From Candidatus Kuenenia stuttgartensis (lineage in GTDB: Bacteria > Planctomycetota > Planctomycetia > Planctomycetales > Planctomycetaceae), in NCBI GenBank assembly GCA_945906725.1, contig CAMDRI010000017.1:1-50405 (forward strand): a stretch of DNA of 50,405 nt, written 5' to 3'. Shown here one piece after another: positions 1-50,405 of the stretch. The position numbers and the translations under genes are program-made. How positions within the stretch are numbered: the stretch's first letter is position 1; every line of letters begins with the position of its first letter. The notes under the pieces were generated by a model. That model was given only the letters and a program-made list of their open reading frames with translations. It made no database searches and was not told the DNA's origin.

Positions 1-65
1 TCCGCATGGTCGCCCGACCGACAGGCCGCACAGCCACACTCGTGAACCGCCAATTCCGTTGCCAT
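1..65 (-). CDS. Partial gene, start only, product unknown
   Basis: Only the first 21 or so codons of a minus-strand gene lie in the window; the rest runs off the left edge. The start is well supported: on the minus strand a strong ribosome binding site (AAGGAGG, about positions 72-79) sits 7 nt before the ATG at 65-63. The visible N-terminus (MATELAVHECGCAACRSGDH) is short and polar with a C-G-C-A-A-C cluster. It is not a signal peptide, and I do not recognise the family. The start lies 52 nt beyond the stop of the RTX gene on the same strand, so co-transcription is possible. Confidence 0.5.
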   Translation of the reverse strand, partial: MATELAVHECGCAACRSGDHA

Positions 66-117
66 CGTTCGGCCTCCTTCCTTGGAGTCGCCGGTAGTCT
101 ACTTCAGACTGTCTATT

Positions 118-666
118 TCACGAATCAGTTCTTGGACGGGTTCTTAGCGTGTCATCGCCATTTCCACCGAACAGCGAATCGGCACCATCACCGCCGTCGA
201 GCACGTCGTTTCCAGCCATGCCATTGACGACGTCATTTCCTTGGCCGCCTTCGATCGTGTCGTTGCCGGTTCCGCCGATCAGCGTGTCTTTGAGGCTGCT
301 GCCAAGCACCAAGTCGTCAGCGTCTCCAACCGAAACCGACACGTCTGACAAATTAGTGAAGCTGCTATCGACACCGCTGAGGTCGATCATGTTGTTCAAG
401 CTGCCGGACGCTCCGTTAACCTTCAGCGAAGCGACATTCGCAGCGGGCGTCGTCTGGGCGACATCGTTAATTGTCAAGAGGCCGAAGGCACTGACTCCGA
501 TTGTCACGTCGTCGGCGGCGGTCAACGTGACAACGAAGGCCCCCGCCGCGTTGGTCACGTTGACCGCCGGGACGATGCGCTGTTCGAGAAGTTCGGAATG
601 CGCACCCAACGAACGAACTCGACGTGCGGGTGACGACCAACTACGAAGCCAACTCGAAATCAGCAT
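118..666 (-). CDS. Small RTX (hemolysin-type calcium-binding repeat) surface protein
   Basis: A 182-residue protein. The chosen ATG at 666 is preceded by GAGGAA six nt away; a longer frame starts at 762 without a good ribosome binding site. Near residues 25-35 is L-E-Q-R-I-V-P-A, the Leu-Glu-x-Arg box that begins many planctomycete extracellular proteins. The middle is a small beta-rich segment. The C-terminal third holds G-G-x-G-x-D-x-(L/I) nonapeptide repeats ([16 protein letters not shown] and relatives), which in RTX proteins fold as calcium-binding parallel beta rolls. The array stops abruptly after about six repeats in a basic tail (RTRPRTDS), so the protein may be truncated relative to its 433-residue neighbour. 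Export is likely but the route is not evident. Same strand and N-terminal type as the next RTX gene. Confidence 0.8.
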
Positions 667-860
667 GGTTCTTCCTCGAACTGCGGTAGGCGAAAGTCGT
701 CGAATCATCGACGGTAGCGAACGGAAACGGAACGACGCTATGTCGAATCCAGGTGATATCAACCATCGCGATCGTTCCAGTTGACCGGCTCAAGCGAACG
801 AACTTTGTGGTTCGGGTCATGCCAGTCGTGTCAGTTGTGCGGAGCGCGCCTCCTGCGAGA

Positions 861-893
861 AAACAAAAAGGGACAGGCGAAATCGCCTGTCCC
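861..893 (-). terminator. Intrinsic terminator of the RTX gene at 924-2225
   Basis: Read on the minus strand, GGGACAGGCG, a four-base loop and CGCCTGTCCC form a perfect 10-bp hairpin (arms 893-884 and 879-870). It is followed at once by TTTTTGTTTT. It starts about 30 nt past the stop codon of the minus-strand RTX gene. This is the cleanest rho-independent terminator in the window. Confidence 0.9.
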
Positions 894-923
894 TGAAAGG
901 TTTCAAATTGTCACACGCCAGCA

Positions 924-2225
924 CTAGCCGACGAGTACGGTCCAGGTGGTATCGAGCGAGAAGTCTTCCTTGATTTCGGAGTCGAACCCGATCACCAGGT
1001 CGCCCGGATCTTCGCCGCTGCCATCGCCGCCGAGCACGGTGTCCGCGCTGCCTTGGCCATTCACCGTGTCGATACCGGCCTGGCCAGCAACGATATCATT
1101 GCCGGCAGCACCCAGCAGATAGTCGGCGCCATTGCCACCCAGGACGGTGTCATTGCCCGCGTTTCCGTTGATGCGGTCGTCACCAGCGCCGCCGAACAGC
1201 TTATCGTGGCCATTGCCGCCGTTGATGGTGTCGTTATCGGAAAGAAAATCCGGCGAGTCGACTTCTGGCCCGCCACCGATGATGTCGTCTCCATCCCCCC
1301 CGTTGATCGAATCATCTCCGTAAGAGCCAGAGATGAGGTCGTTACCGGCGTCGCCATTCAGAGTGTCGTTACCGTCATCGCTGCCCGGCGTCGCGTTATC
1401 TCCTTGCACGACGTCGTCACCCTTGCCCGCAGTGACAAAGTCGCTTCCGTCGCCGCCGATCAAAGTGTCGTTTCCGTCGCTGCCATCCAGACGGTCATCG
1501 CCCGATCCGGCATCGACGCTGTCGTTGCCAATCTGGCCTTTGACGTTGTCGTTACCTTCTTCGGTGTAACTATTCGCAGCCGATCCGTCTTCGATGGTTT
1601 GTGCACCCAGGACATCATTCCCGGCACCCCCAAGTAGTGCGTCGTCGCCGGCTTGGCCAACAATCGAATCGTTGCCTTCCCCGCCATTCAGGACGTCGTT
1701 GCCGGCACCGCCGACGAGGATGTCATTGCCCCGGCCGCCATAGACAACTTGAGTGACCGATGTCAGATCCGATCCGAAAACGGTGTCGTTGCCGCCACCC
1801 GCCTGGACCGTCACGCCTGACAAGAGCACCCAGGGACCATCAACCGCAATGCCGCGCAGGTCGATTTCGTTGTCCGCCGTGCTACTGCTGCTAGTGGCTT
1901 TGATCGTCAGCTTCTGCACGGAGTTTGCTTTGACTGACTGGTAAATTTTTCCGTCATCGGATGTGGTTGTTCCATCATAAAATCGGGTCTCGTCATCGAC
2001 GACGAGTTTCAGGTTGATGAACCCATCCCCGTCCGCATCCCCGTCGTCTGTGACCTCGACGTGTTCACTGCCGGTGATCAGAATCGTCACCGAAGTAGTG
2101 CCAGAGAGGTTGACGGCCGGAACGACTCGGCGTTCCAAGACTTCTACCGCAGTGACGCCCAGCGGACGGCGCGACCGGCGAATGCGATCGGACGGCATCA
2201 ATCGAGACCAGTTGCGGAACAACAT
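924..2225 (-). CDS. RTX (hemolysin-type calcium-binding repeat) surface protein
   Basis: A 433-residue protein. The ATG at 2225 is chosen because GGAG lies 7 nt upstream; a second in-frame ATG two codons earlier and an upstream extension to 2414 are less likely. Near residue 30 is the box L-E-R-R-V-V-P-A, matching the neighbouring RTX protein. A beta-rich domain of about 120 residues follows. Then come more than twenty RTX nonapeptides of the form G-G-x-G-N-D-x-(I/L) (for example GGAGNDVLNGGEGNDSIVG) to near the end, closing with FSLDTTWTVLVG. By family knowledge the repeats bind calcium outside the cell. The substrate or partner is unknown. The N-terminus (FRNWSRLMPSDRIRRSRRP) is basic before the L-E-R-R box and is not a classical signal peptide. 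A good terminator follows. Confidence 0.88.
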   Translation of the reverse strand: MLFRNWSRLMPSDRIRRSRRPLGVTAVEVLERRVVPAVNLSGTTSVTILITGSEHVEVTDDGDADGDGFINLKLVVDDETRFYDGTTTSDDGKIYQSVKANSVQKLTIKATSSSSTADNEIDLRGIAVDGPWVLLSGVTVQAGGGNDTVFGSDLTSVTQVVYGGRGNDILVGGAGNDVLNGGEGNDSIVGQAGDDALLGGAGNDVLGAQTIEDGSAANSYTEEGNDNVKGQIGNDSVDAGSGDDRLDGSDGNDTLIGGDGSDFVTAGKGDDVVQGDNATPGSDDGNDTLNGDAGNDLISGSYGDDSINGGDGDDIIGGGPEVDSPDFLSDNDTINGGNGHDKLFGGAGDDRINGNAGNDTVLGGNGADYLLGAAGNDIVAGQAGIDTVNGQGSADTVLGGDGSGEDPGDLVIGFDSEIKEDFSLDTTWTVLVG

Positions 2226-2627
2226 GTTCATACTCCGAGCGGAAGCTGGGGCATTGAATGCGAATTCCGCCCACGTGTTGACAGTCGCACCGCGGGTCGG
2301 AGGAAGGAGCCTAATCAGCAATCGACCGGTGGCAATCCGAAGTTTCCGGTAATTTCTCTCATTGTCCGAGGCAAGTCGAAAGCGGAAAACAGCTTCAATG
2401 TTTTCTCTCAGCAAGCCTCAGAAAGCGGTCAGGCAAGCCGTGCGGATCACAAATCTCGCAGCGGTCGTAAGCCGGCTTCAGTCCCGATCAATCCGGCAGA
2501 ATCGGACCAGCATGTTGCTGATGTAACTTTTCGCGCACTTCGCCATCATTCGACTCATACCGTGCGGCGCTGGCTACGGGCTACCGGAGAAAACTCGGCA
2601 TCGTGTTTGTCCGAAGCCTGTAGCCTG
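2226..2627. other. Non-coding interval upstream of the RTX gene
   Basis: About 400 nt between the end of the MoxR-like gene and the RTX start. Frames on both strands are open by chance but show no recognisable protein features and no convincing ribosome binding site. I see no strong hairpin or repeat. It presumably holds the promoter of the minus-strand RTX gene. Confidence 0.4.
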
Positions 2628-3590
2628 CTACTCGTCGTCGTCCTCATCGTCCTCATCGTCTTCATAGTCCGGGTGTAGCGGGTCGTCGGGCGAGAAGAAG
2701 AAATCGCCGAGTCCCATCGGGACGACATTGTCTCCCAAGGTGGACCGCTTGCGTTCGGCCAGGTCCTTCAAATCGAGTGCCTCTTCGCCGAGGCAGCGAT
2801 GCAGGCTCTCGCGCCAGGCGGCGTCCTTGCTCAGCGGATGTGTCGGGTCTTGAGCGGCTCGTTTGATGGCGTACCGCAGCACGTTCATGCCGTCGCGGGT
2901 TGAGAAATCCAATTTCAATTCGTGAGCCTGCTGCAAGAATTCGACGGTCAGGTTGAGCATCTCGTCGTCGGCGAACGGCAGGTGATATTTCAGGATCGCC
3001 AACTCGTCTTCGCGAGCCGGGTGACTCAGTTCTAACGTCGGCTGCAAGCGGCTGAGGATGTAGTCGGGGATCTCGAACGTTGACTCGTCGTCGTTCATCG
3101 TGACCGCGCAACGGAAATCGCGGTGGGCCGGAATCGTGATTCCGGCGACGATCGACTCGACGTACCGGCGATGATCGAGCAGCGCGGCGAGGCTTGCCCA
3201 CGACTTCTCGTTCATGCGGTTGCCTTCGTCGAGAATGCAGATGCCTCCGGTCAGCATCGCCGTGACGAGCGGCGAAGCGTGGTACACGATCTTGCCACTC
3301 TCAGCCAGCACTGGTGTGACCAGCAAATCTTCCGGTCGCGTGTCCGACGTGCATTGATAGATGTAGAGCGGCTGCTTTCTTGTGTGTGCTCCTGCGATCC
3401 CCAGCGTCGTCTTGCCGATTCCGGGAGCTCCGACCAATCGCGGCGTCAGCGGTAAATCGACGTCATCGACGACCAGCCAACAGGCCAGCAATTGCTTGAG
3501 CACTTCGCCCTGTCCGATCCACTGTCCGACGGTCGGATCAGGCTCGGAGAGGAACAATCGCACGCCACTGATTTCCACGGATTTCGACAT
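2628..3590 (-). CDS. MoxR-like AAA+ ATPase with acidic tail
   Basis: A 320-residue protein starting at the ATG at 3590 (MSKSVEISG), with GAGAGGA about 11 nt upstream. Visible motifs: Walker [10 protein letters not shown] near residue 56; Walker [10 protein letters not shown] near 116; a sensor-1 like V-T-M-N-D near 165; and the arginine-bearing L-S-R-L-Q-P-T-L-E segment typical of MoxR/AAA_5 members near 180. Such ATPases act as chaperones, often with a von Willebrand A partner; none is adjacent here. The last 13 residues are almost all Asp or Glu, an unusual tail. It is transcribed away from the DUF1501 gene at 3837, so 3591-3836 is a divergent promoter region. The AAA+ assignment is secure; the substrate is unknown. 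Confidence 0.85.
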
Positions 3591-3836
3591 CGAAAGAAAA
3601 GTCCTCTCGCCAATTGAGCGAGCGAGTGTCTCGCCGAAAAGCCAAAATACCTGAGCCGCTGCGAGATTACGGTTTGGATCGCGTGCTTGCAATCACTCAC
3701 ATTTGACGACGTGACCAGCGACCGATGACCGATTCCGACCAGAGCCGATGATGGATACACTCGCCGTGCGATCGCCCTGGAGAGCTTGACGGTCGAGTGG
3801 TTGGCGAATGGAATTCGCGTGACCAGGAGGATCGTG

Positions 3837-5237
3837 ATGCAGCCGCAGCAGATGTATCGCAATGTTTCACGTCGACGATTCTTGTCGGGCAGTCTGTGTG
3901 CTGGCGGAGCCGGTCTCGCTTTGGGCGATGTTCTGCGTCTGCGATCTCTCGCGGCAGAACAGGGTCGGGTCGCGCCGGACACTTCGGTGATTCAGATTTG
4001 GTTGGGAGGCGGGCCGAGTCAATTCGAGACGTTCGATCCCAAGCCACTCGCGCCGGTTGAGATTCGCGGGCCATATCGACCGATCCGGTCAAGAATTCCC
4101 GGTGCGCTTGTCTGCGAGATGATGCCGCTGACGGCGGGAGTGCTCGACAAGACGGCCATCATCAAGAGCTTCACGCACCCCTACGACGACCACTTTGGTG
4201 TCATGCGTTGGTGCCTGGAAGGTCGCAAGGAACCGGACAAGCGCGAAGGTTATCCATCGGTCGGGTCGATCGCGTCGCGGTTTCGGGGACCACGTCAGCC
4301 CGGCATGCCGGCGTACGTCATGCTCGCGGAAGAGCCGGTGATGCATCATCACTTGTTCGACGCGATGGGGCCGGGATATCTCGGAGTGTCGCATTCACCG
4401 TTCGCCGTGTTGCAGGATCCGTATCCGAGCGACTTCCAGTTCGATCGTTTGAAGAGCGCGACCAGCAGTCTCGAAATCGCCAACGATGCGACGCTCGACC
4501 GAATCAATGATCGCAAGTCGCTGCTCGCGGAGTTGGACCTGCTGCCGCGACGGCTCGATTCCAATCGAGCGCAGGAGGGACTTGATCCGTTCGCGAAGCT
4601 CGCGCTTGAGTTGATCACTAGTGCGAAGGCTCGCCAAGCCTTCGATCTCAACGCCGAATCAACCGCGACGCGTGAGCGATACGGATCGCACCGCTGGGGG
4701 CAGATGGCCCTGCTGGCTCGGAGGCTCGTCGAATCGGGCGTCACCTTCGTGACGCTCAACACGGCCCCCGACTGCTTGCGCTGGGACTGGCACGTCAGCA
4801 TCACTCGTGAGAATCGAGCACAACCCGATCCCGGCGGCCCGAACGTTGGCGCCGATTGGAGTTGTCCGCCGCTTGACCGAGCACTCTCCGCACTGATCAC
4901 CGATCTCAGCGAACGGGAACTCTGCCGCAACGTCCTGCTGGTCGTCTGGGGTGAATTCGGCCGGACTCCGAAAATCAATGTGACCGGCGGCCGCGATCAC
5001 TGGCCGCGACTCGGCAGCGTGCTGCTCTCGGGCGGAGGACTGAAGATGGGACAAATCATCGGCGAGTCGAGCCGCGACGGCGGCCTCCCGACCGATCGAC
5101 CGATCAGCCCCAGCGACGTGCTGGCGACGCTCTACAAACACCTCGGCATCGACCCGAACCAGAACGCGGTCAATCTTCAAGGCCGCCCGATTCCGCTGCT
5201 GCCCGACGGACAAGTGATCGACGAATTATTCTCCTGA
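3837..5237 (+). CDS. DUF1501 family Tat-exported protein
   Basis: A 466-residue protein. The start ATG at 3837 has a perfect AGGAGG six nt upstream. S-R-R-R-F-L-S-G near residues 11-18 is a twin-arginine signal, followed by a hydrophobic alanine/glycine stretch. The body shows DUF1501 hallmarks: I-W-L-G-G-G-P-S-Q-F-E-T-F-D-P-K, the segment around W-G-E-F-G-R-T-P-K, and G-G-R-D-H-W-P. DUF1501 proteins belong to the sulfatase/alkaline phosphatase-like fold and are abundant in planctomycetes, where they commonly pair with DUF1553/DUF1549 cytochrome-domain proteins. No such partner is next to this copy. The biochemical role is not established. A second paralogue lies at 12919-14346. Confidence 0.9.
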   Translation: MQPQQMYRNVSRRRFLSGSLCAGGAGLALGDVLRLRSLAAEQGRVAPDTSVIQIWLGGGPSQFETFDPKPLAPVEIRGPYRPIRSRIPGALVCEMMPLTAGVLDKTAIIKSFTHPYDDHFGVMRWCLEGRKEPDKREGYPSVGSIASRFRGPRQPGMPAYVMLAEEPVMHHHLFDAMGPGYLGVSHSPFAVLQDPYPSDFQFDRLKSATSSLEIANDATLDRINDRKSLLAELDLLPRRLDSNRAQEGLDPFAKLALELITSAKARQAFDLNAESTATRERYGSHRWGQMALLARRLVESGVTFVTLNTAPDCLRWDWHVSITRENRAQPDPGGPNVGADWSCPPLDRALSALITDLSERELCRNVLLVVWGEFGRTPKINVTGGRDHWPRLGSVLLSGGGLKMGQIIGESSRDGGLPTDRPISPSDVLATLYKHLGIDPNQNAVNLQGRPIPLLPDGQVIDELFS

Positions 5238-5252
5238 TGTCGCGAGGGCTAC

Positions 5253-5350
5253 TAACCCGAAGCGTCCGCGAGGGCGGACGCTTCCAGCGACGATGATAGT
5301 GGATTCGAAGTTTTGTGAAGTGTTCGCCCTCGCTGACGCTTCGGGTTAAT
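5253..5350. repeat. Inverted pair of a dyad-symmetric intergenic repeat
   Basis: Between two genes, TAACCCGAAGCGTCCGCGAG begins at 5253 and its near reverse complement (CTCGCTGACGCTTCGGGTTA) ends at 5349. The left copy itself folds: GAAGCGTCCGC (5259-5269), loop GAGG, GCGGACGCTTC (5274-5284), a perfect 11-bp stem. The layout resembles REP/BIME-type palindromic units. I recall similar A-A-C-C-C-G-A-A-G-C-G-T units in planctomycete genomes but cannot confirm this here. Confidence 0.75.
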
Positions 5351-5370
5351 TGGGGATTTGGAGAATGCCA

Positions 5371-6654
5371 ATGACGAACACACTGACACGCCGCCGGTTC
5401 TTGCACACGTCGCTCGGTTCGGCTGGTCTTGCGCTGAACGGTGATTATTTCGCCCGCCATCTCTTCGCGGACGACAAGCCGCGAGCGATGTTGCCCGTCG
5501 CTGCGGTGGTCACGGTCTATCACAAGAACTCACATGCCGATGTCATCATCGGCAAGATTCTCGAAGGCTGGACGCAGGAGGGGGGACTCGGGCCGGACTT
5601 GAAGCTGGTGTCGATGTTCGTCGATCAAGTCGGTGAGAACGATCTCAGCGGGCCGCTTGCCAAGAAGCATGGGTTCACGATTGCGAAGACGATCGACGAA
5701 GCACTCACGCTTGGAACCGATTCGCTCGCGGTCGCCGGAGTGCTGTCGATCGGCGAGCACGGCACTTATCCGAGCGTACCAGGGACGGACCAAGTCCAAT
5801 ATCCCCGGCGGCGGTTCTTCGACGAGATCGTGGCGACGTTCAAGCGGTGCAAGAAAGTTGTCCCGGTCTTCAGCGATAAACACCTCGCGTATGCCTGGGC
5901 CGACGCCAAGCACATGTTCGACACGGCGAAGGAACTGCGAATCCCGTTCATGGCCGGTTCGTCGGTGCCGGTCAGTTGGCGGAATCCATCAGCGACGATC
6001 CCTATCGGTTCGGAAATCACCGAGGCGATCGCGCTTGGTTATGGTGGCCTCGAATCCTACGGCTTTCATGCGCTCGAAGGGATGCAATGCCTGATGGAGC
6101 GTCGCAAAAGGGGTGAGTCCGGGGTCAAGTCGGTGCAGTCGGTCACGGGCGACGGCATCTGGCAAGCGGAGAAAGAGGGTCGTTGGTCCAAGTCGCTGTT
6201 CGACTCCCTCGTGGAGTTCTCGCCGACTCCGCAAAACGGCAAGCAGCCGCGTCCCAAAGAGATGGCGAAGGACGCCGTCTTCTATCTCATCGAGTACCGC
6301 GATGGCACGAAGGCCACGGTCGCGATGGGGACCGGGTTTTCGCACGAGTTCGCGTGTGCGGTTTCAATTCGTGGAACCGAAAAGCCATTCGCTGTCAATT
6401 TTCTCCTGCAGGACGGAGTCCCATTCGGACATTTTGAGCACCTGCTGCGTGCCGTCGAACACATGATTCACTCCGGCCAACCCGCTTACCCCGTCGAACG
6501 GACGTTGCTGACGACCGGCATTCTCGATGCCGCGCTGCACAGCCTCGCCGAGCAGAACCAACGACTGCAAACCCCGCAACTGGCGGTAACCTACCAACCC
6601 TCCGATTGGTCCTTCCCGAAGGGCCCCCCGCCAGCTCCGCGCTCGGCGTCGTAA
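5371..6654 (+). CDS. Tat-exported protein of unknown function, oxidoreductase-like C-terminus
   Basis: A 427-residue protein. ATG 5371 is preferred because GGAG at 5360-5363 lies 7 nt away; the in-frame ATG at 5365 is too close. Residues 7-9 (T-R-R-R-F-L-H) plus a hydrophobic run form a twin-arginine signal. The mature part begins M-L-P-V-A-A-V-V-T-V-Y-H-K-N-S-H-A-D, with a Rossmann-like alternation. The C-terminal segment L-R-A-V-E-H-M-I-H-S-G-Q-P-A-Y-P-V-E-R-T resembles the end of Gfo/Idh/MocA proteins, but I see no clear G-x-G-x-x-G nucleotide motif or E-K-P catalytic box. It may be a divergent, catalytically changed member exported to the periplasm. It lies among other exported proteins, including a true Gfo/Idh-like protein at 7555. 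Confidence 0.75.
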   Translation: MTNTLTRRRFLHTSLGSAGLALNGDYFARHLFADDKPRAMLPVAAVVTVYHKNSHADVIIGKILEGWTQEGGLGPDLKLVSMFVDQVGENDLSGPLAKKHGFTIAKTIDEALTLGTDSLAVAGVLSIGEHGTYPSVPGTDQVQYPRRRFFDEIVATFKRCKKVVPVFSDKHLAYAWADAKHMFDTAKELRIPFMAGSSVPVSWRNPSATIPIGSEITEAIALGYGGLESYGFHALEGMQCLMERRKRGESGVKSVQSVTGDGIWQAEKEGRWSKSLFDSLVEFSPTPQNGKQPRPKEMAKDAVFYLIEYRDGTKATVAMGTGFSHEFACAVSIRGTEKPFAVNFLLQDGVPFGHFEHLLRAVEHMIHSGQPAYPVERTLLTTGILDAALHSLAEQNQRLQTPQLAVTYQPSDWSFPKGPPPAPRSAS

Positions 6655-6797
6655 TCCACAAACCCTTCAACGTCTTGCATGACAGTACGGCTCGGTCCAA
6701 CACGATTCGCTCGTTTGTGCTATGGGCCGGAATGCCCTATTCACTGAACGACATCCTCAGTTTTGTCTCGCTCAATCTTTGCCCTGAAGGAAGTACA

Positions 6798-7445
6798 ATG
6801 TTGCGAATGATTGGTTTGAGTTTGATCGCGATGCTCCCGTTGATTTCAAGTTCTAGTGCTGATGAATCCGCTGCCAAGCCGCTTGTCGAGCAGGTCGTGG
6901 CGACCGCTGGTGGCGCGGAGAAGCTGTTGACGCTGTTTCGGTTCCGTGAGCGAGTGCTGATCACCGACGAACCGGCGGCACCAGTCACGGCCGATGAAAA
7001 AGAAAATCGTACCTCAGTCGTACAAGTCGGTGGGGACTGGTGGGTCGGAAAGAACAAGCGCGACAAAGACAAAGTGCGAGTGCTGTGTTGGGCCTGGAGT
7101 CTGCGGATTCTGCTCAACCGGGAGTCGAAGATCGCAGTGATTCCCGACACGACCATCAGCGAGAAGCCGGCCTTTGGGCTGCGAGTCTCTGGGTCCATCA
7201 AGGAACCGATCGATCTCTGGTTCGACAAGGAGACGAAGCGTTTGGTTGCCATCGACTACACCGACACGCGGCACGTTTTCAGCGAATGGAAGAAGACTGA
7301 CGAAGGGCACAGCTATCCGTCGAAGGTTGTTGGCTATCGCTTTGCCGATCGAGCCAAAGGAATGCTCAACGAGAAGCAATGGTATCAAACCGACATCCTG
7401 GAATTGACTCCGTTGAAGGAGTTGCCGGCTGAGCTGAAGCCGTAG
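6798..7445 (+). CDS. Exported protein of unknown function (about 215 residues)
   Basis: The start at 6798 is preceded by GAAGGAAG about 5 nt upstream. Residues 1-22 (MLRMIGLSLIAMLPLISSSS) form a signal peptide with a small-residue cleavage region. The mature protein starts with a helical K-P-L-V-E-Q-V-V-A-T-A-G-G-A-E-K-L-L segment, followed by beta strands. This pattern (helix, then substrate-shielding strands such as K-E-P-I-D-L-W-F-D-K-E-T-K-R-L-V-A-I-D-Y) resembles the LolA/LppX-type outer-membrane lipoprotein fold, which is only a structural guess. Downstream is the exported oxidoreductase at 7555, and an operon is possible. Confidence 0.7.
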   Translation: MLRMIGLSLIAMLPLISSSSADESAAKPLVEQVVATAGGAEKLLTLFRFRERVLITDEPAAPVTADEKENRTSVVQVGGDWWVGKNKRDKDKVRVLCWAWSLRILLNRESKIAVIPDTTISEKPAFGLRVSGSIKEPIDLWFDKETKRLVAIDYTDTRHVFSEWKKTDEGHSYPSKVVGYRFADRAKGMLNEKQWYQTDILELTPLKELPAELKP

Positions 7446-7554
7446 CTCGCGATGCCGGTGCTGGCTGCTGCCTGACTCCCAACACTCTCTGAACTACAAT
7501 GTTTCGCGAAGTCGATTGACCCAAACCGTTCGCACTCAACAACCGGAGTTTCTC

Positions 7555-8628
7555 ATGATTCGACATCTCTTTTCGCTAATCACCGTAGCCGTCTTGGGAG
7601 TGGTGTGCTCGGACACGAGTGCTCGTGCCGCAGACCTTATTCGCATTGGCATTCTGGGAATCGATAACTACGGGTCAGTGGCCTACACCGAATTCCTCAA
7701 CAAGCCGCACGCCGAAGGAGTCTTTGAAGGAATGCGAGTGGTCGCAGCGTACCCGGTCGGCAGCGACGACTATCCCGATAGCGCGAAGCTGGGAGCACAG
7801 TGGAAAGACCAGCTCTCGAAAATGTATCAGAATCCGAAAGACCCGAAGGACGCAGTGCCGCCGATCGAATGGGTGGATTCGCTCGAAGCACTGTTGGCGA
7901 AAGTGGATTGCGTGATGATTTTCAGCTTGGACGCTCGGCTGCATCGCAAGCAAGCGGAGCCGGTGTTGCGAGCCGGCAAGAAATTATTCATCGGCCGACC
8001 GCTGGCGTCGTCGCCGGAAGACGCGGTAGCGATCATGAAGCTCGCCGCCGAAACGAAGACGCCGTGTTGGAGCAGTTCACAGCATCGGTTCAGCACAGGC
8101 TTCGCCGGGATGGTCAATCATCCAGAAGTCGGTAAGGTCATCGGTTGTGACGTTTACGGTGGGTGGGATCCGAAAGCTCCCGAAGCGGACAAGTTTTGGC
8201 GTCCGCTGCACAGCCTCGAAACGCTCTACACGATTATGGGCGGGCCGGGAGTCGTGTCGGTGACGTGTGCTTCGACGCCGACCACCGAGTTGATCACCGC
8301 TACTTGGAAAGATGGTCGAGTTGGCACCTATCGAGGCATCAAAGAAGGAGCGGTCAAGTACAGCGCGACCGTCTTCGGCGACAAAGGAGTCTCGACCGCT
8401 GGCATCTACGGCCACGGAATTCCGATCAAAGGGGTCGTCCCCACGAACGACGAATACGTCGGCTACAAACCGCTTGCCACGGAGATCGCGAAGTTCTTCA
8501 AGACAGGCCAAGTCCCTGTCCAGCCGGCCGAAACGCTGGAGATTTTCGCGCTGATGCAAGCCGCCGAAGAAAGCAAAGCCAAGAACGGTACCGTCATACC
8601 GTTGAAGAACCTTTGGGAAGCCAAGTAG
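7555..8628 (+). CDS. Exported Gfo/Idh/MocA-like oxidoreductase
   Basis: A 357-residue protein. ATG 7555 has GGAG (7545-7548) six nt upstream. Residues 1-25 are a Sec signal peptide ending A-R-A-A-D. The mature part opens I-R-I-G-I-L-G-I-D-N-Y-G-S, the Rossmann nucleotide-binding turn. The usual E-K-P box of active Gfo/Idh/MocA dehydrogenases is replaced by G-K-K-L-F-I-G-R-P-L-A. The C-terminal half has the family's beta-sheet domain with G-C-D-V-Y-G-G-W-D and the ending E-T-L-E-I-F-A-L-M-Q-A-A-E-E-S-K. Family members use NAD(P) on sugars or related substrates. Loss of the Lys in E-K-P and secretion raise doubt about catalysis. A short hairpin follows the stop. Confidence 0.82.
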   Translation: MIRHLFSLITVAVLGVVCSDTSARAADLIRIGILGIDNYGSVAYTEFLNKPHAEGVFEGMRVVAAYPVGSDDYPDSAKLGAQWKDQLSKMYQNPKDPKDAVPPIEWVDSLEALLAKVDCVMIFSLDARLHRKQAEPVLRAGKKLFIGRPLASSPEDAVAIMKLAAETKTPCWSSSQHRFSTGFAGMVNHPEVGKVIGCDVYGGWDPKAPEADKFWRPLHSLETLYTIMGGPGVVSVTCASTPTTELITATWKDGRVGTYRGIKEGAVKYSATVFGDKGVSTAGIYGHGIPIKGVVPTNDEYVGYKPLATEIAKFFKTGQVPVQPAETLEIFALMQAAEESKAKNGTVIPLKNLWEAK

Positions 8629-8629
8629 T

Positions 8630-8648
8630 CCTCTCGCTCCGCGAGAGG
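8630..8648 (+). terminator. Hairpin just after the oxidoreductase gene, possible weak terminator
   Basis: CCTCTCGC, loop TCC, GCGAGAGG: a perfect 8-bp stem two nt after the stop codon at 8628. There is no T-run (AAAGCC follows), so it is either a weak terminator, an mRNA 3'-end stabiliser or a REP-like unit. Confidence 0.4.
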
Positions 8649-8797
8649 AAAGCCGAACGCTTCACGAAGTCGTTTTGACGAATCGCTCACACGAAGCAAT
8701 CAACCGTCTTTGCGTGCACGGCTGTCCTTTCGTGGAACGACAGGGCTACGTTTGTGCCGCCGAACCCACAGAGCCACCCTTGCTCGGAGAGATCAAA

Positions 8798-9814
8798 ATG
8801 TCGCGACAGTTGATTTGGTCGTTGTTGATTGTCGTGCTGTCCGTTCGCGGAGCATCCGCTCAATCTGTGTTTCCCGGCGACGATTGGGAAACGGCCACTC
8901 CCGCCAGCCAGGGGATGGACGCCGAAAGTCTTGAGAAAGCCAAGGCTTGGCTGGAGTCGCACAACAGCAAGTCTGGCGTCGTGATTCGCCACGGTCGCAT
9001 CGTTGCCGAGTGGTATTTCGGTGACGCGACTCGGCAAACGAAGTTCGCTGCGTATTCCACGAGCAAGTCCCTTTCCAGCATGGCGACCGGGTTGGCTATT
9101 GCGGATGGCAAGCTGGCTCTCGATCACTCCGTCGGCCGCTACATCCCAGATGCCAGTCCCGAAGGCAAGCGAGCTGTCACCGTGAAGCAACTGCTGAGCA
9201 TGTCATCAGGAGTCCACAACGATCCGGGGATCGGGCAGCGTGAAGACCTCTTCAGCTATGCGCTGAAAATCGCCCCGATGGATCATGAGCCGGGAGCGAA
9301 GTGGGACTACAACAACACCGGACTCGCGCTGCTCAGCCCGGTCTTTCAGAAAGCGACCGGCACCCAGATCGACGAGTTCCTCAACGAGCGTGTATTTCGT
9401 CCGATCGGCATCACGGCAGACGACCTGACTTGGGAACGTCGCGAGGGATTGGCATTGTCGTATTCCGGCTGTCACACAACCGCCCGCTCGCTCGGCCGGA
9501 TCGGGTTGCTGGTGCGGCATCACGGCAAATGGAACGACAAGCAGATCATCCCCGCTTCGTGGTTGAGCGAATCCATCGCGGCATCGCAGGAGCTCAACAA
9601 GTCCTACGGCTACCTGTGGTGGAACAACACCACGAACAAGTGGCCCAACGTACCCAGAGACGCCTACGCCGCGCTCGGTAAGTGGGACAACAACATCTTC
9701 GTGGTCCCAAGTCTCGACCTGATCGTGATTCGCCAATCAGACCTCGCCCCCGGCAAAGACCATAAAATTGCCGAGTACTATCAGTTGGTCTGCGACACGG
9801 TGAAGAAGCCGTGA
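8798..9814 (+). CDS. Exported serine beta-lactamase-like hydrolase (class C / esterase family)
   Basis: A 338-residue protein. ATG 8798 has GGAG eight nt upstream; the longer frame to 8675 adds unlikely residues. Residues 1-21 are a Sec signal ending A-S-A-Q. The active-site S-x-x-K is S87-T-S-K90 (A-Y-S-T-S-K-S-L-S-S), followed by the Y-x-N motif Y171-N-N173 in W-D-Y-N-N-T-G. The third motif is less clear. Y-L-W-W-N-N-T and the closing D-L-I-V-I-R-Q segment fit the beta-lactamase/transpeptidase-like fold (Pfam Beta-lactamase). Members include class C beta-lactamases, D-aminopeptidases and esterases. The substrate cannot be told, and most such genes are not resistance genes. Convergent with the aldo/keto reductase downstream. 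Confidence 0.88.
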   Translation: MSRQLIWSLLIVVLSVRGASAQSVFPGDDWETATPASQGMDAESLEKAKAWLESHNSKSGVVIRHGRIVAEWYFGDATRQTKFAAYSTSKSLSSMATGLAIADGKLALDHSVGRYIPDASPEGKRAVTVKQLLSMSSGVHNDPGIGQREDLFSYALKIAPMDHEPGAKWDYNNTGLALLSPVFQKATGTQIDEFLNERVFRPIGITADDLTWERREGLALSYSGCHTTARSLGRIGLLVRHHGKWNDKQIIPASWLSESIAASQELNKSYGYLWWNNTTNKWPNVPRDAYAALGKWDNNIFVVPSLDLIVIRQSDLAPGKDHKIAEYYQLVCDTVKKP

Positions 9815-9844
9815 CTGATGTCGTCCGCAGCGCCGAGCGTCACC

Positions 9845-10696
9845 TCAAGCTGAGGCCAGGTGCTCGATCCGCTGCACCTCTTCGGGCGTCAGACAAAAAT
9901 CGCAGACATCGAGATCCGCCCGCATGTGCTGGGCGTCGGTGGTCCCGGTCAGCGGCAACATGCCGACATCGAACGCGAAGCGGAAAACAATCTGACTGAC
10001 GCTCCGCCCGTAGCGTTCGGCAATTGCGGCCAATTCCGGCCGAGCCATCACGTCGCGGTTGGCCGTCAGCAATGAGAAGCCTTGATAGATCAGCTCATTG
10101 GAGTCACAGAACTCTCGGATGCGACGATCCCAGTCTCGGCTGGCGTAGCAGCGGTTCTGAACGAAAGAGGGTCGCACGCGTGCCTCCTGACACAATGCCT
10201 GAAGCTGCTCCAGCGAGACATTGCTGACTCCGAGCAGACGTGCTCGGCCGCTGTCATGAATGTCCTCCATCGCCCGCCAAGCCGCCCAATCGGCGGCACC
10301 CAGCCCGACACGTTGCGTCGGGCCGTGTAGCACATAAGAGTCGATGAACTCGGTCCCCAGATGCTTGAGCGAACTGGCAAACGACTGTTCCACCTGGGTC
10401 GAAACGGGAGCCGCCGGATCGTAAGGGAGACGATGATCCTGCCCGGCCCGGAACGTGAACTTGGTTTGCAGAAACAAATCCTCGCGAGCCACCAAACCTG
10501 CCGCGATCACCGCCGAGATCGCCTGCCCGACCGCCGCCTCGTCGTAATGCTTCCGCTGGTTCGCGGTATCGATTCCACGAAACCCCTGTCGCACAGCCAA
10601 CTCGGTGAGACGTCGCGTCTCGCTTTCCTTCCAAGCCGTTCCATACAGGAGTGGAGGAACTCGAACACCAGAGAGTTCCACAATCGGTCGTCGCAT
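9845..10696 (-). CDS. Aldo/keto reductase
   Basis: A 283-residue protein. Start ATG 10696 (MRRPIVELSG) has GAGG five nt upstream. The AKR catalytic tetrad is visible: Asp43 in G-I-D-T-A-N, Tyr51 in K-H-Y-D-E-A-A-V-G, Lys79 in L-Q-T-K-F-T and His124 in S-Y-V-L-H-G-P. The ending E-V-Q-R-I-E-H-L is usual for the family, and G-V-S-N-V-S-L-E-Q-L matches the conserved strand/loop. It is a cytosolic NAD(P)H-dependent reductase of (beta/alpha)8 fold; the substrate is unknown. Convergent with the beta-lactamase-like gene (30 nt apart) and divergent from a degraded hydratase gene beginning about 70 nt from its start. Confidence 0.92.
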   Translation of the reverse strand: MRRPIVELSGVRVPPLLYGTAWKESETRRLTELAVRQGFRGIDTANQRKHYDEAAVGQAISAVIAAGLVAREDLFLQTKFTFRAGQDHRLPYDPAAPVSTQVEQSFASSLKHLGTEFIDSYVLHGPTQRVGLGAADWAAWRAMEDIHDSGRARLLGVSNVSLEQLQALCQEARVRPSFVQNRCYASRDWDRRIREFCDSNELIYQGFSLLTANRDVMARPELAAIAERYGRSVSQIVFRFAFDVGMLPLTGTTDAQHMRADLDVCDFCLTPEEVQRIEHLASA

Positions 10697-10767
10697 TTTG
10701 ACCTCGATTCTGCCGGAAAAATCGCCTTTGCCAACGCGGCCGACATTGGACAGTCCGGACGCCATCC

Positions 10768-10941
10768 CGGAAAGCGATCCCCTTGAAGGATACCACCATC
10801 TGTGAGAATGCCGGAGCCAATGTGCAGGGCGATCCGCGACTCGCCAAGACCTGGATCGCCAACGAACTCCGCACCCACAACATCTGCTTCCGCGCCGACG
10901 AAGTCATCACCACCGGCACGAGCGTAGTCCCATTCTATTGA
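10768..10941 (+). pseudogene. 3' remnant of a 2-keto-4-pentenoate hydratase / FAH-family gene
   Basis: No start codon or complete ORF is present, but the plus frame ending at TGA 10939-10941 reads, in part, G-A-N-V-Q-G-D-P-R-L-A-K-T-W-I-A-N-E-L and then D-E-V-I-T-T-G-T-S-V-V-P-F-Y. This is the conserved C-terminal block of 2-keto-4-pentenoate hydratases (G-x-P-x-x-A-x-x-W-L-A-N-x-L, then a V-x-T-G-T segment). About 50 residues remain of an expected 250 or so. The upstream part is missing; the aldo/keto reductase start lies about 70 nt away. I infer a deletion that removed most of the gene. The family call is from motif recognition only. Confidence 0.55.
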
Positions 10942-11184
10942 ACTCGGTAACCACCTCCTCGCCGACTTTGGCTGCTTGGGGATTGTGACGACCAAGTTGG
11001 TGTGATTGAAATTCGCGCATCCGACCCAATCCTGTGGGTCCATGAGCATTCGATTCATCGCCACTCTCTGACTGCGGCATACCAAATCCAAGGTCGTGAT
11101 AGGCAGTCGCGCAGACGCTTGATTCTCAATGGTGTGCGGTCCAAGATTCACCCGCGTCGAGTTGAGTGTGCGATAGACGCCCCA

Positions 11185-11214
11185 GCCGCATCCGCCGCCA
11201 GCGACGGATGCGGC
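11185..11214 (+). repeat. Hairpin in the leader of rmuC
   Basis: GCCGCATCCG (11185-11194), a 10-nt loop and CGGATGCGGC (11205-11214) form a perfect 10-bp stem. It ends 5 nt before the GAGG ribosome binding site of rmuC. It lacks a T-run. It could be a REP-like unit or a structure affecting rmuC translation. It shares the C-G-G-A-T-G-C-G core with the hairpin at 43937-43983. Confidence 0.6.
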
Positions 11215-11228
11215 ACATTGAGGTCAAC

Positions 11229-12800
11229 ATGCAAGTCTCGATCGCGCATTTTCTCTTTCTGGTGGCAGGCTTGTTGACCGGTGGTCTCGTGGCATGGCTG
11301 CTGTTGAAGAGCAAGCTGGCGCTGGCCGAAGCGAATGGCTCTGCTGTTGGTGAGATCGAACGCACTTCGCTCGCCGAGCAGCTCAAGGCGGCCTCGCAGG
11401 ACATCACGGATCTCAAGGGACGCTTGGCGCATGCGGATGGACTCGCTCAGGATCTTCAGAACAAATTGAATCTGGCCAGCGGAGAGTGTGCTCAGTCTGT
11501 CGATCGTGCCAAGCGGCTGGCTGACGTCGAGAAAGAGCGCGACGGGCTTCTGAACGCTCAGGCCGGATTCCAGGTCATGATCGCCGAACTGAACAACACA
11601 CTGGACAATGAGAGGACACAGATTCCCGAGAAACTCGCTCTACTTGACGTGGCGCGTGAGCAGTTGAGTAATCAGTTCAAAGTGCTCGCCGGCGAAATTC
11701 TTGACAAGACGAGCACGAAGTTTACCGAACAGAACCAGACCAAGCTCGGTGAGTTACTCGATCCGCTTAAGACGCAGCTCACCGAATTCAAGTCCAAGGT
11801 GGAAGAGGTCTATGTCAACGAAGGCAAGGACCGCAGCGCGCTGACCGAACAAGTGAAACAGCTCTTGCAACTCAACAACACATTGAGCCAGGACGCACAG
11901 AACCTGACTCTCGCTCTCAAGGGGGACCGCAAGGCTCAGGGTAACTGGGGTGAAATCATCCTCGACGACGTCTTGGAGAAAGCCGGCTTGCGGATCGGCC
12001 AGCACTACGAACGTCAAGGCAGCGTCAAGAACGAGGACGGGCAGTCACGCGACATCCCCGACGTGGTCATCCACCTGCCCGCCGACCGCCATCTGGTCGT
12101 GGACTCCAAACTGACCCTGCCGGATTACAGGGCCTTCGCCGACGCGGCGAACGAAGAGGAACGGACGGCGGCACTCAAGCGGCATCTGAATTCCATTCGC
12201 ACGCATATCAAGGGCCTGTCTGAGAAGAATTACCAGACGCTCTATGGTCTCAAGTCGCTGGACTTCGTGGTCATGTTCGTCCCACTGGAGCCAGCCTTTA
12301 TGTTGGCCGTGACCAACGACGGCGAGTTGTTTCAGGACGCCTGGACCAAGAATGTGTTGCTGGTCAGCCCCAGCACGCTGCTATTCGTCGTCCGCACGGT
12401 CGCTTACCTGTGGCGGCAGGAAGACCTGAGCCGCAACGCGAAAGAAATCTCAAACCGCGGCGCGGAGCTTTACGACAAGCTAGTCGGCTTTTCCGCCGAT
12501 CTGCTGAATGTGGGCGAGCGGCTCAAACAAGCGCAGTCCAGCTACAACGAAGCCCGCAGGAAACTCAGCGAGGGTACCGGCAACGTCATCCGTCAGGCCG
12601 AGATGCTCAGGAAGCTGGGTGTCCAACCCAACAAGCGTCTTCCCATGACGTTGGTTGAGCCGGCGATGGAAGAACCGCTCGCGGTGCTGACGAATGAATC
12701 AACACGGGGAGCAGGATCACAATCTTCGTTGGCTCCGGTCGCGGACACGAATGAGCCACCACCCGCCGGATCGTCGGCCTGCGAGTCACCGGCCACGTAG
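11229..12800 (+). CDS. rmuC: DNA recombination protein RmuC
   Basis: A 523-residue protein starting at ATG 11229 with GAGG five nt upstream. An N-terminal transmembrane segment (residues 5-25, FLFLVAGLLTGGLVAWLLL) is followed by about 150 residues of coiled coil. The RmuC domain is marked by K-G-D-R-K-A-Q-G-N-W-G-E-I-I-L and by the V-V-D-S-K-L-T-L-P-D-Y nuclease-like segment of the PD-(D/E)xK superfamily. L-K-S-L-D-F-V-V-M-F-V-P-L-E-P-A-F is also typical. In E. coli RmuC limits recombination at inverted repeats and is thought to act as a membrane-anchored nuclease. The C-terminal 60 residues are low-complexity (A-P-V-A-D-T-N-E-P-P-P). Length fits the family. Confidence 0.93.
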   Translation: MQVSIAHFLFLVAGLLTGGLVAWLLLKSKLALAEANGSAVGEIERTSLAEQLKAASQDITDLKGRLAHADGLAQDLQNKLNLASGECAQSVDRAKRLADVEKERDGLLNAQAGFQVMIAELNNTLDNERTQIPEKLALLDVAREQLSNQFKVLAGEILDKTSTKFTEQNQTKLGELLDPLKTQLTEFKSKVEEVYVNEGKDRSALTEQVKQLLQLNNTLSQDAQNLTLALKGDRKAQGNWGEIILDDVLEKAGLRIGQHYERQGSVKNEDGQSRDIPDVVIHLPADRHLVVDSKLTLPDYRAFADAANEEERTAALKRHLNSIRTHIKGLSEKNYQTLYGLKSLDFVVMFVPLEPAFMLAVTNDGELFQDAWTKNVLLVSPSTLLFVVRTVAYLWRQEDLSRNAKEISNRGAELYDKLVGFSADLLNVGERLKQAQSSYNEARRKLSEGTGNVIRQAEMLRKLGVQPNKRLPMTLVEPAMEEPLAVLTNESTRGAGSQSSLAPVADTNEPPPAGSSACESPAT

Positions 12801-12868
12801 TTATCGAATTGTTTTGATTCGATCCTCTTTCTCGATACCATCCCGGTTCGATAAACAGTGACTGACCG

Positions 12869-12896
12869 GCCCGTGCGATGCGGGCGGCTTTTGTTT
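12869..12896 (+). terminator. Probable intrinsic terminator of rmuC
   Basis: GCCCG (12869-12873), a 7-nt loop and CGGGC (12881-12885) are followed by GGCTTTTGTTT. It is 69 nt past the rmuC stop and upstream of the next gene. The stem is only 5 bp, so strength is uncertain. Confidence 0.5.
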
Positions 12897-12918
12897 GATC
12901 ACTTGCCGAGGCAATGAG

Positions 12919-14346
12919 ATGACCCGCTCCACGAGCAGCGAGCCGAAATCGGCGGCGGCGATGTCGCGACGACATGTTCTTCAAGCGGCGGGGTTGAGCG
13001 CATTGCCGCTGGGATTACCGGGGATGGTCGCGGCCGGAGTTGATCCGAAGCGCAGCCTCGGCAAAGGGGCAGCGAAAAAGTCGTGCATCTTCATTCTGCT
13101 GTGTGGTGGTCCGAGCCATCTCGATACTTGGGACTTGAAGCCGGAAGCTCCCGACACGATTCGCGGTCCGTATCAGCCGATCCCGACCAAAGTGCCGGGG
13201 ATGCAGATCAACGAGATGCACACACGGCTGGCGACAATGTCCGACAAGTTCGCACTGATTCGGTCGATGTCACATGTCGGCAACATCAGCAACCACTTCG
13301 ACGCGATGCACCACCTGCTGAGCGGCCAGGCTCAAGCACCGCTGGATGCGCCGTACATCGGATCGATTTTGTCGAAGGCTCGGCCAGATGAGCGGAGCAT
13401 GGCACCGTATGTCTGGTTGATCAAATGCGTCGGCGATCCAGTCTTCTGTGCCGTGAACATCGGTAATGGAGGGCATCTCGGCATGATGCACAGCCCGCTG
13501 TTCGTCGGCTCCGCAACGAATCATCCGGCGATGCCGACGTTCAAAGCCCCCGACGAATTGATTGCAACCGTTCCGGCCGAGCGAATGCTCGAACGCCGAC
13601 GATTACTGGACGGTTTGAATCCGACAACGAGTTCCGTGAACGACCAGCGTGCAACGACCGATTGGCAAGACCTGCACGGCCGCGCGTTCGATCTGACGAG
13701 CGGCTCGGAAGGCCGTGAGCCGTTTGAATTGCAACGCGAGTCGACTGCCACTCGCGAGCGTTACGGCATGCATCCGCTGGGGCAGAATCTGTTGCTTGCA
13801 CGCAGGCTGATCGAGTCGGGCGTCGGCTTCGTCACGGTCAACGGCTGGACCGGTCCGTCACCCAACGGAGGCGGCGGACCTCCTGCCTCAAGCTGGGACA
13901 TGCACGGCGGCGAGATGGGAATGGGTAACGCCTTCGGAAACGGGTCGTACGGCATGGGCTGGTGTTTGCCCTGTCTCGATGAAGCGGTCTCGGCACTGCT
14001 GAGCGATCTCACCGATCGCGGCATGTTGGAGAACACGATGGTGGTTGTCACCGGAGAATTCGGGCGCACACCCAACATCAACCAGAACGGCGCTGCCAAT
14101 CCCGGACGTCAGCACTGGCCTTCTTGCTATTCCACGATCGTCGCCGGCGGTGGCATCCGCGGCGGCCGAGTCTACGGCGAGTCCGACAAGCACGGAGCGT
14201 ACGTCAAAGATCGCCCAGTTCGTCCGCAGGATCTCGGTGCCACGATCTTCCATTCGTTGGGAGTGCCGCTCGATCTGCGACTGGGCAAAGATGGCTTCAC
14301 TCGGCCCCTCTCCACGGGCGAACCGCTCGTTGACCTGTTCAGTTGA
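12919..14346 (+). CDS. DUF1501 family Tat-exported protein (second copy)
   Basis: A 475-residue protein. ATG 12919 has GAGG seven nt upstream. M-S-R-R-H-V-L-Q-A-A-G-L near residues 15-26 is the twin-arginine signal. DUF1501 landmarks: F-I-L-L-C-G-G-P-S-H-L-D-T-W-D-L-K-P, H-N-near M-H-S-P-L-F-V-G-S, V-V-T-G-E-F-G-R-T-P-N, and Q-H-W-P-S-C-Y-S. It is shifted in sequence from the copy at 3837, so this is an old duplication and not recent. The role is unknown as for the other copy; periplasmic. It is the last chromosomal gene before the integrated element, and its stop is 251 nt left of the attachment core. Confidence 0.9.
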   Translation: MTRSTSSEPKSAAAMSRRHVLQAAGLSALPLGLPGMVAAGVDPKRSLGKGAAKKSCIFILLCGGPSHLDTWDLKPEAPDTIRGPYQPIPTKVPGMQINEMHTRLATMSDKFALIRSMSHVGNISNHFDAMHHLLSGQAQAPLDAPYIGSILSKARPDERSMAPYVWLIKCVGDPVFCAVNIGNGGHLGMMHSPLFVGSATNHPAMPTFKAPDELIATVPAERMLERRRLLDGLNPTTSSVNDQRATTDWQDLHGRAFDLTSGSEGREPFELQRESTATRERYGMHPLGQNLLLARRLIESGVGFVTVNGWTGPSPNGGGGPPASSWDMHGGEMGMGNAFGNGSYGMGWCLPCLDEAVSALLSDLTDRGMLENTMVVVTGEFGRTPNINQNGAANPGRQHWPSCYSTIVAGGGIRGGRVYGESDKHGAYVKDRPVRPQDLGATIFHSLGVPLDLRLGKDGFTRPLSTGEPLVDLFS

Positions 14347-14414
14347 GCCAGAAATCGCCTCATCGATTTTGAGAACAAGGCCGCTTGCGAGCAGTCGAAT
14401 AACCCGATCGGAAA

Positions 14415-14488
14415 ACCCCCCGGCCGGAGTCGAACCGGCGACCTAACGTTTAGGAAACCACAGTTCTATGACGGGAGTCCCACTGTTC
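14415..14488 (-). pseudogene. Degenerate tRNA-Arg(CCU)-like sequence, probable old attachment remnant
   Basis: The minus strand keeps a perfect T arm (GCCGG TTCGACT CCGGC), a 3' acceptor strand CGGGGGG and an anticodon loop TTCCTAA, at exactly the spacing seen in the intact tRNA-Arg(CCU) at 25582-25655 (constant offset of 11,167 nt). However, the anticodon stem (GTGGT/ACGTT) does not pair, the D arm is only half recognisable (ATAGA), and no 5' acceptor strand complements CGGGGGG. I read it as a tRNA 3' portion joined to unrelated DNA, as left by an earlier integration event, about 110 nt left of the present attachment core. Confidence 0.55.
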
Positions 14489-14596
14489 GTAGTCGCAAGT
14501 CTTTATTCCGAAATTGTTTGCGACTACTAATTTTGGATACCTTCCGGCCCTGTCGTATGGATACTCACCATGGATACCTTTTTTGACCATTTTTGA

Positions 14597-14842
14597 GAGT
14601 ACCCCCGACAGGGGCTGAACAATAGCGAGATTTCTGCGAAGGAATCGCAGGTTGATCGTCACGACGACGCATTTTCCGACGCATTCTCTGACTCTCGGCT
14701 CGTGAAGTTGATTGAAGTCTGGTCGGCGCTCTCGGATGACGTGAGGGACGCGATTCGAGCATTAGCCGATGCGTCGGCAAGTTCTGACTGCGGGAGCGCG
14801 GTTCGCTCCGGCCGGGCCGCTTCCGGTGATTCGGCCGGCTGA
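14597..14842 (+). pseudogene. Orphan C-terminal exon-like fragment of the element integrase (intC)
   Basis: Plus frame with no start codon, immediately after a stop at 14594-14596 and running through the attachment core to TGA 14840-14842. Beyond the core it encodes 76 residues, beginning G-L-N-N-S-E-I-S-A-K, with an amphipathic helical stretch S-R-L-V-K-L-I-E-V-W-S-A-L-S-D-D-V-R. It then reads D-A-I-R-A-L-A-D-A-S and ends in an Ala/Ser/Gly-rich tail. The core is translated in the same frame (Y-P-R-Q) as in the integrase at 24322-25608. Joining the element ends gives one uninterrupted gene of about 500 codons. I recall L-x-x-x-x-x-x-W-x-x-L-x-x-x-x-R-x-x-I tails on planctomycete integrases, which supports this, but a search is required. 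Confidence 0.7.
14598..14612 (+). repeat. attL core of the element
   Basis: AGTACCCCCGACAGG, identical to 25580-25594. Flanks diverge immediately on both sides (GAG before, GGCTGAAC after; the right copy has ATC before and AGTCGAAC after). Confidence 0.85.
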
Positions 14843-14905
14843 ACGGGGCGATTCTGGCCATGCCGGTCGCTGGTGAATATCAAGGCACTTTACGGAGATA
14901 CGACG

Positions 14906-15331
14906 ATGGATGAGCCGTCAACAAACGGTGGCAACGGCAGCCGCGACGCTCGCGGGCGATTTGTGAAGGGGAACGCCGGGGGGCCGGGGAATCCGAACAT
15001 CCAGCATGTTGCAAAGCTGCGCGATGGGTTCCGCTCTGCCTTGGGCGTTTCTGACGTTCGTAAAATATGCAGGAAGCTCGTTGCTATGGCCCTTCAAGGC
15101 AACCTCATGGCTGTTCGCGAGGTCTTGGATCGCAGCATCGGCAAGTGCCCGACAGCGGCCGACGATGGCGATGGCGACAGCCAGAAGCTCCTGCCGATTT
15201 TTGAGGTCATCGTGAGTAATCGGGACGAAGCACTGCAATTCAGCGCGATTCGCGAACAACTGCGACGGCAAGTCCGTCATGCTGGCCTGCGTGATGCGTC
15301 AGTCGGTTTGCCAGCGCCGGCTGATGATTGA
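14906..15331 (+). CDS. DUF5681-type small protein of the element
   Basis: A 141-residue protein. ATG 14906 has GGAG eight nt upstream and is preferred over the TTG-type start at 14873. The N-terminal block D-A-R-G-R-F-V-K-G-N-A-G-G-P-G-N-P is the signature of DUF5681, found in phage and mobile-element proteins. A helical segment follows (V-R-K-I-C-R-K-L-V-A-M-A-L-Q-G-N-L-M-A-V-R-E-V-L-D-R). Homologues are sometimes near terminase genes, and a DNA-packaging or small-terminase-like role has been suggested for related architecture; no large terminase is present here. First gene inside the left end. Confidence 0.75.
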   Translation: MDEPSTNGGNGSRDARGRFVKGNAGGPGNPNIQHVAKLRDGFRSALGVSDVRKICRKLVAMALQGNLMAVREVLDRSIGKCPTAADDGDGDSQKLLPIFEVIVSNRDEALQFSAIREQLRRQVRHAGLRDASVGLPAPADD

Positions 15332-15493
15332 AACAGAGTGTCCGCTGCCATAAGCCTTGGAATGAACGGCATACTTATCCTCAGCGGGCAACCGCCGTGA
15401 GAGTCTGGGAAAAAAAGTGACGAAGAACGACTTCGCGCTTTTGGATTTGGTGCGAAGGCCATCGCGCGCACAGAACTGGGCTGTATATGTCAA

Positions 15494-15538
15494 TTGACGC
15501 ACTTTGATCGGCTGGCGTTATGGTCTCCCAAACAAAGG
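15494..15538 (+). promoter_or_regulatory. Possible promoter and short dyad upstream of the XRE regulator
   Basis: TTGACG (15494-15499) and TATGGT (15519-15524) match the -35 and -10 consensus at 5/6 and 4/6 but with a 19-bp spacer. Directly after, CTCC, eight nt and GGAG form a short dyad that could be an operator. It lies about 70 nt before the XRE start. Weak, position-based evidence only. Confidence 0.3.
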
Positions 15539-15596
15539 AGCCACTCACGCAAACATTTGACCGGGGCGACACGTCGCACTCAGGAGGACCACGGAA

Positions 15597-15818
15597 ATGA
15601 GCGATCTTGCCAACAGGCTGCGAAAAGCCATCATCGACAGCGGCCTGACGCATTACGCCATCGGCAAGCTGTCAGGCGTGGACACCGCCGTCATCGACCG
15701 ATTCGTGAGCGGCGAACGGGATATCCGTCTCGAAACGGCGGGACGAATCGCAGAGCCACTAGGTTACAAGCTGGCGGCCAACAAATCGGCAAGCTCTCGC
15801 CCTTCTCGGTGCGTTTGA
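15597..15818 (+). CDS. XRE-family helix-turn-helix regulator, 3' end possibly altered
   Basis: A 73-residue protein. AGGAGG (15582-15587) nine nt before ATG 15597. The helix-turn-helix is clear: A-N-R-L-R-K-A-I-I-D-S-G-L-T-H-Y-A-I, then G-V-D-T-A-V-I-D-R-F-V-S-G-E-R-D-I-R, then T-A-G-R-I-A-E-P-L-G. This fits the small planctomycete XRE proteins that end soon after the L-G-L-x-L strand. Here the last 13 residues (N-K-S-A-S-S-R-P-S-R-C-V) look unrelated, and the DNA they occupy overlaps a minus-strand methylase remnant. The original end may have been lost at a recombination junction near 15785-15800. A likely repressor of element genes. Confidence 0.75.
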   Translation: MSDLANRLRKAIIDSGLTHYAIGKLSGVDTAVIDRFVSGERDIRLETAGRIAEPLGYKLAANKSASSRPSRCV

Positions 15819-15966
15819 CGACCGAGCCAAGCGGCGGATTCGTCAGAATCAAGTCGAACTTTCCTTCCGCAAGTTCTGGTTTCTTCGCTTGGATGCGTTG
15901 CAGGAAGTCCAACGCATCGTGGCCGAGTTGCCGCTTGTAAGCGTTGGTGATTGAATGCACTGCACG
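15796..15966 (-). pseudogene. Internal fragment of an N-6 adenine DNA methylase (HsdM-like)
   Basis: The minus frame over these positions encodes about 57 residues: D-A-L-D-F-L-Q-R-I-Q-A-K-K-P-E-L and then G-K-F-D-L-I-L-T-N-P-P-L-G-S. F-D-(L/I)-I-x-x-N-P-P-F-G is motif IV of type I restriction N6-adenine methylases; here Phe has become Leu. Both sides read into unrelated sequence (zinc-ribbon leader on one side, the XRE 3' end on the other), with no start or stop of its own. It is a relic of a restriction-modification gene caught between two insertions or deletions. Too short to say which subfamily. Confidence 0.55.
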
Positions 15967-15989
15967 GTGGCCCGCCGTGGCGACGGTTG

Positions 15990-16143
15990 GCGGGGGTTGC
16001 GTGAGCGGCCGTGGATCGGCACTCCGTCGTTTTGAGGGGGGACATTTCAATGATTGAGTTCTCGTGCCCGAAGTGTGGTCGTCCAATCCGTGTTCCAGAC
16101 GCTGCTGCCGGACAATCTGGACAATGCAAGAATTGTGGAACCT
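15990..16143 (+). repeat. Leader plus zinc-ribbon repeat, copy 1
   Basis: About 154 nt covering 60 nt of leader and the first 31 codons of the gene at 16050. It is nearly identical (roughly a dozen differences by eye) to 17509-17661. Similarity falls off sharply after the G-T-S codons. Confidence 0.8.
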
Positions 16144-17441
16144 CAATGACAGCTCCGAGGCCAGAGAACTTCGGTGTCCAGCCAATACCTCCAACGGAAG
16201 TCAAAGTCGAGGTACACCCGCAACCGGCGAAGGCAAGCAGTCTCGGTATCGGGTCCATCATTCTCGGAATCCTCGCATTGAGTGTCGCATGGGTGCCGTG
16301 GTTCGGTTTATACGCCTCACCGTTGGGTGTCTTGGGATTGATTCTCGGAGTGATTGGATTTGTCGTTGCGATGTGGCGAAGTGGGTCGGGGATTGGATTC
16401 GCAATTGCAGGTTCGGCGATTTCGGCATTGGCGTTGTTCATTGGATATTCAGTGAACCGCGACATTGTGATTGCTGGATATGAACAAGCACAGGCGGCCA
16501 TCCGGCGCAGTCAGCAGCGCGGCGACGAAGAAGACTTACAGCAAAATGAACTTGGTGCGGCAAACGATGAAATCGCTGTCGCAAACGCGGACCCGTGGGA
16601 CAACGCAACAACCGTTGCCGAAGACGACACAGTTCGTGTCGAAGTGGTCAGCGCGGAAATCGGAAGGGTGAAGTCGCGGTCGTTCGGCGAGGATCATTTA
16701 ACTGAAGACAACTGGCTCAAGATTGTCGTCAGAATCCAAAACCGAACTGAGTCAAAAAAGTTTAGATACATGAGTTGGTGTGATAGCGGTGATCTTAGAA
16801 ATCGCGCCAAACTCACGGACGACTTGGATAATAAGTACAGTATCTCGTATGAGCGAGACATTGTTGGTCGAACGACAATTGAGTCCGTCTATCCAGATAA
16901 GACCATCACGGACCTACTCGTTTTCGAGATTCCCGTTGACAAAGCGAAGTTCTTGAAGCTCGCACTTCCAAAAAATAAATGTGAAGCCGGTGACGGCGAG
17001 TTCTTGCTCAAGATTCCGATGCGGCTACTGGCTCGCGAGTCGATTTCGGAAAAGAAACTCCCGGCCATTCCCGACAACGGCCACAAGCAAGAAGCAAAGA
17101 AGAATCAGGTTGTCATTGATGTCGATGGCGCGGAACCGCTCGACGAAGTGCTGACGATTCTTGTTGCGGATAGGAGCTACGCCGTTTGGCGAATGACTCC
17201 CGAAGTGACCGGCTACTTCCTCGCCGAGTTTGACGAACTCGTGCGACTCGCTCGCAACGCGAAGCCGAACGACGATGGAGTTCGCGTGCGCATTCTGCGC
17301 AGCGAATCCGCAAAAGTCTCTGCTTGGCAAAAACTACAAACAGAACTTGTCCAAGCCGGCATCCCCGCCGAGGCGATTGTGTTGACGAAGGATTTGGTGG
17401 TGATGAGCGTCAGAAAGGGGACCAGCATGAGGGGCGAATGA
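16050..17441 (+). CDS. Zinc-ribbon membrane protein with DUF4352-like and ExbD-like parts
   Basis: A 463-residue protein. ATG 16050 lies 9 nt after a G-rich GAGGGGGG. Residues 5-29 form a zinc ribbon (C-P-K-C ... C-K-N-C). Then come a linker, two or three hydrophobic segments (about 60-130) of the DUF4190 type (L-G-I-G-S-I-I-L-G-I-L-A and G-S-G-I-G-F-A-I-A-G), and an Asp/Glu-rich linker. A beta-sandwich like DUF4352 follows (V-R-V-E-V-V-S-A-E-I-G ... N-W-L-K-I-V-V-R-I-Q-N-R-T). The last 110 residues resemble an ExbD-type fold (V-V-I-D-V-D-G-A-E-P-L ... V-R-V-R-I-L-R). Probably an inner-membrane sensor or accessory protein; no function is known to me. Paralogue of the next gene and cargo of the element. 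Confidence 0.8.
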   Translation: MIEFSCPKCGRPIRVPDAAAGQSGQCKNCGTSMTAPRPENFGVQPIPPTEVKVEVHPQPAKASSLGIGSIILGILALSVAWVPWFGLYASPLGVLGLILGVIGFVVAMWRSGSGIGFAIAGSAISALALFIGYSVNRDIVIAGYEQAQAAIRRSQQRGDEEDLQQNELGAANDEIAVANADPWDNATTVAEDDTVRVEVVSAEIGRVKSRSFGEDHLTEDNWLKIVVRIQNRTESKKFRYMSWCDSGDLRNRAKLTDDLDNKYSISYERDIVGRTTIESVYPDKTITDLLVFEIPVDKAKFLKLALPKNKCEAGDGEFLLKIPMRLLARESISEKKLPAIPDNGHKQEAKKNQVVIDVDGAEPLDEVLTILVADRSYAVWRMTPEVTGYFLAEFDELVRLARNAKPNDDGVRVRILRSESAKVSAWQKLQTELVQAGIPAEAIVLTKDLVVMSVRKGTSMRGE

Positions 17442-17508
17442 GCGTTGAAAAGGGAGCCACCGTTGAGCAGCGATCGGAACCGAGAGGTCTGGTGATGCAC
17501 GCTCAGGG

Positions 17509-17661
17509 GCGGGGGTTGCGTGGGCGGTCGTGGATCGGCACTCAGTCGTTTTGAGGGGAACAATTCAATGATTGAGTTCTGGTGCCCGAAGTGTGGTCTT
17601 CCAATCCATGTTCCAGACGCTGCTGCCGGACAATCTGGACAATGCAAGAATTGTGGAACAT
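17509..17661 (+). repeat. Leader plus zinc-ribbon repeat, copy 2
   Basis: Second copy of the 15990-16143 unit; includes the leader GCGGGGGTTGC and the ribosome-binding region GAGGGGAAC before ATG 17568. Differences cluster in the leader; the codons for P-D-A-A-A-G-Q-S-G-Q-C-K-N-C-G-T-S are almost unchanged. Confidence 0.8.
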
Positions 17662-18548
17662 CACAAGTTGTTCCCACTCCCAAGGAATTCGATCAATTGG
17701 TCGAACTGATCGAGGCGTCGGCTGTCGTTCCCACTTCCGGCAATTTGCCTGCTCTTGCTCCTGATTGGTGCGAATATCCTGTCTTCGCTCCGCCCCCGCC
17801 TACCTTCCCGCCAATGGTTCGGCCAGTTGCCGGTGAACCACCTCAACAACCAACACACGTTGTCACCATCAATGTTGCTCGTGAATCAGGCGCGGCTCAT
17901 AGTTTGGGGATTGCGTCAATGGTTTTGGGAATCGTCGCGCTGGTCGTGATTTGGATTCCCTTGGTCGGCTTGATGGTGGCTCCGTTGGGAGCGTTGGGAT
18001 TGTTGCTCGGCGTCGTTGGATCTTTCGTCGCGTGCCGCCGGAACGGATCGGGAATCGGCTATTCGATCGCTGGTGGAGCGATTTCGGCACTCGCGTTGTT
18101 AGTTGGATTCTCAGTCAACTATGTCCTGTTCTCTGCGGAAAAAGAATTCGTGAACAGATTCAACGATTTGCAAAACGGCAAGAGCGACCGAGAGCAGGAA
18201 GAAGCAAGGGGGCGAGTCGAAAAAGACATGCGTGATCAACACGAGAAGGCCAGAGCCGCTGCGCGTGCCAAGTACGAGGCGTTTCGCAAGATCATACCGC
18301 CGGCAGGGGCCACTGGAGCTGCGGTCTATGACAGTTTCCCGGAAGCAGATCGTGCTCAACTTATCCAAGATTGGAAGAATGAAGACGTCGCAATAAAGCA
18401 GGCCATTGAATTCCACTTAACGAAACTGCGAAAGATGAAGGAAGGGGCGGCCGGGAGGACTCAGCAGGCAAAGGAACTCGCGAAGTACCGAACCGGACTG
18501 GCCCAAAACACGAAGAACAACCCCCCGTACATCAAAAAAGTCGATTGA
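17568..18548 (+). CDS. Zinc-ribbon, DUF4190-like membrane protein
   Basis: A 326-residue protein. ATG 17568 follows GAGGGG by 9 nt. Residues 5-29 are the same zinc ribbon as in the preceding gene; a Pro-rich linker (A-P-P-P-P-T-F-P-P) follows. DUF4190-like hydrophobic segments lie around 110-185 (G-I-A-S-M-V-L-G-I-V-A-L-V, G-S-G-I-G-Y-S-I-A-G-G-A). The C-terminal 140 residues are charged and helical (coiled coil likely) with K-Y-E-A-F-R-K-I-I-P-P. It lacks the DUF4352/ExbD-like parts of the first paralogue. Membrane topology suggests a cytoplasmic zinc ribbon and soluble tail. The function is unknown. The tandem arrangement argues for duplication inside the element. Confidence 0.8.
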   Translation: MIEFWCPKCGLPIHVPDAAAGQSGQCKNCGTSQVVPTPKEFDQLVELIEASAVVPTSGNLPALAPDWCEYPVFAPPPPTFPPMVRPVAGEPPQQPTHVVTINVARESGAAHSLGIASMVLGIVALVVIWIPLVGLMVAPLGALGLLLGVVGSFVACRRNGSGIGYSIAGGAISALALLVGFSVNYVLFSAEKEFVNRFNDLQNGKSDREQEEARGRVEKDMRDQHEKARAAARAKYEAFRKIIPPAGATGAAVYDSFPEADRAQLIQDWKNEDVAIKQAIEFHLTKLRKMKEGAAGRTQQAKELAKYRTGLAQNTKNNPPYIKKVD

Positions 18549-18594
18549 CCCTGCGAGACCATGAGTGAATCAACCATCGGGATATACTGCTGAC

Positions 18595-18675
18595 TCACTG
18601 ATTGAGACAAAAACGCGGCTAGGCTGATCCCCGAACGGCCGGAAGTCCCTCCGACCCCGCCGCGTTTCTTTTTTA
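18595..18675 (+). ncRNA. Candidate small structured RNA ending in a terminator
   Basis: A -10-like TATACT at 18583-18588 precedes a non-coding stretch. AAACGCGGC (18611-18619) pairs perfectly with GCCGCGTTT (18659-18667), closing a 39-nt interior, and CTTTTTT follows. The interior can form GGCT/GGCC and CGGA/TCCG hairpins, so a three-way junction is possible. It may be an independent RNA of about 80 nt, a leader attenuator for the gene at 18705, or only an elaborate terminator for 17568-18548. I cannot match it to a named RNA family. Confidence 0.5.
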
Positions 18676-18704
18676 GAAGGGGCACCGCGCGAGGGACCGT
18701 GGCG

Positions 18705-19343
18705 ATGAGCAATAGCGACACAGACAATCTATCTCCGAAATTTCGCTGGGAAGACATCACTATCGCTGGCGGAAAAGTCAGCGGCATCACCACAAAAGTT
18801 TCTTGGGAGCGGCTGCCTGGCGCTAATGCAAATGAATTGCGGCGTGAAGCAAAATTTCTTCGTGACCGCGCTGTCCGGCGCGATGACGCGACAGCCGCAC
18901 ACGACATTCAACAGGCGGAGATGTACGAACATGACGCCGAGGAGTTAGAGCGTCAACAAGGGTTGTTGCCTGAGTCGGACGTGTTGGCTTGTAGGCCGCC
19001 GGTCAACGATTCCGCATTCGATGCCGTCAAGACGTCGCCAGGTGAGAAGGTGCAGAGTGGAAGCCAAGCCGGCGCGATTTCAGACGACGGTGGTGACGGC
19101 GATCCGATCGAAGACGCTCTGACCGGGCAAAAGTTGGCGCTCTATCGCTATTTGAAGCCACGGCGACGTCGCACACCGTTCGACATTCTGGCGAAGCTAA
19201 AATGCTGGCGTGTTGACCAACCGACCGACGATGCGATCGTGAAAGCATTGAAGCGGCTTCGGGACATTCTCAACAAGATTCCGAACTGTTCAATATCCCT
19301 CGTGATTGAGGGCAACAACCGGCGGACCTACTTGGACAGATGA
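18705..19343 (+). CDS. Element protein of unknown function (212 residues)
   Basis: Starts at ATG 18705 (GAGGGA about 9 nt upstream); an in-frame GTG at 18699 is an alternative. The N-terminal half is polar and helical, with E-L-R-R-E-A-K-F-L-R-D-R-A and A-E-M-Y-E-H-D-A-E-E-L-E. The C-terminal 80 residues (A-L-Y-R-Y-L-K-P-R-R-R-R-T-P-F-D-I-L-A-K, then A-I-V-K-A-L-K-R-L-R-D-I-L-N-K) look like a winged helix-turn-helix, similar in plan to domains I know from planctomycete mobile elements. A DNA-binding role is inferred. It heads the gene run leading to the replication protein. Confidence 0.65.
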   Translation: MSNSDTDNLSPKFRWEDITIAGGKVSGITTKVSWERLPGANANELRREAKFLRDRAVRRDDATAAHDIQQAEMYEHDAEELERQQGLLPESDVLACRPPVNDSAFDAVKTSPGEKVQSGSQAGAISDDGGDGDPIEDALTGQKLALYRYLKPRRRRTPFDILAKLKCWRVDQPTDDAIVKALKRLRDILNKIPNCSISLVIEGNNRRTYLDR

Positions 19344-19444
19344 AGGGACAAAGAAAGGGACAATGTTGTCCCCTGGTTTGTCCGAACCCTCTTGTACCGT
19401 GCTGACACCCTGCAACATCGCAGGGCGGACAAGAGGAAAAAGAG

Positions 19445-19642
19445 ATGACCGAGCCAGTTCTGAATCGGTTGCCAACGCTCCAAGATGTCGAGCGGGCAAT
19501 CTCTCTCAATGCCCGTGACGCGGCGTTGCTGCGGTCGCTCCGCGATGCTCTGCGGAAGCGCAAGAAGATCGAAGATGTTGGCCAACGACTCCGCGAACGC
19601 GCGGAATGTGTCGTCCGTGAAAGCAAGGTGATGCCATGCTGA
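19445..19642 (+). CDS. Small helical element protein (65 residues)
   Basis: ATG 19445 is preceded by GAGGAAAAAGAG. The protein is mostly one charged helix (D-A-A-L-L-R-S-L-R-D-A-L-R-K-R-K-K-I-E-D-V-G). Its stop overlaps the next ATG by 7 nt, so translation is probably coupled. I recognise this kind of small gene from planctomycete elements but know no function. Confidence 0.6.
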   Translation: MTEPVLNRLPTLQDVERAISLNARDAALLRSLRDALRKRKKIEDVGQRLRERAECVVRESKVMPC

Positions 19643-19971
19643 TTTTGGCACCACCGGCCGAACGGATTGTTGTCATCGTCGTTGACACTCGGCGAAAAAC
19701 GAACACGGAGATGGAGCCGGATATCGCCTTGTTGCCAGTTCTTGGAATTGAAGCACTGCTCACAGAAGAGCAAATCATCATTCACGAGATGCTGGTCTAT
19801 TCCGAAAGGTGGGCCGATGGCTTGGTGGTCGTCGGCCAGTTGCGGCAGAAACCATACCTTCGCATCCGCCCGGTTGTCTGTGCGTGGCCGCCAAGCGAAG
19901 ACGAATCGCGACTGGCACCGTTCATCGCCGAGTTGGTTGAGCAACAGAAACGTGAGGTGTCCCGTGCGTGA
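19636..19971 (+). CDS. Element protein of unknown function (111 residues)
   Basis: ATG 19636 overlaps the end of the previous gene and its own end overlaps the next start, a tightly coupled trio. Beta/alpha composition: I-V-V-I-V-V-D-T-R-R, A-L-L-T-E-E-Q-I-I-I-H-E, R-L-A-P-F-I-A-E-L-V-E-Q-Q-K. No domain recognised. The position before the DNA-binding protein and the primase-helicase suggests a replication or regulation accessory. Confidence 0.6.
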   Translation: MLILAPPAERIVVIVVDTRRKTNTEMEPDIALLPVLGIEALLTEEQIIIHEMLVYSERWADGLVVVGQLRQKPYLRIRPVVCAWPPSEDESRLAPFIAELVEQQKREVSRA

Positions 19972-20191
19972 CGCCTCATTTCTTTCTGCCGCCGACCCGA
20001 TCACGGTGAAGGCTGAGAACGCAATCGAGCCGCTTGTTGTGTCTCTCGCGACGGCGGCGCGCCTCTTAGGGTGCTCGGACAGACATTTGAGAACTCATCT
20101 TTTTGAAATTCCTCACATCCGAATCGGCGGCCGGCTGCTGTTCCGAGTCGAATCGCTCCGTGAGTGGCTCGCGGAGCGCGAATCACAATGA
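19964..20191 (+). CDS. Excisionase-like helix-turn-helix protein (75 residues)
   Basis: Starts with GTG at 19964, decided by GAGG (19954-19957) six nt upstream; a longer frame has no good start. The body P-L-V-V-S-L-A-T-A-A-R-L-L-G-C-S-D-R-H-L followed by P-H-I-R-I-G-G-R-L-L-F-R and L-R-E-W-L-A-E-R is the classic MerR-like/excisionase 'helix-turn-helix domain' plan. Overlaps both neighbours (ATGA junction with the next gene at 20188). It may act as the element's excision factor or as a regulator; it is not beside the integrase. Confidence 0.75.
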   Translation: MRDASFLSAADPITVKAENAIEPLVVSLATAARLLGCSDRHLRTHLFEIPHIRIGGRLLFRVESLREWLAERESQ

Positions 20192-23100
20192 GCGCCGGCT
20201 GGGTGAGGGCATCCAAGTCTCGGCCGTGCCGGCTGTGTGGCGGGCCAGACAACTGCGAAGAGATTCGCGGGACACAACAAGGCGAGGTTGGTTGGAATGT
20301 TTACTGTGGTCGAGTTTCGGACGGCGCGATTCGCCAGAACGATGGTGGACAGTGGTTGCACTTCGTGCGCGACGATGCCGTCATTGCGGTTCCGCGTCCG
20401 ATGCCCGAACGAAAGCCAGTCACGTCGCCGAAACCGAACTCGACCTATTGGGCGGGCGTTGTCCAATTCTGTGAAGAAATTGGACGCGACCGATTGCCTG
20501 AGTTGGCAACCGTATTGGGTGTCTCGATTGATTCACTGCGGCGGCTGCGAGTTGGTTTCAGCCGCAAGGATGACGCTTGGACGTTTCCAGAACGAAACGC
20601 CGCTGGCGAGTTCATTGGCGTCAATCGACGATTTCAAACCGGAGATAAGCAGCGAGCGGCTGGCGCTTCCAGTGGACTCACCTTTGCCGATGACTGGATC
20701 GTCGGCGATGGTCCGATCTTTCTTCCTGAAGGTGGCTCGGATGCTGCGGCGGGCCTCACGATGGGACTCAACATGGTTGGCCGTCCGTCGAATGTGGGTG
20801 GCGTACCGATGCTTGCCGAGTTGCTCGCACACATTCCGCCGGAGCGGGCCGTCATCGTCATCGGTGAGCGCGACCGCAAGCCACACGACTCGCTCAAGGA
20901 AGACGCTCGCAAGCGGCATTCGCCGACGTGCGAAGGATGTTCGATTTGCTTTCCGGGATGGTTCGGAGCGACGCACAGCGCGAAGCAACTCGCCGAGAAG
21001 TTGGCTCGGCCGGTGGCGTGGGCGTTTCCGCCGGACGACGCGAAGGATTTGCGAGACTGGTTTCGAGCACATTGCCACGACGCGACAGCGGACGAACTCG
21101 GACGGCGGCTTGTTGCTGGATTGAAACTCACAACGGTCGAACCGCCGCGCGTCGAGATCATCGTGCCGGACGAACGAACGGCCATCACGTTGAATGAAGC
21201 GAGGGAGCAAATGCACTCTGCCAAGACACAAAGCATCGGCCAACCGGGAATCTATTTGGATCGCTCTCCGACCGGGGCCGGAAAAAGCCACAGCGACATC
21301 GCGGCCGTGCGAAAAAACTTGTCGTCAGGCGGACGGTCGCAGATCGTTCTGCCCACTCACAAAAATTGCCGTGAGGCGGAAGCGGAGTTTGAATGCGCCG
21401 GCATCAACGCCGTGGAGTATCCGCCACGACTGACGAAGGACACCAAGGACTATCGAGCCAACTGCTGGAATCTGCTCGCCGATGAAGTTGAAGCCGCCGG
21501 CTTGCCGGTCGCGCGAACAGTGTGCTGGCAATGCGAGCACAAACATCGTTGCTCCGATCCAGGTCTGTTGGGATTCCCCGAAGGATACCTTGGCCAAATC
21601 AACGCGGCGGAGATAGCGGCTGTGAGTCTGGCAACTGGCGCACGCGCGGCGTGGAAAGGGTTGATGTCTTTGTCTGACGGACGCTCGTTTGTGAGCGTTC
21701 ACGAACAAGCCATCGGCATCCTGCGGCCGACTTCCACTTGTTCGGAATCTGACGTGATGATGGCTCGCCAAGTCTTGGATCGGCTGCTCAATGATCCGAA
21801 GTCACTCGACTGGTTTGGAGAGGCGACGCGAAAGGACGAAGACGGAAAAATTGTTCCGAACGAAAAGAGACAACAACGCCGCGATGCGCTTTACGAGTTC
21901 ACAAAACACTTGGCATCCGTCGCCGATGAAGTCGCCGAGTCGGTTGTCGCAGCGAAACAAACTTGCGAATTCGCCCCAAAGGCGGCAATGCCCAAGTCGT
22001 CTGGCATCGAATGGTTGGTCTATTCGGCGGGAAAACGTGACAAGGTTCAGTTTGACGGGCCGGCTTGGAAGGTGCTGTTGGCGCTTGCGTCCGGTGAGAC
22101 GCATTCTGCTGCGATCATCGTTGGCGAATCGCGCGAAGCTGGCGGGGTTCCGATCATACGGCGAAACGTCTTGGCGGTTTGGCACAATCCGCCACCGTTC
22201 GACTCGGCCGCTGTTTGGTTCAATGACGCAACAGCCTCGAAAGAACGACTTGCGTTTGTGCTGGGAACCAAAGTCACCGACAAAACGCCAGAGGGCCGAA
22301 TCGAACTCGTTCAACGGGCCGTTCAGATTCCGAAAGACATCACGCGGAAAACGTCGGGGAAGACTGTCGCCGGGTTGCTGCGCGGACTGCTGACGGCCGA
22401 ATCCAGCTTTCTCCGCGTGGGTGTGATTTGTCATCGTCCGCATGTTGAAGCGGTCAAAAGTCTGGGCGGCGAGTTTCAACAGCGCATTGCGAAGGTGTCG
22501 TACTTTGGGAGCGGCGACGAAAGAGCGTCCAACGAATGGCACCGCGACTGCGACGCTCTCATTGTGTTGGGGACGCCTCGATTGCCGCCCCAAGCGGTCG
22601 AATCATTCTTGATCCAATGCGGCGACGTGGCGGCGGCGACACGGCAACCTGTATGGGAAACCTACAGGTGGCGAGGCGTCACTGAATCCGGCAAGTTGAG
22701 GGACGTTGAGGCTCGCGGGTATCGCGATGAAGTCTGGCGAGCGGCCGATCGGGAACTGGTACGAGCCGAGCTGATTCAAGCAATTGGACGCGGGCGTGGG
22801 ATTCTGGATGACGGCATCCCGGTCATCGTGCTGAGCACTGAGGAATGCGGGCTGAGGCTGGCGGACGCTGACCAGAACTCGTCACCGTTGAGCGAAACGG
22901 ACGAAAGGCTGCTGGCTGCATTGGACACTCTCTCGCTATCGCCGCCTTTTGGAACGCCGCCAAACGCTAAGAAAGATATCTTAGGGAAAACCGGCGTTCC
23001 AAAAGGCGGCGATGCGATGCCGTTCGTCCCGGTGTCCGAGCTGGCGACTCTGATGAAGAAATCAGACAGTTGGCTGCGGGAATTGCTTGGCCGGTTGGAA

Positions 23101-23220
23101 GGACGCGGGTTGGTCGAACGGGACGGGCAGCGTGGCGGCTGGCGTCGGACGGCTCGGATCGTGCGATTCGATCAAACGACCGGCAAAGACGATTCTTGCT
23201 TGGAGAACCTCTCGATTTGA
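20188..23220 (+). CDS. TOPRIM primase-helicase replication protein of the element
   Basis: A 1010-residue protein; ATG 20188 overlaps the preceding TGA (ATGA). Order of parts: an N-terminal zinc-finger-like region (C14-x2-C17-x5-C23 ... C40); a TOPRIM-like stretch with L-P-E-G-G-S-D (181-185) and V-I-G-E-R-D-R; Walker A S-P-T-G-A-G-K-S (360-367); a cluster C426 ... C446-x2-C449-x5-C455 that could hold zinc or an Fe-S cluster as in XPD/DinG helicases; the arginine motif Q-A-I-G-R-G-R-G (864-871); and a C-terminal winged helix (W-L-R-E-L-L-G-R-L-E-G-R-G-L-V-E-R). Primer synthesis plus unwinding in one chain implies autonomous replication of the circle. Residues 917-942 are encoded by a perfect inverted repeat. 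No family name beyond this is certain. Confidence 0.75.
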   Translation: MSAGWVRASKSRPCRLCGGPDNCEEIRGTQQGEVGWNVYCGRVSDGAIRQNDGGQWLHFVRDDAVIAVPRPMPERKPVTSPKPNSTYWAGVVQFCEEIGRDRLPELATVLGVSIDSLRRLRVGFSRKDDAWTFPERNAAGEFIGVNRRFQTGDKQRAAGASSGLTFADDWIVGDGPIFLPEGGSDAAAGLTMGLNMVGRPSNVGGVPMLAELLAHIPPERAVIVIGERDRKPHDSLKEDARKRHSPTCEGCSICFPGWFGATHSAKQLAEKLARPVAWAFPPDDAKDLRDWFRAHCHDATADELGRRLVAGLKLTTVEPPRVEIIVPDERTAITLNEAREQMHSAKTQSIGQPGIYLDRSPTGAGKSHSDIAAVRKNLSSGGRSQIVLPTHKNCREAEAEFECAGINAVEYPPRLTKDTKDYRANCWNLLADEVEAAGLPVARTVCWQCEHKHRCSDPGLLGFPEGYLGQINAAEIAAVSLATGARAAWKGLMSLSDGRSFVSVHEQAIGILRPTSTCSESDVMMARQVLDRLLNDPKSLDWFGEATRKDEDGKIVPNEKRQQRRDALYEFTKHLASVADEVAESVVAAKQTCEFAPKAAMPKSSGIEWLVYSAGKRDKVQFDGPAWKVLLALASGETHSAAIIVGESREAGGVPIIRRNVLAVWHNPPPFDSAAVWFNDATASKERLAFVLGTKVTDKTPEGRIELVQRAVQIPKDITRKTSGKTVAGLLRGLLTAESSFLRVGVICHRPHVEAVKSLGGEFQQRIAKVSYFGSGDERASNEWHRDCDALIVLGTPRLPPQAVESFLIQCGDVAAATRQPVWETYRWRGVTESGKLRDVEARGYRDEVWRAADRELVRAELIQAIGRGRGILDDGIPVIVLSTEECGLRLADADQNSSPLSETDERLLAALDTLSLSPPFGTPPNAKKDILGKTGVPKGGDAMPFVPVSELATLMKKSDSWLRELLGRLEGRGLVERDGQRGGWRRTARIVRFDQTTGKDDSCLENLSI
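22938..23013. repeat. Perfect 22-bp inverted repeat inside the replication gene
   Basis: Left arm 22938-22959 (starts ATCGCCGCC, ends ACGCCG) is the exact reverse complement of right arm 22992-23013. In the 32-nt centre, CTAAGA (22967-22972) pairs with TCTTAG (22979-22984), around the palindrome AAGATATCTT. It lies between the helicase motifs and the winged helix, in a linker. Possible roles are a replication origin/hairpin, a MITE-like in-frame insertion, or a transcription pause. Confidence 0.85.
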
Positions 23221-23258
23221 ACGCGGGGACGGAGATTCAGACTTTCAAGGGGAGCGGA

Positions 23259-23501
23259 ATGAAGAGGAATGCCAAACAGGTGAACTCGCCTGACGACAAG
23301 CTGGCCTTGGACGCATGGGCGCGGGCACTGGTTGAGTTGGGTGAGGGCATTGCTGCTGCACTGGTTCGATCAATTCAACGGCTGGCAGACGATCGGCGCT
23401 TGCCGGCTGACGACCGGGCCTTTGCAGAGTCTCAAATTGCAGCACTTCGGAGAGCAGTTCGGGCGGCCGGCTCAAAACGGAAATCTGGCAGGAAAACTTG
23501 A
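23259..23501 (+). CDS. Small element protein (80 residues)
   Basis: ATG 23259 with GGAG 4 nt upstream. Charged helical protein: K-L-A-L-D-A-W-A-R-A-L-V-E-L-G-E-G, R-S-I-Q-R-L-A-D-D-R-R-L and a Lys/Arg tail G-S-K-R-K-S-G-R-K-T. The basic tail could bind nucleic acid; no family known. It follows the replication gene by 38 nt, probably in the same transcript. Confidence 0.6.
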   Translation: MKRNAKQVNSPDDKLALDAWARALVELGEGIAAALVRSIQRLADDRRLPADDRAFAESQIAALRRAVRAAGSKRKSGRKT

Positions 23502-23526
23502 CACATTCTCTTGAATGGTCGATGAT
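23498..23526 (+). promoter_or_regulatory. Probable promoter of the recombinase genes
   Basis: A consensus -35 TTGACA at 23498-23503, 17 bp, then GATGAT (4/6 to TATAAT) at 23521-23526. It overlaps the stop codon of the 80-residue gene and lies 66 nt before the serine recombinase start, so the recombinase pair could be expressed independently of replication. Confidence 0.45.
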
Positions 23527-23591
23527 GAGTTTGTATCTTACGCCTGTTGGGTGCCGATTCAGAGCTGGGAACCGATTCAAAGGGCAAAATC

Positions 23592-24281
23592 ATGGCAAAG
23601 ACAGTCATCGGATATGTGCGAGTTTCGACCAAGGGACAGGGAGCATCGGGACTCGGCTTGGAAGCCCAGCAAGCGGCCATCGAAACCTACGTCACGCAAA
23701 ACGATGCCAAGGTGCTCCGGCTGTTCGTGGAGATTGAATCGGGGAGAAAGTCGAATCGTCCACAGTTGGCCGCTGCTCTTGCGCACGCCAAGCGGAGTAA
23801 GGCGGCGCTGATCGTCGCGAAACTCGACCGCTTGAGCCGCAACGTGGCGTTCCTGTCAGCCTTGATGGAAGCAAAGGTTGATTTTGTCGCCTGCGACAAC
23901 CCGACTGCAAACAAATTGACGATTCATATTCTTGCTGCCGTTGCGGAAGACGAAGCCCAACGTATCAGCGAACGCACGAAAGCCGCCTTAGCCGCTTACA
24001 AGGCTCGTGGCGGCAAACTCGGTGCTGCACGAAGGGAGTGCCGCAACAACCTGACGCTTGAAGCTCGCCAACGTGGAGCCAAGGCCGCTGGCGAAGCGGT
24101 TCGCAGCAATGCGGACGCCGCCTACTCCGATTTGGAGCCGCTCTTCCAAGATTTTCAATCACGCAACCTGACGCAACGGGACATCGCGGCTGAACTCAAC
24201 CAACTTGGCCACACAACCCGACGCGGCAAGCCTTGGAATCAAGTCCAAGTCGGCCGAGTGCTCCAACGCCTGCAAAGCTAA
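23592..24281 (+). CDS. Serine recombinase (resolvase/invertase family)
   Basis: A 229-residue protein starting at ATG 23592 with AAAGGG 8 nt upstream. The catalytic domain is complete: G-Y-V-R-V-S-T-K-G-Q with nucleophile Ser12 and Arg10; K-L-D-R-L-S-R-N (Asp79, Arg80, Arg83); and the E-helix region A-A-V-A-E-D-E-A-Q-R-I-S-E-R-T-K-A-A-L. The C-terminal part ends in a recombinase helix-turn-helix (N-L-T-Q-R-D-I-A-A-E-L-N-Q-L-G-H-T-T-R-R-G-K-P-W). Size matches small resolvases, not the large integrases. A role in dimer resolution or in excision alongside the tyrosine integrase is inferred from position 41 nt upstream of it. Confidence 0.92.
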   Translation: MAKTVIGYVRVSTKGQGASGLGLEAQQAAIETYVTQNDAKVLRLFVEIESGRKSNRPQLAAALAHAKRSKAALIVAKLDRLSRNVAFLSALMEAKVDFVACDNPTANKLTIHILAAVAEDEAQRISERTKAALAAYKARGGKLGAARRECRNNLTLEARQRGAKAAGEAVRSNADAAYSDLEPLFQDFQSRNLTQRDIAAELNQLGHTTRRGKPWNQVQVGRVLQRLQS

Positions 24282-24321
24282 TCGTCACGAACCCAAGCGA
24301 ACAGAATCAGAAAGCCCAACA

Positions 24322-25608
24322 ATGGCCAGCATCAGCACAGACGCAAACGGCAACCGCAAGATTCAATTCACGCACCTGCGGAAGAGGCGGTCGGTTTACG
24401 TCGGCAACTTGAAGATGAAGGCAACGGAAACGATCGCTCGCAAGATCGAAGCATTGATTGAGGCGAAGTTCTCGCGATGCGCGCTTGATCCCGAAGTTGC
24501 CAAGTGGGTCGGAGACATCTCGGACGAATTGGCTGGCAAACTTGTCGCCGTGGGACTGATCGCTTCGCGCGAAAAACGCCAAGAGGATGCGACGAAGCTC
24601 GGCGAGTTCATCGACGCCTATCTAGCCAGTCGAACGGACATCAAGCCGCGAACTCGGATCAATTTCATGCAGGTCCGCCGTGATCTGGTCGCTCGATTCG
24701 GCGAAGACAAACCGCTCTGCGATGTGACTCTCGGTGATGCCGATGAATGGCGACGCTGGTTACTCTCCCGTGAAAAGAACAAACTCGGAGACAACACCGT
24801 CCGCCGTCACTGCGGCCGGGCCAAGCAACTATTCCGCGCGGCACTCCGCAAACGGCTGATCGCCGAGAACCCATTCGGCGACATGAAAGGTTGCTCGGTC
24901 CAAGCCAACAAGGCGCGGGAGTTCTTTGTCAGCCGCGACGTGGCCGCTCAAGTGCTCGCCACGTGTCCCGACCTAGAGTGGCGGCTGATCTTCGCCCTGG
25001 CTCGATTTGGCGGCCTACGAACGCCCTCAGAGACGTTGTTGCTCCGCTGGGGCGACATTGATTGGGAGCGGGGCCGAATGACGGTCACAAGCCCGAAGAC
25101 GGAGCATCACGAGGGCAAGGGGTCGCGTGTCGTCCCGATCTTCCCCGAACTCCGACCGCATTTGGACGAGGCGTACTTTCAAGATTCAGATTCCCCGCGA
25201 ACCGAATTCGTGATTGCTCGCCGTCGCGACGGCAACGTCAACTGGCGAACTCAACTGGAACGGATCATCCACAAGGCCGGCTTGGTTCCGTGGCCGAAAC
25301 TGTTCCAAAATCTCCGCAGCACTCGCGAGACCGAATTGACCGAGACGTTTCCGCTCCACGTCGTGACAACATGGTTGGGCAACAGCCAACTGATCGCAGC
25401 CAAGCATTACTTGCAGGTCACTGACGAGCACTTCGCCAAGGCGACGCAGAATCCGACGCAGCGAGCAACGGAAATCGCCGACGAAACGGGAAACTATGAC
25501 AAACGGCCTCTCCGTGAAAACGAAGTGCCCCGGAGTTTCCGGGGCTTTCCTCTAGCTGCCGATACATGCACAAAAAATCAGTACCCCCGACAGGAGTCGA
25601 ACCTGTGA
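24322..25608 (+). CDS. int: Tyrosine integrase whose 3' end crosses the attachment core
   Basis: A 428-residue protein; ATG 24322 (MASISTDANG) is chosen by similarity in plan to planctomycete integrases, and no strong ribosome binding site is visible. A DNA-binding N-terminal part lies at 1-90, a core-binding SAM-like domain at about 92-190, and the catalytic domain from 200. Active-site residues: Arg233 (F-G-G-L-R-T-P), Lys259 (T-S-P-K-T), Arg332 in Q-N-L-R with Gln329 where His is usual, Asn354 in W-L-G-N-S where His/Trp is usual, and nucleophile Tyr363 in A-K-H-Y-L. Residues 421-424 (Y-P-R-Q) are encoded by the att core; the final E-S-N-L and the stop come from the antisense strand of the host tRNA. 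In the circular form the frame would continue into 14614-14842, giving about 500 residues. Confidence 0.92.
   Translation: MASISTDANGNRKIQFTHLRKRRSVYVGNLKMKATETIARKIEALIEAKFSRCALDPEVAKWVGDISDELAGKLVAVGLIASREKRQEDATKLGEFIDAYLASRTDIKPRTRINFMQVRRDLVARFGEDKPLCDVTLGDADEWRRWLLSREKNKLGDNTVRRHCGRAKQLFRAALRKRLIAENPFGDMKGCSVQANKAREFFVSRDVAAQVLATCPDLEWRLIFALARFGGLRTPSETLLLRWGDIDWERGRMTVTSPKTEHHEGKGSRVVPIFPELRPHLDEAYFQDSDSPRTEFVIARRRDGNVNWRTQLERIIHKAGLVPWPKLFQNLRSTRETELTETFPLHVVTTWLGNSQLIAAKHYLQVTDEHFAKATQNPTQRATEIADETGNYDKRPLRENEVPRSFRGFPLAADTCTKNQYPRQESNL
25580..25594 (+). repeat. attR core of the element, in the tRNA 3' end and the integrase 3' end
   Basis: AGTACCCCCGACAGG, identical to 14598-14612. 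It overlaps the 3' acceptor strand and part of the T stem of tRNA-Arg on the minus strand, and codons 420-425 of the integrase on the plus strand. Confidence 0.85.
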
Positions 25609-25655
25609 CATCAGCTTTAGGAAAGCTGCGCTCTATCCATCTGAGCTACGGGGGC
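25582..25655 (-). tRNA. tRNA-Arg(CCU)
   Basis: On the minus strand: acceptor GCCCCCG/CGGGGGT with one terminal G-U pair; D arm GCTC...GAGC; anticodon stem CAGCT/AGCTG with loop TTCCTAA, anticodon CCT at 34-36; a 5-nt variable loop; T stem ACAGG/CCTGT with loop TTCGACT; and discriminator A. CCA is not encoded. The gene is intact, its 3' end being supplied by the element's att core. It is transcribed against the integrase gene, which it overlaps by 27 nt. Confidence 0.96.
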
Positions 25656-25704
25656 ATGAACCATCTGCACGCCCGACTTGGAACAAGATGTCGGCAATCG
25701 CAAT

Positions 25705-26199
25705 TTAGCCGTTTTCGGGTGAGTAGGCCACGTCATCGACCACCAACTCCAACTTGCCCCGATACCCCGCCAACGCTTTCGCCTCCGCATCTGACATGAA
25801 TCGCAACGATTCCAGTGAGAGCGATTTTCCCTCGTGTTTGCTCAACGCCTTGGCCACGTCAGCGGGCAGGTAAAGAATTCCGTCAAGAACAAGGGAGCCA
25901 CGGTGCGGGACCAAAGCAGCAGCCGTTGCGACCGAGATCGCCATGACGCCATTGAGTACCAGCAGGCCGGGGAAGGCGCTCAACTCGGCGGCGACTTCGG
26001 GGGAGAGATTCGCCAGCCCATTCAGAGAAAGGACCGATCCCCGATACTCGGCAAGGGCAGCGGCGACTTCTGGTGAGATTTCCACCAGACCGCAGAGGCT
26101 CAAGTAGCCACCTTTGAATCGGGCAAGTCGTCGTGCGGCTTCTGGTGAAAGGAATTTCAGCGAGTCGAGATAAAGCGGGACTGTGACGCTCTGTTTCAA
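25705..26199 (-). CDS. Leucine-rich-like repeat protein, 5' end probably damaged
   Basis: About 164 residues made of five or six imperfect 23-24 residue repeats of the plan L-S-L-x-G-L-x-x-L-S-P-E-V-A-A-A-L-A-x-x-R-G-S. This repeat type is familiar from planctomycete and verrucomicrobial proteins. The only in-frame start is a TTG at 26199 without a ribosome binding site, and a stop lies four codons earlier. In the neighbouring frame ATGs further upstream read into S-H-F just where K-Q-S-V-T begins, so a one-base indel near 26197-26203 may have broken the gene. It is the first chromosomal gene right of the tRNA. The function is unknown. Confidence 0.6.
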   Translation of the reverse strand: MKQSVTVPLYLDSLKFLSPEAARRLARFKGGYLSLCGLVEISPEVAAALAEYRGSVLSLNGLANLSPEVAAELSAFPGLLVLNGVMAISVATAAALVPHRGSLVLDGILYLPADVAKALSKHEGKSLSLESLRFMSDAEAKALAGYRGKLELVVDDVAYSPENG

Positions 26200-26267
26200 A
26201 ATGCGATGTCACAGCGCATATCATCAAGTGAAGGTTTTTCCGTAGAATCATCAAGAGCGATTGTCGA

Positions 26268-26843
26268 ATGAAACGTGCTTATCTGTCAGCCTGTTTGGCC
26301 CTGTTGATGGTGACATCGGCGATGGCTGAAGACACGCCGCAACCTTTGTTCGAGTTCACCGGGGCTGATGCTGCCAAGGAATGGCAGACGGTCAATGACG
26401 GCGTAACGGGCGGCGTGTCCGAAGGGAAGTTCAAGCTCACCGACAAGAAGACGATGGAGTTCTTCGGCACGCCGTCTTTGGCAAACAATGGTGGCTTTGC
26501 TTCTGTGCGGTCAAAAGCCAAGAAACTCGGTCTGGTAAGAGGTGATACGCTGGTCACCAGAGTGAAAGGCGATGGGCGGGAGTATTCGCTGAACCTTTAC
26601 CTCAACAAGCCGCTGACTGCCTTCTCGTACCGGGCGACGGTGCAGACGAAGAAGGACGAATGGATCGAGGTCAAAGTCCCGCTCGATAAATTTGAGGCGA
26701 CTTCGTTCGGCAGGACGGTGAAAACCGCCGGTGCGGTGAAGCCGGAAGAGATCAACGCTATCGGTTTCACTCTGGGCGACAAGAAGGCCGGGCCGTTCAA
26801 GATGGAGATCGAGTGGATCAAAGTGGAACGGGCGGAGAAGTAA
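26268..26843 (+). CDS. Exported CIA30-family protein
   Basis: A 191-residue protein. Residues 1-20 are a signal peptide (L-S-A-C-L-A-L-L-M-V-T-S-A-M-A). The mature part has the hallmarks of the complex I intermediate-associated protein 30 family: W-Q-T-V-N-D-G-V-T-G-G-V-S-E-G, F-F-G-T-P-S-L-A-N-N-G-G-F-A-S-V-R-S, and I-N-A-I-G-F-T-L-G-D-K-K-A-G-P-F. In bacteria these jelly-roll proteins are exported and of uncertain role, often thought to bind carbohydrate. It is divergent from the repeat protein. Confidence 0.85.
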   Translation: MKRAYLSACLALLMVTSAMAEDTPQPLFEFTGADAAKEWQTVNDGVTGGVSEGKFKLTDKKTMEFFGTPSLANNGGFASVRSKAKKLGLVRGDTLVTRVKGDGREYSLNLYLNKPLTAFSYRATVQTKKDEWIEVKVPLDKFEATSFGRTVKTAGAVKPEEINAIGFTLGDKKAGPFKMEIEWIKVERAEK

Positions 26844-26872
26844 CGAGCCGCTGAATCCGAAACGACCGGACC

Positions 26873-27031
26873 ATGACTGACCCCATTCACATGAGCATCC
26901 GGGGCGGATGGGTGTGGAATCAGTGGGGCAGGGATTGCATCGTCGTTTATTTAAAGAAAGGCGTGCTGCGGATCGGCACGGACGATGCGTCAAACCTTTG
27001 TCGATTTCTGGAAACGAAGATCGCCCACTAA
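26873..27031 (+). CDS. Short protein, possible PH-domain-like C-terminal fragment (52 residues)
   Basis: ATG 26873 to TAA 27031. It reads M-T-D-P-I-H-M-S-I-R-G-G-W-V-W-N-Q-W-G, then L-K-K-G-V-L-R-I-G-T-D-D-A-S-N-L-C and R-F-L-E-T-K-I. The R-I-G-T-D-D-x-x-x-L-x-x-F-L-E ending is one I associate with small membrane or PH-like proteins that set out as longer genes, so this may be a truncated remnant. No strong ribosome binding site. It starts 30 nt after the CIA30-like gene. Confidence 0.45.
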   Translation: MTDPIHMSIRGGWVWNQWGRDCIVVYLKKGVLRIGTDDASNLCRFLETKIAH

Positions 27032-27064
27032 ACTGCCTCCGCAATTCTCTCAAGAAAGAAGTTC

Positions 27065-27976
27065 ATGTACGACTTGATCGGCGACATCCACGGCCATGCC
27101 GATGAATTGGTCAAACTGTTGAAAGTCCTTGGCTACCAGAAGACGCAAAGCGTTTACGAGCATCCCGAACGCAAGGTGATCTTTCTCGGCGACTTCATTG
27201 ACCGTGGGCCACAGATTCGCAAAGTGCTCAAGATCGTTCGGCCAATGATCGAGGAAGGAAAAGCTCTGGGCGTCATGGGAAATCATGAATTGAACGCTCT
27301 GGCGTTTCACACAGAGCATCGGACCCGTGCTGATGCTTACCTGCGGTCGAGAAGCAACAAGAACATTCTCCAACTCACGGACAAGCACCTGTCCGATGCC
27401 ATCAACTGGTTTGGGACGTTGCCGATGTGGTTGGACCTAGACGGCCTACGAGTAATTCATGCGTGCTGGGACGATAAGGCCATTGCAACGATCAAATCGG
27501 CTCGTCCCAACGACGAAGAGATCACCACAGAGTTCCTGCATTCTGCCTGTCGGAAAGGGAATACTCTTTTCAATTCAGTTGAGATCGTCCTTAAAGGCAA
27601 AGAAGCAGCATTGCCGAAGGGCGAGTTTTTCTACGACAAGGACGGCCACACCCAGAAAAACATTCGCACTCGATGGTACTCGCCCCCTGAAGGCCAGACG
27701 TATCGGAAGTATGCTCTGCATTCTGACGAGATCGCCATCGACCTGCCGCTCGCACCATCGGTGATTGAAGCAGCGGTTCCGTATCCATCGACTGCCAAGC
27801 CCGTGTTTGTTGGCCATTACTGGCTGTCGGCCAATCGTCCCCAAGTTCTCGCCGACAACGTGGCGTGTGTGGACTACAGCGTCGCCAAAGGCGGTTTTTT
27901 GTGTGCTTATCGTTGGAACGGTGAGCAGAAGTTGAGCAACGACAATTTTGTGTGGGCTGGGAAAGATCGGACATGA
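27065..27976 (+). CDS. Metallophosphoesterase (PPP-type phosphatase)
   Basis: A 303-residue protein. The metal-binding blocks of the calcineurin-like family are all present: G-D-I-H-G-H near residue 7, G-D-F-I-D-R-G-P near 43, and G-N-H-E near 71, with a late G-H-Y-W (Val-Gly-His) block. This matches the bacterial PrpE/ApaH-like serine/threonine phosphatase or diadenosine-tetraphosphatase group; which one cannot be told. The stop overlaps the next start as ATGA, so it is co-translated with the pRiA4b ORF-3-like gene. Confidence 0.88.
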   Translation: MYDLIGDIHGHADELVKLLKVLGYQKTQSVYEHPERKVIFLGDFIDRGPQIRKVLKIVRPMIEEGKALGVMGNHELNALAFHTEHRTRADAYLRSRSNKNILQLTDKHLSDAINWFGTLPMWLDLDGLRVIHACWDDKAIATIKSARPNDEEITTEFLHSACRKGNTLFNSVEIVLKGKEAALPKGEFFYDKDGHTQKNIRTRWYSPPEGQTYRKYALHSDEIAIDLPLAPSVIEAAVPYPSTAKPVFVGHYWLSANRPQVLADNVACVDYSVAKGGFLCAYRWNGEQKLSNDNFVWAGKDRT

Positions 27977-29001
27977 CAATCAAACAACATCCCGACGACG
28001 ACAAGCCGCTGTCCATCGCAGCCGCCAGAGACAAAATCGCCAAGGCGATGAATGATCTGATGGCTGGCAACTATTCGGGACCGATTTCCTTCCGTCTCAA
28101 GCCGACGAAGAAGCCCGGCGAAACCTACCCGCTGAAGCTCACTTGGCATCAACGGGAGAGTCTCATCCACTGCACCCGGATCAAGAACAAAATCAAGGAG
28201 CGGTTGCAAGAGGCGGGAGAAGGTACGCAGATCGTCGGCGTCACCCGCAAAGAACTCGACCACCTGAACGACGAAATCGGCCAAGCGTCCCCATACGCCC
28301 CGCATCCCCACAAAAAGCGGCTCGTGGCGGTGCTGCACAAAGTTGCTGAATTGTTTGCCTCCGACCGAGTGGGGCTATTCGGTGAGGAAACGCCCAAGAC
28401 CCGCAAGACGGCCCCGAAGAAGGGCGACTTGCTTTACCAATTCAAGATCACGCTGCTCGACATCAAACCGGCGATTTGGCGGCGCTTTCAAGTTCCCGAT
28501 TGCACCCTTGTCGATCTCCACGAATACATCCAAGCGGCATTGGGCTGGGAGAATTACCACCTGCACCAGTTCGACATCGACGGCGAACGGTACAGCCAAC
28601 CAGCCCCAGACGGCGACGACTTTGGAATGGACTTCAAAGACGAGACGGACGTGCTGCTGAGCAAGCTGATCCCAAAGTCAGGCCGACCGTCACGATGGAT
28701 TTACGAGTACGACTTTGGCGATGGCTGGCGGCACGAAGTTTTGTTCGAGGGATTTCCGCCCGCTGAACCGAAGGCGAAATACCCGCTGTGCGTTGAAGGG
28801 GAACGAGCCTGTCCACCGGAAGATTGCGGCGGGCCTTATGGCTATGCCGACTTCCTTGAAGCGATCCGCAATCCCAAACACGAAGAGCATGAGAACATGC
28901 TGGAATGGATCGGCGGTCGGTTCGATTCCGAAGACTTCGATCCAAAGCAGGCGACCAAGGAAATGAAGAAGGGACTGCGGGATTGGAGAAGCATGAGATA
29001 G
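27973..29001 (+). CDS. pRiA4b ORF-3-like protein with extra N-terminal domain
   Basis: A 342-residue protein; ATG 27973 overlaps the metallophosphoesterase stop. Residues from about 155 on are the plasmid pRiA4b ORF-3 domain: Y-Q-F-K-I-T-L-L-D-I-K-P-A-I-W-R-R-F, the G-W-E-N-Y-H-L-H-Q-F segment, Y-E-Y-D-F-G-D-G-W-R-H and C-P-P-E-D-C-G-G-P-Y-G-Y. The N-terminal 130 residues are a separate polar/helical part I do not recognise (K-R-L-V-A-V-L-H-K-V-A-E-L-F). The family is common on mobile elements; its function is unknown. Followed two nt later by the DUF6398 gene, a frequent companion. Confidence 0.85.
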   Translation: MTIKQHPDDDKPLSIAAARDKIAKAMNDLMAGNYSGPISFRLKPTKKPGETYPLKLTWHQRESLIHCTRIKNKIKERLQEAGEGTQIVGVTRKELDHLNDEIGQASPYAPHPHKKRLVAVLHKVAELFASDRVGLFGEETPKTRKTAPKKGDLLYQFKITLLDIKPAIWRRFQVPDCTLVDLHEYIQAALGWENYHLHQFDIDGERYSQPAPDGDDFGMDFKDETDVLLSKLIPKSGRPSRWIYEYDFGDGWRHEVLFEGFPPAEPKAKYPLCVEGERACPPEDCGGPYGYADFLEAIRNPKHEEHENMLEWIGGRFDSEDFDPKQATKEMKKGLRDWRSMR

Positions 29002-29003
29002 CC

Positions 29004-29537
29004 ATGCCAAGACGCAAACCCACCGCTGACGAAGCGAAGAATCAAGCCGTCGAGGAGATCGCCGGTCTCGTTGATGCGTTCTGCAAAGAGCATCTAAACG
29101 ACGAATACGCCGAGCTTTGCCGTAGGCTCACGGAGAAGCTGGGCCGAAAGCGTCCGTCGCCATTGGTGAGCGGCAAGCCGAACACCTGGGCCTGCGGGGT
29201 CGTCCGCACGATTGGCTGGGTCAACTTCCTGGATGACCGCAGCCAGAAGCCCCACATGAAACTGACGGCTATCGACAAGGCGTTTGGCGTCGGCGAAAGC
29301 ACCGGCCAGGGCAAGTCGATGCTGATCCGCAAAATGTTCAAGATCAAGCCAATGGACCCGGAATGGTCGCTTCGCAGCCGGATCGAGCAGAACCCGATGG
29401 CCTGGATGATCCTGGTAAACGGTTTCTTGGTGGATGCTCGGTTCTTGAAGCGGGAGTTTCAAGAAGAGGCACTGCGAAAAGGGCTGATCCCGTACATCCC
29501 TGAAAGACCGCAGCAGATAGAAGCAGATGAAGAATGA
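29004..29537 (+). CDS. DUF6398-type protein
   Basis: A 177-residue protein; ATG 29004, two nt after the preceding stop. It reads E-I-A-G-L-V-D-A-F-C-K-E-H-L-N-D-E-Y, then R-P-S-P-L-V-S-G-K-P-N-T-W-A-C-G and a helix-turn-helix-like D-K-A-F-G-V-G-E-S-T-G-Q-G-K-S. This is the DUF6398 pattern that accompanies pRiA4b ORF-3 domains. Likely DNA-related, but no activity is known. Tight spacing suggests one operon from 27065 to 29537. Confidence 0.75.
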   Translation: MPRRKPTADEAKNQAVEEIAGLVDAFCKEHLNDEYAELCRRLTEKLGRKRPSPLVSGKPNTWACGVVRTIGWVNFLDDRSQKPHMKLTAIDKAFGVGESTGQGKSMLIRKMFKIKPMDPEWSLRSRIEQNPMAWMILVNGFLVDARFLKREFQEEALRKGLIPYIPERPQQIEADEE

Positions 29538-29594
29538 CGCCCGGCTTGGGGGCCTGGCGTCCTGTCCTACTCAACCACAACAAGGAGATTTTCA

Positions 29595-29894
29595 ATGGCG
29601 ACTTTCATCACCAACATCAAGTTCTCGCAACAGGGCATCAAAGACATCGACCACACAACCAAGCGAGCGGCGATCTTCAAGGCTGAGGCGAAGAAGCTGG
29701 GTGCGAAGGTCAAGGAAATCTACTGGACCTTGGGCGAACACGACGGCCTACTGATCTTGGAAGCCCCGGATGATGAAACGGCGACCGCTGCCATCCTGCA
29801 CCTGGGAGCGATGGGTAACGTCCACACGATGACCGTGCGGGCCTTTACCGCCGCCGAGATGGACAAGATCGTCGCCAAGGTGCATGGGGGATGA
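29595..29894 (+). CDS. GYD domain protein
   Basis: A 99-residue protein; AAGGAG lies 8 nt before ATG 29595. F-S-Q-Q-G-I-K-D-I-D-H-T-T-K-R, then Y-W-T-L-G-E-H-D-G-L-L-I-L-E-A-P-D-D-E-T-A and L-G-A-M-G-N-V-H-T-M-T-V-R-A-F-T. This is the GYD family plan (usually G-x-Y-D; here the Tyr is replaced, G-E-H-D-G). Ferredoxin-like alpha/beta fold, cytoplasmic, function unknown. Confidence 0.88.
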   Translation: MATFITNIKFSQQGIKDIDHTTKRAAIFKAEAKKLGAKVKEIYWTLGEHDGLLILEAPDDETATAAILHLGAMGNVHTMTVRAFTAAEMDKIVAKVHGG

Positions 29895-29945
29895 AACTTG
29901 GAACTATTCATCGCTGCAAAGGTTTCAACACAGAGGAGGTCAAAG

Positions 29946-30329
29946 GTGGCTCAACGCAAGAAATCAAAAACCCCAACCAAACGCAAGATGTCCGAGATGA
30001 TCTCGGAAATGGCGGTAGGCTTCCTTGGGGTGGGCGATTCGATTGGAGAGCGGCAGAATCGCCTGAACGCCGCCTGTACCGCATGGAATATGGCCTGCGG
30101 ATCGCCCCTCGTTCGACAGCGACAACTTGACCAATACCGGCAAGGATACCTGCGATTCAATCCCGCCACTTCTCCTGCCGATTTTGCCAACATCCTCAAA
30201 GACATGGAATTGCTGATTGAACGGAAGCTCACACTTTTCCCAGATGATAAACGGCAGATCGTCGATGCCAGGGTCGTGAAGGATGGCGACAGCTTCCGCA
30301 TCGAAGTGGCTTCGGCAGCTTTGGAGTGA
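29946..30329 (+). CDS. Conserved-looking protein of unknown function, GTG start
   Basis: A 127-residue protein. The start is GTG 29946, decided by AGGAGG at 29934-29939 exactly six nt upstream; the longer frame to 29898 lacks a site. The N-terminus is strongly basic (Q-R-K-K-S-K-T-P-T-K-R-K). Then A-W-N-M-A-C-G-S-P-L-V-R-Q-R-Q-L-D-Q-Y and D-M-E-L-L-I-E-R-K-L-T-L-F-P-D-D-K-R. I recall comparable small proteins near planctomycete mobile DNA but no function. Confidence 0.65.
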   Translation: MAQRKKSKTPTKRKMSEMISEMAVGFLGVGDSIGERQNRLNAACTAWNMACGSPLVRQRQLDQYRQGYLRFNPATSPADFANILKDMELLIERKLTLFPDDKRQIVDARVVKDGDSFRIEVASAALE

Positions 30330-30331
30330 CT

Positions 30332-30481
30332 GTGAAGGTTGATGGGCAGGAAGTTCCTCGCTTTCAGCCTTTGGGATCGAGCAGTGAGCAGGTTGGCGGG
30401 AGCGTCTCCAACATCTTCGATGACCTCCCGCAGCATATGCCCAAGGAAGTCGTGCAGACGCTCATCGGCAGCCACCATTGA
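30332..30481 (+). pseudogene. Short fragment resembling the N-terminus of a cupin protein
   Basis: GTG 30332 to TGA 30481, 49 residues. The end N-I-F-D-D-L-P-Q-H-M-P-K-E-V-V-Q-T-L resembles the N-terminal 'F-x-x-L-P-x-x-x-P-x-E-x-x-x-x-L' opening of small cupin proteins; nothing of the cupin barrel follows, as the next frame encodes a DUF2293 protein. Probably the start of a truncated gene. Evidence is thin. Confidence 0.3.
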
Positions 30482-30938
30482 TCGTATTCGGATTGAACTC
30501 GAAGCCGAGCGATCCACAGAACAGTTTGCCAAACGGAAAGAGTCGGCTGCTCAACGTCGTGAAAAAGTCCAAGCCGAATACGTCGAAGACTTCTTTGGTG
30601 CCGTGGTGGAGTTTCTGGCCTTCCATCCAAACTACACCGAGCTTGCCCAGCGGCTCGCTCGTGCGGTGTCCGATCACGCCACACCTGTCGGTAGCGGGAC
30701 GGTGGCGAGAACCAAACGCATTCCAGTCCAACAACGGGCCGAAGCCGCAGTGATTGCATGGATGCGTCACCAAACAACGGCCTACGATTCCATGCAAATC
30801 GCACGGATCAAAGGCAAGCGAAGAGAAGTGCGACGAATGCTTGCTCAACGATCCAAAGAATTGCTGTCGTACTACCGTCGTGGTGATTCGATTTCTGAAG
30901 CATGTCCGCTGAAGAAGGCGATGGGGCTTCTACATTGA
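30342..30938 (+). CDS. DUF2293 protein
   Basis: Open frame of up to 198 residues from ATG 30342. The first 45 residues look unnatural (Ser/Arg-rich, overlapping another frame), so the real start is probably near 30470-30500, perhaps a non-ATG codon. The conserved part is R-A-E-A-A-V-I-A-W-M-R-H-Q-T-T-A-Y-D followed by K-G-K-R-R-E-V-R-R-M-L-A-Q-R-S, the DUF2293 core. A helical region around Y-V-E-D-F-F-G-A-V-V-E-F-L precedes it. The function is unknown. Ends convergent with, and overlapping by 9 nt, the chimeric minus-strand ORF. Confidence 0.7.
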   Translation: MGRKFLAFSLWDRAVSRLAGASPTSSMTSRSICPRKSCRRSSAATIDRIRIELEAERSTEQFAKRKESAAQRREKVQAEYVEDFFGAVVEFLAFHPNYTELAQRLARAVSDHATPVGSGTVARTKRIPVQQRAEAAVIAWMRHQTTAYDSMQIARIKGKRREVRRMLAQRSKELLSYYRRGDSISEACPLKKAMGLLH

Positions 30939-31859
30939 GTTAAGCGACTGATTAAAAGCAGTGAGAAACTCCTCCGGCGGCTGAGCACCGGACAGCGTGA
31001 TCTCGTTGTTGATGACGAAGAACGGCACGCTATCCACCCGAAGTCGCCGTGACTGTTCGCCAGCTTCCTTGATTGCATCCATTCCCTCATCGCTGTTCAG
31101 CATGGCCTCGGCTCGTTGCCGGTCCAGGCCAGCCTCGGCAACCACGTCGATGATAGTCTGGCGATTGCTGATGTCCCGGCCCTCGGTGAAGTAGGCCACC
31201 CACAGCGCGACGAATGTCTTGCCCGTGCCGCACGCCATCACGGCCGTGGCTCGATCCTGTTGAGCAAGTACCGGCAGAGTCGCAGCGAGCGTTCGCTCCT
31301 GATACGGCCGAGGCGAACTCTTCTTCCGAACGATTGGCCGGCCATCGAGCCAAATGCGAATCGCGTCGAAGTCTTCGGCGGTCAATGCGTCGAGGTTGGT
31401 TCCGCGAATGCTAGAAAAATCTTTCCGCTGCTCAGCGACCTTGGACACATCCTCCGAATTGGTGAACAGCAACCGGTCGTCGCAATGGTCAGTAACTCCA
31501 AAGAACGTGGCCGTGTCGCTCCAAGTCAGCGGCGCACGCCCACTACGGAACTTCACTTGATAAGCCCGGCACTTCCCAGAAACCGTTTCGATCACACCGT
31601 CCGCACCCACATCACGAGCCGACAGTCGCAACCGTTTGCGCATCGACGGCGGAATTGCCTTGTCTGGCCAAACGTGCTTGGCCATTCCGACACGCTGCGT
31701 CGCGAGATACGCCTCCGCAAACACCTCGAAGGCATCACCCTTCTGCTTCTCGTCTGTCAGTACCTCAATTCGCCGCTCAAGCTCAGAGAAGCTCTTTATG
31801 CCTGCGAATAGCCCACGCTTGTGGAATTCGACCGTCTTCACATGCCGAGATGCACTCAT
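30930..31859 (-). CDS. Chimeric ORF: Mrr-like/helicase N-terminus fused to a DsbA (FrnE)-type C-terminus
   Basis: A 309-residue continuous ORF. Residues 1-175 match the restriction-endonuclease-like N-domain of large predicted helicases: V-G-A-D-G-V-I-E-T near 84-92 and A-Y-Q-V-K-F-R near 99-105 supply a PD-(D/E)xK set. S-P-R-P-Y-Q-E-R-T and the Walker A M-A-C-G-T-G-K-T near 208-215 follow. At W220-V-A222 the sequence switches to A-Y-F-T-E-G-R-D-I-S-N-R-Q, D-E-G-M-D-A-I-K-E and V-P-F-F-V-I-N-N-E-I-T-L-S-G-A-Q-P-P-E. This is the C-terminal third of a FrnE/DsbA-like thiol oxidoreductase (the C-x-x-C end is absent). I infer a deletion that joined two genes in frame; activity is doubtful. Start ATG 31859. 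Confidence 0.7.
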   Translation of the reverse strand: MSASRHVKTVEFHKRGLFAGIKSFSELERRIEVLTDEKQKGDAFEVFAEAYLATQRVGMAKHVWPDKAIPPSMRKRLRLSARDVGADGVIETVSGKCRAYQVKFRSGRAPLTWSDTATFFGVTDHCDDRLLFTNSEDVSKVAEQRKDFSSIRGTNLDALTAEDFDAIRIWLDGRPIVRKKSSPRPYQERTLAATLPVLAQQDRATAVMACGTGKTFVALWVAYFTEGRDISNRQTIIDVVAEAGLDRQRAEAMLNSDEGMDAIKEAGEQSRRLRVDSVPFFVINNEITLSGAQPPEEFLTAFNQSLNSM

Positions 31860-32084
31860 GTCTTCGACCGGTGGAATGAGTTTCGGAAGCGCACGAAGAA
31901 ATCAATGACCGGCATCAGCGTAGCGTCTCGACCGTGGTCAAACAGCATGCTGCGTCTTGCAAAGTTTCTGGACTTTGCCGAAGTTCGAGCCGTAGAATCC
32001 CCGCCGTTTTCCCGCCTGAGTCCGCGTCGGCGATGGCCGACGTCCTGCCATGTTCGGCCCGCCTCAACATCACAAGGTTTCGGC

Positions 32085-33206
32085 ATGAGGTTTTGCGATC
32101 GTCCCTCGTTTGTTCCTCGCAAGGTTTGCGTTCGACCGTGGTTCGCGCTCGGCGTTTTGCTTGGCCTGCTGCTGGCCGGTTGCCAGAACCGCGACGAGAT
32201 TAAGCGGTACACGGTCAAGAGGTTGCCGCACTCGGAACCCAAAGTGGTTGAAATGCCGCAGCAAGGACCGAAGCCGGCCGGGCACGGCCAAGCGGTAGGC
32301 GAGCGAATGCTCGCTGCGATCGCTCCGCAAGGCCGAACATTTTGGGTGTTCAAGCTCATGGGGCCGAAGGAAGCTGCGGCCGAGCAGATGGAGAAATTCC
32401 TGAGCCTGATGCAGTCGCTAAAGTTCTCGGAGGATGAGAACTCACCGCCGGAGTGGACGCTGCCCGAAGGCTGGACCGAACGCAAAGACACCGAGAAGGC
32501 CGGGACTCGATTCGCCACGCTGATTGTCAAAGGAGATGGCGACGAGATGGCGGTGTCGGTGACTCGGCTGCCGTTCCCGCCGGATCGTCCGGCCGATGGC
32601 GTGCCGCTGATGATTGTCAATTTGTGGTGCGAACAACTCGGATTGCCGGAGAAGAAGCAGTCCGACCTCACGGCCAAAGAGCAACCGAAAGACGCCGAAG
32701 TTCAGCAGCTTGAGGTCGCCGGGACTCAGGTCACGCTGGTGAATTTCTTGGCGTCGGAGACTCCGGCTTCTCAAGCTCCGATCGCGTCGCCCGGTCAGCC
32801 GAAGTGGGCGGTGCCGGAAGGTTGGAAGGAAACAGCGGGCAACCAATTCTCACTGGCGGCCTTCGCGGTCTCGGACGGGAAGATGTCGATCAAGACGACC
32901 GTCAGCCGCGCGGGGGGTGACTTGTTGGAGAACCTCAATCGTTGGCGCGGTCAGCTTGGCTTGGAGCCGTGGTCGAAAGACGAGATGACGAAATCCGCCA
33001 AAGTTCTATCCGTAGATGACAGCGACGGTACGCTAGTGGATTTCGTTGGCACCGATGCCAAAACCAAAAAGCCGAGCTGTACTATCGGCGTGATCGTGCA
33101 GCGCAGTGATTCGGCGTGGTTCTTCAAACTGACCGGCGATGTCGAGTTGGCTCAGCGCGAGAAGGCGAAGTTCGAGGCGTTCGTACAATCCGTGAAATTT
33201 GAGTAG
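32085..33206 (+). CDS. Lipoprotein of unknown function
   Basis: A 373-residue protein; ATG 32085, with AAGG 7 nt upstream, is preferred over upstream in-frame starts. The N-terminus W-F-A-L-G-V-L-L-G-L-L-L-A-G-C is a lipobox signal with Cys near residue 27. The mature protein holds two or three repeats of one plan: W-(T/A)-(L/V)-P-E-G-W near 120 and 245, plus F-W-V-F-K-L-x-G near 75 and W-F-F-K-L-T-G near 345. This suggests repeated beta domains of about 110 residues. It sits 66 nt upstream of the ResB-CcsA gene and may be co-expressed with it. The role is unknown. Confidence 0.85.
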   Translation: MRFCDRPSFVPRKVCVRPWFALGVLLGLLLAGCQNRDEIKRYTVKRLPHSEPKVVEMPQQGPKPAGHGQAVGERMLAAIAPQGRTFWVFKLMGPKEAAAEQMEKFLSLMQSLKFSEDENSPPEWTLPEGWTERKDTEKAGTRFATLIVKGDGDEMAVSVTRLPFPPDRPADGVPLMIVNLWCEQLGLPEKKQSDLTAKEQPKDAEVQQLEVAGTQVTLVNFLASETPASQAPIASPGQPKWAVPEGWKETAGNQFSLAAFAVSDGKMSIKTTVSRAGGDLLENLNRWRGQLGLEPWSKDEMTKSAKVLSVDDSDGTLVDFVGTDAKTKKPSCTIGVIVQRSDSAWFFKLTGDVELAQREKAKFEAFVQSVKFE

Positions 33207-33213
33207 CGGCAGG

Positions 33214-33248
33214 TTTGAAATTTGAAATTTCAGATTTGAAATTTCAGA
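33214..33248 (+). repeat. Tandem 14-bp repeat before the cytochrome c biogenesis gene
   Basis: TTTGAAATTTCAGA occurs twice (33221-33234 and 33235-33248), preceded by a partial copy TTTGAAA. Each holds the palindrome TGAAATTTCA. Only two full copies, so a binding site or REP-like fragment, not an array. Confidence 0.7.
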
Positions 33249-33271
33249 GACCAATCCTCAGGAGACCAATC

Positions 33272-36200
33272 ATGGCAACTGCAGACTACATCAAGGATCG
33301 CTCAGCAACGGAATCGGATATCGCGGTCGGACCGCTGGTCGAGAAACTGATGCGGCCGCTGGCGTCGCTGAAGCTGACGGTGGCGTTGTTGTCGATGGCG
33401 ACGTTTCTGGTCCTGGCCGGAACGATGGCGCAGGTGAACTCGGACATTTGGGAAGTGGTCGAGAAATACTTCCGCTGCAATCTGGCGTGGATCGACCTGC
33501 AAATTTTCTTTCCGCCGTCGTTCTTCCCCAGCAAGCCGAACGTGCCCGATTGGATGGTGATCCCGTTTCCCGGCGGCCGGCTAATTGGTGTCGTGATGTT
33601 TTTGAATCTGCTGGCCGCTCACGGCATCCGGTTCAAATCACAGGCGAAGGGAAATCGGCTATGGGCGGGAGTCGGCGTGATCGGACTTGGTCTGCTGACG
33701 ACGTGGACGGTGGTTGTGAGCGGTTCCAACGCCGACGGACTGCAGAGCGATAGCTGGATCTCGTGGAACGCGATTTGGCTGTTGTTCAAGTTCGTGCTGA
33801 CGGGGATCTGGGGTTATACGGTCTATGAGACTGTCCGCATCGACTCCTCCGAGAAGAGTGATGCCGAGAGTCGGAAGCCGATTCCGTTTTGGGTCAAAGC
33901 GACCGGCTGCACTGCGGGGGGCCTGCTGTTGGCTTGGTTGTGGGTGTGGGGCAATGTGCTCGACGATTCGTCGATGCGTATTCTGTGGCAGTTGCTGAAG
34001 GGGACGCTGTCCGGTGTCGTGCTACTGATCGGCTGTGTGATGGTCTTCAAAAAGCGAGCCGGCATCGTGCTACTGCACGCCGGCATTGGCCTGATGATGT
34101 TTAGCGAGTTGCTCGTCGGACTCTTGGCGGTCGAGGGTCAAATCTCGCTCGAAGAAGGGGAGAAGACGAATTACGCCCGTGACATCCGCTCGGCCGAACT
34201 GGCAATCATCGAGTCGGCCGGCACGGATTCTGAGACGCACGTCGTTGTTCCGGCATCGCGGCTGGCTCGCGGAATCGGCAAAGATCGGATCGTGAACGAT
34301 CTGCTGCCATTCGATATCGAAGTCTTGGAATTCCACAAGAATGCTCGCGTTCGGCGGGCTGAAGGTGATACGAAGATTGTCGCGACCGCTGGTATCGGCA
34401 AGACAAACGTGTTGGTGCCGATCGAGGCTTCGACCGGTGTCGAAACGGACGGCGACAACGTGGATCGGGCTGGCGCGTATGTGCGGCTCACAAAACGTGC
34501 CGGCGGCGAGGAGATCGGGACGTATCTAGTCGGAGTGCATCTCGCCGAACAGAATATTTCTGAGAGCATTGAGATTGGTGACAAGAAGTACGACCTCTCG
34601 CTGCGGTTCCGTCGCGACTACAAGCCGTACACAGTCGAGTTGAAGGACGTGGACGGCACGAATTACCTCGGCACAAGCACGGCCCGGAATTACTCGTCCG
34701 ACATTCGCGTCGTCGATGAATCGCGCGGTAAAGACTTCGAGCATCACGTCTGGATGAACAATCCGCTGCGGTACGCTGGCGAGACATTTTACCAAAGCAG
34801 CTACACGCAGGCCGGCGGCAAGGAATACACGACGCTGGCAGTGGTCACGAATAGCGGTTGGATGATTCCCTATGTCGCGTGCATGATTGTGGCGGTGGGA
34901 ATGCTATTTCAGTTCTCGGTGACGTTGTTGCGATTCCTGGATCGGCGCGATCGCGAATCAAAGACCGCGACGGTCGCTGAATTCGTGAGCGGAGCGGTTC
35001 GCTGGACCCCGATCGTGGTGGTCGCGTTCCTGGGATTGTGGGTCGGCAGCAAGGCGAAGCCTCCGGCGTTGAAGTCGAACACCTTCGACTACGCAGCAGT
35101 CGGACATTTGCCGGTCGTCGTCGATGGCCGAGTCAAGCCGCTCGATACGTACGCTCGCAACATGTTGCGAATTGTCTCCGGCAGCGAGACGTTCAAGTTT
35201 GAATACGAAGAGAACGGAAAAACGAAGACCCGTACCGAACCGGCGATTCGCTGGTTGATGGATATGATCGCTCAGCCGTCAGTGGCGAAGCATCACAAAG
35301 TCATCCGCATCGACAATCTGGAAGTGATCAAGGCTCTGAATCTGCAGGCTCGCAAGGGCTTCAGGTACTCGTTGGCGGAAATCATCGCACAACCCGACGA
35401 GATAGATGCCAATGGTAAACGGCTCGTGGAAGACAGCGAGACTCGCGTGGCAAAACTGACGAAAAAGGCGGACGAAGCCAGTGCGAAGGACACGAAAAAC
35501 CTGAGCGTTGAAGATCGCAAGGCGATTGAATTCGATCGCAAATCCGGCTTGTACGGATCGCTGCTTCGCTTCGCGGACACTCCACGCGTCGAAGCCCAGT
35601 CGCCACTGGACTTGATGGATCGAGCGGTCGATTTTCACGCCGCACTCAAGCGAAGCCGACTGCCGTTTGTGCTGCCGCCATTGCCCGGTTCGGACGATCA
35701 AGATCAGTGGGACTACTTGCCGCTGGCCGAGATTCTGGAACCGATCGACAGTCGGCCGGAACATCGATTTGTCGTCAAAAATGCGACCACTCAAATGGAT
35801 CAAACCCTTGCCAGTGGTCGAATGCAATTGGCCGGAGACAGGTATTACACGCAGGCTCGCCAGTGGCTCGCGAAACGCTATCCCGATGTCGAGAAGATGG
35901 AAGCGAGCAATATCAAAGCACTGACGCAGGGTGATCGCCGGCCAGTCAATCCCGCAGTGGAGGCGTGGCACGACGTCTTGAAGAGCTACGAAGAGGGCAA
36001 GTCCTCGGAGTTCAACGCGGCGGTCGCACGGTATCGCGGTTCGTTGCAAGATCGCTCGTTCGGCGGAGTCGGCATGAACCGCATCGGCTTCGAGTGCTTC
36101 TTCAACTCCTTCCAGCCGTTCCTGCTGGCGTCGATGCTGTACTTTCTGTCGTTCTTGGTCGCGGGAGCCGGGATGCTGGGCTTCCCACGCCTGCTCAACC

Positions 36201-37216
36201 GCACGGCGTTCGCGATGATCGTTCTGACGTTCGGGCTGCACATGTTTGCGCTGATCGCGCGGATGATTATTTCGGGACGTCCGCCGGTGACGAATCTGTA
36301 TTCGACGGCCGTGTTCATCGGCTGGGGGATCGTACTGCTCAGTTTGATTTTTGAACGGGTTTATCGACTCGGAGTCGGCAACATTCTGGCATCGGCCTGC
36401 GGGTTCATGACGCTGCTGATTGCACACTTCCTGGGCGGCGACGGCGATACCTTCACGGTGTTGGTCGCGGTGCTCGACACGCAGTTCTGGTTGGCGACGC
36501 ATGTGACGACGATCAATCTCGGCTACGCGACGACCTTCCTGTCCGGCATGATCGGCTTGATGTACCTCGCGCTGCGGACTCCGATCCGGTTCGCGTTCGC
36601 GATGTCCGGGATGGTGGCCGTGGTTTGCCTGTCGCTTCCCAGTCCAATCGCCGAGACGATCGAGTCGTTCACCGAAATCAGTCTCTCAGCCGACGCGGTG
36701 AAGTGGGGTGGGCTGCTGGCCGGATTGATGGGCATTGCCGCGTCCGCTTGGGCATCGGTTCGACCGCGCTTCCGCAACGCCGAGCCGCTGACTCCGGAAC
36801 TGCAAACGAATCTCTCGCGAATGCTGTACGGCACGCTCTGCTTCGGCATCTTCTTCAGCTTCGTCGGCACGGTGCTGGGGGGCTTGTGGGCCGACGACAG
36901 TTGGGGCCGCTTCTGGGGCTGGGATCCGAAAGAGAACGGTGCGCTGATCATCGTGCTGTGGAACGCGGTCGTGCTGCACGCTCGCTGGGGCGGCATGGTC
37001 AAAGACCGAGGCATGGCGGTGCTGTCGATTGGCGGCAACATCGCGACGGCGTGGTCGTGGTTTGGAGTCAACGAACTTGGCGTCGGCCTGCACAGCTACG
37101 GATTCACGGAAGGCATTTTGCTGGCGCTCGCGCTGTTCGTGATCAGCCAACTGGTCGCGATCGTGATCGGTTGCCTGCCGAAGAGTTTCGGTCCATCGGC
37201 GAACGCGACGGCGTAG
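33272..37216 (+). CDS. Fused cytochrome c biogenesis protein ResB-CcsA (system II)
   Basis: A 1314-residue membrane protein; ATG 33272, with AGGAG about 8 nt upstream. The N-terminal part is ResB-like: L-A-S-L-K-L-T-V-A-L-L-S-M-A-T-F-L-V-L near residue 30, L-L-H-A-G-I-G-L-M-M-F near 268, and an extracytoplasmic region ending in a transmembrane segment near 550. The middle (about 600-940) is soluble and charged. The C-terminal part from about 943 is CcsA/ResC: L-H-M-F-A-L-I-A-R-M, S-G-R-P-P-V-T-N-L-Y-S-T, and the haem-handling W-G-W-D-P-K-E-N-G-A-L near 1216 with nearby His. Fused CcsBA proteins export haem and attach it to apocytochromes. The large middle insertion is notable. Confidence 0.93.
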   Translation: MATADYIKDRSATESDIAVGPLVEKLMRPLASLKLTVALLSMATFLVLAGTMAQVNSDIWEVVEKYFRCNLAWIDLQIFFPPSFFPSKPNVPDWMVIPFPGGRLIGVVMFLNLLAAHGIRFKSQAKGNRLWAGVGVIGLGLLTTWTVVVSGSNADGLQSDSWISWNAIWLLFKFVLTGIWGYTVYETVRIDSSEKSDAESRKPIPFWVKATGCTAGGLLLAWLWVWGNVLDDSSMRILWQLLKGTLSGVVLLIGCVMVFKKRAGIVLLHAGIGLMMFSELLVGLLAVEGQISLEEGEKTNYARDIRSAELAIIESAGTDSETHVVVPASRLARGIGKDRIVNDLLPFDIEVLEFHKNARVRRAEGDTKIVATAGIGKTNVLVPIEASTGVETDGDNVDRAGAYVRLTKRAGGEEIGTYLVGVHLAEQNISESIEIGDKKYDLSLRFRRDYKPYTVELKDVDGTNYLGTSTARNYSSDIRVVDESRGKDFEHHVWMNNPLRYAGETFYQSSYTQAGGKEYTTLAVVTNSGWMIPYVACMIVAVGMLFQFSVTLLRFLDRRDRESKTATVAEFVSGAVRWTPIVVVAFLGLWVGSKAKPPALKSNTFDYAAVGHLPVVVDGRVKPLDTYARNMLRIVSGSETFKFEYEENGKTKTRTEPAIRWLMDMIAQPSVAKHHKVIRIDNLEVIKALNLQARKGFRYSLAEIIAQPDEIDANGKRLVEDSETRVAKLTKKADEASAKDTKNLSVEDRKAIEFDRKSGLYGSLLRFADTPRVEAQSPLDLMDRAVDFHAALKRSRLPFVLPPLPGSDDQDQWDYLPLAEILEPIDSRPEHRFVVKNATTQMDQTLASGRMQLAGDRYYTQARQWLAKRYPDVEKMEASNIKALTQGDRRPVNPAVEAWHDVLKSYEEGKSSEFNAAVARYRGSLQDRSFGGVGMNRIGFECFFNSFQPFLLASMLYFLSFLVAGAGMLGFPRLLNRTAFAMIVLTFGLHMFALIARMIISGRPPVTNLYSTAVFIGWGIVLLSLIFERVYRLGVGNILASACGFMTLLIAHFLGGDGDTFTVLVAVLDTQFWLATHVTTINLGYATTFLSGMIGLMYLALRTPIRFAFAMSGMVAVVCLSLPSPIAETIESFTEISLSADAVKWGGLLAGLMGIAASAWASVRPRFRNAEPLTPELQTNLSRMLYGTLCFGIFFSFVGTVLGGLWADDSWGRFWGWDPKENGALIIVLWNAVVLHARWGGMVKDRGMAVLSIGGNIATAWSWFGVNELGVGLHSYGFTEGILLALALFVISQLVAIVIGCLPKSFGPSANATA

Positions 37217-37235
37217 GTGCCGATTGTAAACTTCG

Positions 37236-37928
37236 TCATTTTGCCTTCCGCGGCCGGGAATGCACGGCCGCGATGGCGTCGAGGTCGAATCCGGACGTCC
37301 CCTTGTCGCCCGCACCGTTGTTGATGTCGGTGATGCGGATGAACCGCGCGACCTTCAGGCCAACGTCCTTCAAATCGAACGGATCACCACCGGCTTTTTC
37401 TGGGTTCGTCGGGTCGATGTCGTTGTCCTCGACGTTGGCCAGCACCGGATGATGGCCGGCGCAGCCCTTGCGAGTGCCCGTGTCGTACGGAATCTCGTGC
37501 CACTCGATCCCGTCGCTGCTCAGTTCGATCTTGGCGAGTTCAAAGAATCCAAGCTTTGGATCGTTGCCGGGGCTTTCCAGAAACGCATTCTCGAAGACCA
37601 GCAAGTCCGGGCCGTCCTCATCGACGACCTCGTTATCGACGAATTCCAACGTGATCTTGCCACCTCGGCCCAGCGACAGGACGTGTCCCGACGGAGCCAA
37701 CTTGCCTCCGCCACGCGGGCCGCCGAGCACGATGTCGGGCAACTTTTTTTCGCCGAAACCGGCACCGGGTCCAGGTTCGAACGAGACGACTCGATCCACG
37801 AACGGATCAGGCTTCTTCGGCACGGCGTCGTCCGCGACGACGGCACCGAGAGTGCATAGGCCAATCAGAATCCCTGTCGGGATCATCTTCGGAACCGATC
37901 CCACACCACCACTCTGCGAATGAAACAT
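37236..37928 (-). CDS. Exported surface protein of unknown function
   Basis: A 230-residue protein; the ATG at 37928 is preceded by GGGGAG/AGG. Residues up to about 33 form a signal peptide (I-P-T-G-I-L-I-G-L-C-T-L-G-A-V-V-A-D). The mature part includes V-L-S-L-G-R-G-G-K-I-T-L-E-F, D-G-P-D-L-L-V-F-E-N, S-D-G-I-E-W-H-E-I-P and G-F-D-L-D-A-I-A-A-V-H-S. This set recurs in bacterial cell-surface proteins with a galactose-binding-like sandwich. The last 12 codons overlap a perfect 8-bp hairpin (37249-37272, CGCGGCCG/CGGCCGCG). Convergent with the ResB-CcsA gene. Confidence 0.78.
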   Translation of the reverse strand: MFHSQSGGVGSVPKMIPTGILIGLCTLGAVVADDAVPKKPDPFVDRVVSFEPGPGAGFGEKKLPDIVLGGPRGGGKLAPSGHVLSLGRGGKITLEFVDNEVVDEDGPDLLVFENAFLESPGNDPKLGFFELAKIELSSDGIEWHEIPYDTGTRKGCAGHHPVLANVEDNDIDPTNPEKAGGDPFDLKDVGLKVARFIRITDINNGAGDKGTSGFDLDAIAAVHSRPRKAK

Positions 37929-38008
37929 GACCTCTCCCCGGAAGAACTTGAACGGCGAACAAGATAGACTGTCCGCACTGGTGTCGGGTAGTTCGCACTC
38001 CCACTCGA

Positions 38009-38356
38009 ATGGCCATTCTCATGACTCAGAGCCTGCCACACACGACCAGCCGTGAATTGCGCTTCGAAAATGGCCTCGCCATCGGCATCAGCAATCGTTG
38101 GCATCAGGGGCAATACTGCTCGATCCTGACCGAGGCCGGCATCGTCGGCTGCGGCATCTACGACTTGAAGACTCCCGCAGAGTTCGGCCAGGCGATCGCG
38201 ATTTGCAAAGGGACTCCGTCGCAGCCGCTGACGGAGCCGGAGGACTTGTTCGAGTCCAAGATTGTCGGCTGCACGCCGAAGGCGGAGTCGTTCGGTATTC
38301 GAGTCGGAATGACTGGTCGCGAGGCGGTTGAATTGATGCTGAAAGCGAGTAATTAG
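38009..38356 (+). CDS. DUF1805 protein
   Basis: A 115-residue protein; the start may be 38009 or the ATG at 38021, neither with a strong site. The core G-L-A-I-G-I-S-N-R-W-H-Q-G-Q-Y-C-S-I and I-V-G-C-G-I-Y-D-L-K-T-P-A-E-F-G with R-V-G-M-T-G-R-E-A-V-E-L-M is the DUF1805 plan. Cytoplasmic, function unknown. It ends 20 nt before the VWA gene. Confidence 0.82.
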   Translation: MAILMTQSLPHTTSRELRFENGLAIGISNRWHQGQYCSILTEAGIVGCGIYDLKTPAEFGQAIAICKGTPSQPLTEPEDLFESKIVGCTPKAESFGIRVGMTGREAVELMLKASN

Positions 38357-38376
38357 AACCGTCCGACGAGCAGATC

Positions 38377-41232
38377 ATGATCCAGTTTCAATTCCCCGAG
38401 CTGTTCTTGCTGGCGATTCCGTTGGCGTTCGCTTACCGGCGATGGGGAACGGCGATGGGTTTCACGGGCGTCTTGCGAGTCACGTTGCTGCTGTTGCTGT
38501 TGCTGGCGTTGACCGGGCCACGATGGAATCTAGGGGGCGAGGGGATCGACATCGTCGTTGTGGCGGATCGGTCACGATCGTTGCCGGCGAAAGCGAATGA
38601 GTCGATTCGGGAATTGATCAAAGACCTCGAACGGAATCGCAAGCGCAGTGACCGGATCGGGCTGGTGACATTCGGCGGCCGAGCGCAAGTTGAGCACACG
38701 TTATCTCGCAACAGTGAACTTGGAGCGTACACGCGCGAGGTGTTGCCCGACGGGTCGGATTTGAATGACGCGATTTCGTCGGCGCTCAATTTGGTCGAGC
38801 CGACTCGGCCGGCGCGGATTCTGGTTCTGTCGGACGGCGAGGCGAACGGAGCGTCGCCGATGTCGGCGGCGCGGCGTGCTCGCGAGGTGGGCGTGCCGGT
38901 GGACTTTCGGTTGTTCGAGCGGAATCGGCTTGGCGATCTGGCGATCGAATCGCTGACGCTGCCGGATACGGTCTCGCCGCGTGAGCCGTTTCAGTTCGCG
39001 GTTTGGGTGCAGGCCAGTCGCGAGGCTCACGGAGCAGTCCGCGTGCTGCGCGATGGGCAGGAGATCGCGAAGCTCGAACGGGATTTCGTGACGGGACCGA
39101 ACCGCGTGCTGTTCCGCGATCTGCTCGAAGAGGGGGGGATCACGAACTACTCGGCCGAGTTGGTCCTCGAAGGGGATCCGCTGGAAGAGAACAACCGCGG
39201 CGCGGGAGTCGTGCGGGTCGAGACCGCGCCGCGAGTGCTGGTGCTCAATCGCGATGGGCAGGAGGACAATCTCGTCCGCGCGTTGCAGGCGGCGCGGTTG
39301 CCGGTGGATGTCGCGTCGAGCAAGACGCATCCGCTGACTCAGGATTCGCTGGATAAATACCGGGCGGCGATTGTCGAGAACGTTCCAGCGGCGGACTTCG
39401 GGCGGCTCAAGATGGAGCGGCTGGCGCAGTGGGTCGAAGACCTCGGCGGCGGTTTGTTGGTGACGGGCGGCGAGCGAAGCTTCGGCGTCGGCGGCTACTT
39501 CAAGAGTCCGCTGGATGACCTCTTGCCGGTTTCGATGCAGTTGCGCGAGGAGCATCGCAAGAACCGCGTTGCGATCGCTATCGCGCTCGATCGGTCTGGG
39601 AGCATGTCCGTGCCGGTGAAGGGAGGCAAGGTGAAGATGGACCTCGCCAACCTGGGCACGGCCGAGTGCATCAAAATGCTCTCACCATCGGACAAGGTGG
39701 CGGTCTTCGCGGTGGACAGCGCTCCGCACCTCATCCAAGGATTGCGGAACGTCGATGATCCGGAAGCGATCATCTCAAACGTCCTCCGCATTCAGAGCAT
39801 GGGTGGCGGGATCTACGTTTACGAAGCTTTGGTCGCGGCGGGCAGCGAACTGATGAAGGCGGGTGAGTTCTCGACGCGGCATATCATCCTGTTCTCGGAT
39901 GCTCAGGACAGCGAGGAACCGGGGGACTACAAGACGTTGCTGAAGAAGTACGCCGACGCCGGCATCACGGTGAGCGTGATTGGCCTGGGCACCGATCACG
40001 ACATCCATTCGGAGTTGCTCAAGGACATCGCGAAGCTCGGCGGCGGCAACATCATGTTCTCGGACGACGCCGAAGAACTGCCGCGACTGTTCACGCAGGA
40101 CACGATGAGCATCGCTCGGAACACGTTCATCAAGCACGACCCGGAGATTCATCCGGCCGACGGCATCCCCGGCAAGCTCCTGCCCGACGCGCGGCTGATG
40201 GGGGAACTCGGTCGCGGCCCGTTCCCGTCGACGATGGGCTACAACCTCAGCTATCTGAAACCCGAGGCGACGGGGGCCGTGATCTCGACCGACGAATACA
40301 ACGCCCCTTGGCTGGCATTCTGGTATCGCGGGCTGGGTCGAGTCGCCGCGCTGTCGATCGAAGTTGACGGGCCGCACTCCGGGCCGTTCGCTTCGTGGGA
40401 CAACTACGCGGACTTTCTCGTGACGCAGACTCGCTGGTTGCTCAACAGCGCATCACCGGATGACGTTTTCGTGGCGATGCAGCAGGAGGGGCAAGAGGCG
40501 GTCGTCAACATCGAGCTTGATCCCGATCGAGGCAACAAGCATCGCTCGGATGCGCCGACGCTATTCGTCGTCCCGCCCGGCGACGAACGGACACAAGCGA
40601 CGACCCCCGACTTCGTGTGGACCGGTCCCAACTCGTTACAGGCTCGATTCCGCTTGGAGCAAACCGGGACGTATCGGACACTGGTCCGCGCGGCGGGGAA
40701 GAACTCGCGCGAGTTTGTGCGCGGCCCGACGGTTACGCTGCCGTACTCGCCGGAGTTTGCGCCGCGACAAGGCTTACCCTCTGGTCGCGAGTTGCTGTCC
40801 GACATCGCGAAGCTGTCGAACGGCCGCGAGCGAACCGATATTCTTTCCGTCCTGGCCGACCCGCCGCGCAGCGTGCAGACACGCTCGCTGTTGCCGCTAC
40901 TGTTTTTGCTCAGTCTGGTCGTGCTGATGCTGGAGATCGCCGGCCGTCGGCTGTCGTGGTGGGAGACGTTCCCGTGGTGGCGTCGTGCCGCTGGTGCCGC
41001 CGAATTGACGTCCGACATCCCGCGAGCGGCCGAAGCGAATTCGTCGTGGTGGAAGAGCCTGCGTCCCAAACGAGTTCGCCGCCGAGTGGTGGTCACGCCG
41101 ACAACCATAGAGGCTTCACCGACCCCGAAAAGCATCGTGCCTCCGAAAGTCACTACGACACCGAAGACGACGGTCTCGGCCGCCGACCTGTTCGAGCAGG
41201 CGAAGCGACGGGCGTCGAATCGGCTGAAGTGA
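38377..41232 (+). CDS. Membrane protein with two VWA domains and a glutamine-amidotransferase-like middle
   Basis: A 951-residue protein. Two N-terminal transmembrane segments (L-F-L-L-A-I-P-L-A-F-A, V-T-L-L-L-L-L-L-L-A-L) are followed by VWA 1 with MIDAS D-R-S-R-S near 69. Residues 280-385 have the class-I amidotransferase-like fold common in these proteins (G-G-G-L-L-V-T-G-G-E-R-S-F-G). VWA 2 has MIDAS D-R-S-G-S near 409. Another transmembrane helix (L-L-P-L-L-F-L-L-S-L-V-V-L-M-L-E) lies near 845, then a basic/Thr-Pro tail. The architecture is that of BatA-like or YfbK-like planctomycete proteins, often paired with MoxR ATPases. A MoxR-like gene exists at 2628 but far away. Role unproven. 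Confidence 0.85.
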   Translation: MIQFQFPELFLLAIPLAFAYRRWGTAMGFTGVLRVTLLLLLLLALTGPRWNLGGEGIDIVVVADRSRSLPAKANESIRELIKDLERNRKRSDRIGLVTFGGRAQVEHTLSRNSELGAYTREVLPDGSDLNDAISSALNLVEPTRPARILVLSDGEANGASPMSAARRAREVGVPVDFRLFERNRLGDLAIESLTLPDTVSPREPFQFAVWVQASREAHGAVRVLRDGQEIAKLERDFVTGPNRVLFRDLLEEGGITNYSAELVLEGDPLEENNRGAGVVRVETAPRVLVLNRDGQEDNLVRALQAARLPVDVASSKTHPLTQDSLDKYRAAIVENVPAADFGRLKMERLAQWVEDLGGGLLVTGGERSFGVGGYFKSPLDDLLPVSMQLREEHRKNRVAIAIALDRSGSMSVPVKGGKVKMDLANLGTAECIKMLSPSDKVAVFAVDSAPHLIQGLRNVDDPEAIISNVLRIQSMGGGIYVYEALVAAGSELMKAGEFSTRHIILFSDAQDSEEPGDYKTLLKKYADAGITVSVIGLGTDHDIHSELLKDIAKLGGGNIMFSDDAEELPRLFTQDTMSIARNTFIKHDPEIHPADGIPGKLLPDARLMGELGRGPFPSTMGYNLSYLKPEATGAVISTDEYNAPWLAFWYRGLGRVAALSIEVDGPHSGPFASWDNYADFLVTQTRWLLNSASPDDVFVAMQQEGQEAVVNIELDPDRGNKHRSDAPTLFVVPPGDERTQATTPDFVWTGPNSLQARFRLEQTGTYRTLVRAAGKNSREFVRGPTVTLPYSPEFAPRQGLPSGRELLSDIAKLSNGRERTDILSVLADPPRSVQTRSLLPLLFLLSLVVLMLEIAGRRLSWWETFPWWRRAAGAAELTSDIPRAAEANSSWWKSLRPKRVRRRVVVTPTTIEASPTPKSIVPPKVTTTPKTTVSAADLFEQAKRRASNRLK

Positions 41233-41376
41233 GACCGAAATTCACATCGCCTCGAATTTCAATTTGTGGCATAGTCCTCGTTCATCCGTAGACCGGCCAC
41301 CTATGTCTGGTTCCGCTAAAGGCGGATTTAAATGTAGGCATCCGAACTACGAAGTCCTCGCCGCCGCCGATTTGCC

Positions 41377-42942
41377 ATGCCTGGTTCACACAACAATTCT
41401 CGATGTCTCACTTCGCGGCTTGCGGCTTGCGCGACACTCGTATTGCTGGCTGTTACGTCTCAGCCGTCGACCGCGCAGCCATCCAAAGCAACGAAGGCCG
41501 AGCGTGCTCTCGCGAATCTGCAAGCTCGGCATCGCGAAGCTCACAAGCTCTTCGCCGACGACCTGGAACGAGTGGCTCAAATCTGCGAAGTGAACGATCT
41601 GAAAGAGATCGCGGTGCGAGTTCGACGGCTTGCCGTTCCTGTCGATCCCGATGTGTTGCGATTTGAACCGTTGCCTCGACAGGTGCAGCCGCAGATTCCG
41701 GCACCGGCGGAGGATGAGTTCTCGTGGCAAGCGGAACTGCGAACGTATCGCAAAGCGTACGCGATCGAATTGGACAAGCTCGCCTCGCAAGCGGTGAAGG
41801 CGGGGCTACCCAGCTACGCCTTCCAACTGATTCGCGAGGTCGCGTTTCATGATTCCGATCACGTTCGCGCCCGACGGCTGGTGGGGTTCGTGCGGTACAA
41901 AGAAGAATGGGTCTCGCCGTTCGAGGCGACGAAGCTCAAGAACAAAGAAGTCTGGACGGCGCAGTGGGGTTGGCTGCCGGGGTCACATGTCGCTCGCTAC
42001 GAGAAGGGGGAACGGCTCAACGGCATTCGCTGGGTCACGGCCGAACGGGATGCGCAGCTTCGCGGCGACTTCAGCAATGCCTGGGCGATTCGCACCGAGC
42101 ATTATTTGCTCAAGACGAACTTCAGTTTGGAACACGGCGTGGCCCTGGCGTCGTCGTTGGAGGAATTTCACGGTTTCTTCGAGCAGACCTTCGCTGGGTT
42201 CTTCAACGACCCGAAGCGGCTTCAATCGCTGTTCGAGAAGCCGGATGCCGCCGCGCGGGCCACCGCGAAGCCGTTTCAGATCCATTTCTTTCGTTCACGG
42301 GATGAGTACATCGCCAAGCTTCAAAAGAAATATGGCCAGCAGATCACGATCACGAACGGCTTGTACGACACGGATGACCTGATCGTTTACAGCTTCCACA
42401 ACCCGATGGAACCGGCCGAGCCAACGCTGTACCACGAGGCGACGCATCAGTTGCTGGCGGCGCATCTCAAGCCGAGTCCAGTGATTGCACGCGAAGAAAA
42501 CTTCTGGCTGATTGAAGGGATCGCCTGCTACATCGAGTCATTTCGTGTGGCGGACGGCGAAGTCAGTCTCGGCGATCCGCGCTTCTTGCGGTTCGAGTCG
42601 GCGCGGTTTCGCAAGCTGAAGGACGGCTACTACCTGCCGCTGGCCGAGTTCACCGCGATGGGCAAGGACGCTTTCCAACGACACCCGGAGATCAAGAACA
42701 ACTACAGCCAAGCGTCCGGGCTCGTGCATTTCTTCATGCACTACGAAGGTGGCCGGTATCGAGATGATCTGATCGAGCATCTACGAGATGTCTACAAGCA
42801 GGCAGAGTCTGGCCGCCGGCCAAGGGCACTTGAGATTCTCATCGGCTCGAACTTCGCCGAATTAGATCAGCAGTACGGCGAGTATGTGCTCAAAGTGTCG
42901 AAGTCATTGAAGGAGGGCTTCTCGACGCCTACGGATCGCTGA
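41377..42942 (+). CDS. Exported HExxH metallopeptidase-like protein (DUF1570-type)
   Basis: A 521-residue protein with an N-terminal signal (L-A-A-C-A-T-L-V-L-L-A-V-T). A helical region at 35-200 is followed by the peptidase-like part: Y-H-E-A-T-H near 353-357 is the zinc-binding H-E-x-x-H, and L-I-E-G-I-A-C-Y-I-E about 35 residues later gives the third ligand Glu, as in gluzincins. Then A-S-G-L-V-H-F-F-M-H-Y. This corresponds to DUF1570-type proteins of planctomycetes. Periplasmic or surface; substrate unknown. Confidence 0.82.
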   Translation: MPGSHNNSRCLTSRLAACATLVLLAVTSQPSTAQPSKATKAERALANLQARHREAHKLFADDLERVAQICEVNDLKEIAVRVRRLAVPVDPDVLRFEPLPRQVQPQIPAPAEDEFSWQAELRTYRKAYAIELDKLASQAVKAGLPSYAFQLIREVAFHDSDHVRARRLVGFVRYKEEWVSPFEATKLKNKEVWTAQWGWLPGSHVARYEKGERLNGIRWVTAERDAQLRGDFSNAWAIRTEHYLLKTNFSLEHGVALASSLEEFHGFFEQTFAGFFNDPKRLQSLFEKPDAAARATAKPFQIHFFRSRDEYIAKLQKKYGQQITITNGLYDTDDLIVYSFHNPMEPAEPTLYHEATHQLLAAHLKPSPVIAREENFWLIEGIACYIESFRVADGEVSLGDPRFLRFESARFRKLKDGYYLPLAEFTAMGKDAFQRHPEIKNNYSQASGLVHFFMHYEGGRYRDDLIEHLRDVYKQAESGRRPRALEILIGSNFAELDQQYGEYVLKVSKSLKEGFSTPTDR

Positions 42943-42952
42943 CGTGCCCGGT

Positions 42953-43112
42953 CCCCTCTCCCTCTGGGAGAGGGCTAGGGTGAGGGAACCATGTCGCGAT
43001 TGACAATCATCATTTTCACGATTTGGCTGGCGCTGCGAATTTCAATTGAGCTTCAACCGCCGTTCCGTCCCTCACCCGGCCTATCGGCCACCCTCTCCCA
43101 AAGGGAGAGGGG
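42953..43112. repeat. Inverted pair of palindromic intergenic repeats
   Basis: CCCCTCTCCCTCTGGGAGAG (from 42953) continues to 42986 with GGGCTAGGGTGAGGG. At 43069-43112 the opposite orientation reads CCCTCACCC ... CCCTCTCCCAAAGGGAGAGG. Each folds alone (CCCTCTCCC/GGGAGAGGG) and the two can pair with each other. This sequence type is a common bacterial intergenic palindrome. The interval between the copies is non-coding and lies between two convergent genes. Confidence 0.8.
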
Positions 43113-43124
43113 ATAGTAGGGTGC

Positions 43125-43916
43125 CTATTCGCTTTGTGTGACGTTCTTCAGGTAGGCCAGCGCGCGTTCGGCGTCGCGGGTTGCGTTGTCGCTGTTGGTC
43201 CGATCGACGGTGAGCCAGCCGTGATACTCAGCTTCAGTGAGCAACGCGATCAGTTCCAGCCAATCGACTTCGCCGCGACCGAAGACGACCTCCTGACCGG
43301 AGCCGTCGATGTCACGCACGCCGTCGCGCGCGGTGACGTGCAGGACGTGTTGGTGCAACTCGCGGTACGCGGCGATGGCGTCGCGGCCGCACATCGCGAA
43401 GACGGCGGGATCGAAATTGATGCCGACGAGTCCCTCGGTGATCTTGGAAAGCAATTCCTTCAGATCGGCTGCCGAATCGCGAGTTGGGGTGATGGCAAGT
43501 GTGGTGCCGACTCGGTTGCTGTGCCGGGCGACGTCGCTGAGCACGTCGATCAGCAACTTGTAGTCTTCGGAGTCCTTGTCAGACGGAATCGCACCGACGC
43601 GAGCGACGACAATCGGAACGTGAAGTTGATAGGCGAATTCCAATGTTTGCTTCAGGCCGGAGATGCGGGCCTCGATTTGTTCGGGATCGTACAAGCTCCG
43701 TCGAGTGGGGAACGCGAGCGACGAAATCGTCAGTCCTTCGATTTCAAGGTCGTGCCGGAGTTGCCTCCGACCGCTGTCAGAGAGCTCGGTTGGTCGAAGT
43801 TCTTGTCGGGCATTGAACTGAATTCCGGTCGCCCCCAGCTCGACGGCGGCATGAATCGCCCGGCGAATGGGCTGCGGGAGGCAATGACAGGCGACGGCTC
43901 GACGCAGCGGTTCCAT
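43125..43916 (-). CDS. Sugar phosphate isomerase/epimerase-like TIM barrel
   Basis: A 263-residue protein; the ATG at 43916 has GGAG 7 nt upstream. (Beta/alpha)8 pattern of the xylose isomerase-like/AP endonuclease 2 family: A-A-V-E-L-G-A-T-G-I-Q-F-N-A, E-G-L-T-I-S-S-L-A-F-P, Y-Q-L-H-V-P-I-V-V-A-R-V-G, V-G-I-N-F-D-P-A-V-F, H-V-T-A-R-D-G, and G-R-G-E-V-D-W. These supply the metal-site acidic and His residues typical of the family, though D-P-A-V-F replaces the usual D-P-x-N/H. Cytoplasmic; the substrate (a ketose or sugar phosphate) is unknown. Confidence 0.85.
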   Translation of the reverse strand: MEPLRRAVACHCLPQPIRRAIHAAVELGATGIQFNARQELRPTELSDSGRRQLRHDLEIEGLTISSLAFPTRRSLYDPEQIEARISGLKQTLEFAYQLHVPIVVARVGAIPSDKDSEDYKLLIDVLSDVARHSNRVGTTLAITPTRDSAADLKELLSKITEGLVGINFDPAVFAMCGRDAIAAYRELHQHVLHVTARDGVRDIDGSGQEVVFGRGEVDWLELIALLTEAEYHGWLTVDRTNSDNATRDAERALAYLKNVTQSE

Positions 43917-43936
43917 GCGGAATCTCCGGGGTTTTC

Positions 43937-43983
43937 GTGGCGGATGCGTCTCGCATCCGACCGCTGCGAGACGCATCGGCCAC
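43937..43983. repeat. Strong hairpin upstream of the epimerase gene
   Basis: GTGGC plus GATGCGTCTCGCA (43943-43955) pairs with TGCGAGACGCATC (43965-43977) and GCCAC (43979-43983), leaving one G-G mismatch and a 9-nt loop. Lies 21 nt upstream of the epimerase ATG, on the transcribed side. REP-like, or a translation/transcription control structure. Confidence 0.7.
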
Positions 43984-44607
43984 TTGGACAGCCTTTTTCC
44001 GGGTCTGGCGGACTTTGTCAACCGCCGGGTTGGGTTTCCGACCTCTTTGGATCGAAATGTCGACTTAGGGGATTGCAAATCTGAAGGCGAGGTTGATTTA
44101 ATCTCGCCCCGTCTGATGACGTCGGGAGCAAGGTGGCTCGCCGTTGTAATGCTCGCCGATCCTCGTGGCAGAGACGCCGTGAGGTTGGTCTCGAAAGGTC
44201 TCGTCCCGCCAGAGCAATTCGCTCGCTCGTCATGACCTGCCTGCGCGAGTCCGACCGGAACTCGCAGCTTCCGCCCAAAACTTCCCCGTGGCTGGAAACT
44301 AGCGAACTCGGTTGGGCTGATTGGCCCCCGCGAAGTTTCGTCGTCAGGGCCGAAGCTGCTCCGGCAATTCTCCCACGACGACGATTGCTCCTCGTTTGAA
44401 AGGACTCAGCCCCTCGAATGGATTCCGCCTCGAGTTGCGCTCGTGGCAAATTGACTTCGCAAGTCGTCGCTGGTTCATAGCGCAGACTCAACGCGATCCC
44501 AACAAGCTTTGCCGTCTGCCTGCCGATAGAGAGTTTTGCCAAACCCGCCTCCCGCCGTCCGTTTTCTCAACAACATGGTCTCATTGATGGGACCGAGCGT
44601 AGGAATC
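43984..44607. other. Long interval without a recognisable gene
   Basis: About 620 nt between the divergent epimerase and cyanophycin synthetase genes. Frames on both strands are open in places but read as Ser/Arg-rich chance translations. One stretch (about 44140-44290) resembles intergenic material I think I have seen repeated in planctomycete genomes, but I cannot prove it. Promoters of both flanking genes should lie here. Confidence 0.4.
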
Positions 44608-47304
44608 ATGGAATTTAGAAAAGTTCAGGCACTTCGCGGTCCGAACGTTTGGGCAAATTTTCCGGTCTTGGAAGTCTGGGTCGACCTGGGCAAATTCAAA
44701 GACAAATCCTCCGATGAGATTCCCGGCTTCAATGACCGGTTGATGACTTGGCTGCCCACGATGATCGAGCATCGTTGCAGCGTCGGAGAGCGCGGCGGTT
44801 TCTTTCAGAGGCTGCGGCGTGGAACTTATCTGGCTCACACTCTTGAGCATGTTTCGATCGAGTTGCAAACGCTGGCCGGACACGTCGTCGGCTTTGGCCG
44901 TGCTCGCGAGAGTAACGAGGACGGCGTCTACAAAGTCGCGATCCAATACATCGAGGAAGACGTCTGTCGCGAAACCATCAAGTTGGCTCGCGAGCTGATC
45001 CTGGCCGCGGTTCATGGCCACGAGTTTGATGTCGCCGGTGCGATCGAGAAGCTCAAGGAAATGGCGCAAGACATTGGCCTCGGTCCCAGCACAAAGGCGA
45101 TCGTCAACGCCGCAACGGCGCGAGGCATCCCGTATCGGCGGCTCAACAAAGGCAGCTTGATTCAGTTCGGGTTCGGCACGAAGCAGCGTCGCATTCTCGC
45201 GTCCGAGACGGACCGCACGACTGCCATCGCCGAGTCGATCGCACAGGACAAGAATCTGACTCGCGATCTGCTGTCCGGGATTGGAGTTCCGGTTCCCGAA
45301 GGCCGACCGGTCGAATCGGCGGACGATGCTTGGGAAGCTGCCGAAGAAATCGGCGTACCGGTCGTGGTCAAACCGCAAGACGGCAATCAAGGCCGCGGTG
45401 TGACCACGAATCTCACGACCAAAGAGCAAGTCGTGCGGGCGTACGAGATCGCCTACGACGAAAGCTCGGCAGTCATCGTCGAGAAATACATTCCCGGCTG
45501 CGATTATCGGCTGCTGATTATCGGCGGCGAGCTGATCGCGGCGGCTCGGCGAGAACCGGCCAACGTCATTGGTGACGGACTGCACACGATTCAGCAACTG
45601 ATCGATATCGTCAATCAAGACCCGCGGCGCGGCGAACATCACGGCACAGTGCTCAGCAAGATTCACGTCAACGATGCCGCGCAAGTGGTACTCAAAGAGC
45701 AAGGGCTTACGGCGGACTCCGTTCCGCCCGCCGGACAGCGTGTGCTCATTCGCCGCAACGCGAATCTTAGCACCGGCGGCACGGCGGTTGACGTCACTGA
45801 CAAGGTTCATCCCGAATGGCGTGCTCGCGCGGTCGAGGCCGCTCGTATGGTCGGCTTGGACGTCGCTGGAATCGACGTGGTGGCGATCGACATTGCTCAG
45901 CCTTGCGAACCGGGGACCGGGGCGATTGTCGAAGTCAACGCGGCTCCTGGATTGCGAATGCACCTTTGTCCGAGTTCCGGCCAACCGCGACCTGTCGGCG
46001 AGGCAATCATTGGCACGCTGTTTCCCGAAGGAGACAACGGTCGCATTCCGATCGTCGCCGTCACCGGCGTGAACGGCAAGACGACGACCACGCGGTTCAC
46101 GGCTCACATTCTGAAGGGGACCGGCAAGACAGTCGCTTACACCTGCACCGATGGCATCTACATCGACGACCGGCGCATCGACAACGGCGATTGCAGCGGC
46201 CCACAAAGTGCTCGCAATGTCCTGCTCAATCCGGAAGTCGAGATGGCCGTGCTGGAGACTGCTCGCGGCGGAATCCTGCGTGCCGGTTTGGGCTTCGATA
46301 AATGCGATGTCGCGGTTGTGACCAATATCGGCGAAGGGGATCACCTCGGTCTGTCGGATATCGAAACGCTGGAAAAACTGGCTCAAGTGAAACGAGTGAT
46401 CGTGGATGTCGTTCCGGCGACCGGTTACGCGGTGCTTAACGCGACTGATCCACACACGGTTGAGATGGCTCCCAAGTGCAAAGGCAAGGTCATTTTCTTT
46501 GCCATTGATGGGCAGCATCCGGTGATCCTCGAACATCGTGCGAAAGGTGGCCGAGCCATCTTCATCAAAGAGCATCACGTTGTGCTGGCTGAAGGGCTGC
46601 GTGAAGAACCGCTGGTCTCGCTCGACCGCATCCCGTTGACGCACGCCGGCAAGATCGGTTTCCAAGTTGAGAATTCGCTGTGCGCGATCGCGGCGGCCTG
46701 GGGTTTAGGTATCGGCTTAGATGTCATCCGCGACCGCGTCGATTCCTTTGCGGCGAACCTCGAAGCCAGCCCCGGCCGTTTCAATGTTCTGAAGATTCGC
46801 GGCGGGACTGTCATTGTCGATTATGGCCACAACAGTTCAGCGCTTTTGGCTTTGATCGACGCGCTGAAAAACTATCCACACACGCAACGCACCTGCGTGT
46901 ATTCGACGGCCGGTGATCGCCGCGATTGCGACATGCACCGCCAAGGGCAGCTTTTGGGCGAGTCGTTTGATCGAGTGATCGTCTATGAAGACCACTACCT
47001 CCGCGGGCGTGCCCCGGGCGAAATCATCCGGCTCATCCGACAGGGCATCGAGTCTGTCGAGTCGCGTCGCACTCAGCAGATTGAGGAAATCAGCGGCGCA
47101 GTCAAAGCTGTTGAGCGTGCCCTCTCGACCCAGCATCCTGGTGAGTTGATGCTCATCCAAGCCGACACCGTGGACGAGACGGTGGAGTATCTTCGCGGCT
47201 ACCTCGATAAGCTCGCTGCCGAAAGTGGCACCGGGCCAGATGGCTCTGCCGCTGAGGAAGTCAACTTTGCGGAGTTGAATGCGGTTCGCTCATTGGCACG
47301 CTAA
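44608..47304 (+). CDS. cphA: Cyanophycin synthetase
   Basis: An 898-residue protein; ATG 44608 (MEFRKVQALRGPNVW) fits the usual CphA start, with AGGA 5 nt upstream. N-terminal domain 1-160, then ATP-grasp from about 210 to 480 (V-P-V-V-V-K-P-Q-D-G-N-Q-G-R-G, V-E-K-Y-I-P-G-C-D-Y-R, E-V-N-A-A-P-G). A Mur-ligase-like domain has P-loop V-T-G-V-N-G-K-T-T near 485, E-T-A-R-G-G-I-L-R near 553, and V-D-Y-G-H-N-S near 738. CphA makes the Asp-Arg polymer cyanophycin from aspartate and arginine with ATP. No cyanophycinase (cphB) is adjacent. Family and length agree well. Confidence 0.95.
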   Translation: MEFRKVQALRGPNVWANFPVLEVWVDLGKFKDKSSDEIPGFNDRLMTWLPTMIEHRCSVGERGGFFQRLRRGTYLAHTLEHVSIELQTLAGHVVGFGRARESNEDGVYKVAIQYIEEDVCRETIKLARELILAAVHGHEFDVAGAIEKLKEMAQDIGLGPSTKAIVNAATARGIPYRRLNKGSLIQFGFGTKQRRILASETDRTTAIAESIAQDKNLTRDLLSGIGVPVPEGRPVESADDAWEAAEEIGVPVVVKPQDGNQGRGVTTNLTTKEQVVRAYEIAYDESSAVIVEKYIPGCDYRLLIIGGELIAAARREPANVIGDGLHTIQQLIDIVNQDPRRGEHHGTVLSKIHVNDAAQVVLKEQGLTADSVPPAGQRVLIRRNANLSTGGTAVDVTDKVHPEWRARAVEAARMVGLDVAGIDVVAIDIAQPCEPGTGAIVEVNAAPGLRMHLCPSSGQPRPVGEAIIGTLFPEGDNGRIPIVAVTGVNGKTTTTRFTAHILKGTGKTVAYTCTDGIYIDDRRIDNGDCSGPQSARNVLLNPEVEMAVLETARGGILRAGLGFDKCDVAVVTNIGEGDHLGLSDIETLEKLAQVKRVIVDVVPATGYAVLNATDPHTVEMAPKCKGKVIFFAIDGQHPVILEHRAKGGRAIFIKEHHVVLAEGLREEPLVSLDRIPLTHAGKIGFQVENSLCAIAAAWGLGIGLDVIRDRVDSFAANLEASPGRFNVLKIRGGTVIVDYGHNSSALLALIDALKNYPHTQRTCVYSTAGDRRDCDMHRQGQLLGESFDRVIVYEDHYLRGRAPGEIIRLIRQGIESVESRRTQQIEEISGAVKAVERALSTQHPGELMLIQADTVDETVEYLRGYLDKLAAESGTGPDGSAAEEVNFAELNAVRSLAR

Positions 47305-47470
47305 CCAATTGTCTGCCAGTTCGATGTGTGGACGTCGGTGATTGGTTGGTTGCACCTATGTCTCTGTGAATTGTTGCCTGCCTCTGTGGTTGGATTACCA
47401 GACTCGGTATAGATTGGCTGACTGATGTGTTTGGTCGAAGCCAATACTCTCCAACGGGTTTGAGAACTCC

Positions 47471-50083
47471 ATGTATTGCCGCAGCCGGTTTGAGCCGCGC
47501 CAGTTTCTGTTTGGCTGGATAGGTCTGCTTGTTGCGATCTTCTTTTGGCTGTTGTCACGCGACGCGAGAAGCGACGAGACCAATGGCCGAGACAGCAATT
47601 TGACCGCGCAAGTTTCACAGGGTGGGACGTACGCCTACTTGCCCAGCCGATGGGGAGTGTTGCGCATCAGTTTGGCGAATCCGACCTCTGAGCCAATGGA
47701 GGTTTTGGCAGCGTCGTATTTCGAGGACGAACCGACTTTGCAATACGGTCGGCGAGCTTGGATTCCGGCGATGTCGCGTTTGCAGACGTGGCATCCAATC
47801 TTGTTGCCCGCCAAATCTTCCGCAGGGCCACAGCAATTTGATTTCCGTACGCTGTTCATGGACATGGCTCATCAGCGGGAAGTTCTGATCCGCGGTGATT
47901 CGGGTGCTCTGCAACGCGACGGTATGCTGCGAGTGACCGACGGGAAACTGGTGGTCGGATTGATCGACCATCTGGGAGAGCCCGAGGCCGTGGATTCAGC
48001 AGCTCCGAACGATCTGATTCTGAGTTCGCAGGCTTCGGCAATTCTCCACGGAAAAGTGACCTACTTGACGGATCGAATGCTCCCGGCCGGAGAAGAGTGC
48101 TTACAGTCGCTCGATCAGTTGGTCGTTGCCGACAGCCGCGTTAACGACGACAGCATGGGATTGGCTGCGATCCGGCGGTGGCTGTTTGGCGGTGGTCAAT
48201 TGTGGGTGATGCTGGATCGAGTCGATCCGCTGGTGTTGGAGCGGCTGCTGGGCGACGAGTCTTTGTGTCAGGTCGTTGACCGAGTGGGTCTGACGACGGT
48301 CCGGCTAGAAACCAAATCTCCGAACGGCAACATCGCACGAGAAACACACGATCACGAACAGCCGGTCGAATTCGTACGAGTGTTCGCCTCGGAGGTCGAG
48401 GTCGCCTGTACGATTGATGGCTGGCCAGCGGCATTTTGGAAGAATTATGGCGAGGGACGATTACTGGTCACGACGTTGGCCCCAAGAGGTTGGATGCGGG
48501 ACCGCACGGCCGACGACAATGATGCGGGGTCGAGAACGGGTCAGCCATTTCCGCAGCCAGCAGGACGCAGAGGCTCGCTTCCTTCCCCGGCCGCTCCATC
48601 AGAATCGGAGGCGTCGGTGTGGCAGTCACCGTTCATCCCACTGGGGCCGATGCGTGAGATTGCGTTGGAGTTCTTTCGAGCACGATCGGAATCGCGACTG
48701 CCCCCGGCAATTCTCGAACCGCTCGTTCAAGAGTACGTCGGGTATTCGATTCCCGCGCGGTGGCAAGTGATTGGATTGCTGATGGGTTTCAGTGTCTTGA
48801 TCGCTGTCTTGGGGTTCTGGCTATGGCGCAGAAGTCGATTGGAGGTTCTGGGAGTCATCAGTCCGGCATTGGCAGTTTTCGTCAGTGCGATGCTGGTGAT
48901 CCTGGGTTGGCAACAGCGTCAATCGATTCCCGCTGCGGTGGCGAGCGTGCAATTCGTGCGCTCTGTGCCGGGAACCGAGGATATCCGAGTCGAAGGAGTC
49001 GCGGGTTTGTTTTCTCCCGATGCCGGAATCATGACAGCCGGATCGAAGGGTGGTGGCTGGCTGATGCCGGACATGGCCGGGCTGGCGGGGAAGACGCGAC
49101 GGATGGTGTGGACCGATCTCGATGAGTGGCAATGGGAGCATCTGCCGGAGGCCGCTGGTCTGATGAACGCGACGCTGCTGCAATCAGCATCGCTGCCCGA
49201 ACGGTTGGAAGCTCACGCGACATTCGGCCCAGAGGGATTGTCAGGGCGATTGCATGCGGCGGCTGCGCACGAACCGATGGATGCGGTATTGGCGACTCGT
49301 GACGGCCGCATCGGAGTGGAACTGCGCGATGATGGGACGTTCGTCGCCCGCTCCAGCGCCGTGTTCACGGCCGAGCAGTTTCTCGCGGCAGACCTGTTGA
49401 GTGATGAACAACATCGTCGTCAACGAACGCTCATCCAACTATTAAATAATCCGCAGCGGCACGACTTTCCGGAAGAACCGCAGTTACTGTTCTGGTCGAA
49501 GCCCTGGGACCTTGGATTTCAATTCGCGCAGAACCGTCAAATGCTGGGATCCGCACTGGTCGCGGTGCCTCTGAAGTTGGAGCGACCGCCGACGGGAACC
49601 GAGGTGTCTCTCGCGGCACCGTTGCTGAACTATCGCGAAGTGGTCGGACCAGACGAGATCGGAATGGCGGGGTTGTGGGACTACCGGCGTCGTGAATGGC
49701 ATCAAAAATCTTCTCCGACAGCCACGTGGTTGAGATTTCAGATTCCTCGCATATTGCTGCCAGTCGCGGTGCAGCGCGGACGGCTGGTGATTCAAGTGAC
49801 CGGTCCTGTCATCCGCTTGGAGGTTGCCGGCCAGCGGCCAAATCTCGACGTCGTGCCGATTCAAACCTGGAAAGATCCCGTGGGAACTTTGTCGTTGGAA
49901 CTGACGGATTCTGAATTGTTGACCGTGACCGCAGACGGTGGCTTGCTGCTGCGAATCTCTGGCGGTGATCCGAACAAACTCGAACAAGTGATGTTTGAAT
50001 TTGACCCGGACTCCAAAGTGAGTTACTGGCAAATCGAATCGCTCGCTCTGGAACTGCACGTCAAAACGACCGAGGCACATTGA
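47471..50083 (+). CDS. Large membrane protein, probably part of an ABC export locus
   Basis: An 870-residue protein. A transmembrane segment at 14-30 (F-G-W-I-G-L-L-V-A-I-F-F-W) is followed by an extracytoplasmic beta-rich region (W-G-V-L-R-I-S-L-A-N-P-T-S). Two more helices near 435-485 (V-I-G-L-L-M-G-F-S-V-L-I-A-V-L-G-F, then V-F-V-S-A-M-L-V-I-L-G-W) and another soluble beta-rich half follow. No catalytic motif. The next gene, 20 nt on, is an ABC transporter ATPase, so this may be a periplasmic/membrane accessory of a planctomycete ABC-2 system. The family is not named by me. Confidence 0.75.
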   Translation: MYCRSRFEPRQFLFGWIGLLVAIFFWLLSRDARSDETNGRDSNLTAQVSQGGTYAYLPSRWGVLRISLANPTSEPMEVLAASYFEDEPTLQYGRRAWIPAMSRLQTWHPILLPAKSSAGPQQFDFRTLFMDMAHQREVLIRGDSGALQRDGMLRVTDGKLVVGLIDHLGEPEAVDSAAPNDLILSSQASAILHGKVTYLTDRMLPAGEECLQSLDQLVVADSRVNDDSMGLAAIRRWLFGGGQLWVMLDRVDPLVLERLLGDESLCQVVDRVGLTTVRLETKSPNGNIARETHDHEQPVEFVRVFASEVEVACTIDGWPAAFWKNYGEGRLLVTTLAPRGWMRDRTADDNDAGSRTGQPFPQPAGRRGSLPSPAAPSESEASVWQSPFIPLGPMREIALEFFRARSESRLPPAILEPLVQEYVGYSIPARWQVIGLLMGFSVLIAVLGFWLWRRSRLEVLGVISPALAVFVSAMLVILGWQQRQSIPAAVASVQFVRSVPGTEDIRVEGVAGLFSPDAGIMTAGSKGGGWLMPDMAGLAGKTRRMVWTDLDEWQWEHLPEAAGLMNATLLQSASLPERLEAHATFGPEGLSGRLHAAAAHEPMDAVLATRDGRIGVELRDDGTFVARSSAVFTAEQFLAADLLSDEQHRRQRTLIQLLNNPQRHDFPEEPQLLFWSKPWDLGFQFAQNRQMLGSALVAVPLKLERPPTGTEVSLAAPLLNYREVVGPDEIGMAGLWDYRRREWHQKSSPTATWLRFQIPRILLPVAVQRGRLVIQVTGPVIRLEVAGQRPNLDVVPIQTWKDPVGTLSLELTDSELLTVTADGGLLLRISGGDPNKLEQVMFEFDPDSKVSYWQIESLALELHVKTTEAH

Positions 50084-50103
50084 CGAGCTGAATGGATAAA
50101 GGC

Positions 50104-50405
50104 ATGAACTCCGACAAACCGGTGGTTGTGATTGAGCATCTGACAAAGCGGTACGGCGACTTCACAGCGCTCGATGATTTGTCGTTGACGTTGTCGGCCG
50201 GGCAAATACTTGGTCTGATCGGCCCGAACGGAGCGGGCAAAACGACGGCCATCAAGATTCTGGTGGGGCTGGCTCGGCCCACGAGCGGCACGGCTCGGAT
50301 CGGCGATGCCGACTGCGTCGCCGATGCGCGGCGCATCAAACATCTGGTGGGCTACATGCCCGACCGATTCGGTTCGTACGACAACATGCGGGTCCGCGAG
50401 TATCT
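50104..50405 (+). CDS. ABC transporter ATP-binding protein, partial (runs off the right edge)
   Basis: About 100 residues visible. Start ATG 50104, or ATG 50092 four codons earlier; GGAT/AAAGG precede 50104. V-V-V-I-E-H-L-T-K-R-Y-G-D-F-T-A-L is the usual opening; Walker A is G-P-N-G-A-G-K-T-T; Y-M-P-D-R-F-G is the Q-loop region, in the ABC-2 exporter subfamily style with P-D-R instead of P-E-x. Signature and Walker B lie outside the window. Together with the preceding membrane protein it suggests an export system. Confidence 0.93.
   Translation, partial: MNSDKPVVVIEHLTKRYGDFTALDDLSLTLSAGQILGLIGPNGAGKTTAIKILVGLARPTSGTARIGDADCVADARRIKHLVGYMPDRFGSYDNMRVREY

Follow-up and report, generated by a model that had tools for sequence, protein, structure and literature searches.

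A tyrosine integrase family of Planctomycetota with a probable attachment site inside its gene and a conserved tail exchanged on integration

Results

An element integrated at a tRNA-Arg gene

The window analysed here (the whole stretch of 50,405 nucleotides from Candidatus Kuenenia stuttgartensis) contains a tyrosine integrase gene at 24322..25608 (+) that was defined by ORF analysis and Pfam and encodes a protein of 428 aa. The protein matches Phage_integrase (PF00589, 6e-10) and a SAM-like domain, and R233, K259, R332 and Y363, which correspond to the catalytic R, K, R and Y of tyrosine recombinases, are invariant in 11 relatives. Its C terminus reads Y-P-R-Q-E-S-N-L, with the stop codon located inside a host tRNA-Arg(CCT) gene on the opposite strand (25581..25655, −). 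A 15-bp core, AGTACCCCCGACAGG, is found at 25580..25594 (+, attR), where it forms the 3' end of this tRNA, and again at 14598..14612 (+, attL), and both copies are in the identical reading frame of the integrase gene. At attL the frame comprises 80 codons from 14600 and ends at TGA 14840-14842; the 76 codons past Y-P-R-Q (14613..14842, +) form an orphan tail with no start of its own. Joining the two ends on paper gives a single gene of 500 codons. The preliminary description, which had been made from the window alone, gave the same integrase, cores and tail in the same frames and a joined gene of about 500 codons, and it was correct on all of these points.

The element defined by the two cores (14598-25594) is about 11.0 kb (10,982 bp). 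Its targeting of a tRNA 3' end and the displaced fragment present at the opposite end of the element are typical of tyrosine integrases, and the tRNA-Arg(CCT) gene, with its 3' end now supplied by the element, is the putative attB target. Two other genomes bear on this assignment. In G010 a host gene matching window positions 12895-14346 has an intact tRNA-Arg(CCT) immediately after it, which we read as the unoccupied target on that side. In G004 the same host gene is followed by an attL core and a different tail, which we read as a related element at the corresponding site. From these sequence comparisons and those below we conclude that the window very probably contains an element integrated at the 3' end of tRNA-Arg(CCT), with its complete attP within its own tyrosine integrase gene and a C-terminal hairpin stranded by integration.

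Several further features were observed at this locus. A 3' fragment of tRNA-Arg(CCT), running from the anticodon loop (TTTCCTAAA) outward, is located at 14417-14459 (−), 138 bp left of attL. Its sequence is not that of the tRNA at 25581, and it is probably the displaced half from an older integration into the same gene, with the anticodon loop serving as core. The window core is read in the Y-P-R-Q frame, matching other Arg-targeting tails. At 25526-25547 the window has ENEVPRSFRGFP where same-genus integrases read ENEKAPEFPGLS, a frame change located at the hairpin described below. The element also encodes a candidate excisionase with a C-terminal HTH_17/excisionase-family domain (19667..20191, +), a serine recombinase (resolvase) upstream of the integrase (23547..24281, +) and, at 20164-23220, a 1018-aa protein with an N-terminal cysteine cluster. 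The latter had no match in Pfam or NCBIfam, and its position and cysteine cluster suggest a replication protein.

The split gene is widespread in Planctomycetota

Taken alone, one open frame of 76 codons would be weak evidence in GC-rich DNA, and an open frame following an unrelated 15-bp repeat could in principle have arisen by chance. With the joined protein as query, 11 of the 12 same-genus genomes gave matches, and homologues of the tail, located away from integrases, were likewise found in 11 of the 12. Eight other same-genus elements on single contigs have the tail upstream on the same strand, with both core copies in frame; when joined, the gene would have 481-541 codons in the seven for which this was computed, and the eighth (L048) has a 14-bp core. 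Both parts with the core in frame were found in 16 elements, the window counted, and the other 15 have cores of 13-28 bp and a tail located upstream on the same strand. These 15 elements, together with relatives in which the gene is naturally contiguous (see below), bear out the earlier claim that the gene spans attP and exchanges a 76-residue tail for E-S-N-L, and they rule out a chance open frame, to which we give practically no weight.

The same-genus integrases terminate within tRNAs for Arg, Lys, Glu, Leu, Gln, Val and SeC. The 80 best chromosomal loci from GTDB genomes, nearly all of them labelled as Planctomycetota and two of them cut off, were also compared. In 67 of these 80 best relatives the integrase ends antisense within a tRNA gene, 18 isoacceptor types being represented, and the median length of coding sequence inside the tRNA is 38 nt. 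The arrangement is thus the rule in this group, contrary to the initial view that such a planctomycete element would be unusual. Wherever the flank of a phylum-wide locus contained the second core copy, 48-73 open codons were present behind it, and a similar helix follows the second core in most of L123 (the same place as L058), L129, L137, L145, L155, L159, L175 and L198. On an approximate tree, the target tRNA label has changed at least 48 times. The gene was absent from the named phages and plasmids in INPHARED and PLSDB.

Three more distant tyrosine integrases in the genome of the window itself (L252, L254 and L257 on contigs C206, C25 and C50), which fall outside the window integrase family, end antisense within tRNA-Arg(TCG), tRNA-Lys(TTT) and tRNA-Pro(TGG), respectively, so the habit extends beyond this family. 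At another locus, L050 (G003:C74), the C-terminal part of an integrase, the core and the tail are contiguous in one frame, with a PIN-domain-like frame replacing the N-terminal part of the integrase and a second tail located ~700 bp upstream. This locus likely represents remnants of tandem elements.

Naturally contiguous genes

Integrase, core and tail form one ORF, with repeats on both sides, in nine relatives, comprising eight IMG/VR viral contigs and a single chromosomal contig (L196). The free state of the viral contigs was deduced from the absence of a tRNA junction. In five of the nine, 14-21 bp at the position of the core match the 3' end of a tRNA. The repeat scores of the nine are 14-21, each above the maximum of its own shuffles (9-12), with the exception of L196 (11 versus 10). 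The best pair consists of L210 (free) and L213 (integrated at tRNA-Ser), which are 82% identical over the first 1299 bases; the identity stops at the final base of GGGATTCGAACC, beyond which the tail follows in L210 and the tRNA-Ser in L213. Judged from this alignment, the two are the attP and attR forms of nearly one gene. Two divergent relatives, L217 and L218, stop shortly past the core and ahead of the P' repeat, indicating that the tail is dispensable in some lineages.

Doubled repeats and a hairpin near the core

The best direct repeat shared between the two sides of the 16 paired elements is a doubled motif with half-sites ∼11-12 bp apart, mostly similar to GCGACGCAGAATCCGACGCA. One copy falls in integrase codons, 78-154 bp ahead of the core, and the other in tail codons, 41-80 bp beyond the core. 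The repeat sequence matches inside each element and varies from element to element, such that the repeat-pair score averages 18.4 for true pairs versus 9.5 for mismatched pairs, and a score of at least 12 is reached by 13 of 16 true pairs versus 14% of mismatched pairs. In the window, the doubled repeat CGACGCAGAATCCGACGCA at 25442..25460 (+; −138 to −120 from the core) is the probable P arm and is matched to CGACGCATTTTCCGACGCA at 14665..14683 (+; +53 to +71), the probable P' arm. With an ungapped score of only 10, this pair is among the weaker ones; its doubled form and position fit. We infer that the doubled repeats are integrase arm sites.

A terminator-like hairpin, GCCCCGGAAACTCCGGGGC, is located at 25527..25545 (−) in the window, antisense to the linker codons of the integrase. 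Strong hairpins within 110 bp beyond the tRNA 3' end occur at half of 68 loci versus 7% of shuffles, and at these loci they are T-richer on the tRNA side; the T run of the window hairpin is poorer. A terminator of the integrase transcript was considered and rejected, since the T-rich side on average faces the opposite way. The orientation towards the tRNA makes a tRNA terminator the better reading, and the hairpin is probably a replacement terminator for the tRNA transcript. Near attL, Rfam gave only sub-threshold matches.

The tail as a protein domain

A Pfam search assigned the tail to no family. It has 33 homologues, so the similar tail that the preliminary description required of homologous integrases does exist. 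Across the conserved helical part of these tails (SRLVKLIEVWSALSDDVRDAIRALADAS, 14693..14776, +, in the window) there are no stops in frame 0, whereas 31 and 19 of the tails have stops in the other two frames. The tail pN/pS is 0.60 in frame 0 versus 1.08 and 1.12 in the other frames, third codon positions are the most variable, and the helix has a median pairwise dN/dS of 0.51 and the linker one of 0.86. The tail is thus under selection as protein, and this selection is moderate in strength.

AlphaFold2 modelling of a naturally contiguous relative (L206; mean pLDDT 85) predicted three domains, the N-terminal one three-stranded with a helix, the next a helical core-binding domain and the last catalytic. 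Residues 385-459 are disordered in the model, and 458-474/477-492 form a confident hairpin. The counterpart of the window helical part is modelled as this helical hairpin at pLDDT ∼92. The order of the predicted parts indicates that the att DNA would coincide with the disordered linker and that integration would remove the hairpin. Among solved structures, the nearest folds are those of Tn1549 Int, XerA and lambda Int, and the overall fold of the model is shared with Tn1549 Int and lambda Int. To our knowledge, a C-terminal extension spanning attP is absent from the Tn1549 and lambda integrases.

An alternative to a protein role is that attP lies in the integrase gene for compactness only, the tail being tolerated read-through over P'-arm DNA. 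The fixed spacing of the P' repeat in tail DNA, the relatives that stop ahead of this repeat and a linker dN/dS near 1 are all consistent with such read-through, and for the tail-less lineages L217 and L218 it is possible. However, the helical part sits 3' of the repeats and keeps L..L(I/V)..W..L across diverged elements, a pN/pS of 0.60 is seen solely in frame 0 with 33 of 33 tails stop-free, and the hairpin is predicted to fold confidently. For the family as a whole we therefore regard compactness alone as an unlikely explanation, and the tail, to judge from its conservation, is a coding part of the protein.

Discussion

Integration in this family very probably splits the integrase gene within an attP, and in archaeal type I integrases, too, attP lies within the gene, integration splits it and tRNAs are the targets (PMC8371274). 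By analogy with these suicidal SSV-type enzymes, the integrated window enzyme could be dead, its gene having inactivated itself. The two systems share attP in the integrase gene, the split on integration and tRNA targets; however, the SSV-type split parts the N-terminal portion from the catalytic domain and so inactivates the enzyme, whereas the window integrase, in which the catalytic domain is still joined to the N-terminal part, loses a post-catalytic tail only. The split point is ∼60 residues past Tyr363 and the attR form retains every catalytic residue, and in the myxophage Mx8 the altered IntP/IntX enzyme was reported not to be inactive (PMC6070905). Self-inactivation is accordingly very unlikely, and SSV-type inactivation was rejected on the ground that the split falls behind the catalytic domain.

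The nearest precedent is therefore not the archaeal SSV system named in the preliminary description but the bacterial Mx8 IntP/IntX (PMC6070905). The comparison uses a 2018 review (PMC6070905) and the Mx8 record AF396866. In Mx8 IntP/IntX, and in Mx9 Int, attP is within the integrase coding sequence and integration gives a new C terminus; in the window, too, the attP core is in the int frame with the catalytic part upstream. In the Mx8 Int frame a tail of >100 residues follows a tRNA-like S-T-G-L-E-P-V stretch, the same plan as in the window family. Mx8 int (AF396866, L249) also resembles the window family in having a repeat, GTGACAGCG, within the coding sequence at 6370, 6381 and 6582; two copies 11 bp apart precede the tRNA-like core and a third follows it. 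BLASTP detected no similarity between Mx8 Int and the window integrase (E about 3), and homology was thus not established between them. The window integrase may work like Mx8 Int by analogy, and we do not place it in the Mx8 family. The precedent comes from a myxophage group, whereas the family described here is Planctomycetota-wide and uses at least 18 kinds of tRNA; the conserved hairpin, the paired doubled repeats and the probable antisense tRNA terminator are described for the Planctomycetota family.

Other systems share parts of this arrangement. Islander allows for integrases that extend across attP (PMC4383910). The helper-embedded satellites known as HE-PICIs carry a doubled co-oriented motif at a fixed distance on either side of the crossover, and these copies were put forward as possible arm sites (PMC10111431). 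These motifs resemble the window-family repeats in position and doubling, but they have other target genes, and a location in integrase coding sequence is not reported for them (PMC10111431). Within its limits, the open literature that was searched yielded no account of tail-swapping integrases in Planctomycetota.

We propose that the free circle would encode a 500-aa enzyme in which arm-binding, core-binding and catalytic domains precede a long disordered linker, with a helical hairpin at the C terminus. The linker codons would carry the att DNA, such that the P arm, core and P' arm are all within the integrase gene. On core exchange the catalytic enzyme would stay at attR, ending in four tRNA-antisense residues, and the hairpin would be stranded at attL as a silent frame without a start. 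Excision would restore the full gene, the predicted junction (25594/14613) reading TACCCCCGACAGGGGCTGAAC in frame. The hairpin would be expected to act in the free form, most simply by promoting integration through an oligomer or a host contact, and its loss may stabilise the integrated state, or may reserve the enzyme that remains for excision together with the HTH_17 excisionase-like protein at 19667-20191. In the simplest model, full-length integrase favours integration and tail-less integrase is kept for excision. A coupling of integrase behaviour to integration state, including a role as an integration-state switch, is plausible, and selection on the tail lends indirect support to it. The fuller proposal is put forward tentatively, as a possibility with somewhat less than even chances. 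It would make this a protein switch in a large bacterial family, in which the full-length enzyme with its hairpin is produced only from the free element and drives integration, and the hairpin-less enzyme is produced only when integrated and is reserved for excision. One coding region would then combine the switch with the att arms and a tRNA terminator, all of them kept through dozens of tRNA target changes.

Given the Mx8 IntP/IntX precedent and the occurrence across Planctomycetota, the window integrase is not a planctomycete oddity and represents the phylum-wide form of an arrangement already known from Myxococcus phages. The bacterial case for altered integrase tails had rested on the myxophages Mx8 and Mx9. 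In the present family, which extends across Planctomycetota, the arrangement is the usual one; its members use at least 18 tRNA targets, and the approximate tree shows at least 48 target changes. For annotation, a warning follows that the chromosomal C termini of these integrases are host tRNA translated antisense. The family offers one enzyme in many natural versions, both free and integrated, along with a defined, conserved tail domain, and gives a direct test of whether an integrase protein reads out its integration state.
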